From the NCBI RefSeq assembly GCF_036248275.1, contig NZ_CP109181.1, positions 3,348,001-3,412,000 of the forward strand: DNA of 64,000 nucleotides, in the 5' to 3' direction. The stretch is from Streptomyces sp. NBC_01716 (GTDB taxonomy: Bacteria > Actinomycetota > Actinomycetes > Streptomycetales > Streptomycetaceae). Numbering within the stretch: the stretch's first letter is position 1; each line of letters opens with the position of its first letter. Below, piece by piece: positions 1 through 64,000 of this stretch. A program made the position numbers and the translations under genes. The notes beneath the pieces are model-generated. The model saw nothing but the letters and a program-made list of their open reading frames with translations, did no database searches and was not told where the DNA came from.

Positions 1-342
1 CGCCCCGTTGCTGCGGATACGGGCGATCGCCTTGGCCTCGCGCAGGGTGCGCGTGATGAGGCGGCGCTTCTCGTCCTCGTCGATGCTGCTGGGGAAGCGC
101 AGCTCCTTGACGGCGACCGTACGGCCCAGCGTCTCGTCGACGGCCCGCCAGACCGTGCCCATTCCACCGCGGCCGAGCACCTCACCGAGCCGGTACCGCC
201 CGGCGAGCAGGCGCCCCTCGGAGACCGACTTGGCGTCAGAGGTCGATTCCGCCTCGGGGGTCGATTCGGTCTCGCGCTCCGTGTCGTCCGTGTCGTTCCC
301 GGGGTCCCGCGCCGTGTCCCGCGACTGCTCCGCCTCCGCCAT
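1..342 (-). CDS. Serine/threonine protein kinase, N-terminal part (cut by window edge)
   Basis: Only the first 114 codons are in the window; the gene runs off the left edge. The ATG at 342 opens an acidic, Ser/Thr/Glu-rich leader of about 45 residues. The kinase lobe follows: the glycine-rich loop GRYRLGEVLGRGGMGTVW, then VAVKEL, whose Lys is the expected ATP-binding residue, then the start of helix C (LREAKAIARI). This is the Hanks-type bacterial kinase (PknB-like) pattern. The substrate and any C-terminal sensor domain cannot be seen. It reads in the same direction as glpD but lies 445 bp from it, so it probably has its own promoter; two palindromes lie in that gap. Confidence 0.9.
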   Translation of the reverse strand, partial: MAEAEQSRDTARDPGNDTDDTERETESTPEAESTSDAKSVSEGRLLAGRYRLGEVLGRGGMGTVWRAVDETLGRTVAVKELRFPSSIDEDEKRRLITRTLREAKAIARIRSNGA

Positions 343-787
343 GCGTCCCCTCTGCGATCCCTGGTGTCCGCCCGCGCCCGAGGGCTGTCGTCCGTCGGCC
401 CTGCGGGCGGGGCCAGTTCGAAGACATCCCCCTGGCGCCTGCCCGCGCGCGGCGCGGTAACGCGCCCTGACAGAGCCCCCATTGTCCCTCACTCCGGCGC
501 ATGCGATGCTCCCGGGTCCGAGGTCGGCCGGGGCCGGGTCCCAAGCGGAGTCCGGCGCGGGGCCGTTGGGCGGGGCCCGGCGGACGGCGTCGCTGGTCAT
601 GCCCCTGTTCGAGGCTCGAACAAGCCGCCCTGAGACATCTGTCTCAGAGCCGCCACAGGCGCCCCACCAGCCTCAACTCGCCCCGGACACCCCGGCCCAC
701 CTCGGGCGCCCCATCCCGGAAGTCACCCGGGGGACCCGGGGCACCCGGACACGCGGGCACCCGAACAACCCCGGGCAACCGGGCGCC
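343..787. other. Intergenic region between kinase and glpD
   Basis: No convincing coding sequence is seen; the open frames here are extensions or shadows with no ribosome site or family resemblance. The stretch should hold the kinase promoter and the end of the glpD transcript. The 715-790 part is full of short GGGTGCCCG-like repeats, and the middle carries two perfect palindromes that are listed separately. Confidence 0.6.
606..646. promoter_or_regulatory. Pair of perfect palindromes, possible operator
   Basis: TGTTCGAGGCTCGAACA at 606-622 is a 17-bp palindrome around a central G. TGAGACATCTGTCTCA at 631-646 is a palindrome with 7-bp arms and a TC centre. The dyads sit eight bases apart, about 265-285 bp upstream of the kinase start codon. 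Such closely spaced dyads in non-coding DNA suggest binding sites for dimeric regulators. No regulator is identified, and neither dyad has the U-rich tail of a classical terminator. Confidence 0.45.
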
Positions 788-2494
788 TCACAGCGGCACG
801 ATGTCCGGCGCCCCGAGCCTCGCCGCGTCCGCCGTCAGGTCGTCCGGCTGCCGCTGCGACTCGCGCTCCGCCTCCACCCGCTTGCGGTAGTGCTCGACCT
901 CCTTGTCGATCTGGTCCGTGTCCCAGCCGAGCACCGGCGCCATCAGCTCCGCGCACTCCCGCGCGGAGCGCGTCCCCCGGTCGAACGTCTCGATCGAGAT
1001 ACGCGTCCGCCTCGTCAGGACGTCGTCCAGATGGCGCGCCCCCTCGTGCGACGCCGCGTACACGATCTCGGCCCGCAGATAGTCCTCGGCGGCGCCGAGC
1101 GGCTCGCCGAGCCCCGGGTCGGCCGCGATCAGCTCCAGCAGCTCCTCGACCAGCGCCCCGTACCGGTTCAGCAGATGCTCCACGCGCACCACATGGAGGC
1201 CGGTCCGCGCGGCGATCCCCGCCCGCGCGTTCCACAGGGCGCGGTAGCCCTCGGCGCCGAGCAGCGGGATGTCCTCCGTCACGCAGTCCGCCACCCGCTG
1301 GTCGAGGCCGTGCACCGCCTCGTCCACCGCGTCCTTGGCCATGACCCGGTACGTCGTGTACTTGCCGCCCGCGACGACGACCATCCCCGGCACCGGGTGC
1401 GCGACCGTGTGCTCGCGCGACAGCTTGCTCGTCGCGTCGGACTCGCCGGCCAGCAGCGGGCGCAGCCCCGCGTACACCCCTTCCACGTCGTCACGCGTCA
1501 GCGGTACGGCGAGGACCGAGTTGACGTGTTCGAGGAGATAGTCGATGTCCGCGCTGGAGGCCGCCGGGTGCGCCTTGTCGAGGTCCCAGTCGGTGTCGGT
1601 GGTGCCCACGATCCAGTGCCTGCCCCACGGGATGACGAACAGCACCGACTTCTCGGTCCGCAGGATCAGCCCGGTCGAGGAGTGGATACGGTCCTTGGGG
1701 ACGACCAGATGAATGCCCTTCGACGCCCGGACGTGGAACTGTCCGCGCTCGCCGATCAGCGCCTGGGTGTCGTCGGTCCACACCCCGGTCGCGTTGACGA
1801 TCTGCTTCGCCCGGATCTCGTACTCCCCGGCGCCGTCCACGTCCCGCACCCGGGCCCCGACGACCCGCTCGCCCTCGCGCAGAAAGCCGACCACACGGGC
1901 CCTGCTCGCGACATGCGCGCCGTAGCTCGCGGCCGTACGCACCAGGGTGGCCACATAGCGCGCGTCGTCCATCTGCGCGTCGTAGTACTGCAACGCGCCC
2001 ACCAGCGCGTCCTTCTTGAGCGCGGGCGCCACGCGCAGCGCGCGGCGGCGGGAGAGATGCCGGTGCGTCGGCAGACCCCTGCCGTGGCCCGAGGAGAACG
2101 ACATCGCGTCGTACAGCGCGACGCCCGATCCGGCGTAGAACCTCTCCCATCCCTTGTGCCGCAACGGGTAGAGGAACGGCACCGGCTTCACCAGATGCGG
2201 GGCCAGCCGCTCCAGCAGCAGGCCGCGCTCCTTGAGCGCCTCCCTGACGAGGCCGAAGTCGAGCATCTCCAGATAGCGCAGGCCCCCGTGGATCAGCTTG
2301 CTCGACCGGCTCGACGTGCCCGAAGCCCAGTCGCGTGCCTCGACGAGCCCGGTCGAGAGCCCGCGGGTCACGGCGTCGAGCGCGGTCCCGGCACCGACCA
2401 CGCCCGCGCCCACGACCAACACGTCCAGTTCACGCTCGGCCATCTCCGCCAGAGCCGTGGCGCGCTCCTCCGGTCCCAGTGTCGCTGTCCTCAC
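788..2494 (-). CDS. glpD: Glycerol-3-phosphate dehydrogenase, aerobic FAD type
   Basis: A 568-residue flavoprotein predicted to oxidise sn-glycerol 3-phosphate to dihydroxyacetone phosphate, passing electrons to the respiratory quinone pool at the membrane. The FAD dinucleotide-binding motif VVGAGVVGAG is at about residues 26-35. Other family landmarks are SSRSSKLIHGGLRYLE, WGRHWIVGTTDTDWD and VAGGKYTTYR, followed by the C-terminal helical DAO_C region. Length is normal for GlpD. The frame is open further upstream, but I place the start at GTG 2494 because GGGAGG lies five bases before it. It faces away from the dehydrogenase gene at 2751 across a 256-bp promoter region. No glycerol kinase or facilitator gene is adjacent. 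Confidence 0.93.
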   Translation of the reverse strand: MRTATLGPEERATALAEMAERELDVLVVGAGVVGAGTALDAVTRGLSTGLVEARDWASGTSSRSSKLIHGGLRYLEMLDFGLVREALKERGLLLERLAPHLVKPVPFLYPLRHKGWERFYAGSGVALYDAMSFSSGHGRGLPTHRHLSRRRALRVAPALKKDALVGALQYYDAQMDDARYVATLVRTAASYGAHVASRARVVGFLREGERVVGARVRDVDGAGEYEIRAKQIVNATGVWTDDTQALIGERGQFHVRASKGIHLVVPKDRIHSSTGLILRTEKSVLFVIPWGRHWIVGTTDTDWDLDKAHPAASSADIDYLLEHVNSVLAVPLTRDDVEGVYAGLRPLLAGESDATSKLSREHTVAHPVPGMVVVAGGKYTTYRVMAKDAVDEAVHGLDQRVADCVTEDIPLLGAEGYRALWNARAGIAARTGLHVVRVEHLLNRYGALVEELLELIAADPGLGEPLGAAEDYLRAEIVYAASHEGARHLDDVLTRRTRISIETFDRGTRSARECAELMAPVLGWDTDQIDKEVEHYRKRVEAERESQRQPDDLTADAARLGAPDIVPL

Positions 2495-2567
2495 CGCTGC
2501 CTCCCTCGCCCCCCGTGTTGTTCGGGCTCTTCGATTCTGTCCGCCCTCACCGACTTCAGCCACCGCC

Positions 2568-2703
2568 TGTGGACAACACCGGCTGAAGATCGGATCGGAC
2601 CCGATAAATCGGCAGACATGTCACTCAATGTCCGGCCATGTAATGACGCATATCGGTCATATTTACGCCTAGTCTGACATTGCACTCGCTCGTTCTGTCC
2701 ACA
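2568..2703. promoter_or_regulatory. Divergent promoter region with two DnaA-box-like 9-mers
   Basis: This is the shared upstream region of glpD (minus) and the dehydrogenase gene (plus). TGTGGACAA at 2568-2576 is the exact complement of TTGTCCACA, the preferred DnaA box in Streptomyces. CTGTCCACA at 2695-2703 differs from it by one base. The stretch between them is AT-richer than its surroundings. What is seen is the two 9-mers; DnaA binding here is inference, and isolated boxes can occur by chance. Confidence 0.4.
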
Positions 2704-2750
2704 GGGGTTGCGCCCTCTGTCTCCTCCGGTTAAGGGAAAGGACGGCCCAC

Positions 2751-4013
2751 ATGCCCGCAGACCTCGCCGTCATCGGACTCGGCCATCTCGGCCTCCCCCT
2801 CGCCCAGGCCGCCGTGGCCGCCGGCATCGAGACCATCGGCTACGACTCCGATCCACGGCCCGTCGCCGAACTGGCGGCGGGCCGCACCCCGGTCGACGGC
2901 TCACTCACCGCCTCCGACGTGCGCCGTATGCTCTCCGGCGGCTTCCGGCCCACCACCAACCCGACCGAACTGGGCCGGGTCCGTACCGCCGTCATCTGCG
3001 CGCCCACCCCTCTCGGGCCCGACCGCACGCTGGACCTCACCGCCGTCGGCGAGGCCGCGCGCGCCCTGGCCGCCCGGCTGCGCCCGCACACCACCGTGCT
3101 CCTCGAATCACCGGCGGGCCCCGGCACCACGGAGGGGTTCCTGCGCACGATCCTGGAAGAGGGCTCGGGCCTGCGCGCCGGACGCGACTTCCACCTCGCG
3201 TACTCCCCCGGCCGTCTCGACCCCGGCCACCGCACCCACGGCCTCACCAACACCCCCAAGGTGATCGGCGGACTCACCCCGGCCTGCACCGAATCGGCCG
3301 CCACCTTCTACGGACGCCTCACCGACAAGGTGGTCCGCGCGCGCGGTCCGCGCGAGGCCGAGACCGTCAAGCTCCTCGAAACCAACTTCAGACACGTCAA
3401 CATCGCCCTGGTCAACGAGATGGCCGTGCTCTGCCACGACCTCGGCGTCGACCTCTGGGACGTCATCCGGTGCGCCGAGACCAAGCCGTTCGGCTTCCAG
3501 GCCTTCCGCCCCGGCCCCGGCGTGGGCGGCCACGGCGTCCCCATGGACCCCAGCTATCTGCCGCACGCGGGCCGCACCCCCGGCCACCCGCTGCGCATGG
3601 TCGGCCTCGCCCAGGAGATCAACACGCGCATGCCGCAGTACGTCATCCAGCGCTGCGCCACGCTCCTCAACGAGCACGGCAAGTCCGCGCGGGGCGCCCG
3701 CGTCCTGCTGCTCGGCGTCACCTACAAGCAGGACCACGCCGACCAGGAGAGCTCACCGGCCACCGAGATCGCCTGCCGGCTGATGGACCTGGGCGCGACC
3801 GTCAGCTACCACGACCCGTACGTCCACGACTGGCGCGTACGCGATCTGCCCGTCCCGCGCGCCGACTCTCTTTACGAGGCCGCGGCGCAGGCCGATCTGA
3901 CGGTGCTGCTCCAGCACCACCGTACGTACGACCTCCAAGGCCTCGCCGTGAAGGCGCAGTTGCTGCTCGACACCCGGGGAGCGAGCCCGGCGGGCGCCGC
4001 GCACCGGCTCTGA
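2751..4013 (+). CDS. Nucleotide-sugar dehydrogenase family protein lacking the catalytic Cys
   Basis: 420 residues with the full UDP-glucose/UDP-ManNAc dehydrogenase architecture: Rossmann motif VIGLGHLGLPLA (residues 5-16), central helical domain and C-terminal UDP-binding domain. Active members oxidise the C6 hydroxyl of an NDP-sugar twice through a Cys nucleophile in GGHCxPVDP. Here that segment reads GGHGVPMDP, with Gly at residue 262 (codon 3534-3536) in place of Cys. The usual YKxDxxDLRxSP segment reads YKQDHADQESSP, losing the conserved Arg. The Lys of KPFGF is kept. The paralogue at 37565-38815 has both features, so this copy may be altered or non-catalytic. AAAGGA precedes the ATG by about ten bases. 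Confidence 0.85.
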   Translation: MPADLAVIGLGHLGLPLAQAAVAAGIETIGYDSDPRPVAELAAGRTPVDGSLTASDVRRMLSGGFRPTTNPTELGRVRTAVICAPTPLGPDRTLDLTAVGEAARALAARLRPHTTVLLESPAGPGTTEGFLRTILEEGSGLRAGRDFHLAYSPGRLDPGHRTHGLTNTPKVIGGLTPACTESAATFYGRLTDKVVRARGPREAETVKLLETNFRHVNIALVNEMAVLCHDLGVDLWDVIRCAETKPFGFQAFRPGPGVGGHGVPMDPSYLPHAGRTPGHPLRMVGLAQEINTRMPQYVIQRCATLLNEHGKSARGARVLLLGVTYKQDHADQESSPATEIACRLMDLGATVSYHDPYVHDWRVRDLPVPRADSLYEAAAQADLTVLLQHHRTYDLQGLAVKAQLLLDTRGASPAGAAHRL

Positions 4014-4090
4014 GACGGCGGCCCACCCACCTTCCAGGACCGGGCAATTGCCTGGGGCGGTGTCGTACCCGCCTGCTATGGTCCAGGGCG

Positions 4091-4108
4091 CTCGCACAAC
4101 GGTGCGAG
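4091..4108 (+). promoter_or_regulatory. Short perfect hairpin just upstream of a ribosome site
   Basis: CTCGCAC-AACG-GTGCGAG forms a 7-bp stem with a 4-base loop, ending 20 bases before the ATG of the small membrane protein gene. It could be a leader hairpin or an operator. No T-run follows it, so it is unlikely to be the terminator of the preceding dehydrogenase gene. Confidence 0.4.
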
Positions 4109-4128
4109 CTTTCCTTGGGGGATTCTTC

Positions 4129-4617
4129 ATGAGCCAGTCATTCCAGCCGCCCGGAAACCCGTTCGCCGGCGGCCCCGTCCCGCCCGGCCCCGGCAACCCC
4201 TTCGCGCCGGCCCCGCCGGTCCGCGACAACGTGGGCCTCGGGCTGGGAGCGGCGGCCGTCACCGCGATCGCCGCCGCCGCGATCTACGGCGGCATCGCCG
4301 GTGCGATCGAGAGCGAGATCGGCTTCGCCGCCATCGCTGTCGGCTTCGTCATCGGTCTGGTCGCGGGCAAGGTCGGTGGCCGCAACCCGATCCTCGCCGT
4401 CGCCAGCGCCGTGTTCGCCCTGGCCGCCGTCTACCTCGGCCAGATCTTCGGCATCGCGATCATCGGGGCCGAGGAGCTGGGTCTTTCGACGACAGAGATG
4501 CTCTTCGACCACTTCAGCCTCCTTACCGAAGCGTGGAACCAGGGCAAGGAAGCGATGACGTTCCTCTTCTTCGCCCTTGCCGCGTTCGCGGCCGTCTCGG
4601 CGGCCAAGAAGGCCTGA
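4129..4617 (+). CDS. Small integral membrane protein, function unknown
   Basis: 162 residues. The first 35 are rich in Pro, Gly and Asn (PPGNPFAGG, PPGPGNPFAP), the kind of disordered cytoplasmic tail common in actinobacterial membrane proteins. Three or four hydrophobic helices follow: about residues 37-58, 64-82, 88-110 and 140-158. There are no catalytic motifs and no family I can name. The frame is open from 4048, but I chose ATG 4129 because a G-rich ribosome site (TTGGGGG) precedes it and the protein tail begins sensibly there. It stands alone between the dehydrogenase gene and a strong bidirectional terminator. Confidence 0.75.
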   Translation: MSQSFQPPGNPFAGGPVPPGPGNPFAPAPPVRDNVGLGLGAAAVTAIAAAAIYGGIAGAIESEIGFAAIAVGFVIGLVAGKVGGRNPILAVASAVFALAAVYLGQIFGIAIIGAEELGLSTTEMLFDHFSLLTEAWNQGKEAMTFLFFALAAFAAVSAAKKA

Positions 4618-4645
4618 TCGCGGGGCGGTTGCCGCCCCGCGCACA

Positions 4646-4685
4646 CGAAGGTGCCCCGGACCGCGTACGGTCCGGGGCACCTTCG
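4646..4685. terminator. Bidirectional terminator hairpin
   Basis: A perfect inverted repeat with 18-bp arms (CGAAGGTGCCCCGGACCG and its complement) around a CGTA loop lies between two convergent genes. A smaller GC hairpin (GCGGGGCGG/CCGCCCCGC) sits just before it at about 4619-4641. Position and stem length make transcription termination in both directions likely. Confidence 0.85.
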
Positions 4686-4690
4686 TACGT

Positions 4691-5815
4691 TCAGCGGCTG
4701 TGCTGCGAGTCCGCGACCGTCACCTCGACGCGCTGGAACTCCTTGAGTTCGCTGTAACCGGTCGTCGCCATCGCCCTCTTGAGCGCGCCGAAGAAGTTCA
4801 TCGAGCCGTCCGGACTGTGCGACGGGCCCGTCAGGACCTCCTCCGTCGTGCCGACGACGCCCAGATCCACCAGCTTGCCGCGCGGCACGTCCTCGTGGAC
4901 CGCCTCCATGCCCCAGTGGCGTCCCTTGCCCGGCGCGTCGCTCGCGCGCGCCAGCGGGGAGCCCATCATCACCGCGTCCGCGCCGCACGCGACGGCCTTG
5001 GGCAGGTCGCCGGACCAGCCCACGCCGCCGTCGGCGATCACGTGCACGTACCGCCCGCCGGACTCGTCCATGTAGTCGCGCCGCGCCGCGGCCACGTCGG
5101 CGACGGCGGTCGCCATCGGCACCTGGATGCCCAGCACGTTACGGGTGGTGTGCGCGGCCCCGCCGCCGAAGCCCACGAGCACACCGGCCGCGCCGGTCCG
5201 CATCAGGTGCAGCGAGGCGGTGTAGGTCGCGCAGCCGCCGACGATGACCGGGACGTCCAGCTCGTAGATGAACTGCTTCAGGTTCAGCGGCTCGGCCGCG
5301 CCCGACACGTGCTCGGCGGAGACCGTGGTCCCCCGGATGACGAAGATGTCCACCCCGGCGTCGACAACCGCCTTGGAGAACTGGGCGGTTCGCTGCGGCG
5401 ACAGCGCGGCGGCCGTGACCACGCCCGAGTCGCGCACCTCCTTGATGCGCCGGCCGATCAGCTCCTCCTGGATCGGCGCGGCGTAGATCTCCTGGAGCCT
5501 GCGGTTGGCGGTCGCCCGGTCCAGCTCGGCGATCTCGTCCAGCAGCGGCTGCGGGTCCTCGTAACGGGTCCACAGACCTTCGAGGTTGAGCACGCCGAGA
5601 CCGCCCAGTTCACCGATGCGGATCGCCGTGCTCGGCGAGACCACGGAGTCCATGGGGGCGGCCAGGAACGGCAGCTCGAAGCGGTAGGCGTCGATCTGCC
5701 AGGCGATCGAGACCTCCTTCGGGTCGCGGGTGCGCCGGCTGGGGACGACGGCGATGTCGTCGAAGGCGTACGCGCGGCGTCCGCGCTTGCCGCGGCCGAT
5801 CTCGATCTCAGTCAC
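4691..5815 (-). CDS. GuaB3-type IMP dehydrogenase family protein
   Basis: 374 residues related to IMP dehydrogenase/GMP reductase. It has the TIM-barrel core (AFDDIAVVPSRRTRDP near the N terminus, FLAAPMDSVV, VIVGGCATYTASLHLMRTGAAGVLVGFGGG, VIADGGVGWSGD) but not the paired CBS domains of true GuaB. Such short paralogues sit next to guaB in most actinobacteria, and their reaction is unsettled. The canonical GSICTT catalytic Cys loop is absent at the matching place, where GFGGGAAHTT occurs instead. I start at GTG 5815 because GAGGAAAGG lies about nine bases upstream; an in-frame ATG further up would add 19 unlikely residues. It follows guaB in the same direction after 114 bp. Confidence 0.88.
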   Translation of the reverse strand: MTEIEIGRGKRGRRAYAFDDIAVVPSRRTRDPKEVSIAWQIDAYRFELPFLAAPMDSVVSPSTAIRIGELGGLGVLNLEGLWTRYEDPQPLLDEIAELDRATANRRLQEIYAAPIQEELIGRRIKEVRDSGVVTAAALSPQRTAQFSKAVVDAGVDIFVIRGTTVSAEHVSGAAEPLNLKQFIYELDVPVIVGGCATYTASLHLMRTGAAGVLVGFGGGAAHTTRNVLGIQVPMATAVADVAAARRDYMDESGGRYVHVIADGGVGWSGDLPKAVACGADAVMMGSPLARASDAPGKGRHWGMEAVHEDVPRGKLVDLGVVGTTEEVLTGPSHSPDGSMNFFGALKRAMATTGYSELKEFQRVEVTVADSQHSR

Positions 5816-5929
5816 GATGTATGGCCTTTCCTCTGCGTCTGCGGCTTCAGTATCCCCGACCCGCCCCGGCACACCCGTGAGGGGCGGCCCCGAATCGCGC
5901 GGGACCGCCCCTCACCGACGAGCCGGACG

Positions 5930-7474
<1,545 letters not shown>

Positions 7475-7550
7475 CTAACGGGAAGCGGAGGCGTCTCATT
7501 CCACGCTCCCGCACTCTCAGGAGGCGCCCGGGGCCGCCCGCCGGGTGCGG

Positions 7551-8126
7551 CTACTGCTCGGCGAGCGCGCGCAGTCTGCTGAGCGCGCGGTGCTGCGCGA
7601 CCCGTACGGCGCCGGGCGACATCCCCAGCATCTGGCCGGTCTCCTCGGCGGTCAGCCCCACGGCGACCCGCAGGACGAGCAGTTCGCGCTGGTTGTCGGG
7701 GAGGTTGGCGAGGAGCTTCTTCGCCCACTCCGCGTCGCTGCTGAGCAGCGCGCGCTCCTCCGGGCCGAGGGAGTCGTCGGGCCGCTCGGGCATCTCGTCC
7801 GAGGGCACCGCCGTGGAGCCGGGGTGCCGCATGGCGGCCCGCTGGAGATCCGCGACCTTGTGCGCGGCGATGGCGAAGACGAAGGCCTCGAAGGGCCTGC
7901 CGGTGTCCCGGTAGCGGGGGAGCGCCATGAGGACGGCGACGCAGACCTCCTGTGCGAGGTCCTCCACGAAGTGGCGTGCGTCACCGGGCAGTCGGTTGAG
8001 CCGCGTGCGGCAGTAGCGCAGCGCGAGGGGATGCACATGGGCCAGAAGATCGTGCGTGGCCTGCCCGTCCCCCTCGACGGCACGGTGAACGAGCGCACCG
8101 ATCACCGTGGTCTCGTCATCGCGCAT
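7551..8126 (-). CDS. shbA: ECF RNA polymerase sigma factor ShbA
   Basis: 191 residues with region 2 ([38 protein letters not shown]) and region 4 ([45 protein letters not shown]). In S. griseus, ShbA directs transcription of hrdB, the principal sigma gene, and sits between guaB and bldM exactly as here. The frame is open upstream to 8267. I choose ATG 8126 ([10 protein letters not shown]) because homology as I recall it begins there, although the ribosome site is weak. An alternative ATG further upstream (MSSGAPAHN) has AGGAG abutting it and cannot be excluded. Identification rests on sequence plus synteny. Confidence 0.85.
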
Positions 8127-8404
8127 CCGCCCATGGTGCCTCGGAGGCTGCCGATCCGTGGCACCACGTTCATAGTTGTGCACCGAAGCGTTATGAGCAG
8201 GTGCGCCGGAACTCATCTCCTGCGCCCTCCCCTTCCGCTCGCCCGACTCGTCCCCGAGGAACTCCACACCTCAAGGATGCGGCATCGGGCGGGAAACTGT
8301 GGCGTACGGGCACCGGTGACCCTCTCCGCCGCCCCGTCCGCCGCATGGGCAGACGGGGTTACGCGACTGTCCGGACGAGCCGCCCGGACGCCTCCGACCA
8401 GCGC

Positions 8405-9016
8405 CTAACGGACCAGACCCCAGCGGAATCCGAGGGCCACGGCGTGCGCGCGGTCCGATGCGCCGAGCTTCTTGAACAGCCGCCGGGCGTGTGTCTTGAC
8501 CGTGTCCTCCGAGAGGAAGAGCTCGCGCCCGATCTCCGCGTTCGACCGGCCGTGGCTCATGCCTTCGAGCACCTGGATCTCACGCGCGGTGAGCGTGGGC
8601 GCCGCGCCCATCTCCGCCGACCTGAGCCGGCGCGGGGCGAGCCGCCACGTCGGGTCGGCGAGCGCCTGCGTGACCGTCGCGCGCAGCTCCGCGCGGGACG
8701 CGTCCTTGTGCAGATAGCCGCGGGCACCGGCGGCGACCGCGAGCGCGACCCCGTCCAGGTCCTCGGCGACCGTGAGCATGATGATCCGGGCGCCCGGGTC
8801 CGCGGACAGCAGCCGGCGAACGGTCTCGACGCCGCCCAGACCGGGCATGCGCACGTCCATCAGAATCAGGTCCGAGCGGTCCGCGCCCCAGCGGCGGAGG
8901 ACTTCCTCACCGTTGGCCGCGGTCGTCACGCGCTCGACGCCGGGCACGGTCGCAACCGCGCGGCGCAGCGCCTCTCGGGCAAGCGGGGAGTCGTCACAGA
9001 CGAGGACGGATGTCAT
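8405..9016 (-). CDS. bldM: Developmental response regulator BldM
   Basis: 203 residues. The receiver domain spans residues 1-120, with the conserved acidic pair DD at 8-9, the would-be phosphoacceptor D54 in ILMDVRMPG, and Lys in YLHKDAS. A LuxR/NarL-type HTH follows at about 140-200 (LTAREIQVLEGMSHGRSNAEIG and DTVKTHARRLFKKLGASDR). In S. coelicolor and S. venezuelae, BldM works as a homodimer on early genes and with WhiI on late sporulation genes, and phosphorylation appears dispensable. Start ATG 9016 has GGAGGGCGG upstream. A sigma-BldN-type promoter lies about 120 bp upstream. Divergent whiD supports the assignment. Confidence 0.95.
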   Translation of the reverse strand: MTSVLVCDDSPLAREALRRAVATVPGVERVTTAANGEEVLRRWGADRSDLILMDVRMPGLGGVETVRRLLSADPGARIIMLTVAEDLDGVALAVAAGARGYLHKDASRAELRATVTQALADPTWRLAPRRLRSAEMGAAPTLTAREIQVLEGMSHGRSNAEIGRELFLSEDTVKTHARRLFKKLGASDRAHAVALGFRWGLVR

Positions 9017-9455
9017 GGCCGCCCTCCGCAGCTGATGCGCGTCACCTTGAGCCTCCAGGCTGAGTACATGTGGTCACCTGTGCGATTGACGCCATCGGAC
9101 ATGTGCCCGATCGCTTCTTCCTTCAACCGCCTCGCACACTCAACGACGGTCACTCGAAAGAGTTACGGGTCCGAAATCGCCCTCGGCACTCTACGTGAGG
9201 AGGCGCGCACAGAGCAGAGCCTCGCAGGTCACCGCTCGATCACGCTGAGCCATGCCCCATTTAGCGGCTTTTCTTCGCTTTTGCTGGTGTCTGTGGCTAG
9301 ATTCCCAATGAGTCATATTTACATCTACTTACACAGGAGATGTACGGTCGTGAAGAGATGCGGTCGGCGCGTCGGGCTCATACCCGGCGCCGCGGGGTGC
9401 ATCGCGCGCCCGGGCGACCCATATCCGCCTCCACGGATGCAAGGGGACATGAGCA
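9017..9455. other. bldM-whiD divergent regulatory region
   Basis: 439 bp without a gene, separating two divergently read developmental regulators. It contains the BldN-type promoter for bldM (9140-9167) and, toward whiD, an AT-rich stretch around 9257-9345 that could hold whiD promoters. No sigma-WhiG (TAAA/GCCGATAA) promoter was found by eye. Small reading frames here have no ribosome sites or homology I recognise. Confidence 0.7.
9140..9167 (-). promoter_or_regulatory. Sigma-BldN-type promoter of bldM
   Basis: Read on the minus strand: CGTAAC (9167-9162), a 16-base spacer, then CGTTGA (9145-9140). This equals the published sigma-BldN consensus of a CGTAAC-like -35 and CGTTGA-like -10, and bldM is the classical BldN target. 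Transcription would start near 9133, leaving a leader of about 117 bases before the bldM ATG. Confidence 0.85.
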
Positions 9456-9779
9456 ATGGCAGATTTCTCCCGTCTTCCCGGACCGAACGCAGATCTGTGG
9501 GACTGGCAGCTCCTCGCGGCCTGTCGCGGCGTCGACAGTTCGCTGTTCTTTCACCCGGAGGGAGAGAGGGGCGCGGCCCGCAGCGCCCGCGAAACCTCGG
9601 CCAAAGAGGTGTGCATGAGATGCCCGGTCCGCGCGCAGTGCGCGGCGCACGCGCTGGCGGTGCGGGAGCCGTACGGCGTGTGGGGCGGGCTGACGGAGGA
9701 CGAACGCGAAGAACTGATGGGGCGCGCACGCACCCGGTTGATCGCGACCACGGGGGCGAACGGGTCGGGGCGCGCCTGA
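9456..9779 (+). CDS. whiD: WhiB-like iron-sulfur regulator WhiD
   Basis: 107 residues. The four Cys of a Wbl [4Fe-4S] cluster are present: one in LLAACRG (about residue 23), then the pair in EVCMRCPV and one in AQCAAHA. After them come the invariant VWGGLTEDEREEL turn and a basic C terminus (RARTRLI). WhiD is needed for late sporulation septation and spore maturation in S. coelicolor; Wbl proteins of this type act by binding the principal sigma factor. The ATG at 9456 follows AAGGGG by nine bases. It is divergent from bldM, as in known Streptomyces genomes. Confidence 0.95.
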   Translation: MADFSRLPGPNADLWDWQLLAACRGVDSSLFFHPEGERGAARSARETSAKEVCMRCPVRAQCAAHALAVREPYGVWGGLTEDEREELMGRARTRLIATTGANGSGRA

Positions 9780-9910
9780 CCTGCGACAAACATTACGCAG
9801 AAACGTTTCTGCACTGACGCTTCCGCATCGACCGCGCACCGCGCGCGGCTCGGATCACCGCGCTCCCGTCACGGCGGGAGCGGGGGCAGGGGGAGGGGAA
9901 GGGAAGGGCG

Positions 9911-10807
9911 TCAGCGCGAAGCGGCCCGTTCCAGTTGATCCAGCGTCGCCGCCACCGCCGGGACCCGTGCCAGATCGGGCAGGGTGAGCGCGACGATCTC
10001 CCGCCGCACCGCGGGGTCGACGGTGACCGTACGGGCGGCCTTCGGCAGCACCGACTCCATCGCCAGCTCCGGCAGGAACGCGACCCCGAGTCCGGCCCCG
10101 ACCAGGCCGATCACCGCGGGGTAGTCGTCCGTCGCGAAGTCGATACGGGGGGTGAAGCCCGCCTTCGCGCAGGCTTCCACCAGTTGGTGCCGGCAGCGCG
10201 GACAGCCCGCGATCCAGGACTCGTCGGCGAGGTCCGCGATGGAGACGGCGGCGGCCCCGGCCAGCCGGTGCTTCTCCGGGAGCAGCCCCACCAGCCGGTC
10301 GGTCAGCAGCGGGCGTACGACCAGGTCGTCCCACTCCCCGGCGCCGCCGGTGGAGCCGTAACGGAACGCCAGCGCCACGTCGCAGTCGCCGTCGCGCAGC
10401 ATCTCGACGGAGCGTGGCGGCTCCGCGTCGACGAGCGAGACGCGGGTGCCGGGGTGCGCGGCGCGCAGGGCGGCCAGTGCGGCGGGGACGAGCGTGGAGC
10501 TGCCGCTCGGGAACGAGACCAGCCGGACCCGGCCGGCGCGCAGGCCCGCGATGGCGGCGACCTCCTCCTCGGCGGCGGTGAGTCCGGACAGGATGCCCGC
10601 CGCGTGCCGTACGAGCACTTCGCCGGCCTGGGTGAGGCGCATCGCGCGGCTGGTCCTGATCAGCAGGGTCGTACCGACCGAGGCTTCGAGGACCTTCATC
10701 TGCTGGCTGACGGCGGGCTGGGTGCAGCCCAGTTCCCGCGCCGCGGCGGAGAACGAGCCGGTGGTGGCGACGGCACGCAGGACACGGAGATGACGGGCTT
10801 CGATCAC
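9911..10807 (-). CDS. LysR-family transcriptional regulator
   Basis: 298 residues. The N-terminal winged HTH (residues 1-60: LRVLRAVATTGSFSAAARELGCTQPAVSQQMKVLE) is followed by a periplasmic-binding-protein-like effector domain. I place the start at GTG 10807, where LysR homology begins; there is no clear Shine-Dalgarno sequence, so the message may be leaderless. The in-frame extension to 11062 overlaps the divergent MOSC gene and looks spurious. It faces the MOSC gene at 10902 across 94 bp, the usual LysR-target geometry, so control of that gene is a reasonable guess. The effector is unknown. Confidence 0.9.
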   Translation of the reverse strand: MIEARHLRVLRAVATTGSFSAAARELGCTQPAVSQQMKVLEASVGTTLLIRTSRAMRLTQAGEVLVRHAAGILSGLTAAEEEVAAIAGLRAGRVRLVSFPSGSSTLVPAALAALRAAHPGTRVSLVDAEPPRSVEMLRDGDCDVALAFRYGSTGGAGEWDDLVVRPLLTDRLVGLLPEKHRLAGAAAVSIADLADESWIAGCPRCRHQLVEACAKAGFTPRIDFATDDYPAVIGLVGAGLGVAFLPELAMESVLPKAARTVTVDPAVRREIVALTLPDLARVPAVAATLDQLERAASR

Positions 10808-10901
10808 CCCGCAAACATAAGGGAAACTTGGGGGCCCGGGGAAATTCGGGGCGGCACATTTGGGAGGCCCCCGACCGGGGCGGCGCGTTAGCGTTCCTGG
10901 C

Positions 10902-11639
10902 ATGAGAGTTCTGACCGTGAATGTGGGACGTGCCAAGACCGTCGCGTACACGGACGCGCCCGGCGGCGCGACCGGTATCGACAAGCAGCCGGTGGACGGC
11001 CCGGTCGCGGTGCGCGATCCCGGCCGCAAGGGCACGGGCGCGAGCGGTCTCGTCGGGGACACGGTGTGCGATCTGCGCCATCACGGCGGCAGCGACCAGG
11101 CCGTGTACGTGTACGCGCGGGAGGATCTGGATTTCTGGGAGCGGGAGTTGGGGCGTCCGCTGGCCAACGGCTGCTTCGGCGAGAACCTCACGACAGCCGG
11201 TCTCGATCTCAACGGGACGCTGATCGGCGAGCGTTGGCGGGTCGGCCCCGATCTGGTGCTGGAGGCGACGAGCGGGCGGGTCCCGTGCCGTACGTTCGCG
11301 GGCCGGCTCGGTGAGAAGGGGTGGGTCAGGCGGTTCACCCGGCAGGGGGTCACCGGGGCGTACTTCCGGGTCGTGGTGCCCGGCGAGGTCCGGGCGGGCG
11401 ACCCGGTCGAGATCGTGCACCGGCCCGAGCACGAGGTGACGGTGGCTCTCGCCTTCCGGGCCGCGACCACCGAGCGCGAGCTGCTGCCGAGGGTGCTGGC
11501 CGCCGGAGAGGCCCTGCACACCGAGGAGTTGAGGACCGCGCGGGAGTACGTGGCGAGGTACGGCGACGGGACGGCCGGGGCCGCGACGGTCCCCGGTCAG
11601 ACGGACGGAACCGCCGACGAGAGCGCCGAGGTGGTGTGA
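10902..11639 (+). CDS. MOSC domain protein (YiiM-like)
   Basis: 245 residues. MOSC domains bind sulfur or sulfurated molybdenum cofactor through a conserved Cys, here in SGRVPCRTFAGRL at about residue 131. Other landmarks are VCDLRHHGGSDQAVYVYAREDL, LGRPLANGCFGENLTT and RVGPDLVLEAT, followed by a C-terminal 3-alpha helical tail, as in YiiM. YiiM-type proteins reduce N-hydroxylated compounds or handle Moco; which applies here cannot be told. The start is ATG 10902, chosen because the family begins at MRVLTVNVG. It lies divergently to the LysR gene and upstream of an SDR gene after 122 bp. Confidence 0.88.
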   Translation: MRVLTVNVGRAKTVAYTDAPGGATGIDKQPVDGPVAVRDPGRKGTGASGLVGDTVCDLRHHGGSDQAVYVYAREDLDFWERELGRPLANGCFGENLTTAGLDLNGTLIGERWRVGPDLVLEATSGRVPCRTFAGRLGEKGWVRRFTRQGVTGAYFRVVVPGEVRAGDPVEIVHRPEHEVTVALAFRAATTERELLPRVLAAGEALHTEELRTAREYVARYGDGTAGAATVPGQTDGTADESAEVV

Positions 11640-11761
11640 CTCCCGGAAACGACAACAGGGCGGGAAGCGGTGTGCCGGGGGCGCCCGGTGGTGGGCGGGG
11701 GCGCCTTCCGGTGACCGGACGGCCGTTCGCGCCGGGCGCGCGACCGTCTAACGTGCCGCCT

Positions 11762-12559
11762 ATGACGACTGCTTTGATTACGGGCGCCACAGCGGGTATC
11801 GGCGCCGCGTTCGCGCGGCGGCTGGCGGCGGGCGGGACCTCCGGCGGGGTGGGAAGCGGCCACAATCTGGTGCTGGTCGCACGTGACACCGAGCGCCTTC
11901 AGCACCAGGCGACCGAACTCCACGACCTGCACGGCATCGAGGCCGAGGTGCTGACCGCCGATCTCTCCACGGACCTGGGGATCGCGGCGGTCGAGGAGCG
12001 TCTGGGCGACCTCAAGCACCCGGTCGATCTGCTGGTCAACAACGCGGGGTTCGGGAACAAGGGCCGGTTCCTGGACGTGTCGATGGCCGACGAGCTGACG
12101 ATGCTGAAGGTGCACTGCGAGGCGGTGCTGCGGCTGACGTCGGCGGCCGTCGTCGGAATGCGGGAGCGCGGGCGCGGCGGGGTGGTGAACGTGTCGTCGG
12201 TGGCCGCTTTCCTGCCGCGCGGGACGTACGGCGCGTCGAAGGCATGGGTCGTGCAGTTCACGGAGGGCGCCGCGCGGGACCTGGAGGGGACCGGGGTACG
12301 GCTGATGGCGCTCTGCCCCGGCTTCACGCGCACGGAGTTCCACGACCGGGCGGGGATGGGGACGGACAGGATCCCCAACTGGATGTGGCTGGACGCCGAC
12401 AAACTGGTGACCGCGGCGCTGACCGATCTGGCGCGTGGCAAGACGGTGTCGGTGCCGGACCCGCGGTACAAGGCCCTGATGGGCGCGGTGAAGCTGGCGC
12501 CGCGGGGGCTGCTCGGCGGGGTGACGTCGAAGACTGGACGGAAGTACGGGCCGCGATAG
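11762..12559 (+). CDS. Short-chain dehydrogenase/reductase (SDR)
   Basis: 265 residues, classical SDR. The cofactor motif TGATAGIGAAFA is at residues 7-18, NNAGFG is mid-protein, the catalytic Ser is in VVNVSSVAAFLP, and YGASKAWV gives the YxxxK pair. The C-terminal region (PDPRYKALMGAVKLAPRGLLGGVTSKTGRKY) resembles the 17-beta-hydroxysteroid or DltE-like subgroup. The substrate is unknown. ATG 11762 is the first start consistent with the Rossmann fold. It is followed by the hydroxyacid dehydrogenase gene after 68 bp, possibly co-transcribed. Confidence 0.9.
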   Translation: MTTALITGATAGIGAAFARRLAAGGTSGGVGSGHNLVLVARDTERLQHQATELHDLHGIEAEVLTADLSTDLGIAAVEERLGDLKHPVDLLVNNAGFGNKGRFLDVSMADELTMLKVHCEAVLRLTSAAVVGMRERGRGGVVNVSSVAAFLPRGTYGASKAWVVQFTEGAARDLEGTGVRLMALCPGFTRTEFHDRAGMGTDRIPNWMWLDADKLVTAALTDLARGKTVSVPDPRYKALMGAVKLAPRGLLGGVTSKTGRKYGPR

Positions 12560-12627
12560 CGGCGGGACCCGCCGGTCCGGCCCGCCGTACCACCCACGCC
12601 GACCCCACGAGGAGAGCGACTTCCACC

Positions 12628-13662
12628 ATGCACGACGCCACTGACAATCGGCCTTCGGCGCTGCTCTCGATGGGTCCGGGCATCGCGGAGCGGCTGTTCT
12701 CCCCCGCTCATCTCTCCCGGCTGACCAGCCTCGTACGCACCGATCCGCGACGTGTCGCCCACACCCTGACCGGCCCCGGTCTCGACCCCGCCGTCGCCGC
12801 CGCGCTCGCCGACGCCGAACTGCTGATCACCTGCTGGGGCGCGCCACCGCTGACGGCCGAGGTCCTCGACGCCGCACCGCGGCTGCGCGCCGTCGTACAC
12901 GCGGCGGGAACGGTCAAGCACCACATCACGGACGCCTGCTGGGAGCGGGGCATCGCGGTCACATCGGCGGCGGCGGCCAACGCCGAGCCCGTCGCCGAGT
13001 ACACGCTGGCCGCGATCCTCTTCGCGGGCAAGCGGGTCCTTCACTCGGCCCACCGCCACCGGGAGCTGCGCGCCCCCCACGACTGGCACCAGGAGCTGAG
13101 CGGGGCGGGCAACTACCGCCGTACGGTCGGCATCGTCGGCGCGTCCCGGATCGGCCGCCGGGTGATCGAGCTGCTGCGGCCGTTCGACCTCGACGTCCTG
13201 CTGTACGACCCGTACATCGACACCGCCGCCGCCGAGGCTCTCGGTGTCGAGCAGATGGCGCTGATCGAGCTGTGCGCGCGGAGCCAGGTGGTGTCGGTCC
13301 ACGCTCCGCAGGTCCCGGCCACCCACCGGATGATCGGCGCCGCGCAGCTCGCGGCGATGCCCGACGGGGCCACGCTGATCAACACCGCGCGGGGCTCGCT
13401 GATCGACGAGGACGCGCTGCTGCCGCAGCTGGTCTCCGGCCGGCTGAGCGCGGTGCTCGACGTGACGGATCCCGAACCGCCGTCGGCCGACTCGCCGTTG
13501 TACGACCTGCCGAACGTGCTGCTGACCCCGCATGTCGCGGGCTCGCTGGGCGGAGAGGTCCACCGGATGACGGATCAGGCGCTGGACGAGGTGGAGCGGT
13601 ACGCGAAGGGGCTGCCGTTCGAGGATCCCGTACATCCGTCGGCGCTGCCGCACTCGGCCTGA
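12628..13662 (+). CDS. D-isomer-specific 2-hydroxyacid dehydrogenase family protein
   Basis: 344 residues. The NAD-binding domain carries VGIVGASRIGRRVI at about residues 167-180. The substrate-binding Arg of NTARGSLIDEDALL and the catalytic His of LLTPHVAGSLGG follow, with the acidic residue in VTDPEPP between them. These are the Arg-Glu-His elements of the family. Many Streptomyces paralogues of this group are annotated only as hydroxyacid dehydrogenases, and the substrate cannot be predicted. The ATG at 12628 is preceded by GAGGAGAG. The gene ends 15 bases before a strong terminator facing groEL. Confidence 0.88.
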   Translation: MHDATDNRPSALLSMGPGIAERLFSPAHLSRLTSLVRTDPRRVAHTLTGPGLDPAVAAALADAELLITCWGAPPLTAEVLDAAPRLRAVVHAAGTVKHHITDACWERGIAVTSAAAANAEPVAEYTLAAILFAGKRVLHSAHRHRELRAPHDWHQELSGAGNYRRTVGIVGASRIGRRVIELLRPFDLDVLLYDPYIDTAAAEALGVEQMALIELCARSQVVSVHAPQVPATHRMIGAAQLAAMPDGATLINTARGSLIDEDALLPQLVSGRLSAVLDVTDPEPPSADSPLYDLPNVLLTPHVAGSLGGEVHRMTDQALDEVERYAKGLPFEDPVHPSALPHSA

Positions 13663-13676
13663 GCCGTACCCGGGAA

Positions 13677-13722
13677 CGCGCCGAGGCCCGGCACCCCCGA
13701 AGGGGCGCCGGGCCTCGGCGCG
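13677..13722. terminator. Bidirectional terminator between convergent genes
   Basis: A 46-base near-perfect inverted repeat: 16-bp outer arms (CGCGCCGAGGCCCGGC and complement), then a CCCC/GGGG inner stem. It separates the hydroxyacid dehydrogenase gene from the 3' end of groEL and can serve both. Confidence 0.85.
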
Positions 13723-13745
13723 TCTACCACGGAGAGCCGCTGGGC

Positions 13746-15407
<1,662 letters not shown>

Positions 15408-15469
15408 CTACGCCCCGGGCCGCCCGGCGATGCGGGGGCCAGGGGCGCAGCTCACAGCGGACTGTGGAA

Positions 15470-15778
15470 TTACTTCTCGATGATCGCGAGCACGTCGCGA
15501 GCCGAGAGGACGAGGTACTCCTCGCCCGTGTACTTCACCTCAGTACCGCCGTACTTGCTGTACAGAACGACGTCGCCGACGGAAACGTCGAGCGGAAGCC
15601 GCTCGCCGTTCTCGAAGCGACCCGGACCGACGGCCAGGACGACGCCCTCCTGGGGCTTCTCCTTGGCCGTGTCCGGAATAACCAGGCCAGAGGCCGTGGT
15701 CTGCTCTGCGTCGAGCGGCTGGACCACAATGCGGTCCTCGAGCGGCTTGATGGCAACCTTGGTGCTGGCGGTCGTCAC
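15470..15778 (-). CDS. groS: 10-kDa co-chaperonin GroES
   Basis: 102 residues with all family features: [23 protein letters not shown], the mobile loop, [37 protein letters not shown], and the C-terminal [16 protein letters not shown]. It caps the GroEL ring. First gene of the groES-groEL unit; two CIRCE operators and a matching promoter lie 100-175 bp upstream. Confidence 0.97.
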
Positions 15779-15879
15779 GATCCGACCTCCCCCTTCGGAG
15801 ATCTCACGGGGTTAACTGTCTGGGTGGCGCGACCGGGCTCGATCCGTCGTCGCGGGTGCCGGACCTGTCCTGTCACGCA

Positions 15880-15906
15880 TTGGCACTCTCCAGTGGGGAG
15901 TGCCAG
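15880..15906. promoter_or_regulatory. CIRCE operator, promoter-distal to groES promoter -10 (site 1)
   Basis: TTGGCACTC-N9-GAGTGCCAG, matching the CIRCE consensus TTAGCACTC-N9-GAGTGCTAA with symmetrical single-base changes in each arm. It lies in the groES leader between the promoter and the gene. HrcA is the expected repressor; its gene is not in this window. Confidence 0.9.
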
Positions 15907-15913
15907 ACATGAC

Positions 15914-15941
15914 ACTATGACCGCGATTAGCACTCGGTCAA
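15914..15941 (-). promoter_or_regulatory. Vegetative-type promoter of groES-groEL
   Basis: On the minus strand, TTGACC (15941-15936) and CATAGT (15919-15914) are separated by 16 bases, close to the HrdB consensus. The -35 lies inside the second CIRCE spacer and the -10 between the two operators, so HrcA bound at either site would block initiation. Confidence 0.7.
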
Positions 15942-15953
15942 GCTGAGTGCCAG
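15927..15953. promoter_or_regulatory. CIRCE operator (site 2) overlapping the -35
   Basis: TTAGCACTC-N9-GAGTGCCAG; the left arm is an exact CIRCE arm and the right arm has two changes. The centres of the two CIRCE elements are 47 bp apart, about 4.5 helical turns. Confidence 0.9.
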
Positions 15954-16018
15954 TCGGGCCCCGCGCGCCGCCGCCGTCCGGCCCCCGTTCCGGGGCCCGA
16001 AGGGGCCGGTGAACCGGC

Positions 16019-17068
16019 TCAGACGTAGTCCTCCAGCTTCGCCACCGCGTACCCCTTGTCGGTGATCGTCTTCATGACGTGCCGGATCATGTCGGGCATC
16101 GAGCCCTTCCAGTCCTCCTTCCCGCGGAAATGCGTGAGGACGATGTCGCCGGGGTGCAGGTCCCGGTCCCACTCGCGCCACTCCATGTGGTCGGGGAACG
16201 CCTCGGACGACCACAGCGGAACCGCCTTGACGCCGCAGGACTTGGCGGCGCGCAGGGTGCGCGCGTCGTAGTTGCCGTACGGCGGCCGGAAAAGCGCGGG
16301 CCGCTTCCCGTACCGCTTCTCGATCTTCTCCTGCTGGCCGCAGATCTCCCGTTTCTGCTCCTTGTAGGAGAGCCCGGGGAGGTAGGGGTGGGTGAGGGTG
16401 TGGTTGTGCAGGGAGACACCGCGGGACTGCATCTTCTTGAAATAGGCGTAGTTGTCGTTGATGACGTAGTCGCTGAGGAAGGCGCTGTACGGGATCTTCA
16501 ACTCGCCCATCATCCGCAGCAGTTCGGGGTCCTTCTCGGCGCCGTCGTCGATCGTCAGGAAGACGACCTTCTCCTTGGTCGGGACCCTGGTGAAGACCGG
16601 CGGCAGGGTCGCGCCGCCCGTGACCTCGAAGCCCTTGCGGGTGGTGATCCGGGGCTTCGCCGCGGGCGGCGGGGGTGCGGCGAGCGGGGTCTTGGCGAGC
16701 TTCCACTTCTTCGCGGCCACGGCGCGCAGCGCCTGGGACTTCGCCTGGGCCTGCGCCTGGGCTTCCGCCTGCGCCCTGACGGCAGCGGCGGCGTCGGCGT
16801 CGGCGTCGGCCTTCTTGCCGGCCCCGGCTCCCGGGGCGGGGCCGGCCCGGCCCGGTTTCTCCGGGGCCGACTCCACGGGTCCGCCACCACCGCCGCCACC
16901 GTCCCCGCTCCGGCCGCCGCCGCTGCCGTCGCGGTCGCCGGACTCACCCGCGCAGGCGGTGCCGAGCGCGGCGATCAGGAGTACGGCGGCGGCGGTGCGC
17001 ACCCGCCGGCCGGGGTTCCTTTTCCTAGCCCCTGAGGCTTTATTGTCCTTTTGTCGTACTAGTTGCAT
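16019..17068 (-). CDS. Secreted polysaccharide deacetylase (NodB domain), probable lipoprotein
   Basis: 349 residues. A basic N terminus (ARKRNPGRRVRTA) and hydrophobic stretch lead to LGTACAG, a plausible lipobox, so the protein is probably anchored outside the membrane. A Gly/Ser/Pro/Ala-rich linker of about 90 residues with a QAQAQAK helix follows, then the NodB domain: FLTIDDG (metal Asp pair), LHNHTLTHP (metal His residues), RPPYGNYD, and DIVLTHF near the end. All catalytic landmarks are present, so it should deacetylate a cell wall or extracellular glycan. It lies 65 bp beyond the CIRCE region and is divergent from the methyltransferase gene. The start at ATG 17068 is moderately supported. 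Confidence 0.9.
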   Translation of the reverse strand: MQLVRQKDNKASGARKRNPGRRVRTAAAVLLIAALGTACAGESGDRDGSGGGRSGDGGGGGGGPVESAPEKPGRAGPAPGAGAGKKADADADAAAAVRAQAEAQAQAQAKSQALRAVAAKKWKLAKTPLAAPPPPAAKPRITTRKGFEVTGGATLPPVFTRVPTKEKVVFLTIDDGAEKDPELLRMMGELKIPYSAFLSDYVINDNYAYFKKMQSRGVSLHNHTLTHPYLPGLSYKEQKREICGQQEKIEKRYGKRPALFRPPYGNYDARTLRAAKSCGVKAVPLWSSEAFPDHMEWREWDRDLHPGDIVLTHFRGKEDWKGSMPDMIRHVMKTITDKGYAVAKLEDYV

Positions 17069-17125
17069 GGCGTCGCATCCTGTCAGCGCCCGGCCCACGC
17101 ACCCGGCAGACACCGCCGGGGAGCG

Positions 17126-18421
17126 ATGACGGTCGCCCGGCTGGCCCACAATGACCCGGTGAACGACCGCACCCCCGCACCCCTGGCCCCGCTCCTCTCC
17201 GAGGAGGGCCAGGCCCTGCTCGCCGCCCTTCGCGACTACGACCCCGCCCAGGAGCTGGCCCTGGCGACCCGGCTGCGCCGTGACCACCCCGCCGAGCTGG
17301 TCTCGTCGGCGCTCGCGCAGGCCCGGCTGCGCCAGCGCGCGACCGCGAAGTTCGGCGAGCGCGACGCGTACCGCATGTACTTCACGCCCGACGGCGTCGA
17401 ACAGGCCACCCGCACCTCGGTCGCCGCCCACCGCGCGGCCCGGTTCCGCGCCATCGGCGCCACGGGCGCGGGCCGCACGGGCGCCGGCCCGGCGCGGATC
17501 ACCGACCTCTGCTGCGGCATCGGCGGCGACGCGATCGAGCTGGCCCGCGCGGGGTTCGCCGTGACCGCCGTCGACCGTTCTGCGGAGACCTGCGAGATCG
17601 CCGCGCACAACGTCCGTACGCTGGCGCCCGACGCCCCGCCGCCGACGGTCCTGTGCGCGGACGTCATGACGTACGACCCGCACACCGCGCCCGCTCCCGA
17701 CGCTCTGTTCATCGACCCGGCGAGGCGCGGCGGCCGGGGGCGGATCTTCGATCCGGAGGCGTACTCACCGCCGCTGTCCTGGGCGATCGAGGCGGTACGG
17801 CGGGTCGGCGCCGGCGGCATCAAGATCGCGCCGGGCATCCCGCACGAACTGGTCCCCGGTGATTTCGAGGCCGAGTGGATCTCCGACGGCGGGGACGTGA
17901 AGGAGGCGGTGCTCTGGTACGACGCGAGCGCGCCCGGCGGCCCCGGCGCCCCCGGCCGGGTCGTGCCCGGCGCCCGGCGGGCCACCCTGCTCCCGGCCGG
18001 AGTCACCCTCACCGGGCGCGGGCTGCCGGACCCTCAGGTCAGGGCGGTCGGCCGCTATCTGTACGAGCCGGACGGCGCCGTCATCCGCGCCCATCTGGTC
18101 GCCGAGGCCGCCGACGAGCTGGCCGGCGGGCTGATCGACGAGACGATCGCGTACATCACGGCGGACGAGGTTCTCCCGACGCCGTACGCGACCGCGTACG
18201 AGATCACCGACGAGCTGCCGTTCAGCCTCAAGCGGCTCAAGGCCCTGCTCCGTGAGCGCGAGGTCGGCATCCTGACGGTCAAGAAGCGCGGCTCGCCGGT
18301 CGAACCGGAGGAGTTGCGGCGGAAGATGAAGCTCAAGGGCCGGAATTCGGCCACGGTCTTCCTCACCCGGGTCGCGGGCGCGCCGACCATGCTGCTCGGC
18401 CGGCCGGCCGGGAAGGCGTGA
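17126..18421 (+). CDS. Class I SAM-dependent methyltransferase (THUMP-like C terminus)
   Basis: 431 residues. The SAM-binding fold is clear: ITDLCCGIGGDAIELARAGFAVTAVDRS (motif I and the acidic end of strand 2), then VLCADVMTY and DALFIDPARRGGRGRIFDPEAYSPPL, a DPPRR-like active-site loop. The C-terminal half (ITADEVLPTPYATAYEITDELPFSLKRLKALLRER, ILTVKKRGSPVEPEELRRKMKLKG) matches the THUMP-like domain common in actinobacterial members. The target is unknown; RNA is likely for this fold. GGGGAG directly precedes ATG 17126; GTG 17159 is an alternative start. It is a single gene transcribed away from the deacetylase. Confidence 0.85.
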   Translation: MTVARLAHNDPVNDRTPAPLAPLLSEEGQALLAALRDYDPAQELALATRLRRDHPAELVSSALAQARLRQRATAKFGERDAYRMYFTPDGVEQATRTSVAAHRAARFRAIGATGAGRTGAGPARITDLCCGIGGDAIELARAGFAVTAVDRSAETCEIAAHNVRTLAPDAPPPTVLCADVMTYDPHTAPAPDALFIDPARRGGRGRIFDPEAYSPPLSWAIEAVRRVGAGGIKIAPGIPHELVPGDFEAEWISDGGDVKEAVLWYDASAPGGPGAPGRVVPGARRATLLPAGVTLTGRGLPDPQVRAVGRYLYEPDGAVIRAHLVAEAADELAGGLIDETIAYITADEVLPTPYATAYEITDELPFSLKRLKALLREREVGILTVKKRGSPVEPEELRRKMKLKGRNSATVFLTRVAGAPTMLLGRPAGKA

Positions 18422-18625
18422 GTTCCGGCCCGTTCATGGCCGGAGTCCCACATCCCTGATCTTCGCCAATCACCCCGAACCCCCTTGCTCCAGAGCATAT
18501 TTGAGAGGGTTTTGGTCCTCTGGGCCCATGCCTGCTGACGTGTTCAGGACATAAGCTCCGCTGTGGGGCGGCCTGCGTGTGCCGCCTGAACGCAGCGGTT
18601 CGTGAAGGTGGTTGGGGGGCTCGGA

Positions 18626-20851
18626 ATGGCTGGTTACGGGGGAGCGTCGACATACGAGGGCGGGTGGACACCGCCGGATCCGTCGGGGCGGCGCGACATG
18701 CCCCAACTGCTCCAGTTCGCACGGTGGTTGATCCACGCGCTCTTCGGCTTCACCGTGCTGGGCGGGATCGGCCTGCTCCTCTCGGCCGCCGACGCCGACG
18801 CGATGGACGCGGAGCTCATCGGCCTCACCGTATGGGCGGCGGCGCCCGGCACGGCCGGCTGGCTGCTGTCCCGGCGGCTGTGGACCGGCGGTGTGTGGGA
18901 GTGGCGGGCTCTGCTCGCCGTACAGGCGTGGCTGATCGCCGGAGGCATCTCCAACATCACCGAGGGCTCGGTCCAGGGCTTCACCCAACTCCTCCTGCCC
19001 ATACTGATCCTCGTCTTCCTGAGCCGCCCCGAGAGCCGGGAGTGGATCCGGCTCGATGGGGAACGGCGGGCGGAGCACCGGCGGTTCTCGTTCGCGCGGT
19101 TCATCAAGTGGCGCAGCGACGGGGGCCAGACGGCGCTCGAATACCTCGGGCTGTTCGTCCTCGTCGCGGCGATCATCGTCGGACTCACGGTGAGCGGCGT
19201 CGGCGGGCAGATATCCAACGGCCTCCAGTCCGCGGTCTGTTCGATCACGGGCGCGGCGTGCCCCGCGGCCGACGGCGACTCGGTCGAGGCGGGCGACGGC
19301 CAGGACGAACCCGGCGGCGACCAGGGCGATCCCGGAAACCCCGGCAACCCCGGTGACCCGGGCGATCCGCGGGACGGCGAGAACGGCGGCACCGTCCCCG
19401 TGAGCGTCGAGACCGACGAGGACCGCACCGACGCCGCCGCCGACGAACCCGGCTGGGAGGACGACCAGGCCGCCGCCGACGACGGCGATGACGGCGGGGA
19501 GGAGAAGGAGGACTGCGGGGGCTGGGGCTTCTTCTCCTGCGCGGGCGACCGGATCGGCCAGGTCGCCAAGGGCCTGGCGGTGGACGGCTTCTGGGGCGAC
19601 GTCACCGGCGTCTGGGACCTGGTCACCGACCCCGGCGGCACATGGGACGGGCTGAAGGACTACGGGAGCCACCTGGGCGACGAGTGGTCCGAGGACGCCA
19701 AGGACGCCGGCGACAAGTGGGCGAAGGGCGACTACCTCGACGCGCTGACCGACTGGGGCGGCGCGTCCGTGAACACGGTCGTCTCGGTCGGCGACGACAT
19801 CTTCGTCGGCGACGAGGTCCGCGACCGGTGGAACAACGGTGAGAAGACGCGGGCGGTCACCGACGTCGTATGGAACATCGGGTCCATCTTCATCCCCGGC
19901 TACAACGCGGCGAAGGTCGGCGGAAAACTCGGCAAGATCGGCAAGCTGGGCAAGCTCGGGAAACTGGGCAAGGCGGCCGACAAGGCGAGGGAGGCCGCCG
20001 AGCGGGCCCGGAAGGCCGCGGAGAAGGGCGACGTCAAGGCGGCCGACAAGGCGGCGAAGGAAGCCCAGCAGCACGCCGACGACGCCGAGAAGGAGCTGGC
20101 CGAGAAGGGCTGTGTGATCAGCTCCGGCCCGATCGGCGGCCGGCTCCCGGGCGGGTCCGGCGGGTCCGGCGGGTCCGGTACCAAGACTCCCTCGCTCAGC
20201 GGCGGGGTCAACGCCGCCGGACGGACCGTGGCGGTCTACCGGGCGAACGGCGTCCCCGTACTCCTGCCGTTCGAGAAGAAGTGCGACGGCGCGAGCCAGG
20301 AGGAGATCGACGCCGCCGAACAGGCCAAGAAGGACGCCGAAGCGGCGAAGGAAGCGCAGAAGGAGGCCGGCCGCAAGGCGGTCTCCAAGTGGAAGAAGCC
20401 GTCCTGGTACGGCGATCTGAAGAACCCCCGCAAGGGCTCCGCCGATCTCGGTGACGGCAAGTGGAAGACGAAGAAGTCGGTCGCGTACAACCCGGCGATG
20501 GAGCGCTGGATGCGGTTCCAGGAGCAGGTCTCCGGGGTGAAGCGCGGCAAGGAGTACTCGGTGAAGGACCCCGACACCGGCCGCGACGTGGACTTCGACG
20601 GCTGGGACTCCGCCGGGCAGAAGTACAAGGAGGCGAAGTTCGGCTACGGGGGCAAGGTCCGCCCGGATGGCACTCTGGAACCCGCACAGGCCACCAAGTG
20701 GGTCGAGCAGGCGCGGCGCCAGGTGCGGGCGGCGAACGGCAAGCCGGTTGAATGGAACTTCTCCAACAAGCAGGCCGCCGACGCCGCACAGAAGGCGTTC
20801 GACGATGCCGGGGTGGACGTGGACGTCGTCCACACGCCCTGGAAGAAGTGA
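18626..20851 (+). CDS. Polymorphic toxin: membrane/Flp-pilin-like N terminus, Tox-REase-5-like nuclease C terminus
   Basis: 741 residues in distinct blocks. Residues 30-140 hold about four hydrophobic helices. Around 168-190, GQTALEYLGLFVLVAAIIVG resembles the type III signal and stalk of Flp/Fap pilins. An acidic Gly/Asp/Pro spacer (GDPGNPGNPGDPGDP, about 235-250) follows. The central part ends in a Lys/Ala helix with KLGK repeats (about 430-490) and a GGSGGSGGSG linker. The last 130 residues fit a restriction-endonuclease-fold toxin: VSGVKRGKEYSV, VDFDGW (about 655) and KEAKFGYGG (about 667) supply the D...ExK catalytic set. The following gene looks like Imm52, the usual partner of Tox-REase-5. 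Start ATG 18626 has a G-rich ribosome site; GTG 18602 is possible. Delivery route is unknown. Confidence 0.82.
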   Translation: MAGYGGASTYEGGWTPPDPSGRRDMPQLLQFARWLIHALFGFTVLGGIGLLLSAADADAMDAELIGLTVWAAAPGTAGWLLSRRLWTGGVWEWRALLAVQAWLIAGGISNITEGSVQGFTQLLLPILILVFLSRPESREWIRLDGERRAEHRRFSFARFIKWRSDGGQTALEYLGLFVLVAAIIVGLTVSGVGGQISNGLQSAVCSITGAACPAADGDSVEAGDGQDEPGGDQGDPGNPGNPGDPGDPRDGENGGTVPVSVETDEDRTDAAADEPGWEDDQAAADDGDDGGEEKEDCGGWGFFSCAGDRIGQVAKGLAVDGFWGDVTGVWDLVTDPGGTWDGLKDYGSHLGDEWSEDAKDAGDKWAKGDYLDALTDWGGASVNTVVSVGDDIFVGDEVRDRWNNGEKTRAVTDVVWNIGSIFIPGYNAAKVGGKLGKIGKLGKLGKLGKAADKAREAAERARKAAEKGDVKAADKAAKEAQQHADDAEKELAEKGCVISSGPIGGRLPGGSGGSGGSGTKTPSLSGGVNAAGRTVAVYRANGVPVLLPFEKKCDGASQEEIDAAEQAKKDAEAAKEAQKEAGRKAVSKWKKPSWYGDLKNPRKGSADLGDGKWKTKKSVAYNPAMERWMRFQEQVSGVKRGKEYSVKDPDTGRDVDFDGWDSAGQKYKEAKFGYGGKVRPDGTLEPAQATKWVEQARRQVRAANGKPVEWNFSNKQAADAAQKAFDDAGVDVDVVHTPWKK

Positions 20852-20896
20852 GAAGCGGGAAGCAGGAGCACGATCGGAGTGGCGGGAGTGTCGAGC

Positions 20897-21610
20897 ATGG
20901 CGAGCGAGACCATCGTGAAGGCGTCCTGGGGACCCAGGCCCGAGTCCTCCCAGGAGCTGGCCGGGCACTGGCTGGCCCTGCTGGGGCGGCTGACGGACCT
21001 GTCGGGAGGCGACCTGGCCGAGTGGCGGTGGGACACCGACGGCGCCGCGCCCGGCGAGACCGTGCCGGATGAGGTGGGCGCCTTCGCGGCGGCGATCGAG
21101 GCGGCCAACCCGCACGACGACGCGGACATCATCGGCCGCACGGGTGTCGTCGTGGCCAGGCGGCAGGACGGCGGATACGCGCAGCTCAAGGTGGGGGCGG
21201 GCGGTACGGACGGATACACCCCGTTCAACGCGACGCTGCTGCTCTTCCCCGGCTCCCCGGGCGCCGCGGCGCCGCTCGCGGACCGGCTCCCCGAGGCGCT
21301 GGCCGCCGTGGCCGACGTCTGGGACGCGGACACCGGGAGCGCGCACGACCGCGAGCTGTTCAACGCGCTGAAGTCCGCGTACGGGCTGCGGGCCTCGCAC
21401 CCGCGCTGCGGCTGGGCCGTCTTCGTGTCGGCGAACCGGGCCGCGCGGGTCCCCGCAGACCTGGCCGCGCCACGCCTGGCAGCCGGGCCCGGCGGAGTCG
21501 TACTGAATATCGGTCCTTCCACGGACGCGGTGCTCGCGGCGCACAAGACGCTAGCCGACGCGGGCGTGCTGGAACCGCTGCCCACGCCGGCGGACCGGCC
21601 GAAGCTGTGA
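20897..21610 (+). CDS. Imm52-family immunity protein (probable)
   Basis: 237 residues, starting 45 bases after the toxin gene on the same strand. Features such as VKASWGPRPESSQELAGHWLALLGRL at the N terminus and the acidic, globular, signal-less make-up fit the Imm52 group, which protects against Tox-REase-5 toxins. Position directly downstream of the toxin supports a neutralising role in the cytosol. I start at ATG 20897, with GGGAG eight bases upstream; GTG 20879 with AGGAG ten bases upstream is an alternative. Recognition is from memory of the family plus context, not a search. Confidence 0.72.
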   Translation: MASETIVKASWGPRPESSQELAGHWLALLGRLTDLSGGDLAEWRWDTDGAAPGETVPDEVGAFAAAIEAANPHDDADIIGRTGVVVARRQDGGYAQLKVGAGGTDGYTPFNATLLLFPGSPGAAAPLADRLPEALAAVADVWDADTGSAHDRELFNALKSAYGLRASHPRCGWAVFVSANRAARVPADLAAPRLAAGPGGVVLNIGPSTDAVLAAHKTLADAGVLEPLPTPADRPKL

Positions 21611-22119
21611 CCTCGGGGGCTTCGGGGGCCGGGGCACCGGGACGCGACCCGCTCGCGTTCAAGGCGGCGGTCGACGCGCGGACCGCCGCCGTCGAACGGC
21701 TCGCCACCGCGCCGTACGCCCCGCCCTGGCCGGACGGCGTGGACCCGGGCCGGTCCGGCGCGGGGGCGGACTTCGCGATCGTCGCGCTGCGGGTCAGCCC
21801 CGACTTCCACGAGGACGAGGACGGCGAACTCCACGCGGCCGTCACCGACGAGTACGAGACCGAGCTCTGGGGCGTCGTCCTCGCCCTCGACACCCGGTGG
21901 GGCGCACACCTGACCGTCGGCCTTGAGGAGGACGGCGACCGGCATCTGGCCGGGGAGCCGGTGCCGCCCTTCCACGCGGCCCTGTTCGACCTGGGCTACT
22001 ACGGCGACCTTCAGACATGGCGGGTGGGCGGGCGGCTGGTCGCCGTCGGTGTGGGGCAGCCGGACGCGGAGGAGCCCGTGGTGCTGTTCGCGGCGGTCAG
22101 CGGCGCGCCGGGCGCCTGA
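21607..22119 (+). CDS. Hypothetical protein coupled to the toxin-immunity genes
   Basis: 170 residues, acidic, with no signal peptide or membrane helix. Its GTG start overlaps the TGA of the immunity gene (GTGA), so translation is coupled and the protein belongs to the toxin locus. The middle reads FAIVALRVSPDFHEDEDGELHAAVTDEYETELWGVVLALDTRWGAHLTVGLEEDG. No family is recognised. A second immunity factor or a modulator of the toxin is the obvious guess, but nothing in the sequence proves it. Confidence 0.7.
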   Translation: MTSGASGAGAPGRDPLAFKAAVDARTAAVERLATAPYAPPWPDGVDPGRSGAGADFAIVALRVSPDFHEDEDGELHAAVTDEYETELWGVVLALDTRWGAHLTVGLEEDGDRHLAGEPVPPFHAALFDLGYYGDLQTWRVGGRLVAVGVGQPDAEEPVVLFAAVSGAPGA

Positions 22120-22140
22120 GGACGCTCAGGGCGCACCCGG

Positions 22141-22722
22141 TCAGTCCTGGTCCTTGTCCCCCGGTTCCTTGGGCTCCTCCGGCTTCTTCTTCAACATCTC
22201 CGGTATCCCGGACGCCTCAGGCTTCTCGGATGCCTCAGGCTTCTTGGACGTCTCAGCCTTCGCGCGCTTCTCAGGCGCCGTCCCAGCAGTCCCAGCCGTC
22301 TTCTTCGGCCCGCCGGCCTGCTGCTCCGCGCCCTTGAGCTGGGCGTCCAGCAGCAGCTGGTCCAGGTCGGTGATCTCGTCCGCGTAGATCTGCGAGAGCG
22401 GTTGCGGCCCGACGTACTGCTGGCAGTTGCACTGCGCGAGCTCGTACCGCTTCGGCTTCTTGTTCTCGTCCCAGGCCGTCGCCACTTCCACGTTCTCGTG
22501 GCACTTGCCCTGCTTGTCGTGCTTGGCGAGATGGTGCGTACACCCGCAGACGGGCTCCGGCGGCCTGTGTGACTCCTCCAAGGCGAGCCGGCCGCCCTCG
22601 ACGAGCTTGATGCGCTCCACTCTTCGCTCGTGCCTGGTGCGCAGCGCGCTCCGGCCCGTATCGGCGACCCAGCTGAAGCCACCGACCATGAAGAAGACGA
22701 AAATCCACCACAGCCAGTTCAT
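22141..22722 (-). CDS. Membrane-anchored protein with Cys/His motif, unknown function
   Basis: 193 residues. One N-terminal helix (NWLWWIFVFFMVGGFSWVA) is followed by a basic stretch (RTRHERRVERIKL). A potential metal-binding cluster comes next: CGCTHHLAKHDKQGKCHE at about 60-77, then CNCQQYVG at about 99-106. The C-terminal 70 residues are Lys/Pro/Glu-rich with repeats of KPEASEKPEASG, likely disordered. I know no function for this actinobacterial type. ATG 22722 has AAGGGG upstream. It is convergent with the toxin operon, ending 21 bases after it. Confidence 0.75.
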   Translation of the reverse strand: MNWLWWIFVFFMVGGFSWVADTGRSALRTRHERRVERIKLVEGGRLALEESHRPPEPVCGCTHHLAKHDKQGKCHENVEVATAWDENKKPKRYELAQCNCQQYVGPQPLSQIYADEITDLDQLLLDAQLKGAEQQAGGPKKTAGTAGTAPEKRAKAETSKKPEASEKPEASGIPEMLKKKPEEPKEPGDKDQD

Positions 22723-22864
22723 CCGCCGCCCCTTCACCCCTGAAATGGCGCATGCGTTCCACCCAGGATAGAACGGACCGCGTAGGAACGACCTCAGAGA
22801 GCGGGGGGCGACTTCGGGACACATCCGGACATCACCCGTCGCTCATGTCCCGTAAATCACCGTC

Positions 22865-23503
22865 TCAGCGGTGGGCGCCGCCGCGTCCGCGCTCGGGTGC
22901 CGGGCTCAGTACGTGCCCGGCCCACCGCTGGTGGAGTACGGCCCTGATCGCGCCGAGCACGCCGATGACCAGCGCTATCACGCCGATCCCGACGAGATAC
23001 GCCACCTCGCCCAGGCCCGCGGAATCCGGCTGGCCACCGCCGGTCAGGGCCAGCACCAGCCCTGCGACGCACAGCGCTACGGACATTCCCAGCCACATCG
23101 CGCTGCGGGCGCCCGCCCGCAGCCGGTGGTCGTTCTCGGGGTCGTACGCCAGTTCGGCCCAGGCGTCGAGCCTCTCGCGTACGGCCTGGTCCCTGGCGAC
23201 GGCGAACCCGACGCCGATCACGGCCGGGACCAGGACCATCACACCGAGGACCAGTTCGACCAACCCAGTGATGTAGTCGGCTGTCCGGTCCTCGAAATGG
23301 CCGAGCCCGAGGCTGACCAGGATCCATCCCAGCGCCGCCCCGAGCCCGAGCGACCAGAGCAGCAGCATCCGGGCGACGGAGAGACCGTGCCGCTGCAACT
23401 CCGCCATCGCGGCAGCCCGGTCCGCGAGTAAGGACTCCAGGTCGGGCCAGTCGTAGACGTCCGCGGGCGGCGGTGGGGGCGGCAGCGGCGCACGACGGAA
23501 CAT
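22865..23503 (-). CDS. Four-helix membrane protein, unknown function
   Basis: 212 residues. A Pro-rich N terminus (APLPPPPPPADVYDWPDLESLLADRAAAM) is followed by two helical pairs: about residues 43-66 and 77-101, then 134-154 and 165-187. A cytoplasmic loop (ARDQAVRERLDAWAELAYDPENDHRLRAGARSA) separates the pairs. No motif suggests a function. It is read in the same direction as the preceding and following minus-strand genes but separated by 94-142 bp. Confidence 0.72.
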   Translation of the reverse strand: MFRRAPLPPPPPPADVYDWPDLESLLADRAAAMAELQRHGLSVARMLLLWSLGLGAALGWILVSLGLGHFEDRTADYITGLVELVLGVMVLVPAVIGVGFAVARDQAVRERLDAWAELAYDPENDHRLRAGARSAMWLGMSVALCVAGLVLALTGGGQPDSAGLGEVAYLVGIGVIALVIGVLGAIRAVLHQRWAGHVLSPAPERGRGGAHR

Positions 23504-23540
23504 CCGGGGAGGTTATCGCCCGTGATCATCGCGGGGCGGA

Positions 23541-23579
23541 CCGGGGATCACCGCCGGGGATCACCGCCGGGGATCACCG
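23541..23579. repeat. Three perfect 13-bp tandem repeats
   Basis: CCGGGGATCACCG occurs three times in direct succession, plus three bases of a fourth copy, in the gap between the sigma gene end (23598) and the membrane protein start (23503). Each unit contains GATC. It may be slippage-derived or a binding array; no other copy was noticed in the window. Confidence 0.85.
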
Positions 23580-23597
23580 CCGCGTGGGCCATTCGGG

Positions 23598-24860
23598 TCA
23601 GAGCCCGGCGGCGCGCTCCTCCAGCAGCGTGCGTTCCCGTTCGTTGCGGGCCAGCCCTGCCGCCCGTACGAACTCGGCCCGCGCCTCCTCCGTGCGCCCC
23701 AGCCTCGCCAGCAGATCCCCGCGCACGCTCGGCAGCAGGTGGTAGCCCTTGAGCGCGGGCACCGCCGCCAGCTCGTCGACCAGCGCCAGGCCCTCGGCCG
23801 GCCCTTCGGCCATCGAGACGGCGACCGCGCGGTTCAGCTCCACGACGGGCGAGGGGGTGAGCGCGGCGAGCCGCCCGTACAGCGCGGCGATCATGGTCCA
23901 GTCGGTGTCCTCGTACGTCGCGGCCCCCGCGTGACACGCGGCGATCGCCGCCTGGAGCGCGTACGGGCCGGGGGCGCCGCCCAGCGCGCCGGCCCGGGTC
24001 AGGGCGTCCACACCACGGCGGATCAGCAGCCGGTCCCAGCGGGAGCGGTTCTGGTCGGCCAGCAGGACGGGCGCGCCGTCGGGGCCGGTACGGGTGGCCG
24101 TACGGGACGCCTGGAGCTCCAACAGGGCTGCCAGGGCGTGTACTTCGGGCTCCTTGGGCATCAGTGCGCTCAGTACGCGCGCCAGCCGCAGCGCGTCCTC
24201 GCACAGGCCAGGACGCAGCAGGTCGTCCCCGGCTGTGGCCGAGTAACCCTCGTTGAAGATGAGGTAGATGACCTCCAGCACGGACGCCAGGCGCGCGTCG
24301 CGCTCGGCGCCGTACGGCACTTCGAAGGGGACGCCCGCCTTGGCGAGGGTCCGCTTGGCGCGCACGATGCGCTGGGCGACGGTGGGCTCCGGCACCAGAA
24401 AGGCGCGGGCGATCTCCTCGGTGGTGAGGCCGCCGAGCAGCCGCAGCGTGAGGGCGAGGCGCGCCTCGGTGGACAGGACCGGGTGGCAGGAGACGAAGAC
24501 GAGCCGCAGCAGGTCGTCGTCGATGTCGTCCGCCTCGGCGGGCTCGGGCGGCGGAGCGGTTTCCTCAAGGGTGCGGCCGACCTCGGCGAGCTTGCGCGCG
24601 TACGTCTCGCGGCGGCGTACGAGATCGATGGCCCGGCGCCGGGCGGTGGCCATGAGCCAGGCACCGGGATTGTCCGGGACCCCTGATCGGGGCCACTGTT
24701 CAAGGGCGGCGACGAGAGCGTCCTGCGCCAGTTCCTCGGCGATGCCCACGTCACGTACGACGCGTGCGACGGCGGCGATGATCCTGGACTGCTCTATCCG
24801 GAACACCGCTTCCACCGCGCCCGCACTGCCGCCGCCCTCGCCGTCTGCCGTCACGGCCAC
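23598..24860 (-). CDS. ECF42-type RNA polymerase sigma factor with long C-terminal extension
   Basis: 420 residues, about twice a normal ECF sigma. Region 2 (IAEELAQDALVAALEQWPRSGVPDNPGAWLMATARRRAIDLVRRR) and region 4 (LTLRLLGGLTTEEIARAFLVPEPTVAQRIVRAKRTL) fill the first 190 residues. A helical, TPR-like domain follows (LASVLEVIYLIFNEGYSATAGDDLLR, then repeats around LNRAVAVSMAEGPAEGLALVDELA). This extension defines group ECF42, which is controlled without a classical anti-sigma factor. The YciI-like gene upstream (24922-25275) is the group's standard partner, and its promoter carries the ECF42 motif, so the pair is probably self-activating. GTG 24860 is the chosen start. Confidence 0.92.
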   Translation of the reverse strand: MAVTADGEGGGSAGAVEAVFRIEQSRIIAAVARVVRDVGIAEELAQDALVAALEQWPRSGVPDNPGAWLMATARRRAIDLVRRRETYARKLAEVGRTLEETAPPPEPAEADDIDDDLLRLVFVSCHPVLSTEARLALTLRLLGGLTTEEIARAFLVPEPTVAQRIVRAKRTLAKAGVPFEVPYGAERDARLASVLEVIYLIFNEGYSATAGDDLLRPGLCEDALRLARVLSALMPKEPEVHALAALLELQASRTATRTGPDGAPVLLADQNRSRWDRLLIRRGVDALTRAGALGGAPGPYALQAAIAACHAGAATYEDTDWTMIAALYGRLAALTPSPVVELNRAVAVSMAEGPAEGLALVDELAAVPALKGYHLLPSVRGDLLARLGRTEEARAEFVRAAGLARNERERTLLEERAAGL

Positions 24861-24921
24861 CCATCAGAACACCAAGGGCGGACGGACGCCAGCGCGGGGT
24901 GGCGGGCGTGCGGGCCGGGGG

Positions 24922-25275
24922 TTACTCGCCGATCTCGCGCACCTGGACCGAGATCGTCCAGGTGTCCTCGTGGATCTGCAGGAACCGCTTGCTCCACTCG
25001 ACGGCCTCGGCCTGGTTCTTGGCCTGGAGGATCGAGTAGCCGCCGATGACTTCCTTGGCCTCGGTGAAGGGCCCGTCGGTGACGGAGAGCTTCCCGCCGG
25101 ACCACAGGACACGGGTGCCCTGCGCGGACGGGGTGAGTCCGGCGGTCTCCAGCATGACCCCGGCCTTGTTCATCTCTTCGATGAGCACGCCCATGCGGTC
25201 CATCAGTTCGGCGCTGGGGCCCTCGGAAGGAGCGTTGTTCTCGTCCAGGTGGATCGTGGTCAGATAGCGCGGCAT
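24922..25275 (-). CDS. YciI/DGPF-domain protein, partner of the ECF42 sigma factor
   Basis: 117 residues of ferredoxin-like fold. The DGPF motif itself is visible (VTDGPFTEAKEVIGGYSILQAKN), after MPRYLTTIHLDEN and before a VEWSKRFLQIHEDTWTISVQVREI tail. Genes of this family sit immediately upstream of ECF42 sigma genes and are transcribed by them in S. venezuelae; their biochemical role is unclear. It starts at ATG 25275 with GAGGAG upstream, 62 bp before the sigma gene. Confidence 0.9.
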   Translation of the reverse strand: MPRYLTTIHLDENNAPSEGPSAELMDRMGVLIEEMNKAGVMLETAGLTPSAQGTRVLWSGGKLSVTDGPFTEAKEVIGGYSILQAKNQAEAVEWSKRFLQIHEDTWTISVQVREIGE

Positions 25276-25327
25276 GGTGACTCCTCGGTGTGCGGTGGCG
25301 GGGCTGTTTCCCGCCTCTCACCCTTGC

Positions 25328-25354
25328 GTCGAACAGGCCGGGCCGGGATCGACA
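25328..25354 (-). promoter_or_regulatory. ECF42-type promoter of the YciI-sigma operon
   Basis: Minus strand: TGTCGA (25354-25349), a 17-base spacer, CGAC (25331-25328). The published ECF42 target motif in S. venezuelae has TGTCGA at -35 and CGA/TC at -10. It lies about 50 bp upstream of the YciI ATG, which argues for autoregulation. Confidence 0.75.
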
Positions 25355-25363
25355 CACGCCGCG

Positions 25364-25380
25364 ACTTTTCTTCGAAAAGT
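25364..25380. terminator. AT-rich hairpin after the tsaD operon
   Basis: ACTTTTC-TTC-GAAAAGT, 7-bp arms, immediately downstream of the small gene ending at 25399 and just upstream of the ECF42 -35 element. It may end the tsaD transcript or serve as an operator of the ECF42 promoter; the stem is short for a terminator. Confidence 0.4.
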
Positions 25381-25398
25381 TTCCGGCGGCGGTCCGGA

Positions 25399-25650
25399 TC
25401 AGTCGGCCGTCTCGAACCGCCAGCGGTGCACGGCCCGCGCCACCAGGTCATCGGCCGGCTCCGGGATCTCGGGCAGGTCCGCGTCGTACGGGGCGTCCCA
25501 CCAGGTCATCACCAGCACCCGGCCGCCGGGCGCGGTGAGCGTCTCGCGGCGCTCCGGGGCGGGGGCGAGGTCCGCTTCGCGGGCCCACGCCAGCAGTTCG
25601 GCGCCCCGCCCGGGGGCGGCCTTGGCCTCCCACATCAGCGCGACGGTCAT
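25399..25650 (-). CDS. Small protein resembling the ABM/ferredoxin-like fold
   Basis: 83 residues starting MTVALMWEAKAAPGRGAELLAWARE, followed by a strand-rich middle (GRVLVMTWWDAPYD) and ending VARAVHRWRFETAD. The alternation resembles antibiotic-biosynthesis-monooxygenase-like or EthD-like ferredoxin folds, but no catalytic residues can be assigned. It begins 10 bases after the tsaD stop codon and is probably the last gene of that operon. The function is unknown. Confidence 0.7.
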   Translation of the reverse strand: MTVALMWEAKAAPGRGAELLAWAREADLAPAPERRETLTAPGGRVLVMTWWDAPYDADLPEIPEPADDLVARAVHRWRFETAD

Positions 25651-25660
25651 CAGTCGGCGG

Positions 25661-26764
25661 TCATGAGTAGAGGTTCTCCTTGCTGACCTCGTGCACATGG
25701 TCGTGGTCGTGCGTGTGGCCCTGTCCCGGTACATGGGTCTCCGTCACCGGCAGCGAGGAGTCCGCCGACAGGTCCCAGTCCGAAGCGGGCCGGTTCCGCG
25801 CCACCATCTCGGCGCCGAGCGCGGCGACCATCGCGCCGTTGTCCGTGCAGAGTCCGGGCCGCGGCACCCGCAGCCGGATGCCCGCCCGTTCGCACCGGTC
25901 GGCGGCCAGCGCCCGCAGCCGGGAGTTGGCCGCGACACCGCCGCCGATCATCAGGTGGTCCACGCCCTCGTCCTTGCAGGCGCGCACCGCCTTTCGCGTC
26001 AGCACGTCCACCACCGCCTCCTGGAAGGACGCGGCCACGTCCCGTACGGGCACGTCCTCGCCCGCCGCCCGCTTCGCCTCGATCCAGCGGGCGACCGAGG
26101 TCTTGAGCCCGGAGAAGGAGAAGTCGTACGGCGCGTCGCGCGGGCCGGTGAGTCCCCTCGGGAAGGCGATCGCCGCCGGGTCGCCCTCGCGTGCGAGCCG
26201 GTCGATCACCGGGCCGCCGGGGAAGCCCAGCTGGAGCACGCGCGCGATCTTGTCGAAGGCCTCGCCCGCCGCGTCGTCGATGGTCGCGCCCATCGGCCGT
26301 ACGTCCGCGGTGATGTCCGGCGCGAGCAGCAGCGACGAGTGCCCGCCGCTGACCAGCAGCGCCATCGTCGGCTCGGGCAGCGGCCCGTGCTCCAGCTGGT
26401 CGACGCAGATGTGGGAGGCGAGGTGGTTCACGCCGTAGAGCGGCTTGCCGAGCGCGTACGCGTACGCCTTCGCGGCCGACACCCCGACCAGCAGCGCCCC
26501 GGCCAGCCCGGGACCTGCCGTGACCGCGATCCCGTCGAGGTCGCGGGCGCTCACCCCCGCCTCCTGCAGGGCGCGCTCGACCGTCGGCACCATGGCCTCC
26601 AGGTGCGCGCGCGAGGCGACCTCGGGGACGACACCGCCGAAGCGCGCGTGCTCGTCCACGCTGGAGGCGATGGCGTCGGCGAGCAGGGTCGTACCGCGGA
26701 CGATGCCCACGCCCGTCTCGTCGCACGAGGTCTCGATGCCGAGGACGAGAGGTTCGTCAGCCAT
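25661..26764 (-). CDS. tsaD: tRNA N6-adenosine threonylcarbamoyltransferase TsaD
   Basis: 367 residues of the Kae1/Qri7/YgjD family, which transfers the threonylcarbamoyl group to A37 of ANN-decoding tRNAs. Present are [11 protein letters not shown] at the N terminus, the metal motif [57 protein letters not shown], and [14 protein letters not shown]. Oddly, the protein ends in a His-rich tail, [12 protein letters not shown], after the usual family end. It overlaps rimI by 8 bp and works with TsaB and TsaE, encoded upstream. Confidence 0.96.
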
Positions 26765-27266
26765 TGGTCCCTGTTCCTTGTGTGGGGACGCCCCGCTCGT
26801 CACGCATCGACAGGCGCATGACGAGGGCGTCGACGTTGCCCGGCTGGTAGTAGCCCCGGCGGAAGCCGATGGGCTCGAAGCCGAACCGCTCGTACAGCTT
26901 CTGCGCGCGGGGGTTGTCCACCCGCACTTCGAGGAGCACCTCCTCGCATTCGAAGGCGGTGGCGTGCTGGAGGAGATCGGTGAGCAGCCGGGAGCCGAGC
27001 CCGGTCCCCCAGCGGTCGCGGGCGGCGGCGATGGTCTGTACGTCGCCGAGGCCACCGGCGGCGGCGAGTCCGGCGTAGCCGACGATCCGGCCGTCGTCGG
27101 CCTCGGCGACCACGTAACGGCGGGTGGCGGCGGGGCCGCGCGCGTGGGCCAGCTCGGACCAGAACATGCCAGGTGACCAGGCGTCCTCGGGGAACAGCTC
27201 GTACTCCAGGGCGAGTACGGGCTCGATGTCCCACCAGCGCATCTCGCGCAGCGTCGTGTCGGTCAC
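26757..27266 (-). CDS. rimI: Ribosomal protein S18-alanine N-acetyltransferase, RimI family
   Basis: 169 residues, GNAT fold. Strand-turn-helix motif A reads [25 protein letters not shown], then [31 protein letters not shown], which closely follows RimI. RimI acetylates the N terminus of S18 in E. coli; in actinobacteria its place between tsaB and tsaD is conserved but its target is less certain. GTG 27266 overlaps the tsaB stop (GTGA), and the 3' end overlaps tsaD, so the three genes are translationally coupled. Confidence 0.93.
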
Positions 27267-27934
27267 TTCGGGGTGACCACCTTGTAGTTCTTGGGCACCT
27301 GCGCGTCGGGGCGGCGCAGATAGAGGGGCAGCGCGGGGAGGAACGCGGCCTTGAGCGCGTCGCCGTCGCCCGCCGCGAGTCTCTCTGCGGCAAGGGAGGC
27401 GAGCGCGGCGGCGGACTGGTGCTCGGGCCCGCGCGCGTCCGGGAACTCCCCCGGGTAGAGCGTGCCGCCCGCCCCGACGACCGGCAGTCCGGCCAGCTCG
27501 GCGGCGATGTCGGCGGGCCGGTCGACGGCGGGCTCGGTCAGGCGCGTACGGGAGTCGGCGTACCGCGCCCAGTAGACCTCCTTGCGGCGCGCGTCCGTCG
27601 CGACGGCGAAGGGCTCGTCGAGCCCGGCGGCGTACGCGAGTCCGTCCAGCGTGCACAGGCCGTGGACCGGCACCCCGAGCGTCGAGCCGAGGGCCGCGGC
27701 CGTGACGAGGCCGACGCGCAGTCCGGTGTACGGGCCGGGGCCCACACCGACGACCAGGTCCGTCACGGCCCCGAGCCCGAGACCGGCCCCGGCGAGGACG
27801 CGGTCGACTGCGGGCAGCAGCAGCTCGCCGTGCCGGCGCGCGTCGACCTGGCTCTCGGCGGCGAGGACGGAGACACCGTCGTGGAGGGCGACGGTGACGG
27901 CGGGCGTGGCGGTATCAACGGCGAGCAGCAGCAC
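27263..27934 (-). CDS. tsaB: tRNA threonylcarbamoyladenosine biosynthesis protein TsaB
   Basis: 223 residues, ASKHA-fold paralogue of TsaD. Landmarks are LLLAVDTATPAVTVAL at the N terminus, RRHGELLLPAVDRVL, and VGVGPGPYTGLRVGLVTAAALG; the second domain is short. TsaB scaffolds the TsaD-TsaE complex. It starts the tsaB-rimI-tsaD-25399 operon and is divergent from the secreted protein gene at 28049, with a 114-bp promoter gap. Confidence 0.95.
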   Translation of the reverse strand: MLLLAVDTATPAVTVALHDGVSVLAAESQVDARRHGELLLPAVDRVLAGAGLGLGAVTDLVVGVGPGPYTGLRVGLVTAAALGSTLGVPVHGLCTLDGLAYAAGLDEPFAVATDARRKEVYWARYADSRTRLTEPAVDRPADIAAELAGLPVVGAGGTLYPGEFPDARGPEHQSAAALASLAAERLAAGDGDALKAAFLPALPLYLRRPDAQVPKNYKVVTPK

Positions 27935-28048
27935 ACAAACAGCCTACGGCTCCCCCCACGCCCTCCGGGGCCGGGCACGGCACCTCAGCCGCTCCCTCGG
28001 CTGCTGCTAACGTCACCACGCAGACGTACGTACGAGAGGTGGATCAAG

Positions 28049-28606
28049 GTGTCCAGGAGCAGCTCGGGATTTGTGGCCGGGCTCACCGCGCTGGCCGTGG
28101 CCGCCGTCGGTTTCCTCGCGTACCAGGCGTCGGCGAACGTGCCGGACGAGCTCGCGTCGCCCAAGAAGCCGGGCTCGTCGGCGGCCGGCTCTCCGGCGGG
28201 CAAGGAGAAGAAAAAGGACGCGCACGCGGTCCCTGCGGCGTCGGGCGCCGGTCAGCGCGTCGTCTACGCGCTGGCGGCGAAGCGCGTGTGGCTGGTGGGC
28301 AAGGCGGTGGGCCAGAAGCCGCGGACCTTCGTGGTCATGCCGAGCACGGTGAGCCCGCCCCCGGGCACGTATCAGGTCACCTCGCGCTCCGGGGAGATCA
28401 CCGGGTCGGACGGGGTGGACATCGAGCACGTGGTGCGGTTCGCCAATGTCGGCCAGGTCGCGATCGGCTTCAGCGCGGCGGTGGACGGGACGATGGCGAA
28501 GCCCGACCCGAACCTGAAGACGGGCGGCGTGCGGATGGCGCCGGCGGACGGGGACGCGATGTGGACGTTCGCGCCGATCGGTTCGAAGGTCGTCGTCGTC
28601 CCGTGA
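28049..28606 (+). CDS. Secreted YkuD-like protein without the catalytic Cys
   Basis: 185 residues. An N-terminal hydrophobic segment (FVAGLTALAVAAVGFLAYQASA) acts as signal or anchor. A charged linker (KEKKKDAH) leads to a beta-rich domain: RVVYALAAKRVWLVGKA, RTFVVMPSTVSPPPGTYQVTSRSGEITG, IEHVVRFANVGQVAIGFSAAVDG. The order resembles the first part of L,D-transpeptidase (YkuD) domains, but the HxxxxxxxSxGC active site is missing; the chain has no Cys in the mature region. It may be a structural or binding relative. GTG 28049 has GAGAGG upstream. Confidence 0.7.
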   Translation: MSRSSSGFVAGLTALAVAAVGFLAYQASANVPDELASPKKPGSSAAGSPAGKEKKKDAHAVPAASGAGQRVVYALAAKRVWLVGKAVGQKPRTFVVMPSTVSPPPGTYQVTSRSGEITGSDGVDIEHVVRFANVGQVAIGFSAAVDGTMAKPDPNLKTGGVRMAPADGDAMWTFAPIGSKVVVVP

Positions 28607-28628
28607 ACGGGACACCGGCCCCGCCCGG

Positions 28629-28835
28629 CTACGCCGCTTCCGCGCCCCCGTCGTCCTCGACGCCCTCGTCGTAGGCACGCTCGACGTCGTCGGCACGCGA
28701 CTCGGTCGGCGGGGTCGATACGGCGCTGGCGGCGGCGCACGATGCCAGCAGCTCGCTCATCGACACGGACGAGGGGTCAGGGGACGGGATCGTCGGCTCC
28801 GACGGTCGCGCTTCGGTGCTCTCTGTCGCCGACAT
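28629..28835 (-). CDS. Small acidic protein behind an iron box
   Basis: 68 residues, rich in Ser, Glu, Asp and Ala (SMSELLASCAAASAVSTPPTESRADDVERAYDEGVEDD), with one Cys and no signal peptide. ATG 28835 has a perfect AGGAGG site five bases upstream, which is good evidence that it is expressed. The palindrome at 28867-28884 matches the DtxR/IdeR (DmdR1) iron box, suggesting derepression when iron is scarce. No family is recognised; the length and composition would also fit a small modified-peptide precursor, which is speculation. Confidence 0.7.
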   Translation of the reverse strand: MSATESTEARPSEPTIPSPDPSSVSMSELLASCAAASAVSTPPTESRADDVERAYDEGVEDDGGAEAA

Positions 28836-28866
28836 GGATGCCTCCTGAGGCTCCGGGGGCAGGCTG

Positions 28867-28884
28867 GTTAGGCAAACCTAACCA
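28867..28884. promoter_or_regulatory. Iron box (DtxR/DmdR1-type operator)
   Basis: GGTTAGG-CAAA-CCTAACC is a perfect 7-bp-arm palindrome and matches 15 of 19 positions of the DtxR/IdeR consensus TTAGGTTAGGCTAACCTAA. It lies 32 bp upstream of the ATG of the 68-residue gene, where it would cover the -10 region. Confidence 0.8.
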
Positions 28885-28969
28885 AGTCTCGTTCACCATG
28901 TGACCACGGCCGCACGGCATAGGCAACAGTTTACCGACGTCGTGTCGGAATCGACGCGGACGGCGTGAC

Positions 28970-29524
28970 TCAGCCCACAGAGGCGGTGAGGTCCACGTCC
29001 GCCCAGCGCCTGCCGATCCCGGTCAGGGTGACCACGCGCAGGTCGTGCTCCTCCACGGCGAGCGGGTCCGTCCCCGTCCCGCCCCCGAGCACCCGGTCGA
29101 TCACCACCTGGAGCCGGTCGTCGGACAGCTCCTCGACCTTCCCCTCGCCCCACTCCACGACCACCACCGAGTCCGGCAGCGACACGTCGAGATCGAGGTC
29201 CTCCATCTCGTCGAGACCGCCGCCGAGCCGGTACGCGTCCACGTGTACGAGCGGCGGGCCCGAGGTCAGGGAGGGATGCACCCGGGCGATGACGAAGGTC
29301 GGGGACGTGACCGCGCCCCGTACACCGAGCCCGGCGCCCAGGCCGCGCGTCAGCGTCGTCTTGCCCGCGCCGAGTGGGCCGCTGAGCATCACGAGATCGC
29401 CGGGGCGCAGCAGCGCGGCGAGCCGCCCGCCCAGCTCGCTCATCCGCTCGGGTGAGTCGACGGTGACACGGGCGGTGACGCGGGGGGCGGTGGGTTCAGC
29501 CGCCGGGCTGTGCGGTGCTTCCAT
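28970..29524 (-). CDS. tsaE: tRNA threonylcarbamoyladenosine ATPase TsaE
   Basis: 184 residues. The Walker A motif LSGPLGAGKTTLTRGLGAGLG at about residue 48 is followed by VTSPTFVIARVH, the conserved HVDAYRL and VVVVEWGEGK (catalytic and Walker B-like residues). TsaE hydrolyses ATP to reset the TsaBD complex. The gene starts inside the 3' end of the alpha/beta hydrolase gene (29-bp overlap) and is separated from tsaB by the iron-box gene and the YkuD-like gene, so it belongs to the alr transcript. Confidence 0.95.
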   Translation of the reverse strand: MEAPHSPAAEPTAPRVTARVTVDSPERMSELGGRLAALLRPGDLVMLSGPLGAGKTTLTRGLGAGLGVRGAVTSPTFVIARVHPSLTSGPPLVHVDAYRLGGGLDEMEDLDLDVSLPDSVVVVEWGEGKVEELSDDRLQVVIDRVLGGGTGTDPLAVEEHDLRVVTLTGIGRRWADVDLTASVG

Positions 29525-30740
29525 ACGAACCCACGTTAATGGTTGCCGGCACGGCACCCGCCCGTACCAGCAGGTCCGCGAGCCGGTCGGTGACGGCCTC
29601 CGGATGCTCCAGCATCACCAGATGGCCCGCGTCCGGCACGATCACCAGCTCGGAGTCCGGCAGCAGGTCCGCCATGGCCTCGCTGTGCGAGCTGGGCGTG
29701 ATGAGATCCCGGTCCCCGGCCAGCACCAGCACCGGGACCTCCATGAAGACCGGCAGCGCCGCCGACTTGTCGTGCTCGGTGAACGCCGGGTAGAACTCCG
29801 CCACCACGTCGATCGGCGTCCCCTCGATCAGCCGCTCGGCGAACCGCGCGACGGCCGGGTCCACGTCCTTCGAGCTGAACGAGTAGCGCTTGATCAGGCC
29901 CGCGAAGAGATCGGCGGTCGCGCGCCGGCCGCGCTCGACCAGTTCGGTCTGCGAGCCGAGGGCCTTCAGTACGCCGGGGAGCACCCGGCGTACGGCGTTC
30001 ACGCCGGCCACCGGCAGCCCGAAGTTGACCTCGCCGAGCTTCCCGCTGGAGGAGCCGACGAACGCGGCGCCGACAACCCGGTCCTGTATGAATTCGGGGA
30101 AGTTGTCCGCGAGCGCCATCATTGTCATGCCGCCCATGGAGTGGCCGACGAGGACGAGCGGGCCCTCGGGCGCCGCCTCGTCGATGACCGCCCTGAGGTC
30201 GCGGCCGAGCTGGTCGATCGAGACGGGGACCCCGTCCGGTCCCTGCTGCGCCGCGCCCCGGCCGGAGCGGCCGTGGCTGCGCTGGTCCCAGAAGACGGTC
30301 CGCACCAGACCGCGCAGCGCGGCGCGCTGGAAGTGCCAGGAGTCCTGGTTGAGGCAGTAGCCGTGGCTGAAGACGACGGTGACGGGCGCGGGGGCCTTCC
30401 GGCCGAAGAGTCTGCGGCGGCGCGGGGTGCCCGCGCCGGACTCGGGGTCGACGTCGTCCACCTCGAAGTAGAGCTCGGTGCCGTCGTCGGCGACAGCCGT
30501 GCCGGGGGTGCCGCGCAGGGAGCCGTACGGTCCCGTCGAGTCGAGCGCCAGCCGGGCCTTCTTGCGCATGCCGCGGCCGACCGTCATCCGCTCGATCGCG
30601 ACGCCGGCCGCGGCCCCGGCGGCGATCACGCCTATCGCCGTGCCGGCGATGCCGGCCAGCCGCCACGTGCCGCCGGTGCTCACGGCCTTGGCGGCGTCGG
30701 CGGCGACCGCCACCACGCCCCCCGCTTTGCTCTCGCTCAA
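29496..30740 (-). CDS. Alpha/beta hydrolase, membrane-anchored
   Basis: 414 residues. A hydrophobic N-terminal helix (LAGIAGTAIGVIAAGAAAGVAI) precedes the hydrolase fold: VFSHGYCLNQDSWHFQ (oxyanion region), FWDQRSHGRSG, the nucleophile elbow VLVGHSMGGMTMM (Ser), VLAGDRDLITP (Asp) and PDAGHLVMLEHPE (His). The catalytic triad is complete; the substrate is unknown. The start is TTG 30740: GGAG lies seven bases upstream and the TTG overlaps the alr stop codon as TTGA. Position between alr and tsaE is conserved in Streptomyces. Confidence 0.92.
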   Translation of the reverse strand: MSESKAGGVVAVAADAAKAVSTGGTWRLAGIAGTAIGVIAAGAAAGVAIERMTVGRGMRKKARLALDSTGPYGSLRGTPGTAVADDGTELYFEVDDVDPESGAGTPRRRRLFGRKAPAPVTVVFSHGYCLNQDSWHFQRAALRGLVRTVFWDQRSHGRSGRGAAQQGPDGVPVSIDQLGRDLRAVIDEAAPEGPLVLVGHSMGGMTMMALADNFPEFIQDRVVGAAFVGSSSGKLGEVNFGLPVAGVNAVRRVLPGVLKALGSQTELVERGRRATADLFAGLIKRYSFSSKDVDPAVARFAERLIEGTPIDVVAEFYPAFTEHDKSAALPVFMEVPVLVLAGDRDLITPSSHSEAMADLLPDSELVIVPDAGHLVMLEHPEAVTDRLADLLVRAGAVPATINVGSYGSTAQPGG

Positions 30741-31978
30741 CGTCCCGCTCCTTGTGGTCCCACGCCGCCCCGGTCTCCGCCGTCTCCGCTGTCTCCGCCG
30801 TCTCCGCTGTTCTCTTGCCCATTCACATAGACGCGGGGAACACGCGGACCGATACGGGTCACGATCTCGTACGCGATGGTGCCGGCCGCCTCCGCCCAGT
30901 CGGCGGCTGTCGGCTCGCCCCGGTCGCCGGGTCCGAAGAGGACGGCGGGCGCGCCCTCCTGGACGGCGTCGGCGTCCGGGCCGGTGCCGAGGTCCACCAC
31001 GAACTGGTCCATGGCGACCCGCCCTGCCACCCGCCGCACCTTCTCCCCGACGAGTACGGGGCCCCGGCCGGACGCGTGGCGCGGAACGCCGTCCGCGTAT
31101 CCGAGGGGGATCAGCCCGAGGGTCGTCTCGGCGGGGGTGCGGTACTGGTGGCCGTAACTGACGCCGTGCCCCTCCGGTACGCGCTTGACCAGCGCCACGG
31201 ACGCGGCGAGCGTCATGACGGGCCGCAGGCCGAGCTCCGCCGAGGTGCCGACCTCGGGGCCGGGCGAGATGCCGTAGACGGCGATACCGGTCCGTACGAG
31301 GTCGAAGTGCGACTCGGGGGCGGTGAGGGCGGCGGGAGAGTTCGCGATGTGCCGGACCTCGGGCTCGACGCCGGCCTTCTCGGCGTACGCGACGAGTTCG
31401 TGGAACAGGTGGAGCTGCGCGGCGACCGAGGGGTGGCCCGGCTCGTCCGCGCACGCGAAGTGCGACCACAGGCCGGTGACCCGGACGGTGCCGGCGGCCT
31501 CGGCGGCGCGGGCGGCGGCGACAAGTTCTGGCCAGTCGGCGGGCTGGCACCCGTTACGGCCGAGCCCGGTGTCGGCCTTGAGCTGAATCCGCGCGACCCG
31601 CCCGGCCTCCCGCGCGGCTGCGGTCACCTCGCGCAGCGCCCACATCCCGCTCACGGACATGTCGATGCCGGCCTCGATGGCCTCGCGCCAGGGGTCGCCG
31701 GGGGTCCACAGCCAGCACAGAACGGGGGCCTCGATCCCGGCGGCCCGCAACGCCAGCGCCTCGTGCGGCGTCGCGGTCCCGAGCCAGCTCGCCCCGGCGT
31801 CGAGGGCGGCCCGCGCACAGGGCAGCGCGCCGTGCCCGTACGCGTCGGACTTCACGACGGCCATGAGCCCGGCACCGGGCGCGAGCCGGCTCCGCAGGGC
31901 ACGGACGTTGCCACGCAGAGCGCCGAGATCGATCTCGGCACGGGCGCGAAGGGGCGAGGTGGGTACGGTTCCGGTCAT
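30737..31978 (-). CDS. alr: Alanine racemase
   Basis: 413 residues. The PLP-binding Lys is in MAVVKSDAYGHGA (about residue 43) and the second catalytic Tyr in GVSYGHQYRTPAETTLGLIPLGYADGVPR. LKADTGLGRNG and AMDQFVVDLG also fit. It interconverts L- and D-alanine for peptidoglycan. The C terminus carries an extra Gly/Asp tail encoded by a 9-bp tandem repeat. First gene of a unit with the alpha/beta hydrolase and tsaE. The left border of the accessory region lies just upstream. Confidence 0.96.
   Translation of the reverse strand: MTGTVPTSPLRARAEIDLGALRGNVRALRSRLAPGAGLMAVVKSDAYGHGALPCARAALDAGASWLGTATPHEALALRAAGIEAPVLCWLWTPGDPWREAIEAGIDMSVSGMWALREVTAAAREAGRVARIQLKADTGLGRNGCQPADWPELVAAARAAEAAGTVRVTGLWSHFACADEPGHPSVAAQLHLFHELVAYAEKAGVEPEVRHIANSPAALTAPESHFDLVRTGIAVYGISPGPEVGTSAELGLRPVMTLAASVALVKRVPEGHGVSYGHQYRTPAETTLGLIPLGYADGVPRHASGRGPVLVGEKVRRVAGRVAMDQFVVDLGTGPDADAVQEGAPAVLFGPGDRGEPTAADWAEAAGTIAYEIVTRIGPRVPRVYVNGQENSGDGGDSGDGGDRGGVGPQGAGR
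30773..30808. repeat. Four 9-bp tandem repeats in the 3' end of alr
   Basis: GTCTCCGCC and GTCTCCGCT alternate twice, encoding the GGDSGDGGD-type tail of the racemase on the minus strand. Slippage at this array would change the tail length in nine-base steps without shifting frame. Confidence 0.8.
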
Positions 31979-32053
31979 CCGGAACAGTCTCTCAGAGCCC
32001 CCCGCACCCGCCGGAACACGAAGCTCCGCCGCCCGGCCGCCCGGAGGCGGTTC

Positions 32054-33157
32054 TCACTCGAAGAACTTGAGGCTGTATCCGACGGTGGTGGTGGCGCCGG
32101 GGACGTTGGCCCTGCGGTAGGTGGTGCTGCCCCACCAGACGGCCGTGCCGCTGTACCACTGGCGGTTGGCCCACGAGTACGGCGTGCCCTTGGCGACCGC
32201 GTGGAACATGGTCGGGAACCGGTTGCCGGACGGCGGACCCGCGGCGGCGTCGCCGCGTGGCAGGACGAAGGTGTGATGGCCGGGACCGTCGACGTTCAGC
32301 GTGGGGTCCCAGCCCTGCATCATGGTCGCGGCGTGCGAGCCGAACAGGCAGCCGTTGCTCTTGTACCAGTCCCACACGTACGTCGGATCGCCGCCGGCCC
32401 GCAGCCGCAGATCGGCGATGCAGTACTGATTGCTCCAACTGCCGTTCGCGGAGTACACGATGTGCAACTGCCCGCTGGGGTCGACGATCGGCTGGGGCGC
32501 CTCGTTGATGTAGGGGTTGCCCACGACCCGTTCCCACGGCTCGCGCGGCTGCGATATGACGTACCGGCCGCCGGTGGTCGCGGTGGGACCGCTCATCCGG
32601 GCGATGTAGAGGTTCTGCTCGACGTTGGTGTCGCCGGACCAGCCGGACCACACGAACCAGCGCTGCCCGCCGAAGGTGAAGGGCGCTCCGTCCAGGGCCC
32701 ACTTGTCGCCTGGCAGGGCGACCTTGGTGGCGGCGGAGTAACCGCTGTCCGGGCTGGCCGAGCCGATGTGGTACATCCGGTGCGCCGCACCGGTGCCGGC
32801 GGCGAAGTAGATGCGGTACTGCCCGTCGTGATGCACGATCTCCGGCGCCCAGACCTCACCGAGGCCGCCGGTGTCCCGCCACACCTGGTGCTTGGGCGCG
32901 GTGGCCACGGCCTCCATGGTGGACGCCGTCCGCACCGCGATACCGCCGTCCACGGCCTTGGCGGAGACGTAGAGATCCCCGACCTTGATCACGCTCGGGT
33001 CGGCGCCGCCGACGAGGGGACGGCCGAGCGTGGAGGGCGGGCCGCCGGTCACGGCGTCGACGGCCTTGGCGGGTCCGGCGGCGGTGACCTGCCCGAAGAC
33101 AGAGGCGCCGAGAAGTCCGAGGGAAATGGTGCCGATGATCCAACGTCTGAGGGACAT
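32054..33157 (-). CDS. Secreted glycoside hydrolase family 43-like protein
   Basis: 367 residues with a signal peptide (RRWIIGTISLGLLGASVFGQVTAAGPA). The five-bladed propeller features of GH43 are visible: GGADPSVIKVGDLYVSAKAVDGG (general base Asp region), EVWAPEIVHHDGQYRIYFAAG, and WALDGAPFTFGGQRWFVWSGW. NPYINEAPQPIVDPSGQLHIVYSANGSWSNQYCIADLRL supplies the likely acid Glu. These enzymes cleave arabinose- or xylose-containing side chains. ATG 33157 has GGGAGG six bases upstream; in-frame ATGs at 33175 and 33181 do not. It is a monocistronic gene at the start of the accessory region. Confidence 0.88.
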   Translation of the reverse strand: MSLRRWIIGTISLGLLGASVFGQVTAAGPAKAVDAVTGGPPSTLGRPLVGGADPSVIKVGDLYVSAKAVDGGIAVRTASTMEAVATAPKHQVWRDTGGLGEVWAPEIVHHDGQYRIYFAAGTGAAHRMYHIGSASPDSGYSAATKVALPGDKWALDGAPFTFGGQRWFVWSGWSGDTNVEQNLYIARMSGPTATTGGRYVISQPREPWERVVGNPYINEAPQPIVDPSGQLHIVYSANGSWSNQYCIADLRLRAGGDPTYVWDWYKSNGCLFGSHAATMMQGWDPTLNVDGPGHHTFVLPRGDAAAGPPSGNRFPTMFHAVAKGTPYSWANRQWYSGTAVWWGSTTYRRANVPGATTTVGYSLKFFE

Positions 33158-33226
33158 CAGATTCCTCCCGATCATGTCCACGACAAAGGGAGTCGCGCTT
33201 CATAGTCACGCCACGGTGACCGTCCG

Positions 33227-33412
33227 TCAATAGACGGGCGACCGTGTCCCCATGTGCCGTATGACCGACCCCGTGCGCCCTAGCTGTTCGTCTCCGACCG
33301 GCCCGTCGATCTGCGCGCAGGCGGCGAGACGCTTCCCTACTGCGCTCGCCCCGAGGTTCTGCGCCTTCTCCTTGTCGTCCGTCGTGGTGAGTACGGCGAG
33401 AAAGTCGGCCAC
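33227..33412 (-). pseudogene. CutA-like divalent-cation tolerance protein, truncated
   Basis: GTG 33412 with AGGAGAG upstream opens VADFLAVLTTTDDKEKAQNLGASAVGKRLAACAQIDGPV, clearly the N-terminal half of CutA1. The rest (GDEQLGRTGSVIRHMGTRSPVY) has no CutA likeness, and the chain stops at 61 residues instead of about 105. No continuation was found in the other frames, so the 3' half was replaced or deleted near 33300 rather than frameshifted. It sits 13 bp downstream of the methyltransferase stop codon. Confidence 0.7.
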
Positions 33413-33425
33413 GAGGGCTCTCCTC

Positions 33426-34625
33426 TCAGGGCTGGGGCAGCGACAGTCCGGGCATCTGCGGGTGCCGTAAATGCTGCCCGTCGTCGTGGACGTGCAGCGT
33501 GAACGCCCCCGGCCCGGGTCGGCCGGCCGCGTCGTAGGCGTCCAGGACGCGTTCAACGCGCTCCCAGAGTCTCACCGGACCGCCCTCCCGCACCTGCCAC
33601 GGGCCGTCGTCGGGGGTGAGGGTGGCGGCGGAGCCGGTGACGACGTCGACCAGGTGCACGACCTCGCCAACGGTGGTCATCTGGGCGTCGGGCACGGCGC
33701 ATTGAGCCAGGAACCGCAGATGGAACGCCTCCTCGGTGGCGGCGCTGATCCGTTCGGGGCTGTGCCGCGCGCTGCGGGGCCTCGCGGGCAGTCCCGCGGC
33801 CCAGTGGGCGGGGTTGCCGAATGCCGGCGCCGCGTGGGTGCGGGCCGCCATGAAGGACACGGTGCCGCTCAGCAGATGCCCCTCGGCGGTGCCGTCCTCG
33901 GCGACGGTGAGCAGGACACGGGCGTACCCGTAGAGCCAGCCCGACAGGGTGAGAAGAATCTTCCCGCCCGGCCGGGTCTGCGCGATCAGTGCCGGAGGCA
34001 CGGCGCGGAAGGAGCAGGCGGCGACGATCCGGTCGAACTTCTCCTCCGGCCAGTACCCGTACAGTCCGTCGGCCACCGCAAGGGTTGGGGTGTAACCACA
34101 CCCGTACAGCGCGCTCGCCGCCGCCTCCAGCCGGTGCGGGTCCACCTCGATGCTCGTGATGTCGGCGGAGCCGAGCCGTTCGCAGGCGAGCGCGGTCGAG
34201 TAGCCGGTGCCGGTGCCGATCTCCAACACGGTGTGCCCCTCGGCGATTTCGGCGTCTACCCACATTCCCGCGACCAGGGACGGCAGGGTGGAGGATGAGG
34301 TCGGTGCGCCGCCGTGGCGTACGGCGGGCCGCGTCCAGTCGGGTTCGTCCCCGTCGAACTGCGTGATGAGCGTGGTGTCGGAGTACGCGGCGGCCAGCCA
34401 ACGGCCCTGGTCGAGTGCGGCGGTGAGCGGCTCCCACATTGTCAGCCCATGCGCGTCCCGTTCACCGGCCGGCAGATAGAAGCCAGGCACGAACCGATGC
34501 CTGGGCACCGTCTCCACGGCCTGCCGCCAGTCCGGATCGGCGAGGACTCCGTCTCGGTCAAGGGCCTTCGCCATCGCCTCCCGCAGCCGTTGGGCGTCCT
34601 TCTCCAGATCGGCGGGCATGGTCAT
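33426..34625 (-). CDS. Methyltransferase of ATP-grasp peptide maturation systems
   Basis: 399 residues, protein-L-isoaspartate methyltransferase-like. SAM motif I is VLEIGTGTGYSTALACERLG (about 135-153), preceded by SLVAGMWVDAEIAEG and followed by ITSIEVDPHRLEAAASALYGCGY and GKILLTLSGWLYGYARVLL. The N terminus (RHRFVPGFYLP, YSDTTLITQFDGD) and the long C-terminal domain match the methyltransferases encoded with ATP-grasp peptide maturases (graspetide-type RiPPs). Its ATGA start overlaps the stop codon of an ATP-grasp remnant, confirming that origin. The ligase is largely gone and no precursor gene is seen, so the enzyme is probably orphaned though intact. Confidence 0.82.
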   Translation of the reverse strand: MTMPADLEKDAQRLREAMAKALDRDGVLADPDWRQAVETVPRHRFVPGFYLPAGERDAHGLTMWEPLTAALDQGRWLAAAYSDTTLITQFDGDEPDWTRPAVRHGGAPTSSSTLPSLVAGMWVDAEIAEGHTVLEIGTGTGYSTALACERLGSADITSIEVDPHRLEAAASALYGCGYTPTLAVADGLYGYWPEEKFDRIVAACSFRAVPPALIAQTRPGGKILLTLSGWLYGYARVLLTVAEDGTAEGHLLSGTVSFMAARTHAAPAFGNPAHWAAGLPARPRSARHSPERISAATEEAFHLRFLAQCAVPDAQMTTVGEVVHLVDVVTGSAATLTPDDGPWQVREGGPVRLWERVERVLDAYDAAGRPGPGAFTLHVHDDGQHLRHPQMPGLSLPQP

Positions 34626-34749
34626 GGCCTGCCGCCTCCTTCCGTGCTCAGGATGTCGGCGAACGCGGCTGTGATGGCGGGCGCGTCCGGGAGCCAGCCC
34701 CATTGGCCGTTCGGATTGCACTCGATCGCGGTCCAGTGTGCCGGGTCGT
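34622..34749 (-). pseudogene. C-terminal remnant of an ATP-grasp peptide ligase
   Basis: Reading upstream from the TGA at 34622-34624 gives WTAIECNPNGQWGWLPDAP and then AITAAFADILSTEGGGRP. ECNPNGQWGWL is the characteristic C-terminal metal/nucleotide-binding segment of TgmB-like ligases. Homology stops at about 34749, where unrelated plus-strand material begins, so only some 40 codons remain. The stop overlaps the methyltransferase start as ATGA, the arrangement of intact loci. Confidence 0.75.
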
Positions 34750-34751
34750 CC

Positions 34752-34971
34752 CCATCGCTCCCTGCTGTCGCTGCGCAAAGCGCGCGCACAGGCGATGCTC
34801 GGCGAATCCCGGGACTGCTACCGCGAACTCGCCCAGGCCGAACGGCTACTCAGCCCGGCCACCGAGGAAGTCCCCAGTTGGTGCGCCTGGATGAGCCCCG
34901 CCGTTATGCGATCTGTCAACCTGTCTCAACGCCGAGGTGTCTCACAGCTTATCTACGTCCTGGCATCGTGA
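34752..34971 (+). pseudogene. Fragment of an XRE/TPR-type regulator gene
   Basis: The frame from 34752 reads RSLLSLRKARAQAMLGESRDCYRELAQAERLL and then EVPSWCAWMSPA, the recognisable mid-section of TPR-containing XRE regulators. After about 34905 the likeness is lost and the frame runs to a TAG-free end at 34971 as random sequence. There is no HTH and no start. It abuts the ATP-grasp remnant head-on, marking a recombination joint at about 34750. Confidence 0.6.
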
Positions 34972-35024
34972 ATCATCACAGGACGCGACCTCACCAGTCC
35001 CGAGGCCGGTATCGAAACACCGGG

Positions 35025-36134
35025 TCAGGAGGTAACGCGGAGCGTCAGTTCGCGAAGCTGGCGGCCGGTGGCAGTGATGTCGTATCGGCGCGCGTTATGT
35101 CGAGCCGCCTTGATCAGGGCCTTCCGCCGATGGAAGTCTCGGCCCATCTCGTCTAGGGCCACGGCCAGCGAGCACGGGTCGCCGGGAGTGTACGGAACAC
35201 CAGCGCTCCCGAGGATTTCCCTCACACCGGGAAGATCGGAGTAGACAACCGGAAGTCCGTGGGCTTGGGCCTCAATGAGGACGAGCCCGAAAGCCTCCAG
35301 ACCCTTGGTCGTGAAGACGAAGGCGTCGAAGTTCGGCAGGCGGCGCCACAGTTCGGCGCGGGGCAGGAACGGATCAAAATGGACTCGATCCCGCAGGCCG
35401 AGTTCGACAGTCCGCTGTTCCAGATGCTCCCGTTGGGGTCCGTTGCCGATCACGGTCAAGTGGTGCGGCTGATCGGTCAATGCGAGGGATTCGACGGCGG
35501 TGATCGTGGATTTGTTGTCGTCCAGGCGGCCGGCGTGTACCAGAGACAGGGGACCGGACCCTGCGGACGGCTGATCGCGTACATGGGCATCGGCCAGACG
35601 GATGCCCCACGGGATGATGACGATGCGGTCGGTGAACCGGCGCCCGGTGAGGCGATCGATGCGGTCGGCGAGGACCGAGGTCGGGGTGACGATCGCGGCG
35701 CTTGCACCGGCGACTTCGAGCACGGCCTCGTGCTCCGCCATGTTGCGCTCGGCCGCCATCACTTCGGGGCCGTGAGCGACGGAGATGATCGGGATCGTGC
35801 CGGCGGTGCGACTGAGCGCGAGGCTGAGTGCGAACCCGACGTTCTGGGCGTGGATGGCGTCCGGCCGGATCTGCTCGATGAGCTTCCCTACCTCTTGCGT
35901 CAGCTCGTCCACGTAGGTGTCGAAGCCAGGGCCCTGGGGTTGCTTCGTCGTGGAGAGGGGGATCAGGTGATCGAACGCGGTCTTCCACACCGGATGGACC
36001 GGTGTCCGGCCAAGGAAGGTCGTATGGGTGTTGGGCATGGCGCGGTAGAGCTCGCCGACGAGGATCATGCTGCCGGACGAAGGCTCGGACGTGCGGTTGA
36101 TGCCGGTGAGGATAGTCAAGGGTTTCGTGGTCAC
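35025..36134 (-). CDS. Glycosyltransferase family 4
   Basis: 369 residues with GT-B fold. The N-terminal domain shows SEPSSGSMILVGELYRAMP, DAIHAQNVGFALSLALS and VAHGPEVMAAERN. The C-terminal nucleotide-sugar domain shows LVHAGRLDDNKS, LTVIGNGPQREHLEQ and EAFGLVLIEAQAHGLPVVYSDLPG, with the E-x7-E motif. It should transfer a sugar from an NDP donor with retention. ATG 36134 overlaps the stop of the preceding gene (ATGA), so the two are coupled. Together with the dehydrogenase, GT2 and oxygenase genes it suggests assembly of a glycosylated metabolite or surface glycan. Confidence 0.92.
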   Translation of the reverse strand: MTTKPLTILTGINRTSEPSSGSMILVGELYRAMPNTHTTFLGRTPVHPVWKTAFDHLIPLSTTKQPQGPGFDTYVDELTQEVGKLIEQIRPDAIHAQNVGFALSLALSRTAGTIPIISVAHGPEVMAAERNMAEHEAVLEVAGASAAIVTPTSVLADRIDRLTGRRFTDRIVIIPWGIRLADAHVRDQPSAGSGPLSLVHAGRLDDNKSTITAVESLALTDQPHHLTVIGNGPQREHLEQRTVELGLRDRVHFDPFLPRAELWRRLPNFDAFVFTTKGLEAFGLVLIEAQAHGLPVVYSDLPGVREILGSAGVPYTPGDPCSLAVALDEMGRDFHRRKALIKAARHNARRYDITATGRQLRELTLRVTS

Positions 36135-37516
36135 GCGGAGATCCCCTCGATAGATGACCGGTAGGCGGGAACCGAGGACGGGGCACTACGGTCCACCATG
36201 ACCTGCGGATCAGTGGTGATCACCCGTCCGCGGTTGCGAGGTGGCGCCCACCACGACGCCAGGTGCGGCGTGAGGACAGCGGTGATCTCCTGGGCCGGGT
36301 GCAGGAAGCCTCTGCTGTCCCGCTTTGCCGTCCACGCCCTGACTGCCGACCGGGGGTAGACGGGGTGTATCCCGATCTCGCCCTTGGGGAGGATGCCGTT
36401 GAAGGGCGTGGGGATGCCCTCGTGGTTCCAGTAGTCCCAAGCCTCCAGCGCCTTGGCCTTCTCGAAGCAGTGGTAGAGCTGCCGATAGCGCGGCATGTAC
36501 CGGATCTCGCGAAAGACCATCTGCCCGACCAGCCCCGGCGCGACGTACCGGAGCGCGCTGAGATCAATGCCCCGGAAGCTCACCGTGGCCGCGTCCTGGG
36601 ACGGGTGCAGCGCGATCCGGGCGAACAGATGGGACAGCCGCCGCCGCACGTACTCGGCGACTCCCGGAGCGAGCGCCGGTTCCACGCCGGCGATGAGCTG
36701 GACGAGCTGCTGGTGGCGCGGATGGAAGCGGGCCAGGTCGAACAATCGGTGCATGCCGTCCACGGCGGCGAACGCGAGTCGCTTGTACAGCCAGTTGTTC
36801 AGCTCTCCGACCTGGGCGTAGCCCCTGGTCTCCGGAGTCGTGGAGTGGAGCATCAGGTACTCGGACAGCACCTCGAAGTACAGGTAGCCGAGAAACGGTA
36901 CAGCGGGCACGGCAGCGGCCAACTGGTCGATGAACTCGGGGGCCTCCGTGGCGCGGCCGACTGCGTTGCGCAGGGCGGTGTCGAGGAATCCGGCCGCGGC
37001 GCCCAGCCCGGTCAGCACGGCATGGTCAAGCTGGTCGTTCTCGACCAGGGTGAGAAATTTCTGGTACCGCAGGTAGGTACGCAGGTGGATGGCACCGAGG
37101 TGCAGATAGTCCACGCCCTTGGTGGGGATCGGAGCGTCCGGGATGACCTCGAAGATCATGGGCGTGGTGCCGGGCTTCGTCTGCATCAGGTAGGCGCCGA
37201 GATTGTGCGGACGCAGTCCTTCCCGCTGACGGGTCAGAGGGGAGCAGTACAGGGCCCCGACCAGGCACCCGGTGGAGACATGCAGCTCACCGCTGGTGCG
37301 GATCGCGGCGATGTCCTTGGTGGTGTGCAGCAGGTACATGGGCCGGTCGCTGACGAGCGCTTCGGTCATCGCGCTGTGCTGGATCAGCCAGCCGTTGGGG
37401 GTGTCACCTTCCAGGTAGCGGCGCCAGTCGCCCTCGCTCTCGGCCAACGAGGCAGGCGCGGGGCGCCGCGCGGGCCGGGTGTAGTCCGTGTGGACGTGCT
37501 CCCATTCGTCACGCAA
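36131..37516 (-). CDS. Unknown 461-residue protein of the sugar cluster
   Basis: I do not recognise this family. Near the N terminus, MYLLHTTKDIAAIRTSGELHVSTGCLVGALYCSPL has the H-T, I-xx-G-L and Y spacing seen at the start of ADP-ribosyltransferase/RNA 2'-phosphotransferase folds; that is weak inference. The centre is helical (LGAAAGFLDTALRNAVGRATEAPEFIDQLA; LFDLARFHPRHQQLVQLIAG). The C-terminal part is rich in aromatics and basic residues: FREIRYMPRYRQLYHCFEKAKALEAWDYWNHEGIPTPFNGILPKGEIG. No signal peptide or membrane helix is evident. It is translationally coupled to the GT4 gene and follows the dehydrogenase by 48 bp, so it is a working part of this operon. Confidence 0.8.
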   Translation of the reverse strand: MRDEWEHVHTDYTRPARRPAPASLAESEGDWRRYLEGDTPNGWLIQHSAMTEALVSDRPMYLLHTTKDIAAIRTSGELHVSTGCLVGALYCSPLTRQREGLRPHNLGAYLMQTKPGTTPMIFEVIPDAPIPTKGVDYLHLGAIHLRTYLRYQKFLTLVENDQLDHAVLTGLGAAAGFLDTALRNAVGRATEAPEFIDQLAAAVPAVPFLGYLYFEVLSEYLMLHSTTPETRGYAQVGELNNWLYKRLAFAAVDGMHRLFDLARFHPRHQQLVQLIAGVEPALAPGVAEYVRRRLSHLFARIALHPSQDAATVSFRGIDLSALRYVAPGLVGQMVFREIRYMPRYRQLYHCFEKAKALEAWDYWNHEGIPTPFNGILPKGEIGIHPVYPRSAVRAWTAKRDSRGFLHPAQEITAVLTPHLASWWAPPRNRGRVITTDPQVMVDRSAPSSVPAYRSSIEGISA

Positions 37517-37564
37517 GGGAACTCCTGGGGTTGAAGTCAGCAGCGGGCCAGGGGGGTTCGGGAA

Positions 37565-38815
37565 CTACAGGGTCTCGACGTTCGCTCCGGACAGGCGGTT
37601 TCGGCAGTCGAGCACGTACGGCGCGTGCTTCTCGATCATCACGAGGTCGAATCGCGGATGATCCATGAGAAGAACCACCGCATCAGCGGCGGCTACCTCT
37701 TCCGGGTTCGCATCGACCCGGGGCACGTTCAGCTCGGTGTCGACGCCGTCCGGGATGTTGGGTTCGGAGCCGCGGACATCGGCACCGAGGCCGATGAGAA
37801 GTTCGGCGACACGCGCCGACGGGGAATTGCGCAGGTCGGTGGCGTCGTACTTGTAGGTCAGGCCGAGGAGTAGAACCTGAGATCCGCTGACCGGTATGCC
37901 CCGCTTGTTGAGTGCTTCCACGAGGCGCCGGACTACGTAGTCGGGCATGTGCCGGTTCACGTCGGCGGCGAGTTCCGCGAACCGGAACGGGATGCCAAGC
38001 TCCTGCTGGGCCTTCCACGAGAGGAACATCGGGTCGACGGGCAGGCAGTGCCCGCCGACCCCCGGTCCCGGGGTGAACTTCGTGAATCCGAACGGCTTGG
38101 TCGCGGCGGCGTCGATCGCCTCCCAGATGCTCACGCCGAGGGCATCGGCCAACATCGCCATCTCGTTGATCATGGAGATGTTGACGAACCGGAAGGTGTT
38201 CTCCAGCAGCTTGGCCAACTCGGCGACCTTCGGCCCTGACACCGGCACCGTGGTCTGGAAGATGCCGTCGTAGAAGTCCTTGATCACGTCGAGCGATTTG
38301 GCGTCGATTCCGGACACCAGCTTCGGCGTCCCGTCGAACGACCACCGCTTGTTTCCGATCCGCTCGGGGCTGAAGCCAGCCAGGAAGTCTGCCCCGCCTT
38401 TGAGGCCCGAGGTCTCTTCCAAGATCGGCAGCAGCAGCTCCTCGGTGGTGCCGGGATAGCTCGTGGACTCCAGGACCACCGTCGCGCCGTGGCGCAGGTG
38501 CTCACCCAGTGTCCGGGCGCAGGACTCGATGTAGGTCAGGTCGGGCACGCCGTCTCGCAGCGGGGTCGGCACGGTGATTACCGCGATATCGAAGCCGACC
38601 AGTGCGGCAGTGTCGGCGGTCACGGAGTAGGCCCCGGTCTCCAGCACCGCGCTGAGCCGCGAGGAGGCCACGTCCTCCACGTAGGACTGGCCGGCGGCGA
38701 GCTGCTTGACGCGGCGCCGGTCCACGTCGTAGCCAACGACACGGTGTCCCACCTCTGCGGCGCGTACGGCCAGCGGAAGCCCTACGTAACCCTGACCAGC
38801 GACAACTATCTGCAC
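37565..38815 (-). CDS. Nucleotide-sugar dehydrogenase (UDP-ManNAc/UDP-glucose type), catalytically complete
   Basis: 416 residues. The Rossmann motif VVAGQGYVGLPLA is at 4-16; STSYPGTTEELLLP and GFSPERIGNKRWSFDGTPKLVSG follow. Catalytic Cys257 lies in GPGVGGHCLPVDPMFL, and the C-terminal domain has GLTYKYDATDLRNSP. It should convert an NDP-hexose or NDP-HexNAc to the uronic acid. Start GTG 38815 has TAGGAG six bases upstream; the long upstream in-frame extension is a shadow of the divergent GT2 gene. It heads the minus-strand operon with the unknown 461-aa and GT4 genes. Compare the Cys-less copy at 2751. Confidence 0.93.
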   Translation of the reverse strand: MQIVVAGQGYVGLPLAVRAAEVGHRVVGYDVDRRRVKQLAAGQSYVEDVASSRLSAVLETGAYSVTADTAALVGFDIAVITVPTPLRDGVPDLTYIESCARTLGEHLRHGATVVLESTSYPGTTEELLLPILEETSGLKGGADFLAGFSPERIGNKRWSFDGTPKLVSGIDAKSLDVIKDFYDGIFQTTVPVSGPKVAELAKLLENTFRFVNISMINEMAMLADALGVSIWEAIDAAATKPFGFTKFTPGPGVGGHCLPVDPMFLSWKAQQELGIPFRFAELAADVNRHMPDYVVRRLVEALNKRGIPVSGSQVLLLGLTYKYDATDLRNSPSARVAELLIGLGADVRGSEPNIPDGVDTELNVPRVDANPEEVAAADAVVLLMDHPRFDLVMIEKHAPYVLDCRNRLSGANVETL

Positions 38816-38881
38816 GGCAGCTCCTACTCGATTCCGGTGCTTGAATGGACCGTCGTTCCTGGTCTGGCAAGGAGAAGCGCT

Positions 38882-39655
38882 GTGCCCCTGGTGTCTGTCG
38901 TGATGCCCGTGTACAACTCGGCACCCACCCTCGGCGCAGCCGTCCGATCGGTGCTCACGCAGACCCACAGCGACCTGGAGCTCCTGGTCACCGACGACCA
39001 GTCCTCCGATGGCTCCATGGACCTGCTCCGCGAGTTCGCCGAGCAGGACGAACGCGTCCTGCCGGAGTCGGCACCCGAACAGGGAGGCGCGGGCCGGGCC
39101 CGCAACCTCGCGATCGAGCGGGCCCGCGGGGACTACATCGCCTTTCTCGACAGCGACGACATGTGGCTTCCGGAGAAGACCGAGAAGCAGCTCGCCTTCG
39201 CCGCGGAGGCCAGTGCGCCGTTGACGTTCACCTCGTACTTCAAGATGGACGCCGACTACGAGGGCGAGAGCACCGACTGGGTCCCGAACGGCCGGGTGGT
39301 CCGTGCGCGGCAGCACGTGAACTACCGCGCGATGCTGGTCCGAGACCACATCGGCGCCCTCACCGCCATGTACGACCGCAATGCCCTGGGCACGAGGCTG
39401 ATGCCGGAGATGCGCAAGCGCCAGGACTACGCCCTCTGGCTGTCGATCATGCGGGACGGCGCTGACGCCCGAGGCCTGGCTGAACCGCTTGCGGTGTACA
39501 GGGCCCACCAGGCGGGATCGCTCTCCTCCAACAAACTGTCGCTCGTGCAATACAACTGGGCCCTGTATCGCGAGCACGAGCATCTGTCGGTCCCACGGGC
39601 GACGCGGGCACTGAGCGGGGCTGTATGGCAGTCTCTGCGTAACTCGCGCATCTAG
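38882..39655 (+). CDS. Glycosyltransferase family 2
   Basis: 257 residues, GT-A fold. The N terminus VPLVSVVMPVYNSAPTLGAAVRSVLTQTHSDLELLVTDDQSSDGS is typical, followed by QGGAGRARNLAIERARGDYIAFLDSDDMW with the metal-binding DSDD, and KRQDYALWLSIMR as the acceptor-side ED-like motif. It probably adds one hexose or HexNAc. Start GTG 38882 has AAGGAG seven bases upstream. It is divergent from the dehydrogenase with only 66 bp between start codons, a shared promoter region that suggests joint control. Confidence 0.92.
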   Translation: MPLVSVVMPVYNSAPTLGAAVRSVLTQTHSDLELLVTDDQSSDGSMDLLREFAEQDERVLPESAPEQGGAGRARNLAIERARGDYIAFLDSDDMWLPEKTEKQLAFAAEASAPLTFTSYFKMDADYEGESTDWVPNGRVVRARQHVNYRAMLVRDHIGALTAMYDRNALGTRLMPEMRKRQDYALWLSIMRDGADARGLAEPLAVYRAHQAGSLSSNKLSLVQYNWALYREHEHLSVPRATRALSGAVWQSLRNSRI

Positions 39656-39722
39656 GTTCGCGAACGGGCCCGGGGCGCCCGGTGCGCAACCGTTTCGGTG
39701 GGTCACCGGTGCCTTCGACCGG

Positions 39723-40622
39723 CTACGCGGCCGAGCCGTTGCCGGCCCTCGCGCGCAGGAACAACTGCAGGAGCAGCCGCCTGTCGGAGACCGGGACGGC
39801 CTCCTGACCACTGTGGAGCGCCTCCCGACCGTGCAGGAAGCGGCGCTGGTTCACGATGAGGTAGTCCCCGGGCTGGAGCATGAGGGAGACCTGCCCCCGG
39901 ACAAGCTCCGCAGCGAGTTCCCTGGCGGCGTCGGCGTGCGCCTGGCCGAGCTCGGACCTCTCCAGCATCTTGGCGGTGAACCGGACGAACCCCTCGCCCG
40001 GGGCGGAGCCGTCCAGGATCGGGAACGGCTTGTACTCCTCGCCCACGCCGAACAGGTCGAAGAAGGTCCCGTAGTGGTAGGCCGACTCGGCCAGCAGGGC
40101 ACGGCTGTCCTCCGACAGCCGCGCCACCGCAGCGCGGGCGTCGGACAGGATGCTGGGGCCCCCGCCGAGCGGGTCGGGGCGAACGCACAGGAGCGTGGTG
40201 TAGTCAGGGGGCAGGGTCCCGTTCACCAGGTCCATGTGGAAGGCGTTGTAGCCGATGCCGCTGGACTTGCCGGGGTCCTTGTCGACCTTGACCCCGATGT
40301 CCTTCCACAGGGGCCACCGAGGGAAGGGCGAGAAGGGAATCGCCACCTCGGCCGCGAAGGCCGTCGCCAGCCGCTGGAACCTGTCGTCGACCCCCAGGGC
40401 CTTGGCGAGGTTTCCCAGGCGCAGCACGGCGTATCCGCCGCCCTCCCCGGTCAGCGAGTGGCGCAGGATCGCGGCGGTTTCCTCGAACTGCGGGGTGACC
40501 TTCAGCTCGGCCCGGTACCGCCCCATGGTGGACTGCGCCAGGAACGCGCCGTCCAGTTTCCAGAGCGGGAGAGAACAGTCGATCAGAGCGGCTTCGAGTT
40601 CGCTCGGGATGTCGATGAGCAC
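39723..40622 (-). CDS. TauD/TfdA-like Fe(II)/2-oxoglutarate-dependent oxygenase
   Basis: 299 residues. AFHMDLVNGTLPPDYTTLLCVRPDP supplies the HxD iron ligands, and LIVNQRRFLHGREALHSG the distal His and 2-oxoglutarate-binding Arg. The overall order resembles clavaminate synthase/arginine hydroxylase-like members that act on amino acids or peptide-bound substrates. The substrate here is unknown; a hydroxylation or desaturation step in the product of this cluster is plausible. GTG 40622 is taken as start (AAGGAAG upstream), since the further N-terminal extension lacks homology. Its upstream region carries the GTACG repeat array. Confidence 0.88.
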   Translation of the reverse strand: MLIDIPSELEAALIDCSLPLWKLDGAFLAQSTMGRYRAELKVTPQFEETAAILRHSLTGEGGGYAVLRLGNLAKALGVDDRFQRLATAFAAEVAIPFSPFPRWPLWKDIGVKVDKDPGKSSGIGYNAFHMDLVNGTLPPDYTTLLCVRPDPLGGGPSILSDARAAVARLSEDSRALLAESAYHYGTFFDLFGVGEEYKPFPILDGSAPGEGFVRFTAKMLERSELGQAHADAARELAAELVRGQVSLMLQPGDYLIVNQRRFLHGREALHSGQEAVPVSDRRLLLQLFLRARAGNGSAA

Positions 40623-40974
40623 GCGGAGCTTCCTTCTCTCTTGGGGTTCTCGACGTTGACCGGGAACAGGCCGCTGCCCCGAGACCGTGGGGAGTCGGCA
40701 GGTCTCTCCGGGCGGCACCCACCCTCGACCGTGACCGAAGGTAATGACACCAGCACTCTGGGGTGTTCACTGTCGTGAACCCGCGGCCCCCGAGCCGGTT
40801 CAGGGCCGACAACGCGTCGCCGAACCGAGCGTTCGCGTAGGCAGCAATGCCCTCAGTCGCGTACGGACTCCACGCGGAGGTGTGTACGGGCGAAAGTGCT
40901 CCACCGCGTACGACTTGTGCACTTCGGCAACGTACGGACTTATGTCCTCAGCCGGGGCCGAGCGCCACCGCCGG
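40623..40974. other. Intergenic region upstream of the oxygenase gene
   Basis: 352 bp with no supported gene. It must contain the oxygenase promoter and the 3' end of the XRE regulator transcript. Apart from the five-member GTACG-type array at 40837-40943, there is an imperfect inverted repeat CGAAAGTGC/GCACTTCGG between about 40891 and 40927. Confidence 0.65.
40837..40943. repeat. Five GTACG-type repeats at 23-24 bp spacing
   Basis: Copies begin at 40837 (GTAGGCAGC), 40861 (GTACGGACT), 40884 (GTACGGGCG), 40908 (GTACGACTT) and 40932 (GTACGGACT); three are preceded by GC and the last by AC. The spacings are 24, 23, 24 and 24 bp, a little over two helical turns, so bound proteins would march along one slowly rotating face of the DNA. 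The array lies 215-320 bp upstream of the oxygenase start and just downstream of the XRE gene. Possible operators of the adjacent regulators. Confidence 0.6.
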
Positions 40975-42216
40975 TCACAGTGGCAGGCCGATCCGGTGGG
41001 CCAGGCCCCGCAAGTCCCGGGAGATGTTGGCCGGCAGTTGCCGGTCGGTGAGGAACTCGACGGTGTTTCTCACCGGCGCGTTGGCGTGGATGCGCTGGGG
41101 GGCGATCCGCTCGGCGGTCAGCAGGGCCGCGACCGCCTCGGCCTCCCGGCCCCGCAGATGGGCCAGGGACCGGCCCAGATCGGCATGGAAGGCGGCCTGC
41201 CGCCCCGGAGCCTGTTCCAGGGCCTCGGGATGCACCCTGCCCCCGGCGGTGACGGCATCGCCGTGCAGACCAAGGTCGGTGTTCAGGCTCACCTGGTGGA
41301 TACCGACGTTGGTGGGGCCGAAGTTCAGGTGCCAGGCCCGCGTCTCGCCGGTGCTGCTGGCGAGGTTCGCGGCCTCGGCGAGGTGGCCGCGGACTTCAGC
41401 TGCCCGGGCCTTCCCGGGCCGGTGCCGGTCCTGGGTCAGCGAGGTGGCGGAGATCAGGTGGAGTTCGCCGAGCAGAGCATGCGCGTCTGGGCTGTTCAGA
41501 TGTGCTTCCAGGCTGTTGGCGGCGGCGGTGGCCTGGGCCAGGGCCTGGGTAGGGCTGCCGACCGACATCAGCACATGCGTGTGGAAGAAGCCGGAGAGTG
41601 CGGAGTAGACCGGGTCGTCGAGTTCCGCGATTCCCTGGGCGGCGCGGGTGACCGCGATGAACGCCAAGTCGGTATAGCCGAGGTTCTTCAGCAGCAGCGT
41701 GCAGGCCGGGTGGTAGGCGTCCGCCAGCAGCTTCAGCAACTCGCGCCGGGCGCCTCCGACAGCGGCCTCGGCCGCAGCATGCAGGTCGGACAGCAGCGCG
41801 GGCAGCCCGGCGGCGAGGGTGCCGTACTCGGCAGAGTGGTAGAGCCGATTGGCCTTCTCCACTCGCTCGGCCAGGACCGACGCCGGAACCTGGGGCGGGC
41901 GGCGGTCCGGCGGGGTGGCCATGGTGATCCCCATCAGCGTCAGCCGCAGGGCCGGGATCGCCTCATGGGCCGCAGTCGCGTGCGGGGCTGCCGGGGCGAA
42001 GGGCTGACCAGTCAGCTCGGACGGGGCGACCTGCAGGGCCTCGGCGAAGGAGGTGATGTGACTGGAGCGGTCCAGCAAGCGCCGACCATTCTCCACCATC
42101 GACAGATAGCCGACCGAAACCCCGGCCAGGCCCGCGAGGTTACGCAGGCTCATCCCCCGCTGGCGACGGGCCGAACGCAAACGCTCGCCGATCCGCCTCG
42201 CCTGCTCTTCGTCCAT
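40975..42216 (-). CDS. XRE-family regulator with TPR-like C-terminal domain
   Basis: 413 residues. The HTH is at about 8-62: IGERLRSARRQRGMSLRNLAGLAGVSVGYLSMVENGRRLLDR. The remaining 330 residues are helical with TPR-like repeats (LKNLGYTDLAFIAVTRAAQGI, PVYSALSGFFHTHVLMSVGSPTQALAQATAAA). Such regulators usually sit beside secondary-metabolite or signalling genes and bind a peptide or small ligand. ATG 42216 is well supported by HTH position. It follows the second XRE gene on the same strand after 84 bp and precedes the sugar cluster, which it may control. Confidence 0.9.
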   Translation of the reverse strand: MDEEQARRIGERLRSARRQRGMSLRNLAGLAGVSVGYLSMVENGRRLLDRSSHITSFAEALQVAPSELTGQPFAPAAPHATAAHEAIPALRLTLMGITMATPPDRRPPQVPASVLAERVEKANRLYHSAEYGTLAAGLPALLSDLHAAAEAAVGGARRELLKLLADAYHPACTLLLKNLGYTDLAFIAVTRAAQGIAELDDPVYSALSGFFHTHVLMSVGSPTQALAQATAAANSLEAHLNSPDAHALLGELHLISATSLTQDRHRPGKARAAEVRGHLAEAANLASSTGETRAWHLNFGPTNVGIHQVSLNTDLGLHGDAVTAGGRVHPEALEQAPGRQAAFHADLGRSLAHLRGREAEAVAALLTAERIAPQRIHANAPVRNTVEFLTDRQLPANISRDLRGLAHRIGLPL

Positions 42217-42300
42217 CGCCCCCGCCTCAACTCCCGTACCTCAGCCGTAGCGTAGGGCGAGCCTGGCGCCCCAGGGGTCTTTCCCGCCAAGACGGGGGCG

Positions 42301-43428
42301 TCACCGCACCCCAGCCTGCTCGGCCAGATTCCGCACCGCTGTGGCCTGGACGGTGTCGGTGGTGCGGGCGGCGAGCACGGCGACCAGTTCCCGGGCGAAG
42401 GGGTCCAGCCGCAGCCGTAGCGGCGCCGCCGCGTCGGCCTCGACGAGCCGGGCGACGGCCCCATCGGTGTGACCCTGGCGGGCCTCGGCCGCCGCGGCGA
42501 CCAGCAGCAGGCCCGAACGCTGGGCACCGCCGAGTCCCGACTGATCCGTCGCGCGGGCGCGGCTCGCGGCCTCGGCGGCGTCCCCGTACTCGGCGGCGAC
42601 GGCGGCGCGCGCCGCGTTGACCAGGGTCGACTCCCGCACGTCGGCGGCCCGTTCGGTGGCCGTCGCAATGAACTTGTCGGCCTCCGTGCGGCGTCCGGCC
42701 ATGGCCTGGGCGACGGCGGCCAGCGCCGGAAGCTCCCACCCGGCTCCGGCGTCCTCGGCACGTACGGCGCGGGCCAACGCGTACTCCGGCAAGCCGAGGT
42801 CGATCAACAGCCGCACCTCCTCGACCAGCACCGGCAGCGGTTCCCGGGGACCGGGGCTGGCCCTGTGTAGCAGCATCCAGGCAAGTTCCTTGTAGCCCAG
42901 GCGCCGCAGCAGCCCAGCGCCCAGCACATGCACCCGGACCCGCAGCCGCATCGCCTCCTCCCGGCAAGACGGCGAGGCAGCGGCAACCGCTTGGTCCGCG
43001 CCGTCGATCAGCTTCGGCAGCGCGAGCGCAAGGCCGACCTCATCGCCGGCCGCATCGGCCTGTGCGGCGGCCCGGGTCCGCTCACCCAGCTCATCCAGCA
43101 TCAGACCGGCGGCCGTATCCGGGTGCGGGCGAGCGATGCGGCGCCGCAGATGGAAGGCGACGGCCCGCACCGCCGCGTGCTCCTCCCCGCGCGGCGGGTA
43201 GGGCTGTCCGGTCAGGTCCGCGACATCCAGCCGCAAGGCGGCGGCCAGCGCACCCAACCGACCGCGGCGGTCCACCCACTCCCCGCCCGTCTCCAGCCCG
43301 GCAACGTAATCGAGCGGCAGCCCGGCGCCGGAGGCCAGATCCTCGCGGGTCAGTCCGCGGCGAAGGCGCCAGACACCCAGGCGGGCCCCGACCGGGCCGC
43401 GGGCGGCCGTCTCGTCCAGCTCGCGCAT
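42301..43428 (-). CDS. XRE-family regulator, second copy, TPR-like
   Basis: About 375 residues from ATG 43428. The HTH reads GARLGVWRRLRRGLTREDLASGA-like (actual: ARLGVWRLRRGLTREDLASG) and LPLDYVAGLETGGEW at about 12-45. A region like the neighbour's follows (LRLDVADLTGQPYPPRGEEHAAVRAV), then TPR-like helices (LLIDLGLPEYALARAVRAEDAG). The shared TGQP(F/Y) junction shows that the two regulators are related. The start is uncertain: no clear ribosome site precedes 43428, and the frame stays open upstream, with GTG 43551 as an alternative that would add 41 residues. Confidence 0.8.
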   Translation of the reverse strand: MRELDETAARGPVGARLGVWRLRRGLTREDLASGAGLPLDYVAGLETGGEWVDRRGRLGALAAALRLDVADLTGQPYPPRGEEHAAVRAVAFHLRRRIARPHPDTAAGLMLDELGERTRAAAQADAAGDEVGLALALPKLIDGADQAVAAASPSCREEAMRLRVRVHVLGAGLLRRLGYKELAWMLLHRASPGPREPLPVLVEEVRLLIDLGLPEYALARAVRAEDAGAGWELPALAAVAQAMAGRRTEADKFIATATERAADVRESTLVNAARAAVAAEYGDAAEAASRARATDQSGLGGAQRSGLLLVAAAAEARQGHTDGAVARLVEADAAAPLRLRLDPFARELVAVLAARTTDTVQATAVRNLAEQAGVR

Positions 43429-43766
43429 CACCAGATTGCTCGCATACCCCACCGCCCGGACCGTGTGCTCTGCCAGGGCAGAGGCCCGCTCATGTCGCTC
43501 AGGGGATCTCCGCGATGAGCGCGTATGCCCTTCGCGCGACACATTAGTCACACCGCTGAAGGCGATGCGCGTCCGGCGGTTGATGCGTCGGGTCAGGACC
43601 CGGATCTGATTGGCGTAGGCGACCAGGGTTCCTTCAGATCGCGGACCTCGGAGGCATGTTCTCGGCGAAGCTCGCGCTCCGCCTTCTTCATCCGGGCTAC
43701 CTCCGCCCGCAGTTCCGAACACGGAGTCGAACTCCTCCGCCACGAGGTCGCCAGGGCGAGGTGAGG
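43429..43766. other. Gap between XRE and DUF397 genes, possible mobile-element debris
   Basis: 338 bp without a supported gene. On the minus strand near 43625-43715 one frame reads ELRAEVARMKKAERELRRE, a short coiled coil reminiscent of IS3-type OrfA proteins, but it is too short and unsupported to call. The XRE gene may extend into this stretch if GTG 43551 is its start. Confidence 0.4.
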
Positions 43767-43976
43767 TCAGAAGGAGCCGAACTGCCCTGCCTTGACGCCC
43801 GCGACGAACGAAGCGAAGGAGCCGGTGGTGAAGTCGAGGACCGGGCCGGCCACGGACTTGGAGTCACGGACGGGGACGATGCCGCGGGTCGCGGCGAGAT
43901 TGGCGGCGACCTCGACGCATGCGCCGCCGTTGTTGCTGTACGAGGACTTGAACCAACGCGGGGTCTCGGTGCTCAC
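43767..43976 (-). CDS. DUF397 domain protein
   Basis: 69 residues that match DUF397 almost end to end: WFKSSYSNNGGACVEVAANLA, then VPVRDSKSVAGPVLDFTTGSFASFVAGVKAGQF. These small proteins are encoded right after DUF5753 XRE regulators in Streptomyces and are thought to partner them, in a toxin-antitoxin-like or BldB/WhiJ-like manner. The GTG start overlaps the stop of the regulator remnant (GTGA). This copy is intact although its partner gene has lost the HTH. Confidence 0.9.
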   Translation of the reverse strand: MSTETPRWFKSSYSNNGGACVEVAANLAATRGIVPVRDSKSVAGPVLDFTTGSFASFVAGVKAGQFGSF

Positions 43977-44585
43977 GGGGTGCCCTTTCGTACCTCATTG
44001 ATCATGGCCACGGATGCAGCTTGTGACAGCGCTTCGGCCTGTAGTTGATGGTAGGCCGTCAGCATGGGCAGCACGAACGTACTTTCCCGTTCAAGATGCC
44101 CTCGTTGAGCCGACTCGGCGTACGACATCAGCGAGCGATCCGGCATCGTCAGAATGTACAGCGGCAGATCGAAGGGACGGCGGGCACCCATGTCGAAGGG
44201 GGCGACTTGGAGGACGGTGTTCGGCAACGCGGCGAACTCCACCAAGAGCTTCAACTGAGCGTCCATGACCCCGGGTTCCCCGATGGGCCGACGGATGCAG
44301 CTTTCGTCCAGCATCACGAACACCATCGGCCGATTTTTTCTGGCGAGCGAAGCTTGTCGCTCCGCAACGAGCGCGACCCGCTCAAGCGCCTGGTCTGCGG
44401 TGATCGCTCCCCGTTTGACGGCACTGTCGGCAAGTACGTCCGCGTACTCCGGAGTCTGGAGCAAACCGGGGATGACTCCTACCTCGTACAACCGGATCTC
44501 AGCCGCTCGGCCTTCATGCCCCACGTACTCCGGGAAGCCTTCCAACAACGACCCCTGTCGGATGTCGCGCCATTCGCGCTCGACC
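43973..44585 (-). pseudogene. DUF5753 XRE regulator, N-terminal HTH deleted
   Basis: From REWRDIRQGSLLEGFPEYVGHE to the end (LTAYHQLQAEALSQAASVAMINEVRKGTP) this is a normal DUF5753 ligand domain, including EIRLYEVGVIPGLLQTPEYA and PLYILTMPDRSLMSYAES. In intact members an HTH of about 70 residues precedes it. Here homology stops at about 44585 and the same bases then read as a different gene on the other strand. The remaining frame has no plausible start, so the regulator is probably dead. Confidence 0.72.
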
Positions 44586-45061
44586 GCCACGGAAACCTCT
44601 GGATCCGCATGCAGGAACCCACCGAACCCGGCCGTGTCCGCTACGACTCCCTGCACCCCGCCCGCCAACGCGCCTGCATGGAACAACTCCTCTGCCAGAT
44701 CTGCGCCCAGCCCGCCGACCGTAACAAACACGGCTGGCTCTTCATCGACTGGCGCCGCCCGGACTCACCCCCCACCTGGCCCGAGAAATCCATCACCGCC
44801 ATGCCACCCCTCTGCACCGAGCACGTCCAACTCTCCCTGCGCCAATGCCCCTTCCTCCGCCACACCGAACACGCCGTACTACGCGTACGCAAACCCCACC
44901 TCCACGGAATCTCCGGCACCCTCTACCGCCTCACCCAACACGGCTGGCACACCTCCGAACGCGACACACTCACCCCCTACAACAAACCCCAACACCCCGG
45001 CATGCTCGCCACCCGCCTCCACCGCCAACTACGCCACGTCACCGTTGTAGAGACCCCTTGA
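44570..45061 (+). pseudogene. Conserved zinc-finger-like hypothetical, 5' end deleted
   Basis: The frame reads FALDRHGNLWIRMQEPTEPG, then RYDSLHPARQRACMEQLLCQICAQPADRNKHGW with a Cys cluster, and PPLCTEHVQLSLRQCPFLRH. This is a conserved Streptomyces protein type usually found near DUF397/DUF5753 genes. The part before about residue FALDRHG is missing: upstream bases are the antisense of the DUF5753 remnant. The reading frame stays formally open leftward, but without homology. The gene ends at TGA 45061. Confidence 0.65.
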
Positions 45062-45070
45062 GGAAGGCAC

Positions 45071-45919
45071 TCATTCGCCAGGGAGTCGCCGCGGTGGCAA
45101 CCACTCCGAGTTGGTGGGCACGCCCGTGGTGATCCCTCCGCTGCCGATGGAGGGCACCGCGATACGGGTACCGCCGAAGAAGGCCGAGAGAAGGGCAACA
45201 GCGGCCACTCCGGCCAGGACTGTTGCTCCCCGGTGGACCGACAGCGGCCGATTGACTCGGTGAACACCTGGTCGGCCATGGCAATCGCCGCAGGACGTAC
45301 GTGTCCTTCGGCGATGTCGAAGCCGCGGTCGCCCCACCGGGTCCGGCGCAGCCCGAACTCGTAGAACTCCTCGGGTGCCTTCATCCAGGGGTGGGCAGAC
45401 TCGTTCAGGCGCGCGGCCATGCGGGTCAGCTCCGGCAGGTACTTGCGGTGCTCGGGCCATACGCACACCTGCGGCGCACTTTCATCGGCACGGTCGCACA
45501 CCGGGCCGACCGCCGAGGCCGGGCGATCCTCGCGCAGGTCGCCGGCGGCCGGCACTGCGAGCAGCCCGGCGAGTGACGCGGCTGCCGCGCCGATGACGAC
45601 GAGGCGGATGAGCGGTGGGGTTCCCCAGCGGGGCATCCGGCGTTCGGCACCCCTGCGCAGCGGCGGTGCCGCCACCGCCAGCACAGCGAGCACCAAGGCG
45701 AACAGCAGACGTATGGCGACCGGGAGTTGGTGCGGTTGTTGGTCCGGCGGCCCCGCGAGGACGTTGAACTTGAAGGGGAGCGCCAGCATGCTGATGAAGC
45801 AGCCCAACGCACAGACGATGGGACCGTCCAAAAAGAACCGCGAGATCCACGGCGATCATCACCGGAAAGGCGATCAGTAGCGGGGAGCGCCGCAGTTCGA
45901 TGCGGTAGGCGTTCAGCAC
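45071..45919 (-). pseudogene. ABC transporter permease, frameshifted
   Basis: The natural start is GTG 45919: VLNAYRIELRRSPLLIAFPVMIAVDLAVLFG. The coding then shifts frame at about 45835 and continues as IVCALGCFISMLALPF, AIRLLFALVLAVLAVAAPPLRR, RLVVIGAAAASLAGLLAVPAAG and VCVWPEHRKYLPELTRMAARLNE. A second shift near 45245 moves it to VHRGATVLAGVAAVALLSAFFGG and the stop at about 45071. The VCVWPEH segment is typical of Streptomyces ABC-2-type permease-like proteins. At least two frameshifts make it a pseudogene unless these are sequencing errors. Confidence 0.7.
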
Positions 45920-46285
45920 GCGGCTCCCTCGCTCGGTCGGCGGTCACCGAGAACCGTCATGTAGCCCCTCTCCAGGGGACCGTCGCTCAGCACAAGCACG
46001 GTGTCGCAGGCAGCGCCCACGTCCTCCACCAGGTGGGTACTGAGCACGATGGCAGCCCCCGCCCGCGCGGCGGAGCATGCCGCCGGGCAGCGACTTCATA
46101 CGGTCCCGGGCCCGATCGGCAAGACCGACGGCGGCAAGGGCCTCCCGGGTTGCGGACTCGGCCTCTTTGGAGGGAACTTCACGTAACCAGGCGCAGTAGC
46201 GGACGAAATCGCTGACGGAGAAGGCCGGGTAGTAGCCGAAGTCCTGCGGGAGATAACCGATGCGAGGACGGGCTCGGTGGCGCCC
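45913..46285 (-). pseudogene. ABC transporter ATP-binding protein, remnant
   Basis: RIGYLPQDFGYYPAFSVSDFVRYCAWLREVP (Q-loop region) and SLPGGMLRRAG (signature-like) are visible, followed after a deletion and frame change by IVLSTHLVEDVGAACDTVLVLSDGP, the H-loop end. Walker A and the first 60 or so residues are missing, and Walker B is lost in the internal deletion. The stop lies against the permease start, as in an intact operon. The left joint with unrelated DNA is at about 46285. Confidence 0.7.
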
Positions 46286-46388
46286 CGGCACCGCGGGCTT
46301 TAACTGGTGCTGTGACCGGGATGGTCCACCGTGATCGGAAGGCGGCTCGCGGGACAAGCGCACGCGCAACGGCTGGTATTACTGGGGT

Positions 46389-46766
46389 ATGCAGGAAGAG
46401 ACGGCACGCTCCGCGATCGACACGTTCATCTCCGCGTTCAACGCCTCGGACGACAGCTATGTGACTGCCCTGCTCTCCCAGGCCCTGACCTCAGACGTGG
46501 TCTTCTGGGGGCCGTTGGGTCGCAGCGAAGGAGTCGCGGCGGTCGAGCGGTTCGTGCTGGACATCCGGCGCCACCCGGCGGGGACCGGCACGATGGTGCG
46601 CTGCTCAGCGGTGGACATGCCTGACGAGTGGGCCCGGTACCAGTGGGTCTTCACCACGCCGGACGGCGGCCCCCGCCTGGCGGGAACGGACGTCGTCCAT
46701 CTGCGGCGCGGCCTCATCGACCAGGTCATCGTCTTCGCGGGGGAGATCGAACCGTCCGCCTCCTGA
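46389..46766 (+). CDS. Nuclear transport factor 2/SnoaL-like family protein
   Basis: 125 residues of alpha+beta barrel (NTF2-like) type: an N-terminal helix pair (ARSAIDTFISAFNASDDSYVTALLSQ), then strands with DVVFWGPLGRSEGVAAVERFV, ARYQWVFTTPDGGPRLAGTDVVHLRRGLIDQVIVFAGE. Members are small isomerases, dehydratases or binding proteins, and the role here cannot be read from sequence. It starts at ATG 46389 in the plus direction, alone, after the ABC remnants. Confidence 0.82.
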   Translation: MQEETARSAIDTFISAFNASDDSYVTALLSQALTSDVVFWGPLGRSEGVAAVERFVLDIRRHPAGTGTMVRCSAVDMPDEWARYQWVFTTPDGGPRLAGTDVVHLRRGLIDQVIVFAGEIEPSAS

Positions 46767-46960
46767 GTCGTCCTTCTGGTGGTTCGGCTCAAGGCGGTGA
46801 CCAGGTGGTGTGGGTTTCCCTGTAAGGGCTGCTCGGCGCCGGGGGTGCCTCCTTCGCACCCGAGTCCACACAAGGCAGCACCTCGCGAACCACACTTGCG
46901 TCTGACGCCATGGCGAGCGTGCGTGCCAGGGGTCGCGAGCCCGGCAAGATCGGCAAGACC

Positions 46961-48022
46961 CTACGACGTCCGCTCCTTCTCGCGCAGCGCCTGCTCCACC
47001 GCGTCCTGGACGCGGGCGTCCTCGCGGGCCCTGCGGCGGGTGCGGGTGCGGCGGCGGAGGAGGAACGAGGCGACGGCCGCAGCGATCAGGAGGATGATCA
47101 ACAGCAGCAGCGTCCACGGGACGGCCCAGCCGTGAGCCGTCGACTCGGTCGGCTTCAGTGCCGTGGTGGAGCCCGCTGCGTCCGTGAGCAGGGGGGTGAG
47201 CGTCGCTGTCGCGGAGAGGGTGACCCCGGGGGTCACTCCGTGGACGGGGACCTTCACCTTCCAGCTCTCGCCCGGCAGGAGTTCCGGTGGTGCGGCGATG
47301 TCGCCCGCCTTGGCGCGCAGCCAGCCGAACGGGCCCGCGACCGAGACCGATTGGCGGGCCGAGAGCAGGGCGTTGCCCGTGTTGTGGATCGTGTACGTGA
47401 CCGTGGCGTCGCCCTTGGCGAACGGGTTGAGCGAGCCCGCGTAGTCCACGTCCAGGTTCTCGATCGAGAGCTTCGGCTTGAGCTCGCCGCTGACCCGGAG
47501 CTTGACCCGGATGCCCAGGCGCCGGTCGACGTTGATGCCCTCGGCGTCGTCGGCCTGCTTCAGGGAGGTGAGGACGCCGCCCACGTAGTCGCCGGGCGTG
47601 GCGTTGGCCGGGACGCGCACCGTGAAAGGGACTTCGGCGGACTTGCCGGGCTTGATCACGAGGCTGTCGCGGGCAGCGTGTGCCCAGGCACCGACGCCGA
47701 GGGACTTCTTGTCGCCCGTGAGCAGGTCGAGTTGGCCGGTGTCGGTGGTGAAGCCGTCGGCGGCGTACACGGTGAGTTCGAGCGGGGACTCGCTGCGGTT
47801 GGCGACGACCATGGCGTCCTTGATCTCGCCGCCGGGGTTGACGGTGTAGCTGTAGCTGGAGCGGTCGTCGCCGTACCCGTTCGCGGCCGTCCTGACCGTC
47901 CAGGTGACGTCGCCGTCGGCGGCACGGGCGGGCCCGGCGCACAGGCCGGCCGTCGCGAGGGCCATGAGCGCGATGAGCAGGAGGAGGGGGCCGGGCTTCC
48001 GGCGCGTTGCGGGCGTGAGCAT
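46961..48022 (-). CDS. DUF916 (WxL-locus) membrane protein
   Basis: 353 residues with signal peptide (KPGPLLLLIALMALATAGLCAGPARA). Two immunoglobulin-like extracellular domains follow: YTVNPGGEIKDAMVVANRSESPLELTVYAADG and VPFTVRVPANATPGDYVGGV, then a second with YTIHNTGNALLSARQSVSV. One transmembrane helix (WTLLLLIILLIAAAVASFLL) and a basic cytoplasmic tail end the protein. This is the DUF916/DUF3324 plan of WxL loci, whose products bind peptidoglycan and partner WxL-domain proteins. The neighbour upstream ends in a WxL-like domain, so the two probably form a surface complex. Confidence 0.88.
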   Translation of the reverse strand: MLTPATRRKPGPLLLLIALMALATAGLCAGPARAADGDVTWTVRTAANGYGDDRSSYSYTVNPGGEIKDAMVVANRSESPLELTVYAADGFTTDTGQLDLLTGDKKSLGVGAWAHAARDSLVIKPGKSAEVPFTVRVPANATPGDYVGGVLTSLKQADDAEGINVDRRLGIRVKLRVSGELKPKLSIENLDVDYAGSLNPFAKGDATVTYTIHNTGNALLSARQSVSVAGPFGWLRAKAGDIAAPPELLPGESWKVKVPVHGVTPGVTLSATATLTPLLTDAAGSTTALKPTESTAHGWAVPWTLLLLIILLIAAAVASFLLRRRTRTRRRAREDARVQDAVEQALREKERTS

Positions 48023-48111
48023 GATGGGTTTCCTCTGGCACGGGAGGCTCTGGAACGGGAGGCGGGGCAGACCGCCCGAAGGCGCCTGCCCCGCCAGTGG
48101 AGCGGGTCGGA

Positions 48112-50088
48112 TCAGCTGCTCAGAGCGGTGATCGTGAGAGTGGCGCGGTAGCCACCCTTCGCGACGCTGTCCGGGATCTTCAGACCCAGGTCGGCGCCGA
48201 GCTTGGCCGTGCCCCGTGCGTGGCCCTGGTCGGCGGAGCCGAGGCCGCGTGAGACGGAGAGACCCTCGCCCTGGTCGTCGTAGCGGGAGGCGACCTTGAC
48301 GCCCGCCTTCGACCCCGCGCCGTTCACGAGCACGCGCGGCGTCCAGCCGAGGTAGGAGCCGGAGAACGTCTTGCCGGCGTCCTTGAAGTCACTCACGTTG
48401 GCCGAGATCGACCAGGGGGCGAGCGAACGGCGGCTGTCCGAGACGGCGATCGGGTTGATCTTGCCCGCCGCCTCGAAGTGGGTGCCGCCGGTCTCCTTGG
48501 CGGTGCCGAGGTCCACCAGGCCGTTGTAGCCGTCGATCGTCCAGCCGAACTCGCCCGGGGCGACGTTCGGGACGTCGACCTGGAGGTCCTGGCCGTCACC
48601 GTGGTACGGGTGCACCGTCACCTTGTCCACGAGGGAGCCGACCGGCTGGCCCTCAGCGGTGTTGTTGCACCAACTGCCCTTCTCGACGGCGGCGTTCGGA
48701 GCGGCACAGGTGCCACTGCGGACGTTCTCGACGACGAGCTTGTCGTTGCGCACCTGGACCTTGACGTAGGTGCGGACGTGCTCCTGGTTCTGGACCGAGT
48801 TGTACCAGTAGCTGTCCGGGTTCAGCGGGTCCGGGCCGTTGCCTGCGCCGCTCGTGCCGCTGCTGTCCGGCTTGGTGATGTCGTAGTACTTCGAGCCCGA
48901 GGCGGAGTTGCCCGTCACGTACAGGACACCGCCGGGACCGGCGTACACGTCGGAGGCACCGGGCTGCTCGGCCGGGTCCGCCTTCTCGCCGTTCTTGATC
49001 AGGTAACTGCGCGAATAGCTGTGGTCGTGTCCCTGGAGCACCAGGTCGACGCCGAGCTTGGAGAACGCGGTCGGGAAGTCCGTACGGCGGATCTTGTTGT
49101 CGCCGTCCTTGGCGTGGGAGGCCGGCGAGTAGATCGCGTGGTGGTAGGTGAGCACCTTCCACTTGGCCTCGGCGCCGTGCTTGTTGATGATGTCGGTGAC
49201 GTACGCGAGGTGCGCCGCGTCGCCGCCGCCGCCCTGGGAGGTGGCGTAGCTGTTGCTGTTGAGGTCGATGAACAGCACATCCTTGTAGATGTACCAGTAG
49301 TCACCGCCCGAGGTGTTGGACGCCGGGTTGCCGTTGGAGTACAGCGGGGCCGAGCGGTCCGTGTTCGGGGTGGAGAAGTGCTGCTCGTACGCCTTGCCGC
49401 CGACGTCGTGGTTGCCGATGGTGGCGGCCCAGGGGTACTGGCGCAGCTTGTCGGGGGCCAGGAAGGAGTTCCACTGGGACTCGTTGTTCGCGGTCTCGAC
49501 CTGGTCACCGCCCGACACCAGGAGTTCGGCGTCCGGGTTGGCCGCGAGCGACACGTCCACGGTGTCCTGCCAGCCGGCCTGGTCCTTGGCGAGGTCGCCG
49601 GACGAGCCGATCTGCGGGTCGCCGTAGAACAGGAAGTCGTACTCGCCCTCGAAGTCCTGCGTCTTGAAGGCGTACGCCTTCGACCAGTTGCCCTCGGTGC
49701 CGACGCGGTAGGAGTACTGGGTGTGCTCCTTCAGGCCGGTGATCGTGGCGTGGCGGTTGAAGCCGCCGCTCGTGGCGATGTTCGCCGCACCGATGGCGTC
49801 GAAGGTGGCGGCGCCGGCCGGGAACTCGCCGTCGGCCAGCTCCGCGGTCGGGGCGACCTGGAGCTTCTGCGCGGTGTCGGCGGAGGAGTACCAAGTCACC
49901 GTGCGCTGCGACTCGTTGGCGCCGACGCCGAGGATGATGCCGGTGAGCGTCGCGGGCTCGGCCGCACCGGCGGGGGTCGTCATGCCGCCGCCGAGGGCGA
50001 CGGCCAGGCCCAGGAATGCCGCGGCGGCCCCGGTGGCCACACGGCGTCGCACGGGCCGGGAGGCCCGCGAGGAAGGTCTGAGTGTCAT
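48112..50088 (-). CDS. Secreted purple-acid-phosphatase-like metallophosphoesterase with WxL-like C terminus
   Basis: 658 residues. A Tat-like signal peptide (RRRVATGAAAAFLGLAVALGGG) is followed by a fibronectin-like N domain (VTWYSSADTAQKLQVAP, YSYRVGTEGNWSKAYAF). The phosphoesterase core has FYGDPQIG, LLVSGGDQVE, TIGNHDVGG, VLTYHHAIYSP and LQGHDHSYSRS, giving all metal ligands. After about residue 500 the chain changes character: WTIDGYNGLVDLG, SLAPWSISANVSDFKDAGKTFSG, YLGWTPRVL, and a final TAKLGADLGLKIPDSVAKGGYRATLTIT, a WxL-like domain that binds the cell wall. The gap to the DUF916 gene is 89 bp in the same direction. It would release phosphate at the cell surface. Confidence 0.9.
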   Translation of the reverse strand: MTLRPSSRASRPVRRRVATGAAAAFLGLAVALGGGMTTPAGAAEPATLTGIILGVGANESQRTVTWYSSADTAQKLQVAPTAELADGEFPAGAATFDAIGAANIATSGGFNRHATITGLKEHTQYSYRVGTEGNWSKAYAFKTQDFEGEYDFLFYGDPQIGSSGDLAKDQAGWQDTVDVSLAANPDAELLVSGGDQVETANNESQWNSFLAPDKLRQYPWAATIGNHDVGGKAYEQHFSTPNTDRSAPLYSNGNPASNTSGGDYWYIYKDVLFIDLNSNSYATSQGGGGDAAHLAYVTDIINKHGAEAKWKVLTYHHAIYSPASHAKDGDNKIRRTDFPTAFSKLGVDLVLQGHDHSYSRSYLIKNGEKADPAEQPGASDVYAGPGGVLYVTGNSASGSKYYDITKPDSSGTSGAGNGPDPLNPDSYWYNSVQNQEHVRTYVKVQVRNDKLVVENVRSGTCAAPNAAVEKGSWCNNTAEGQPVGSLVDKVTVHPYHGDGQDLQVDVPNVAPGEFGWTIDGYNGLVDLGTAKETGGTHFEAAGKINPIAVSDSRRSLAPWSISANVSDFKDAGKTFSGSYLGWTPRVLVNGAGSKAGVKVASRYDDQGEGLSVSRGLGSADQGHARGTAKLGADLGLKIPDSVAKGGYRATLTITALSS

Positions 50089-50238
50089 TAGTTTACGTTC
50101 CTTTTACCCACATGGGTGGATGTATTGGGCATCCACAACGTCGCCGCCGTTGGTGAACCTTGGACGACCGCGGCTAGCGGGTCAGTTGAACTTCTGGACC
50201 TCTCACAACCCCCATCACCGTGCGAGTCACCGTCCGAG

Positions 50239-51480
50239 TCACAGCCCGAACAGCCGTTGCGTGAACCAGACCAGCCCCATGACGCACACACCCGCGGAGA
50301 TCACCCCGGTCACCCAGAGGCCGGTCATCGGCGCCCGGCGCCGCAGCACGGCCAGCAGCGGGAAGACGAGGGCGATGATCGCCAACTGCACTGCCTCGAT
50401 ACCGACGTTGAACACCAGGAGCGACCAGAGCAGGGTCCATGAGAACGCCTCGTCGATGCCGAGCGCACCCGCGAAGCCCAGGCCGTGCACGAGGCCGAAG
50501 CAGAACACGACGGCGAGGCGCAGCCGGCCCGCACGGTCCAGACCGAGGCGACCGCGTCCTGCGGCAAGAGCGCCGAGTTCGCCGAGTTCATCGAGTTCGC
50601 CGGCGTGACCGCCCCGCCGCCCGATCCGCCAGAGGTACCAGCCGGCCACCACCGCGATCGACAGCGCGATCACGGGCTCCACGACACTCGACGGCACATC
50701 GACCAGACCGAGCGCGGCGAGCATGAACGTCACCGAGTGCGCGAGAGTGAAGCTGGTCGCGGCGAGCACGATCTCGCGCAGCCGCCGGGACCCGGCGATC
50801 AGCGCCAGCAGGAACAGGATGTGATCGATCCCGCCCAGCAGATGCTCGGCGCCCAGCCGGAAGAACTCCCAGAACCGCTCGTACCACGCCTGCCCCAGGG
50901 AGAACGAGGGATGAGCGGCGTCGAGCGCGGCGCTGCCCGACCGGCCGCCGATCTCGTACGTGACGATCGTCTTGGTGCCGGTGACATAGGTCTCGGCGTC
51001 GGGGAACAACTCGCTGCGTATCCCGCGGTCGTCGCCCTCCCCGGGACAGTCCCAGTCCAGCCGCAGTTCGGCGTACGGCACGCCCTCCTGCCGGCCCATC
51101 GTGAAGTCGCCGACCCGGGTCGGCGTGCATGCACCGCCGTCCGAGGTGACCGAGAAGCGCTTCGTGACATACGAAACGGCCGACTCCGCATGGGTGTTGA
51201 GCGCGGCGGCCTGAGCGCCGGTGTCACCGTCCTCGAACGCCGCGTTGCCCGTACGGAAGAGGGGGTCGTCCCCCTCGGTGTCGGCGGCGGACACGACGAA
51301 CAGGTCGTACTCAAGCTTCAGTTCGGTGCGTATATGACCCTCTTCGCCCGACGTGACGTCGGCGTAGACGGTGGAGGTGAATCCGTGGGCCTGCGCCGAC
51401 GGGGCGAGGCCGCCGAGGCTCAGGAGAGCGATCACCGCGGCGGTGACCCCGACGAGGGCGCGGCGGAGGTGTCTTGACAT
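50239..51480 (-). CDS. HupE/UreJ-family membrane protein with large extracellular domain
   Basis: 413 residues. A signal peptide (VTAAVIALLSLGGLAPSAQAHG) precedes about 180 residues of extracellular beta-rich sequence with one Cys pair (GGACTP, DWDCPG). About seven helices follow. The first contains HLLGGIDHILFLLALIAG, the HxxxD motif that marks HupE/UreJ proteins as metal (nickel or cobalt) permeases, and FTLAHSVTFMLAALG and FGLVHGLGFAGALG add further His. The transported ion is not established for this long-form group. ATG 51480 has AAGGAG upstream. It may be co-transcribed with the phosphoesterase gene downstream after 150 bp. Confidence 0.85.
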   Translation of the reverse strand: MSRHLRRALVGVTAAVIALLSLGGLAPSAQAHGFTSTVYADVTSGEEGHIRTELKLEYDLFVVSAADTEGDDPLFRTGNAAFEDGDTGAQAAALNTHAESAVSYVTKRFSVTSDGGACTPTRVGDFTMGRQEGVPYAELRLDWDCPGEGDDRGIRSELFPDAETYVTGTKTIVTYEIGGRSGSAALDAAHPSFSLGQAWYERFWEFFRLGAEHLLGGIDHILFLLALIAGSRRLREIVLAATSFTLAHSVTFMLAALGLVDVPSSVVEPVIALSIAVVAGWYLWRIGRRGGHAGELDELGELGALAAGRGRLGLDRAGRLRLAVVFCFGLVHGLGFAGALGIDEAFSWTLLWSLLVFNVGIEAVQLAIIALVFPLLAVLRRRAPMTGLWVTGVISAGVCVMGLVWFTQRLFGL

Positions 51481-51658
51481 GTGACTGGCTCCTTCAGGTT
51501 GCCAGTGCACGGTGGACGTCATGGATGAACACGGACCGGCCGGTCGGCGAAGACCGGAAAAACAAGCGCGATGACGACACCTGCTGATGAAGGAGTCAGA
51601 AGACGGGATAGCAGGATGTAGGCGAACCGTCCGCCATCTCTCTCGGAGGAAGATCGCC

Positions 51659-52330
51659 TTGCGCCCCCCGCTTCGGGCCGTCGCCGCGCTGGCCGCGACA
51701 GCCGCGCTGGTCACCGGATGCAGCTCCGGCGACGACTGGTCCCAACCGCGCCCCGAGCCCACCCCCGTCGGCACTCTCGGCCAGGGGTTCACCGGCCCCG
51801 CCGCCTCACTCGCCCCCGAGGCGACCGCGACACCGCGGCCCGGGTCCTGGGACGGGGTCCATCCCCCGGAGGACTACCGCGTGGTGCTCCTCACCACGGG
51901 TGACGACCGTCCGGCCAAGGCCCTCGTGACGGCGGTCCGGGAGTGGGGCGAGGAGGAGGACGTCGACCTCAGAACGGTCGTCGCGGACAACCCGCACGAC
52001 CTCATACCGAGCATCACCGAAGCGATGGAGATGCACCCGGACCTCGTCATCAGCGCGGGCAACGACCTCATCGACCCCCTCGCGACGGTCACCCCCAACC
52101 ACCTGTCGCAGCATTTCCTCGTCGTGGGGGCGGAGCTGGCCGAGCCCACCGGCAACGTCACGGCGGTCGACTGGACGGGCGCGTCGTTCCGCGGCGAGGG
52201 GCTCGGCGCGTCATCGGCGTACGACCCCGCCTCGTTCACCGCCGAGCGCTGCGCGGCGGCCGTCAGGGCGGGCGTCGCGGCTGTGCTGGGCGGCCTGACG
52301 GGGATCGTGATCTGGCTCGACAAGGTCTAG
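51659..52330 (+). CDS. Lipoprotein with substrate-binding (BMP-like) fold
   Basis: 223 residues. Start TTG 51659 has GGAGGA eight bases upstream and directly begins a lipoprotein signal (LRAVAALAATAALVTGCSSG, lipobox Cys at about residue 21). After a Pro/Thr-rich linker come YRVVLLTTGDDRPAKALVTAVREWG, DLRTVVADNPHDLIPSITEAMEMHPDLVISAGNDLIDPL and VTAVDWTGASFRG. This looks like half of a periplasmic-binding-protein/BMP fold. It ends with a hydrophobic stretch (AGVAAVLGGLTGIVIWL). The ligand is unknown. It is divergent from the HupE-like gene. Confidence 0.75.
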   Translation: MRPPLRAVAALAATAALVTGCSSGDDWSQPRPEPTPVGTLGQGFTGPAASLAPEATATPRPGSWDGVHPPEDYRVVLLTTGDDRPAKALVTAVREWGEEEDVDLRTVVADNPHDLIPSITEAMEMHPDLVISAGNDLIDPLATVTPNHLSQHFLVVGAELAEPTGNVTAVDWTGASFRGEGLGASSAYDPASFTAERCAAAVRAGVAAVLGGLTGIVIWLDKV

Positions 52331-52354
52331 TACGGCGCCGCGGGGCGTACGCGG

Positions 52355-53218
52355 TCAGAGCCTGGTGGCCGTACGCACCAGCCCCGCGAGCGCGAGCGAG
52401 CGGCTGTGCGCCGGCCAGGCGATATGCGTGGTGACGGGCGGCGCGTCGGTCAGGGGTACGGCGGCGTGCTCGGCCCACAGCCAGGCGCGGGCGGAGTCGG
52501 GGAAGACGGCCATGGTCCGCCCGAGGGCGATCAGTTGGGCCAGCTGCGTCTGGTCGTGGATCTCCGGTCCTGGACCGGGGGCGTACGTGCCGTGGCGCGG
52601 CCAGCGGGCGTGCGGAAGACCGGGAAGGTCGCTGACGTCGGCCATGGTCAGCGTCTCGCGCGCGGCGAGAGGGTGCCCGGCCGGCAGGACGGCGATCTGC
52701 CCCTCGGACATCAGTGCCTCGCTGTCGAACCCGGCGAGTGAGTCGAACGGCGCGTGCATGAACGCCACATCGGCGCGGCCGTCGCGCAGCATCTCTTCCT
52801 GCTCGCACATGCCGCTCGGCAGCACCTCGATGGAGGCGGCGTCGGGCTCGGCCGCGTAGGCGGCGAGGAGCTTCTGGAGCAGTTCGTGAGAGGCGGCGGC
52901 CTTCACCGCCAGCACCAGGCGGTTGCGGGGGCCGCCCGGACCGTCGGCGCCACCGGCGCGACGGGCGCGGCGAGCGGCGGCGGTGGCCGCGTCGAGCGCC
53001 GCGCGGCCCTCGTGCAGCAGGACCTCTCCGGCGCCGGTCAGGGAGACACCGCGGCGGTCGCGCTCCAGCAGGGAGACGCCGAGGCGCCGTTCGAGCCGCT
53101 GGATCGCCCGGGACAGCGGTGGCTGGGCCATCCCGAGGCGCTCGGCGGCGCGGCCGAAGTGCAGTTCCTCCGCGACGGCCAGGAAATACCTCAGCTCGCG
53201 GGTCTCCAAGGTGTCCAT
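52355..53218 (-). CDS. LysR-family transcriptional regulator
   Basis: 287 residues. The HTH is at 1-62 (LETRELRYFLAVAEELHFGRAAERLGMAQPPLSRAIQRLERRLG), which is the classical LysR signature. The effector domain includes GQIAVLPAGHPLAARETLTMADV. Start ATG 53218 fits the family; the further upstream frame is spacer. It faces the SDR gene at 53312 across 93 bp, so that gene is its probable target. Confidence 0.93.
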   Translation of the reverse strand: MDTLETRELRYFLAVAEELHFGRAAERLGMAQPPLSRAIQRLERRLGVSLLERDRRGVSLTGAGEVLLHEGRAALDAATAAARRARRAGGADGPGGPRNRLVLAVKAAASHELLQKLLAAYAAEPDAASIEVLPSGMCEQEEMLRDGRADVAFMHAPFDSLAGFDSEALMSEGQIAVLPAGHPLAARETLTMADVSDLPGLPHARWPRHGTYAPGPGPEIHDQTQLAQLIALGRTMAVFPDSARAWLWAEHAAVPLTDAPPVTTHIAWPAHSRSLALAGLVRTATRL

Positions 53219-53311
53219 CGCCCCACCGTAACGCGGTGATACCCGCCGGGTATGACAGAGCACCGTATCGGTGTTGGCCGCACCGCTCCCCCGCGAGCCA
53301 GCATCGACGTC

Positions 53312-54049
53312 ATGAGCGAAACAAAAATCGCGCTGGTGACCGGCGCGAACAAGGGAATCGGCTACGAGATCGCGACCGGGCTCGGCGCCCTCGGGTACCG
53401 CGTGGGTGTGGGAGCCCGCGACGGGGCCCGGCGCGATGCCGCCGTCGAGAAGCTGCGCGCGGCCGGGGCGGACGCCTTCGGCGTACCGCTGGAAGTGACC
53501 GACGACCGCAGTGTCATCGACGCCGCGGCACTGGTCGAACGGCAGGCCGGGCGGCTGGACGTCCTGGTCAACAACGCCGGCATCTCCGGTCCGATGGGCC
53601 CGGGGTGGGAGCAGGACCCGACCACGCTCGACCTCGACGTGGTCCGCACGGTCGTGGAGACCAACGTCATCGGTGTCATCCGGGTGACCAACGCGATGCT
53701 GCCGCTGCTCAGGCGCTCGGCGTCGCCGCGCATCGTCAACGTCTCCAGTTCCGTCGGCTCCCTGACCCGGCAGGCGGACCCGGACATCGAGATCGGGCCC
53801 GTCATGGCGGCCTACTCACCGACGAAGACATTCCTCAACGCCGTCACCGTGCACTACGCCCGGCAGTTCGCCGACACGAACATCCTCATCAACGCCGCCT
53901 GTCCGGGGCTGGTCGCGACCGATTTCACCGGCTTCCAGGCGCCCCGTACGCCCGAGCAGGGCGCGGCCACGGCGATCCGTCTCGCCACGCTGCCCGACGG
54001 CGGCCCGAGCGGTTCGTTCTTCGAGGACGCCGGCGTCGTCCCCTGGTGA
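53312..54049 (+). CDS. Short-chain dehydrogenase/reductase
   Basis: 245 residues of carbonyl-reductase-like SDR type. TGANKGIGYEIATGLGALGYRVGVGARD binds NADP(H), as the following Arg suggests. NNAGIS, IVNVSSSVGSL (catalytic Ser) and YSPTKTFLN (Tyr and Lys) complete the active site. C-terminal residues DGGPSGSFFEDAGVVPW are typical of this subgroup. The substrate is unknown. It is divergent from the LysR gene and is the last gene of the accessory region before nnr. Confidence 0.92.
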   Translation: MSETKIALVTGANKGIGYEIATGLGALGYRVGVGARDGARRDAAVEKLRAAGADAFGVPLEVTDDRSVIDAAALVERQAGRLDVLVNNAGISGPMGPGWEQDPTTLDLDVVRTVVETNVIGVIRVTNAMLPLLRRSASPRIVNVSSSVGSLTRQADPDIEIGPVMAAYSPTKTFLNAVTVHYARQFADTNILINAACPGLVATDFTGFQAPRTPEQGAATAIRLATLPDGGPSGSFFEDAGVVPW

Positions 54050-54078
54050 TCCGGGCCGTATGAGGGGGCGCGGACAGG

Positions 54079-55533
54079 TCACCCCTCCCGCGACACGTCC
54101 CGCCACGCCCCCCGCAGCGCGGCCCCCACGTCCTCCGCGCTCACCGGTGCCCCCTGCGCCGCCGCCCGCGCCGCCAGGCCGTGGAGGTACGCCCCCACCG
54201 ATCCCGCGTCCCGCGCCGTGAGGCCCGCCGCCAGCAGCGAACCCGTCAGCCCCGAGAGCACGTCGCCGCTGCCCGCCGTGGCCAGCCACGGCGTGCCCGT
54301 CGGGTTGACGCGGACCGGGTCCGCGGTGTCCGGGGACGCGACCAGGGTCGTCGAGCCCTTGAGCAGTACCGTCGCGCCGTAGCGCGCCGTCAGTTCCCGC
54401 ACCGCCGCCAGCCGGCCCGCCTCCACCTCCTCGCGGGGCACCCCCAGCAGCGCGGCCGCCTCCCCGGCGTGCGGGGTGAGCAGCGTCGGTGCCGTACGCG
54501 CCCGTACGGCACCGGCGTCCAGCCCGCGCAGGCCGTCCGCGTCGATCAGGACCGGTACGTCGGAGGCCACGGCGTCCCGTACGCCCGGCTCGTCCCCGAG
54601 GCCGGGCCCGACCACCCACGCCTGCACGCGGCCCGCCTTCGCCGGCGGCCCCGCGTGGACCAGGGTCTCGGGGAAGCGGGCGATCACCGCGTCCCCGGCG
54701 GGCCCCACGTACCGCACCGCGCCGGCGCCCCCGTGCAGCGCGCCCGCCACCGCCAGCACCGCCGCCCCCGGATAGCGCGCCGAGCCGGCGACGACACCCA
54801 CGACCCCCCGCCGGTACTTGTCGCTCTCCCCCGTCGGCACCGGCAACAGCCGTGCCACGTCCGCGTGTTGGAGCGCCTCCAGCTCCGGCACCGACGGCAG
54901 CACCGCGCCGAGCCCGATGTCCACGAGCCGTACCGCGCCCACGTACTCCCGCGCCGGGTCGATCAGATGCCCCGCCTTGTACGTGCCGAACGTCACCGTC
55001 GCGTCCGCCCGCAGCGCCTCCCCCACCACCTCGCCGCTCCCCGCCTCGACCCCGCTCGGCAGGTCGACGGCCACCACCACCGCGCCGGAGCCGCGCGCGG
55101 CCCGCGCCACCGGCACCGCGTCCGGCCGCAGCCCGCCGCGCCCGCCGATGCCGGTGATGCCGTCCACGACGAGATCCGCGGCGGCCAGTACGTCGAACGG
55201 GTCGGACGAATTGTCGAGGAATCGTCCGCCCGAGCCCACCAGCGCCGTGAGCCCCCCGGCGTGCGCCCGTCCGGGGTTCAGCAGCACCGCCGACACCCCG
55301 GCCCCGCGCCGCGCGAGACGGGCCCCGGCGTACAGCGCGTCGCCTCCGTTGTCGCCGCTGCCGACGAGGAGGACGACCCGCGCCCCGTACACCCGGCCCC
55401 GCCGCCGCAGCAGATCCACGCAGGCGGCGGCCAGCCCGGCCGCCGCCCGCTGCATGAGTACGCCGTCGGGGAGCCGGTCCATCAGCTCCCGTTCGGCGGT
55501 CCGTACGGTCTCCACGCTGTAGGCGATACGCAT
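54079..55533 (-). CDS. nnr: Bifunctional NAD(P)H-hydrate epimerase/dehydratase
   Basis: 484 residues, two fused enzymes that repair hydrated NADH and NADPH. The N-terminal YjeF_N epimerase (about 1-210) shows VVLLVGSGDNGGDALYAGARLARRG and VVAVDLPSGVEAGSGEV. The C-terminal ADP/ATP-dependent dehydratase (about 225-480) shows RGVVGVVAGSARYPGAAVLAVAGAL, VVGPGLG, LTPHAGEAAALLG and ATAGSGDVLSGLTGSLLA, the GxGD catalytic motif. It lies upstream of no other gene on its strand for 30 bp and follows acpS, as in other streptomycetes. Confidence 0.95.
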   Translation of the reverse strand: MRIAYSVETVRTAERELMDRLPDGVLMQRAAAGLAAACVDLLRRRGRVYGARVVLLVGSGDNGGDALYAGARLARRGAGVSAVLLNPGRAHAGGLTALVGSGGRFLDNSSDPFDVLAAADLVVDGITGIGGRGGLRPDAVPVARAARGSGAVVVAVDLPSGVEAGSGEVVGEALRADATVTFGTYKAGHLIDPAREYVGAVRLVDIGLGAVLPSVPELEALQHADVARLLPVPTGESDKYRRGVVGVVAGSARYPGAAVLAVAGALHGGAGAVRYVGPAGDAVIARFPETLVHAGPPAKAGRVQAWVVGPGLGDEPGVRDAVASDVPVLIDADGLRGLDAGAVRARTAPTLLTPHAGEAAALLGVPREEVEAGRLAAVRELTARYGATVLLKGSTTLVASPDTADPVRVNPTGTPWLATAGSGDVLSGLTGSLLAAGLTARDAGSVGAYLHGLAARAAAQGAPVSAEDVGAALRGAWRDVSREG

Positions 55534-55587
55534 GGCACCGAGTCTGCCGCACCCGGCACCGGCCCACCCCTCCGCCGGCGGGAGGCG

Positions 55588-55956
55588 TCACCCCTCGGCG
55601 ATCACCACCGCCGACGCGACCCCCGCGTCATGGCTGAGCGACACATGCCAGTTCCGTACGCCCAGTTCCGCCGCGCGCGCCGCCACCGTGCCCCGTACCC
55701 GCAGCCGTGGCTGCCCGCTCTCCTCCACGTACACCTCGGCGTCCGTCCAGTGCAGCCCGGCCGGCGCGCCCAGTGCCTTGGCCAGCGCCTCCTTGGCCGC
55801 GAAGCGCGCGGCCAGGGAGGCGATCCCGCGCCGTTCCCCGCTGGGCAGCAGCAACTCCCGTTCCGAGAAGAGCCGTTCGGCCATGGCCGGCGTACGCTCC
55901 AGCGACGCCGCGAACCGTTCGATCTCCGCCACGTCGATCCCCACCCCGATGATCAC
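55588..55956 (-). CDS. acpS: Holo-[acyl-carrier-protein] synthase
   Basis: 122 residues, AcpS type. [15 protein letters not shown] holds the first metal-binding Asp, and [18 protein letters not shown] holds the second acidic site (KEA). The end is [19 protein letters not shown]. It transfers phosphopantetheine from CoA to ACP for fatty acid and polyketide synthesis. Start GTG 55956 has AGGA upstream; the 11 additional in-frame codons before it lack homology. It sits 29 bp after glmS on the same strand. Confidence 0.94.
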
Positions 55957-55985
55957 TGCGGTCCTGCCTCTCACTCCACGGTGGC

Positions 55986-57833
55986 TCACTCCACCGTCAC
56001 GGACTTCGCCAAGTTTCTCGGCTGGTCCACCTCGTTGCCGCGGGCGGTCGCCAGTTCGCAGGCGAAGACCTGCAACGGCACCGTCGAGACCAGCGGCTGA
56101 AGGAGCGTCGGCGTGACCGGGATGCGGATGAGATGGTCCGCGTACGGCACCACCGCCTCGTCCCCCTCCTCCGCGATCACGATCGTCCGCGCCCCCCGCG
56201 CCCGGATCTCCTGGATGTTGGACACGATCTTGTCGTGCAGCACCGAACGGCCGCGCGGCGACGGTACGACGACCACCACCGGCAGGTCCTCCTCGATCAG
56301 CGCGATCGGACCGTGCTTCAGCTCACCGGCGGCGAAGCCCTCGGCGTGCATGTACGCCAGTTCCTTCAGCTTCAGCGCGCCCTCCAGCGCCACGGGGTGG
56401 CCGACGTGCCGCCCGAGGAAGAGCACCGTGCGCTTGTCGGCGAGGGAACGCGCCAGCTCCCGTACGGGCTCCATCGTCGCCAGCACCCGCTCGACCTCGT
56501 GGGAGATACGCGACAGTTCGCGGATGACGGCCCGGATCTCGTCACCGTACTTCGTGCCGCGCAGCTGCCCCAGATACAGCGCGACCAGATAGCAGGCCAC
56601 GAGCTGCGTCAGGAACGCCTTCGTCGAGGCGACCGCGACCTCGGGGCCCGCGTGCGTGTAGAGGACGGCGTCCGACTCCCTCGGGATGGTCGAGCCGTTG
56701 GTGTTGCAGATGGCCAGAACCGTGGCGCCCTGGTCGCGCGCGTGCCGCAGCGCCATCAGCGTGTCCATCGTCTCGCCGGACTGGGAGATCGCGACGACGA
56801 GCGTACGGGTGTTGAGGATCGGGTCCCGGTAGCGGAACTCGCTCGCCAGCTCCACCTCGCAGGGGATACGGGTCCAGTGCTCGATGGCGTACTTGGCGAT
56901 CAGCCCGGCGTGGAAGGCGGTCCCGCACGCGACGATGACGACCTTGTCGGCCGCGCGCAGCACGCGCGGCGGGATCCGTACCTCGTCCAGCGTCAGCGAG
57001 CCCTCGGCGTTGATACGGCCGAGGAGGGTGTCGGCGACGGCCTTCGGCTGCTCGGCGATCTCCTTGAGCATGAAGTAGTCGTAGCCGCCCTTCTCGGCGG
57101 CCGACGCGTCCCAGTCGATGTGGTACTCGCGCACCTCGGCGTGCGCGCCGTCGAAGTCGGTCACCCGTACGCCGTCCCGGCGCAGCTCCACCACCTGGTC
57201 CTGGCCCAGCTCGATCGCGGAGCGCGTATGGGCGATGAAGGCGGCGACGTCGGAGGCGAGGAAGGCCTCGCCGTCGCCCACGCCCACCACGAGCGGCGAG
57301 TTGCGGCGCGCGCCCACGACGACGTCCGGCTCGTCCGCGTGGACGGCGACCAGCGTGAACGCGCCCTCCAGCCGCCCGCACACCTGCCGCATCGACTCGG
57401 CCAGCTCGCCGCAGGCCGAGAACGCCTCGGCGAGCAGATGCGCGACGACCTCGGTGTCGGTCTCGGAGGCCAGGTCGTGCCCGCGGTCGCTCAGCTCGGT
57501 GCGCAGGGCGGCGAAGTTCTCGATGATCCCGTTGTGCACGACGGCGACGCGGCCCGCGTTGTCGATGTGCGGATGGGCGTTGGCGTCGGTCGGGCCGCCG
57601 TGGGTGGCCCACCGGGTGTGGCCGATACCGGTGGGGCCACTCGGCAACGGCCTCTCCACCAGCGCCTTCTCCAGATTGACGAGCTTGCCCGCCCGCTTCG
57701 CCGCGACCACCTGGCCGTCGGCGACGACCGCGACCCCGGCCGAGTCGTACCCCCGGTATTCGAGCCGCTTGAGACCGGCGACGACCACATCGAGCGCTGA
57801 CTGTCCACCGACATATCCTACGATTCCACACAT
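55986..57833 (-). CDS. glmS: Glutamine-fructose-6-phosphate aminotransferase (isomerizing)
   Basis: 615 residues, full length. The N-terminal glutaminase has catalytic Cys2 in MCGIVGYVG, then [18 protein letters not shown]. The two SIS isomerase domains have [53 protein letters not shown] and [27 protein letters not shown]. The C terminus [16 protein letters not shown] is invariant. It makes glucosamine 6-phosphate, the first step toward UDP-GlcNAc, which GlmM (also in this window) continues. Confidence 0.97.
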
Positions 57834-58008
57834 GAGCGGCAGCCTACGGCGGGGGACCGCGAGGTCCCGGGAACGCTCGCCCCCGACATCCGCGAAGGTC
57901 GGCCGACCGCCCCCGACCTGGGGCGACCGCCCTGCCCCACTACTCCATGCGATACGGCTTTGTCACCGAAAGCCTCTGGTGGCGGCCACCTCCCAGCGCC
58001 TTCAATGG

Positions 58009-59898
58009 ATGACCGTGACGATGACCGCGACGCTGCGCACCTTGATCACCCTGCCGCGGATGCTCCGCCACGGCGCGGCCGTCGGCGCGTATCTGCCCCC
58101 CGACGCGTCCGTCGTCATCGACCCGCCGACGCCGGAGCTGCGCACCGCGCTCACCGCCGCGTACGCGGGTGACCACGTGCCTGCCAGGGACCTGCTCGCG
58201 GCCACCCGGCTCGGCGCCGAGTGGGAACGGCGCGGCGGATACGTGCCCCGGCTGGCCGAGAGCGCGCTGCACAGCCCCGGCTGGCTGGACGCGTGGCTCG
58301 CCGGGTCGCCGCGGGATCCGGACGCCCTGCTGGTGAAGGCGGAGCACCGCGTCCAGCAGGCGTGGGAGATACGGACGGGGGCCAGGGCGAGCGATGTCTC
58401 GCCCGACCAGTTCCGGGCGTTCTTCGCGCTGCTCGACGACGCGGTCCCGGTGATCGACGCGGCGACCGAGCTGAACCCCACCGACCCCGTGCCGTGGCAG
58501 GTCGCGCTCACCCACGCGCGCGGCAGCCAGGCGCCGCGCGAGGTCTTCGACGCGTACTGGGCGGAGGCCACCGCCCGCGCGCCGCACCATTACGGCTGCC
58601 ATCTCTCGGCGCTCCAGTACCTGTGCGACAAGTGGTACGGCTCGCACGAGGAGATGTTCGACTTCGCGGAGCGCGCGGCGCGGGAGGCCCTGCCGGGCTC
58701 GAAACTGCACGCGCTGCCGCTGCTGGCGGCCGTCGAGTACGACGTGGTGTCCGACGGCGCCCCGCCGGAGGGCGGCGGCCCGATCGAACGGTCCCGGATC
58801 CACGCGGCGCTGAAGCGGGCGCAGGAGCTGTCGGACGCGTACCCGCACGGCGACCCGGAGGTGGCCGGGGTCCGCAACCACCTGGCGCTGATGCTGATCC
58901 TGGCGGACCGGCACGGGGAGGCACTGGAGCAGTTCCGGGCGGTGGGGGTGCACGCGACGGAGTACCCGTGGGCGTATCTCGGGGACGCGCGGGGGGAGTT
59001 CCTGGACTTCCGGGCGGGCGTACGGATGCATGTGGCGGCGCGGATGCCGTTCTTCTCCCGCCCGAAGCCGTACGAGTCGAAGCCCGCCGCTTCCGCCTTG
59101 CCCGCCCCCTCCGCCCCGTACTGTCTGGCGCTGGTCGCGGCCCCGCCGCACGCCGTCGTGGACGCGGCGCTGATGTGCGGTGTCCCGCTGCGGATAGCCC
59201 CGGCGCCGGGAAGATCCTCGTACGTCGAGCTCGCCGCCGAATCCGAGCCCGGCGTGCGCGCCACGCTCCTCGGCGAGGACCGGCTCACGGCCGCGGCCGA
59301 CAACATCACCACCGGCGAACCGTGGCCGGCGCTGATCCTGCGCCGCACGGGCGACCGCTACGGCTTCACCCTCCTCCGGCGGGGCAAGAAGCTCGCCGAC
59401 CACAACTGGGACCCGGCGGCGCCGGTCCCCGACCACGCGGCCGTCACCGCCACGGCGGACGCGCTGGCGGAGGCGTACGGCGTCACCGACACCCGCCCGC
59501 TCACCAACCTCCTGCGCGGCTCGGACGCCCCGGCCCGCCGCCAGTCGGCCCTGGTCGCGGCGCTCGGACTCCCCCCGGTCCCCCCGGGCTTCGGCACCCG
59601 CGACGAGATCCTCACCACCCTCCCCGACGCCCAGATCCTGGCCCGCCGCGGCTTCCTGGCAGGCATCCTGGACACCCTCTCCGGCGACCCCGCGGGCCGC
59701 CCGCCGCTCCCACGCCGCCGCCGCTGGTGGGCCCTGCGCGTCACGGCGCTGCTGCTGTTCACCCCGGTGACGGCGTACGCCTGGTGGGACCCGGACATCG
59801 GCTGGCCGCGCGCATCCCTGTCGACGATCGCGACGTGCTACATCGCGGGCCAACTGACGGGCGCGTGGCGCCGCCGCGGGCGGATCGCGAAGGGCTGA
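58009..59898 (+). CDS. Large hypothetical protein with TPR-like middle and C-terminal membrane helices
   Basis: 629 residues from ATG 58009; GTG 58015 and ATG 58021 are near alternatives. The first 330 residues are helical, with repeats resembling TPR ([63 protein letters not shown]). A Ser/Ala/Pro linker follows at about 360, then an alpha/beta section ([20 protein letters not shown]) and two C-terminal helices ([18 protein letters not shown] and [17 protein letters not shown]). It is conserved at this place next to coaA in streptomycetes as far as I recall; its function is unknown. Confidence 0.8.
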
Positions 59899-59986
59899 GC
59901 CCCGGGCCGCCCCGGGCCAGGGGGATCTGACGCCACGTGACCCACCCCACCCCCCACAACCACCCCCCACCCCCGACAATGGCGAC

Positions 59987-60994
59987 GTGATCACACCGTC
60001 TTCGTCAGCACACCCACGGAGCGCCCAGCGGCGCGCCGAGCACGGGCCGACCCCCTTCGTCGACCTCAGCCGCGCCGAGTGGAGCGCGCTGCGCGACAAG
60101 ACCCCGCTGCCGCTCACCGCCGAGGAGGTCGAGCGGCTGCGCGGGCTCGGGGACGTCATCGATCTGGACGAGGTACGGGACGTCTATCTGCCGCTCTCCC
60201 GGCTGCTCAATCTGTACGTGCAGGCCACCGGCCGGCTCCGGGGCGCGCTCAACACCTTCCTCAAGGACACCGGCAACGGCCACGGCGCCCAGCGCGGCAC
60301 CCCCTTCGTCATAGGCGTCGCCGGAAGCGTGGCCGTCGGCAAGTCGACCGTCGCCCGGCTCCTCCAGGCGCTGCTCGCCCGCTGGCCCGAGCACCCGCGC
60401 GTGGAGCGCGTGACCACCGACGGGTTCCTGCTGCCGATGAAGGAGCTCCAGGCGCGCGGTCTGATGTCACGCAAGGGCTTCCCGGAGTCGTACGACCGCC
60501 GGGCCCTGACCCGCTTCGTCGCCGACATCAAGGCCGGCAAGGACGAGGTGACGGCGCCCGTCTACTCACATCTGAAGTACGACATCGTGCCGGACGAGCA
60601 GCTGACCGTACGGCGCCCCGACATCCTCATCGTCGAGGGCCTGAACGTCCTCCAGCCGGCCCTCCCCGGCCAGGACGGCCGTACCCGCGTCGGTCTGGCC
60701 GACTTCTTCGACTTCAGCGTGTACGTCGACGCGCGCGCCGAGGACATCGAGACCTGGTATCTGAACCGGTTCCGCGAACTGCGCCAGACGGCCTTCCAGA
60801 ACCCGTCCTCGTACTTCCGCAAGTACACCCAGGTCTCGGAGGAAGAAGCTCTCGACTACGCGCGCACCACCTGGCGCACCGTCAACCGGCTCAATCTCCT
60901 GGAGAACGTGGCACCCACCCGCAGCCGTGCCACCCTGGTCCTCCGGAAGGGCGCCGACCACAAGGTCCAGCGCCTGTCCCTCCGTAAACTCTGA
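59987..60994 (+). CDS. coaA: Pantothenate kinase, type I
   Basis: 335 residues. The P-loop [22 protein letters not shown] is at about 105-126, followed by [53 protein letters not shown] and [21 protein letters not shown]. It phosphorylates pantothenate in the first committed step of CoA synthesis and is feedback-inhibited by CoA. GTG 59987 has no Shine-Dalgarno sequence, but GACAAT lies six bases upstream, where a -10 would sit for a leaderless message. A 30-residue extension precedes the usual family start. Confidence 0.95.
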
Positions 60995-61021
60995 ACTCCG
61001 TATGAGTGTCTGAGAGCCGCC

Positions 61022-61978
61022 GTGCTGCATCTGCGCCTGATAGTCCCCGCCGACCTGACCGACCGCGTCGTGAGCACCCTGGAGCGGACCGTCGGCACCA
61101 CCCATCTGGTGGTCGTCCCGGGCGCCGCCCGCGACCCGGCGGGTGATCTCGTGCTGTGCGACGTCGCGCGCGAGGCGGGCGACGGGCTCATCGCCGAACT
61201 GCGCAAGCTCGGAGTGGACGAGAAGGGCTCGATCGCCGCCGACAACATCGGTCTCTCCCTGTCCAGGCGCGCCGATCAGGCGGAGGAGGACTCCCCCGGC
61301 GAGGGCGTCGACGCCGTGCTGTGGGAGCAACTGGCCGACGCGACCCACGAGGAGTCCACCCTCTCGGTCACGTATCTCGCCTTCCTCACCCTCGCGACGA
61401 TGATCGCCGCCTGCGGTGTGGTCCTGGACAACGCGATCCTGATCGTCGGGGCGATGGCCGTGGGGCCCGAGTTCGGGCCGCTCGCCGGGCTCTGTACGGC
61501 GGTGGTACGGCGCTCCGCGCGGCTCGCCCTGCGCTCAGTGGCCGCGCTGCTCGTGGGGTTCGCCGCCGCGATGGTGCTGACGACCGGTTTCAGCCTGCTG
61601 ATGAACGCCTTCGGCCTCTTCCACAGGTCCATGCTGGAGGCGGACCGCCCGAACACGTCCTTCATCTTCAACCCGGACCTGTTCTCCCTGGTGGTCGCGG
61701 TGCTCGCCGGTATCGCCGGCATGCTCTCGCTGACCTCGGCGAAGTCCGGCGCGCTCGTCGGCGTCGCCATCTCGGTGACCACGGTCCCCGCCGCCGCGAA
61801 CGCCGCCGTCGCCCTCGGTTACGGCGATCTGAGCCAGGTGTGGGGTTCCAGCGGCCAGCTCCTGATCAACCTCGGCGGTATCGTCGCCGCCGGGACGCTC
61901 ACCCTGCTGGTCCAGAAGGCGCTCTGGGCCGGAGGACGCGGGAAGCCGGTGCCCGGGACGGTGCCCGAGAGCCACTGA
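61022..61978 (+). CDS. DUF389 family membrane protein
   Basis: 318 residues. A soluble N-terminal ferredoxin-like part (LHLRLIVPADLTDRVVSTLERTVGTTHLVVVPG) is followed by an acidic linker. About six transmembrane helices carry the DUF389 landmarks: YLAFLTLATMIAACGVVLDNAILIVGAMAVGPEFGPL, then DLFSLVVAVLAGIAGMLSLTSAKSGALVGVAISVTTVPAAANAAVAL. The family function is not established. GTG 61022 lies 27 bp after coaA on the same strand, so the two may be co-transcribed. Confidence 0.9.
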   Translation: MLHLRLIVPADLTDRVVSTLERTVGTTHLVVVPGAARDPAGDLVLCDVAREAGDGLIAELRKLGVDEKGSIAADNIGLSLSRRADQAEEDSPGEGVDAVLWEQLADATHEESTLSVTYLAFLTLATMIAACGVVLDNAILIVGAMAVGPEFGPLAGLCTAVVRRSARLALRSVAALLVGFAAAMVLTTGFSLLMNAFGLFHRSMLEADRPNTSFIFNPDLFSLVVAVLAGIAGMLSLTSAKSGALVGVAISVTTVPAAANAAVALGYGDLSQVWGSSGQLLINLGGIVAAGTLTLLVQKALWAGGRGKPVPGTVPESH

Positions 61979-61996
61979 CCTCCCGCCCCGACTCCC

Positions 61997-63364
61997 TTAC
62001 CCCAGCGCCGACTTCACCACGTCCGCCAGGCGCCCCGCCACCGCGCGCGCCTGTTCGATGTCGGCCGCCTCCACCATCACCCGTACCAGCGGCTCCGTGC
62101 CCGAAGGCCGCAGCAGCACCCGGCCCGTCGAACCGAGCTGTTCCTCCGCCTCCGACACCGCCGTCGCCAGCTCCGCCGATGTCGTGACGCGCGACTTGTC
62201 CACGTCCGGCACATTGATCAGCACCTGCGGCAGGCGCCGCATCACGCCCGCCAGGTCCGCCAGCGAACGGCCCGTGCTCGCCACGCGCGCCGCCAGCATC
62301 AGGCCGGTCAGCGTGCCGTCGCCGGTCGTCGCGTGGTCGAGGACGATGACATGCCCGGACTGCTCGCCGCCGAGCGCGTAACCGTGCTCCTTCATCGACT
62401 CCAGCACGTAACGGTCGCCGACCGCCGTCTGTACGAGGCTGATGCCCTCACGCTCCATCGCGATCTTGAAGCCGAGGTTGGACATCACCGTCCCCACGAC
62501 CGCGTTCTCGCGCAGCGTCCCCGCCTCGCGCATCGCGACGGCCAGCACCGCGAGGATCTGGTCGCCGTCGACCTCCTCGCCCGCCGCGTCCACGGCCAGA
62601 CAGCGGTCCGCGTCGCCGTCGTGCGCGATGCCGAGGTCCGCGCCGTGCTCGACGACCGCGGCCTTCAGCAGGTCCAGATGGGTGGAGCCGCAGCCGTCGT
62701 TGATGTTCAGGCCGTCCGGCTCGGCGCCGATCGTGACGATCTCGGCGCCGGCGCGCGTGAACGCCTCCGGCGACACGCGGGCCGCGGCGCCGTGCGCCTC
62801 GTCCAGGACGATCTTGAGCCCGTCGAGCCGGTTCGGCAGCACCCCGATGAGATGCGCGACGTACTGGTCGAAGCCCTCGTCGTAGTCCCGGACCCGGCCC
62901 ACGGCCGCCCCGGTCGGCCGCGCCCACGGGGCACCCGTGCGGTGCACGGTGTTCTCCAGATACGCGGCCTCGATCCGGTCCTCCAGCTCGTCGGCCAGCT
63001 TGTGACCGCCGCGCGCGAAGAACTTGATGCCGTTGTCCGGCATGGCGTTGTGGCTCGCGGAGAGCATCACGCCGAGGTCGGCGCCCAGCGCACCGGTGAG
63101 ATACGCCACCGCGGGGGTGGGCAGCACACCGACGCGCAGGACGTCCACGCCCGCGCTCGCGAGACCCGCCACCACGGCGGCCTCCAGGAACTCACCCGAG
63201 GCGCGCGGATCGCGCCCCACCACCGCTGTCGCCCGATGGCCCTCGAACGTGCCCGCCTCGGCGAGTACGTGTGCCGCCGCGACCGAGAGGCCGAGCGTCA
63301 GCTCCGCCGTCAGATCCGCGTTGGCAGTACCGCGCACGCCGTCCGTGCCGAAGAGTCGTCCCAC
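61997..63364 (-). CDS. glmM: Phosphoglucosamine mutase
   Basis: 455 residues. The active-site phosphoserine lies in [19 protein letters not shown] (about residue 101). The metal loop is [17 protein letters not shown], the sugar loop [20 protein letters not shown] and the phosphate loop [17 protein letters not shown]. It converts glucosamine 6-phosphate to the 1-phosphate for UDP-GlcNAc. It follows rpsI on the same strand after 219 bp containing a terminator, an arrangement typical of Streptomyces. Confidence 0.97.
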
Positions 63365-63480
63365 AGCTGTCCCTCCGAAAAACGCTCAGAAATTGCCCCG
63401 AAGAGCTCCACCAAGATCCAAGGAGAACACGGGGATTGCCCGGCGGATCATCCAGGGGATCGGGAAGCTCGGAAAACGAA

Positions 63481-63511
63481 CGCCCCGGCAGCACGGAGTG
63501 CCGCCGGGGCG
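63481..63511 (-). terminator. Terminator after rpsI
   Basis: CGCCCCGGC-A-GCAC-GGA-GTGC-C-GCCGGGGCG: 14-position arms with one mismatch around a GGA loop, 73 bp past the rpsI stop codon and 117 bp before glmM. It probably ends or attenuates the ribosomal-protein transcript before glmM. Confidence 0.7.
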
Positions 63512-63583
63512 AACATATGCCATACATACGCCGTGAAGCCGTAAGTGCCCTGGCTCCTGGCGCGGTAAGGCCGAGCGAGCGGT

Positions 63584-64000
63584 TTAGCGCTTGCTGTACT
63601 GCGGCGCCTTGCGGGCCTTCTTGAGACCGGCCTTCTTGCGCTCGACCGCGCGGTCGTCACGGCTGAGGAAGCCGGCCTTCTTCAGCGGGGCGCGGTTGTT
63701 GTCCACGTCCGCCTCGTTCAGCGAGCGGGCCACACCGAGGCGCAGCGCGCCGGCCTGGCCGGAGACGCCGCCACCCGAGATACGGGCGACGACGTCGTAG
63801 CGGTTGTCGAGTTCGAGCACCTTGAAGGGCTCGTTGACAGCCTGCTGGTGCACCTTGTTGGGGAAGTAGTCCTCAAGGGTGCGCCCGTTGATCTTCCACT
63901 TGCCGGTGCCCGGAACGATCCGGACGCGGGCGATGGCGTTCTTGCGACGGCCCAGGCCGGCGGCCGGCTGGGGGTCGCCGAAGCGGGAAGCCAGCGACTC
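63584..64000 (-). CDS. rpsI: 30S ribosomal protein S9, C-terminal part (cut by window edge)
   Basis: 139 codons are visible; the N terminus lies beyond the right edge. Translation gives [68 protein letters not shown], and the invariant basic end [29 protein letters not shown]. The terminal Lys-Arg reaches the P-site tRNA. rplM is expected immediately upstream, outside the window. Confidence 0.97.

Follow-up and report, generated by a model that had tools for sequence, protein, structure and literature searches.

In Bacillus, the teichuronic acid genes TuaD, TuaG and TuaC provide a nucleotide-sugar dehydrogenase, a GT2 and a GT4 glycosyltransferase. The five-gene block described here, located in a 64,000-nucleotide stretch of Streptomyces sp. 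NBC_01716 (the window), likewise encodes a dehydrogenase for nucleotide sugars, a GT2 enzyme resembling TuaG and a GT4 enzyme (Table 1). Its dehydrogenase (P0003) shares the TIGR03026 family and the motifs ENTFR...VN and GGHCxPVDP with the UDP-N-acetylhexosamine 6-dehydrogenases of the WecC, TviB and 4r16 type. Furthermore, its oxygenase (P0005), in which the iron-binding HxD...H is intact, has its best PDB relatives among clavaminate-synthase-like amino-acid hydroxylases (AsnO, Lys 3-hydroxylase and VioC). The fifth protein is designated U461.

Table 1. Features of the block (positions in the window).
Feature	Coordinates	Strand	Family or remark
GT4-type glycosyltransferase P0001	35025..36134	-	PF00534
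U461 (461 aa, P0002, TTG start)	36131..37516	-	family unrecognised
NDP-sugar 6-dehydrogenase P0003	37565..38815	-	TIGR03026; N-acetylhexosamine-type by profile scores
divergent intergenic region, 66 bp, holds GT2 ribosome-binding site	38816..38881	.	core GTGCTTGAATGGACCGTCGTTCC
GT2-type glycosyltransferase P0004	38882..39655	+	PF00535
TauD/clavaminate-synthase-like Fe(II)/2-oxoglutarate oxygenase P0005	39723..40622	-	PF02668

The genes are tightly packed, and the strand layout is that of three predicted transcription units. The U461 and GT4 reading frames overlap by 4 bp, while 48 bp separate the dehydrogenase from U461, 66 bp the divergent GT2 and dehydrogenase genes, and 67 bp the convergent GT2 and TauD genes. 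The partial translational coupling reported in a preliminary description of the window thus applies to U461-GT4 and not to the other genes. Because the gaps are only of these sizes, a ribosomal peptide precursor within the block was ruled out. Four of the five proteins passed Pfam cut-offs, U461 being the exception, and the catalytic motifs of the four enzymes are near-invariant across homologues.

Scanning genome contigs, we found 28 related loci. In 27 of them the same five genes stand in the same order and on the same strands, and in the remaining one (L005) a contig end cuts the block. This is in good agreement with the preliminary description, which had placed five genes that belong together at these positions, and the co-occurrence of the 461-aa family with the four enzymes across genomes, which it had proposed as a check, was indeed found. 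When 52 open reading frames of the window were tested against 35 loci, covering about 8 to 10 kb on each side of the block, the cassette genes alone recurred widely. Two XRE regulators were found in 2/35 loci and the remainder in none, which ruled out as members both these regulators and the neighboring TIGR04188 methyltransferase (0/35). DNA similarity ended near both block edges in 33 of the 35 loci, and these sharp edges together with the recurrence rule out a chance neighborhood. Similarly, in the genus sample the oxygenase gene lay 2.2 to 2.3 kb away in 11/11 near-full-length clade-A copies (10 genomes). The shared unit contains no transporter, resistance gene, carrier-lipid enzyme or activating enzyme, which is unusual if the product is an exported metabolite and counts against a small-metabolite product.

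The divergent region, which the preliminary description had noted, measures 64 to 67 bp with a near-constant sequence in 31/34 loci, and we consider it a conserved putative promoter region. In L020, L021 and L023 it is 31 to 32 bp long, the core GTGCTTGAATGGACCGTCGTTCC is absent and the GT2 allele is different. Since its length breaks the frame in several loci and L083 carries an in-frame stop, an N-terminal extension of GT2 was ruled out. At up to 3 mismatches, the sequence is present in a single copy in the whole genome of the strain.

P0003 scored 368.2 bits against TIGR03026 (cut-off, 189.8), as expected of a nucleotide sugar dehydrogenase. Its catalytic cysteine (GGxC motif), C257, is present in 34 of 35 homologues, it carries the motifs ENTFRxVN and GVGGHCLPVDP, and its best PDB match is the UDP-ManNAcA dehydrogenase 4r16 (E 1e-69). 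Among single-function models, UDP-ManNAc dehydrogenase came first (the archaeal ManNAc-dehydrogenase, 268 bits against a cut-off of 750), followed by TviB (199) and WecC (194), then by the UDP-glucose type models AglM (163) and TuaD (120). As all these scores are below cut-off, the substrate is not fixed, but they are nearer to the UDP-N-acetylhexosamine than to the UDP-glucose dehydrogenases, which makes an amino-uronate likelier than a plain uronate. The uronic-acid-type NDP-sugar predicted earlier is therefore retained as to enzyme class and refined as to the sugar.

The GT4 assignment of P0001 is based on 82.4 bits against PF00534 (cut-off, 26.4) and on the EX7E motif, with E280 conserved in 31/32 and E288 in 32/32 homologues; its PDB relatives, all weak, are Alr3699, PimA, lipopolysaccharide 1,6-galactosyltransferase and tetrahydrobiopterin glucosyltransferase. 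P0004 is a GT2 enzyme (106.9 bits against PF00535; cut-off, 23.3) with the metal-binding DXD (as DSDD) and RQD motifs in 34/34 copies. It scored 215.9 bits with the TuaG model, short of the cut-off of 400, and best matched residues 373 to 495 of chondroitin synthase in the PDB, followed by heparosan synthase B. P0005 belongs to the TauD/TfdA family (64.6 bits against PF02668; cut-off, 27), and its facial triad is conserved in the aligned copies (H129 and D131 of HxD in 33/33, distal H264 in 34/34). Its profile retrieved AsnO (2e-12), Lys 3-hydroxylase (4e-12) and clavaminate synthase (3e-11) from the PDB, while the clavaminate synthase equivalog model gave 27.4 bits, far from its cut-off of 450. 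The TauD-like oxidative step of the preliminary description is kept, with amino-acid hydroxylases such as these three enzymes as its closest relatives.

The oxygenase, GT2 and dehydrogenase genes were also found together without U461 and GT4 in four Streptomyces loci. In L059, L061 and L074 the identities are 60 to 63% (TauD), 87 to 89% (GT2) and 69 to 72% (dehydrogenase); in L126 the trio was recognized by annotation (GT2, 89%; TauD, 62%). In addition, oxygenases at 83 to 90% occur without U461 in G158, G002 and G034. The block splits into a dehydrogenase-GT2-oxygenase trio, of which we know no description, and a U461-GT4 pair.

U461 gave no match in Pfam or NCBIfam (E 1), PADLOC (0.01), PHROGs (0.1) or PDB sequences (10), so that, in the libraries searched, it is a protein without known family, as had been stated; a profile search of the PDB returned one chance-level match (E 1.4). 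Relatives were found in genome contigs at 28 loci with 59 to 94% and at 27 with 38 to 43% identity. Relatives at about 40% and at 51 to 58% belong to two further operons that encode nucleotide- or sugar-active enzymes. The A' relatives adjoin SDR epimerases, DegT and GT2, and the B-branch relatives adjoin NDK-like, CYTH, methyltransferase, NUDIX and weakly HD-like genes. These two contexts, together with the mobility of the unit and its split, go beyond the preliminary description. Searching 395 other genomes, some of the same genus, with profile A1 revealed no more distant relatives among the four candidates scored per genome; this null is weak because so few were scored and because copies had already been found in Nonomuraea and Streptacidiphilus. 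Weak matches in G344 and G354 (E 3e-4) were discarded, as none reached E 1e-5 in the regions; by eye, these regions hold PhoH-type and secreted-protein genes.

The block is common to many soil bacteria and is found in Streptomyces, Streptacidiphilus and Nonomuraea, on chromosomes and linear plasmids. The Nonomuraea copies (L010 and L015) are nested among Streptomycetaceae copies in the tree (support 98/96), and the sequences show transfer of the block between actinomycete families. Median dN/dS per gene is 0.18 to 0.33, well below 1, and the block is under purifying selection. It is not a recent copy, since median dS to the window copy ranges from 0.22 (oxygenase) to 0.45 (U461) with far lower dN. 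The histories of the five genes are not exactly shared, in view of the unequal dS, the GT2 alleles and the weak correlations of identity to the window copy (GT2 versus U461, Spearman 0.31, P 0.07; GT2 versus dehydrogenase, 0.37). Decayed copies are L008, L024, L027, L057 and L128. A phage origin was rejected, with no match in 50,697 phage records; IMG/VR contained relatives on 7 contigs, 5 of them at 77 to 94%. A plasmid match (H6) is a 35% fragment.

Our best explanation, with a probability of about 0.55 as a whole, is that the cassette is a horizontally mobile biosynthetic mini-pathway with fixed edges, largely inherited as a unit, that makes a small acidic glycoside and in which U461 is a pathway enzyme of unrecognised family. 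Judging from the enzyme classes, P0003 would convert a UDP-N-acetylhexosamine by oxidation into an amino-uronate donor, drawing on the available pool of UDP-GlcNAc, and P0005 would hydroxylate a small amino-acid-like acceptor or intermediate. The uronate would be attached by GT2 and a further sugar by GT4, and the resulting glycoside would be small, soluble and acidic. Together with the translationally coupled GT4, U461 would act on what the core trio makes, handling a nucleotide- or sugar-linked substrate. The unequal gene histories, the oxygenases without U461, the decayed copies and the below-cut-off scores of P0003 with the single-function models count against this explanation.

Alternatively, the cassette could alter the cell surface or a glycan of the cell wall, for example against phage, and make no small metabolite. 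The resemblance of GT2 to TuaG and glycosaminoglycan synthases is consistent with this, as is the patchy, mobile and dispensable nature of the unit, reminiscent of surface-variation and defence loci; some B-branch relatives also lie beside genes that, by eye only, resemble restriction-modification genes. However, the unit has no flippase, polymerase, initiating phosphoglycosyltransferase or membrane protein, no such partner is common to the 35 loci within 8 to 10 kb on each side, and a PADLOC search at E 0.01 gave no match for any of the five proteins. We regard a surface role as unlikely. That the block represents part of a larger gene cluster, or a neighborhood kept merely by recent common descent, is hardly credible and for the A block largely contradicted: a larger plasmid cluster does carry distant TauD (34%) and GT4 (46%) relatives together, but no further tested reading frame is common to the 35 loci in the 8 to 10 kb seen, the dS and dN values given above argue against recent descent, and the genomic contexts differ.

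Another possibility is that the sugars are put on an intracellular target (protein, RNA or the nucleotide pool), with U461 being ADP-ribosyltransferase-like. Residues 58 to 135 of U461 aligned best with the 2'-phosphotransferase KptA/Tpt1 (hhalign P 0.029) over its motif YLYHGT...AIR..GL, and the NUDIX, NDK-like, CYTH and weakly HD-like partners of the B branch would fit. However, the hhalign probability is 1.7% and this was the best of 13 families tried (the other 12, P 0.13 to 0.7), so that the match is explicable by chance; DarT was negative (P 0.26), with a poor alignment. Moreover, the AF2 models (pLDDT 72 and, for a B-branch protein, 76) gave no Foldseek match to PDB folds at E 0.001, their VIA Z staying below 5 throughout, and no ART, KptA or other fold family stood out among the matches listed for either, which is still compatible with an ART or KptA fold. 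We consider this reading very unlikely. A bolder joint proposal, quite unlikely as a whole, would have U461 found a new enzyme superfamily in three mobile operons, catalyzing nucleotide-dependent transfer via an ADP-ribosyltransferase-like core, with a cassette product made of a hydroxylated amino-acid-like core, an amino-uronate and a second sugar. The operons concerned are the sugar-uronate cassette, an epimerase/aminotransferase cluster and an NDK-CYTH-HD-methyltransferase operon.

Returning to the mini-pathway, no described match to the five-gene block was found in a literature search of limited and incomplete coverage. This accords with the preliminary description, which knew of no described pathway with such a make-up and proposed an undescribed product; we infer that the product is probably an undescribed small sugar compound. 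The short length and sharp boundaries of the cassette, its conservation and its mobility mean that the whole of it can be cloned and tested in one experiment. A product would represent a metabolite common to many actinomycetes and give the U461 family its first function, and a single biochemical finding would give access to each of the three operon types in which the family occurs.

Compared to the WecC, TviB and 4r16 type, P0003 does not reach the cut-off of any single-function model. The same is true of P0005 compared to AsnO, Lys 3-hydroxylase and VioC, and P0005 is in addition partnered with glycosyltransferases. All three Tua models scored below cut-off (P0004, 216/400 for TuaG; P0003, 120/700 for TuaD; P0001, 24/550 for TuaC). 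Unlike the teichuronic acid genes, the block is devoid of a polymerase, a flippase and a lipid-linked step, and harbors in addition an oxygenase and U461.

The five cassette genes named in the preliminary description were confirmed as real, at the positions listed in the table. The own genome is one contig of 8.67 Mb, in which the window is G000:C1:3348001-3412000; G+C content is 71%. The cassette is flanked by a TIGR04188 methyltransferase on one side and by XRE-type regulators on the other. Dehydrogenase and GT2 diverge from the 66-bp gap, GT2 and oxygenase are convergent, and U461 overlaps GT4. Four of the five proteins scored above the Pfam cut-off. U461, earlier said to belong to no known family, indeed gave no hit, at the limits used, when compared with Pfam, NCBIfam, PADLOC, PHROGs and the PDB sequences. 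Its start codon is TTG in 24 of the 27 listed clade-A loci, which may entail weak translation; L015 has ATG, L022 has GTG, and L027 is broken. Near the TIGR04188 methyltransferase, whose flanking genes are annotated only in part, no ATP-grasp gene was seen adjoining.

Features of the cassette and its surroundings (window coordinates)
Feature	Position	Strand	Remark
TIGR04188 methyltransferase	33426 to about 34622		"ATP-grasp peptide maturase system methyltransferase", 427 bits, cut-off 380
55-codon ORF	34622-34789		directly upstream of the TIGR04188 methyltransferase
Left edge of DNA similarity	34983-35066		33/35 loci (exceptions L008, L024)
GT4	35025-36134	-	4 bp overlap with U461
U461	36131-37516	-	461 aa
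U461 start codon	37514-37516	-	
Dehydrogenase	37565-38815	-	
66-bp region	38816-38881		
GT2	38882-39655	+	
TauD-like oxygenase	39723-40622	-	
Right edge of DNA similarity	40618-40671		33/35 loci (exceptions L005, L023)
Extra common block	from 40703		L004, L008, L011
XRE-type regulators	40975-43743		

A pattern scan of 84,980 species, one genome each, recovered at least 55 loci with U461; the scan was not exhaustive. Of this set, 28 (L002-L029) show 59-94% identity, each with dehydrogenase and GT4 sequence next to U461. The proposed check on co-occurrence of the five genes also held, GT2 and the oxygenase being present in 27 of the 28 with order and strands kept; in the 28th, L005, a contig end cuts the block. 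Two copies (L022 and L029) sit on one chromosome, near its two ends, and three (L008, L024 and L027) have broken or partial genes. A simple rule on codon composition picked 52 window ORFs, which we compared with 35 loci (the same 28, five IMG/VR contigs and two plasmids, not all independent), with thresholds of 50% identity and half the length. U461 and GT4 were present in 35/35 loci, the dehydrogenase in 34/35 and the oxygenase in 33/35; GT2 lies outside the 52-ORF set and was counted in separate synteny and dN/dS comparisons. Two XRE regulators recur in 2/35 loci and every other ORF tested in 0/35, but only near neighbors were truly tested, because the loci reach at most 8 to 12 kb on each side of U461. 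No mobility gene was common to the loci. We regard the cassette as a solidly established unit.

Cassette copies reside on two linear plasmids, one of 357 kb and one of 467 kb, the larger with GT4 in pieces, and a third plasmid holds a decayed, IS-broken copy. A maximum likelihood tree was built from 47 U461 proteins (midpoint-rooted, with the bootstrap not settled); in it, Nonomuraea L010 and L015 nest within 23 otherwise largely Streptomyces rows (support 98/96), while Streptacidiphilus L023 falls outside them. The divergent region measures 64-67 bp and is nearly constant in sequence in 31 of 34 loci; the exceptions are L020, L021 and L023, where it spans 31-32 bp and GT2 is another allele (74-77%). 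With up to 3 mismatches allowed, the own genome contains a single copy of the region's core. On the upstream side of the oxygenase, conservation mostly ends after about 30 bp, and some loci lack even this much.

Among 392 genus genomes, 47 had a U461 match. Sorted by U461 identity, these comprised 10 genomes with near-full-length clade A (75-100%), two with clade-A fragments (G365, G375), seven with A' (52-58%) and 26 with B (39-45%); the matches in G344 and G354 were classed as artefacts. The oxygenase lies 2.2-2.3 kb from U461 in all 11 near-full-length clade-A copies of the 10 genomes, two of which (G026, G035) have stops within the matched U461 stretch. Counter to strict linkage, however, oxygenases at 83-90% occur without a U461 match in three genomes: beside GT2 and a dehydrogenase cut short (G158), as the sole cassette gene of an 18-kb stretch (G002), and as a fragment close to a contig end (G034). 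Likewise, L059, L061 and L074 carry the trio of dehydrogenase (69-72%), GT2 (87-89%) and oxygenase (60-63%) without U461 or GT4, as a trio is found again on plasmid L126; L060 has only oxygenase and GT2 of the cassette genes, and plasmids L124 and L125 have GT2 relatives with the other cassette genes not beside them. Since trio-only and GT2-only loci exist, we read the trio as the core and U461-GT4 as an added pair, with a GT2 that can travel alone. Decaying cassettes were seen at L057, L128 and L008 (truncated dehydrogenase, IS insertion, broken frames); the unit is therefore lost as well as gained.

Median pairwise dN/dS (NG86, n = 32-35 per gene, all comparisons sharing the window copy and thus not independent) was 0.33 for the oxygenase, 0.18 for GT2, 0.25 for the dehydrogenase, 0.28 for U461 and 0.32 for GT4, with a maximum of 0.53. 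Identities to the window copy correlated between genes in 7/10 pairs (Spearman 0.54-0.74). GT2 correlated weakly with dehydrogenase (0.37), U461 (0.31, P 0.07) and GT4 (0.44), and so has partly its own history.

Alignment A1 of U461 has 105 invariant columns, including parts of LLHxT, GCLVG, YLMLHS, GELNNWLYK and PFNGxxPKGE, some of which columns are relaxed in branch A'. Two AF2 models (pLDDT 72 and 76, pTM 0.75 and 0.81) have strands near both chain ends that surround a large helical insert, and a fold search with both matched no solved structure. By hhalign, KptA was the best of 13 families (P 0.029 over its YLYHGT motif, probability only 1.7%), and this possible likeness is a lead only. 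The more distant branches occupy other operons. In 6/7 loci the A' protein has beside it a relative (39-47% identity) of the HD-like protein of branch B, in a neighborhood of SDR epimerase, DegT, Gfo/Idh, GT2 and methyltransferase genes; at L067, L069, L071, L085 and L086 its neighbors encode epimerase, aminotransferase, oxidoreductase and glycosyltransferase functions, which makes this another sugar-type cluster built around U461. Branch B was sampled at 27 loci, some cut short, where the operon includes methyltransferase (25), NUDIX (24), CYTH (24), NDK-like (23), small TPR-like (22) and HD-like (18) genes, the HD and TPR assignments being below Pfam cut-offs. This conserved operon, seen at L031:4429-10124 and at the 26 other loci of L030-L056, has the order HTH-NUDIX (divergent), NDK-like, small TPR-like, CYTH, HD-like, U461, methyltransferase. 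It sometimes adjoins genes that, judged by eye, resemble restriction-modification or relaxase genes. Two of five B-operon proteins tested matched PADLOC, NUDIX (1e-11) and methyltransferase (0.002).

The dehydrogenase scored 368 bits with TIGR03026 and fell below the cut-off of each of five single-function models (archaeal UDP-ManNAc dehydrogenase 268, TviB 199, WecC 194, AglM 163, TuaD 120 bits). Its closest solved structure is 4r16, and in printed alignments its motifs follow the N-acetylhexosamine group pattern. An oxygenase profile of 16 relatives first matched AsnO, Lys 3-hydroxylase and clavaminate synthase, and lower down TmpA and gamma-butyrobetaine dioxygenase. GT2 matched the TuaG model, as well as residues 373-495 of chondroitin synthase, the glucuronosyltransferase half of that enzyme; GT4 is generic, with weak PDB matches. 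In the simplest sequence of reactions, the oxygenase would make a hydroxyl group, which the transferases would glycosylate. Distant TauD (34%) and GT4 (46%) relatives share one cluster on plasmid L123 (NZ_CP108096.1), which looks like a larger biosynthetic cluster; its other annotated genes are rRNA methyltransferase, dCTP deaminases, PIG-L deacetylase, WbqC, tRNA-ligase-like and radical SAM.

A limited search of open-licence literature returned nothing relevant, and to that extent the five-gene composition and the U461 family appear to be undescribed. In outline, systems of the probable kind, small mobile glycoside pathways, are known.
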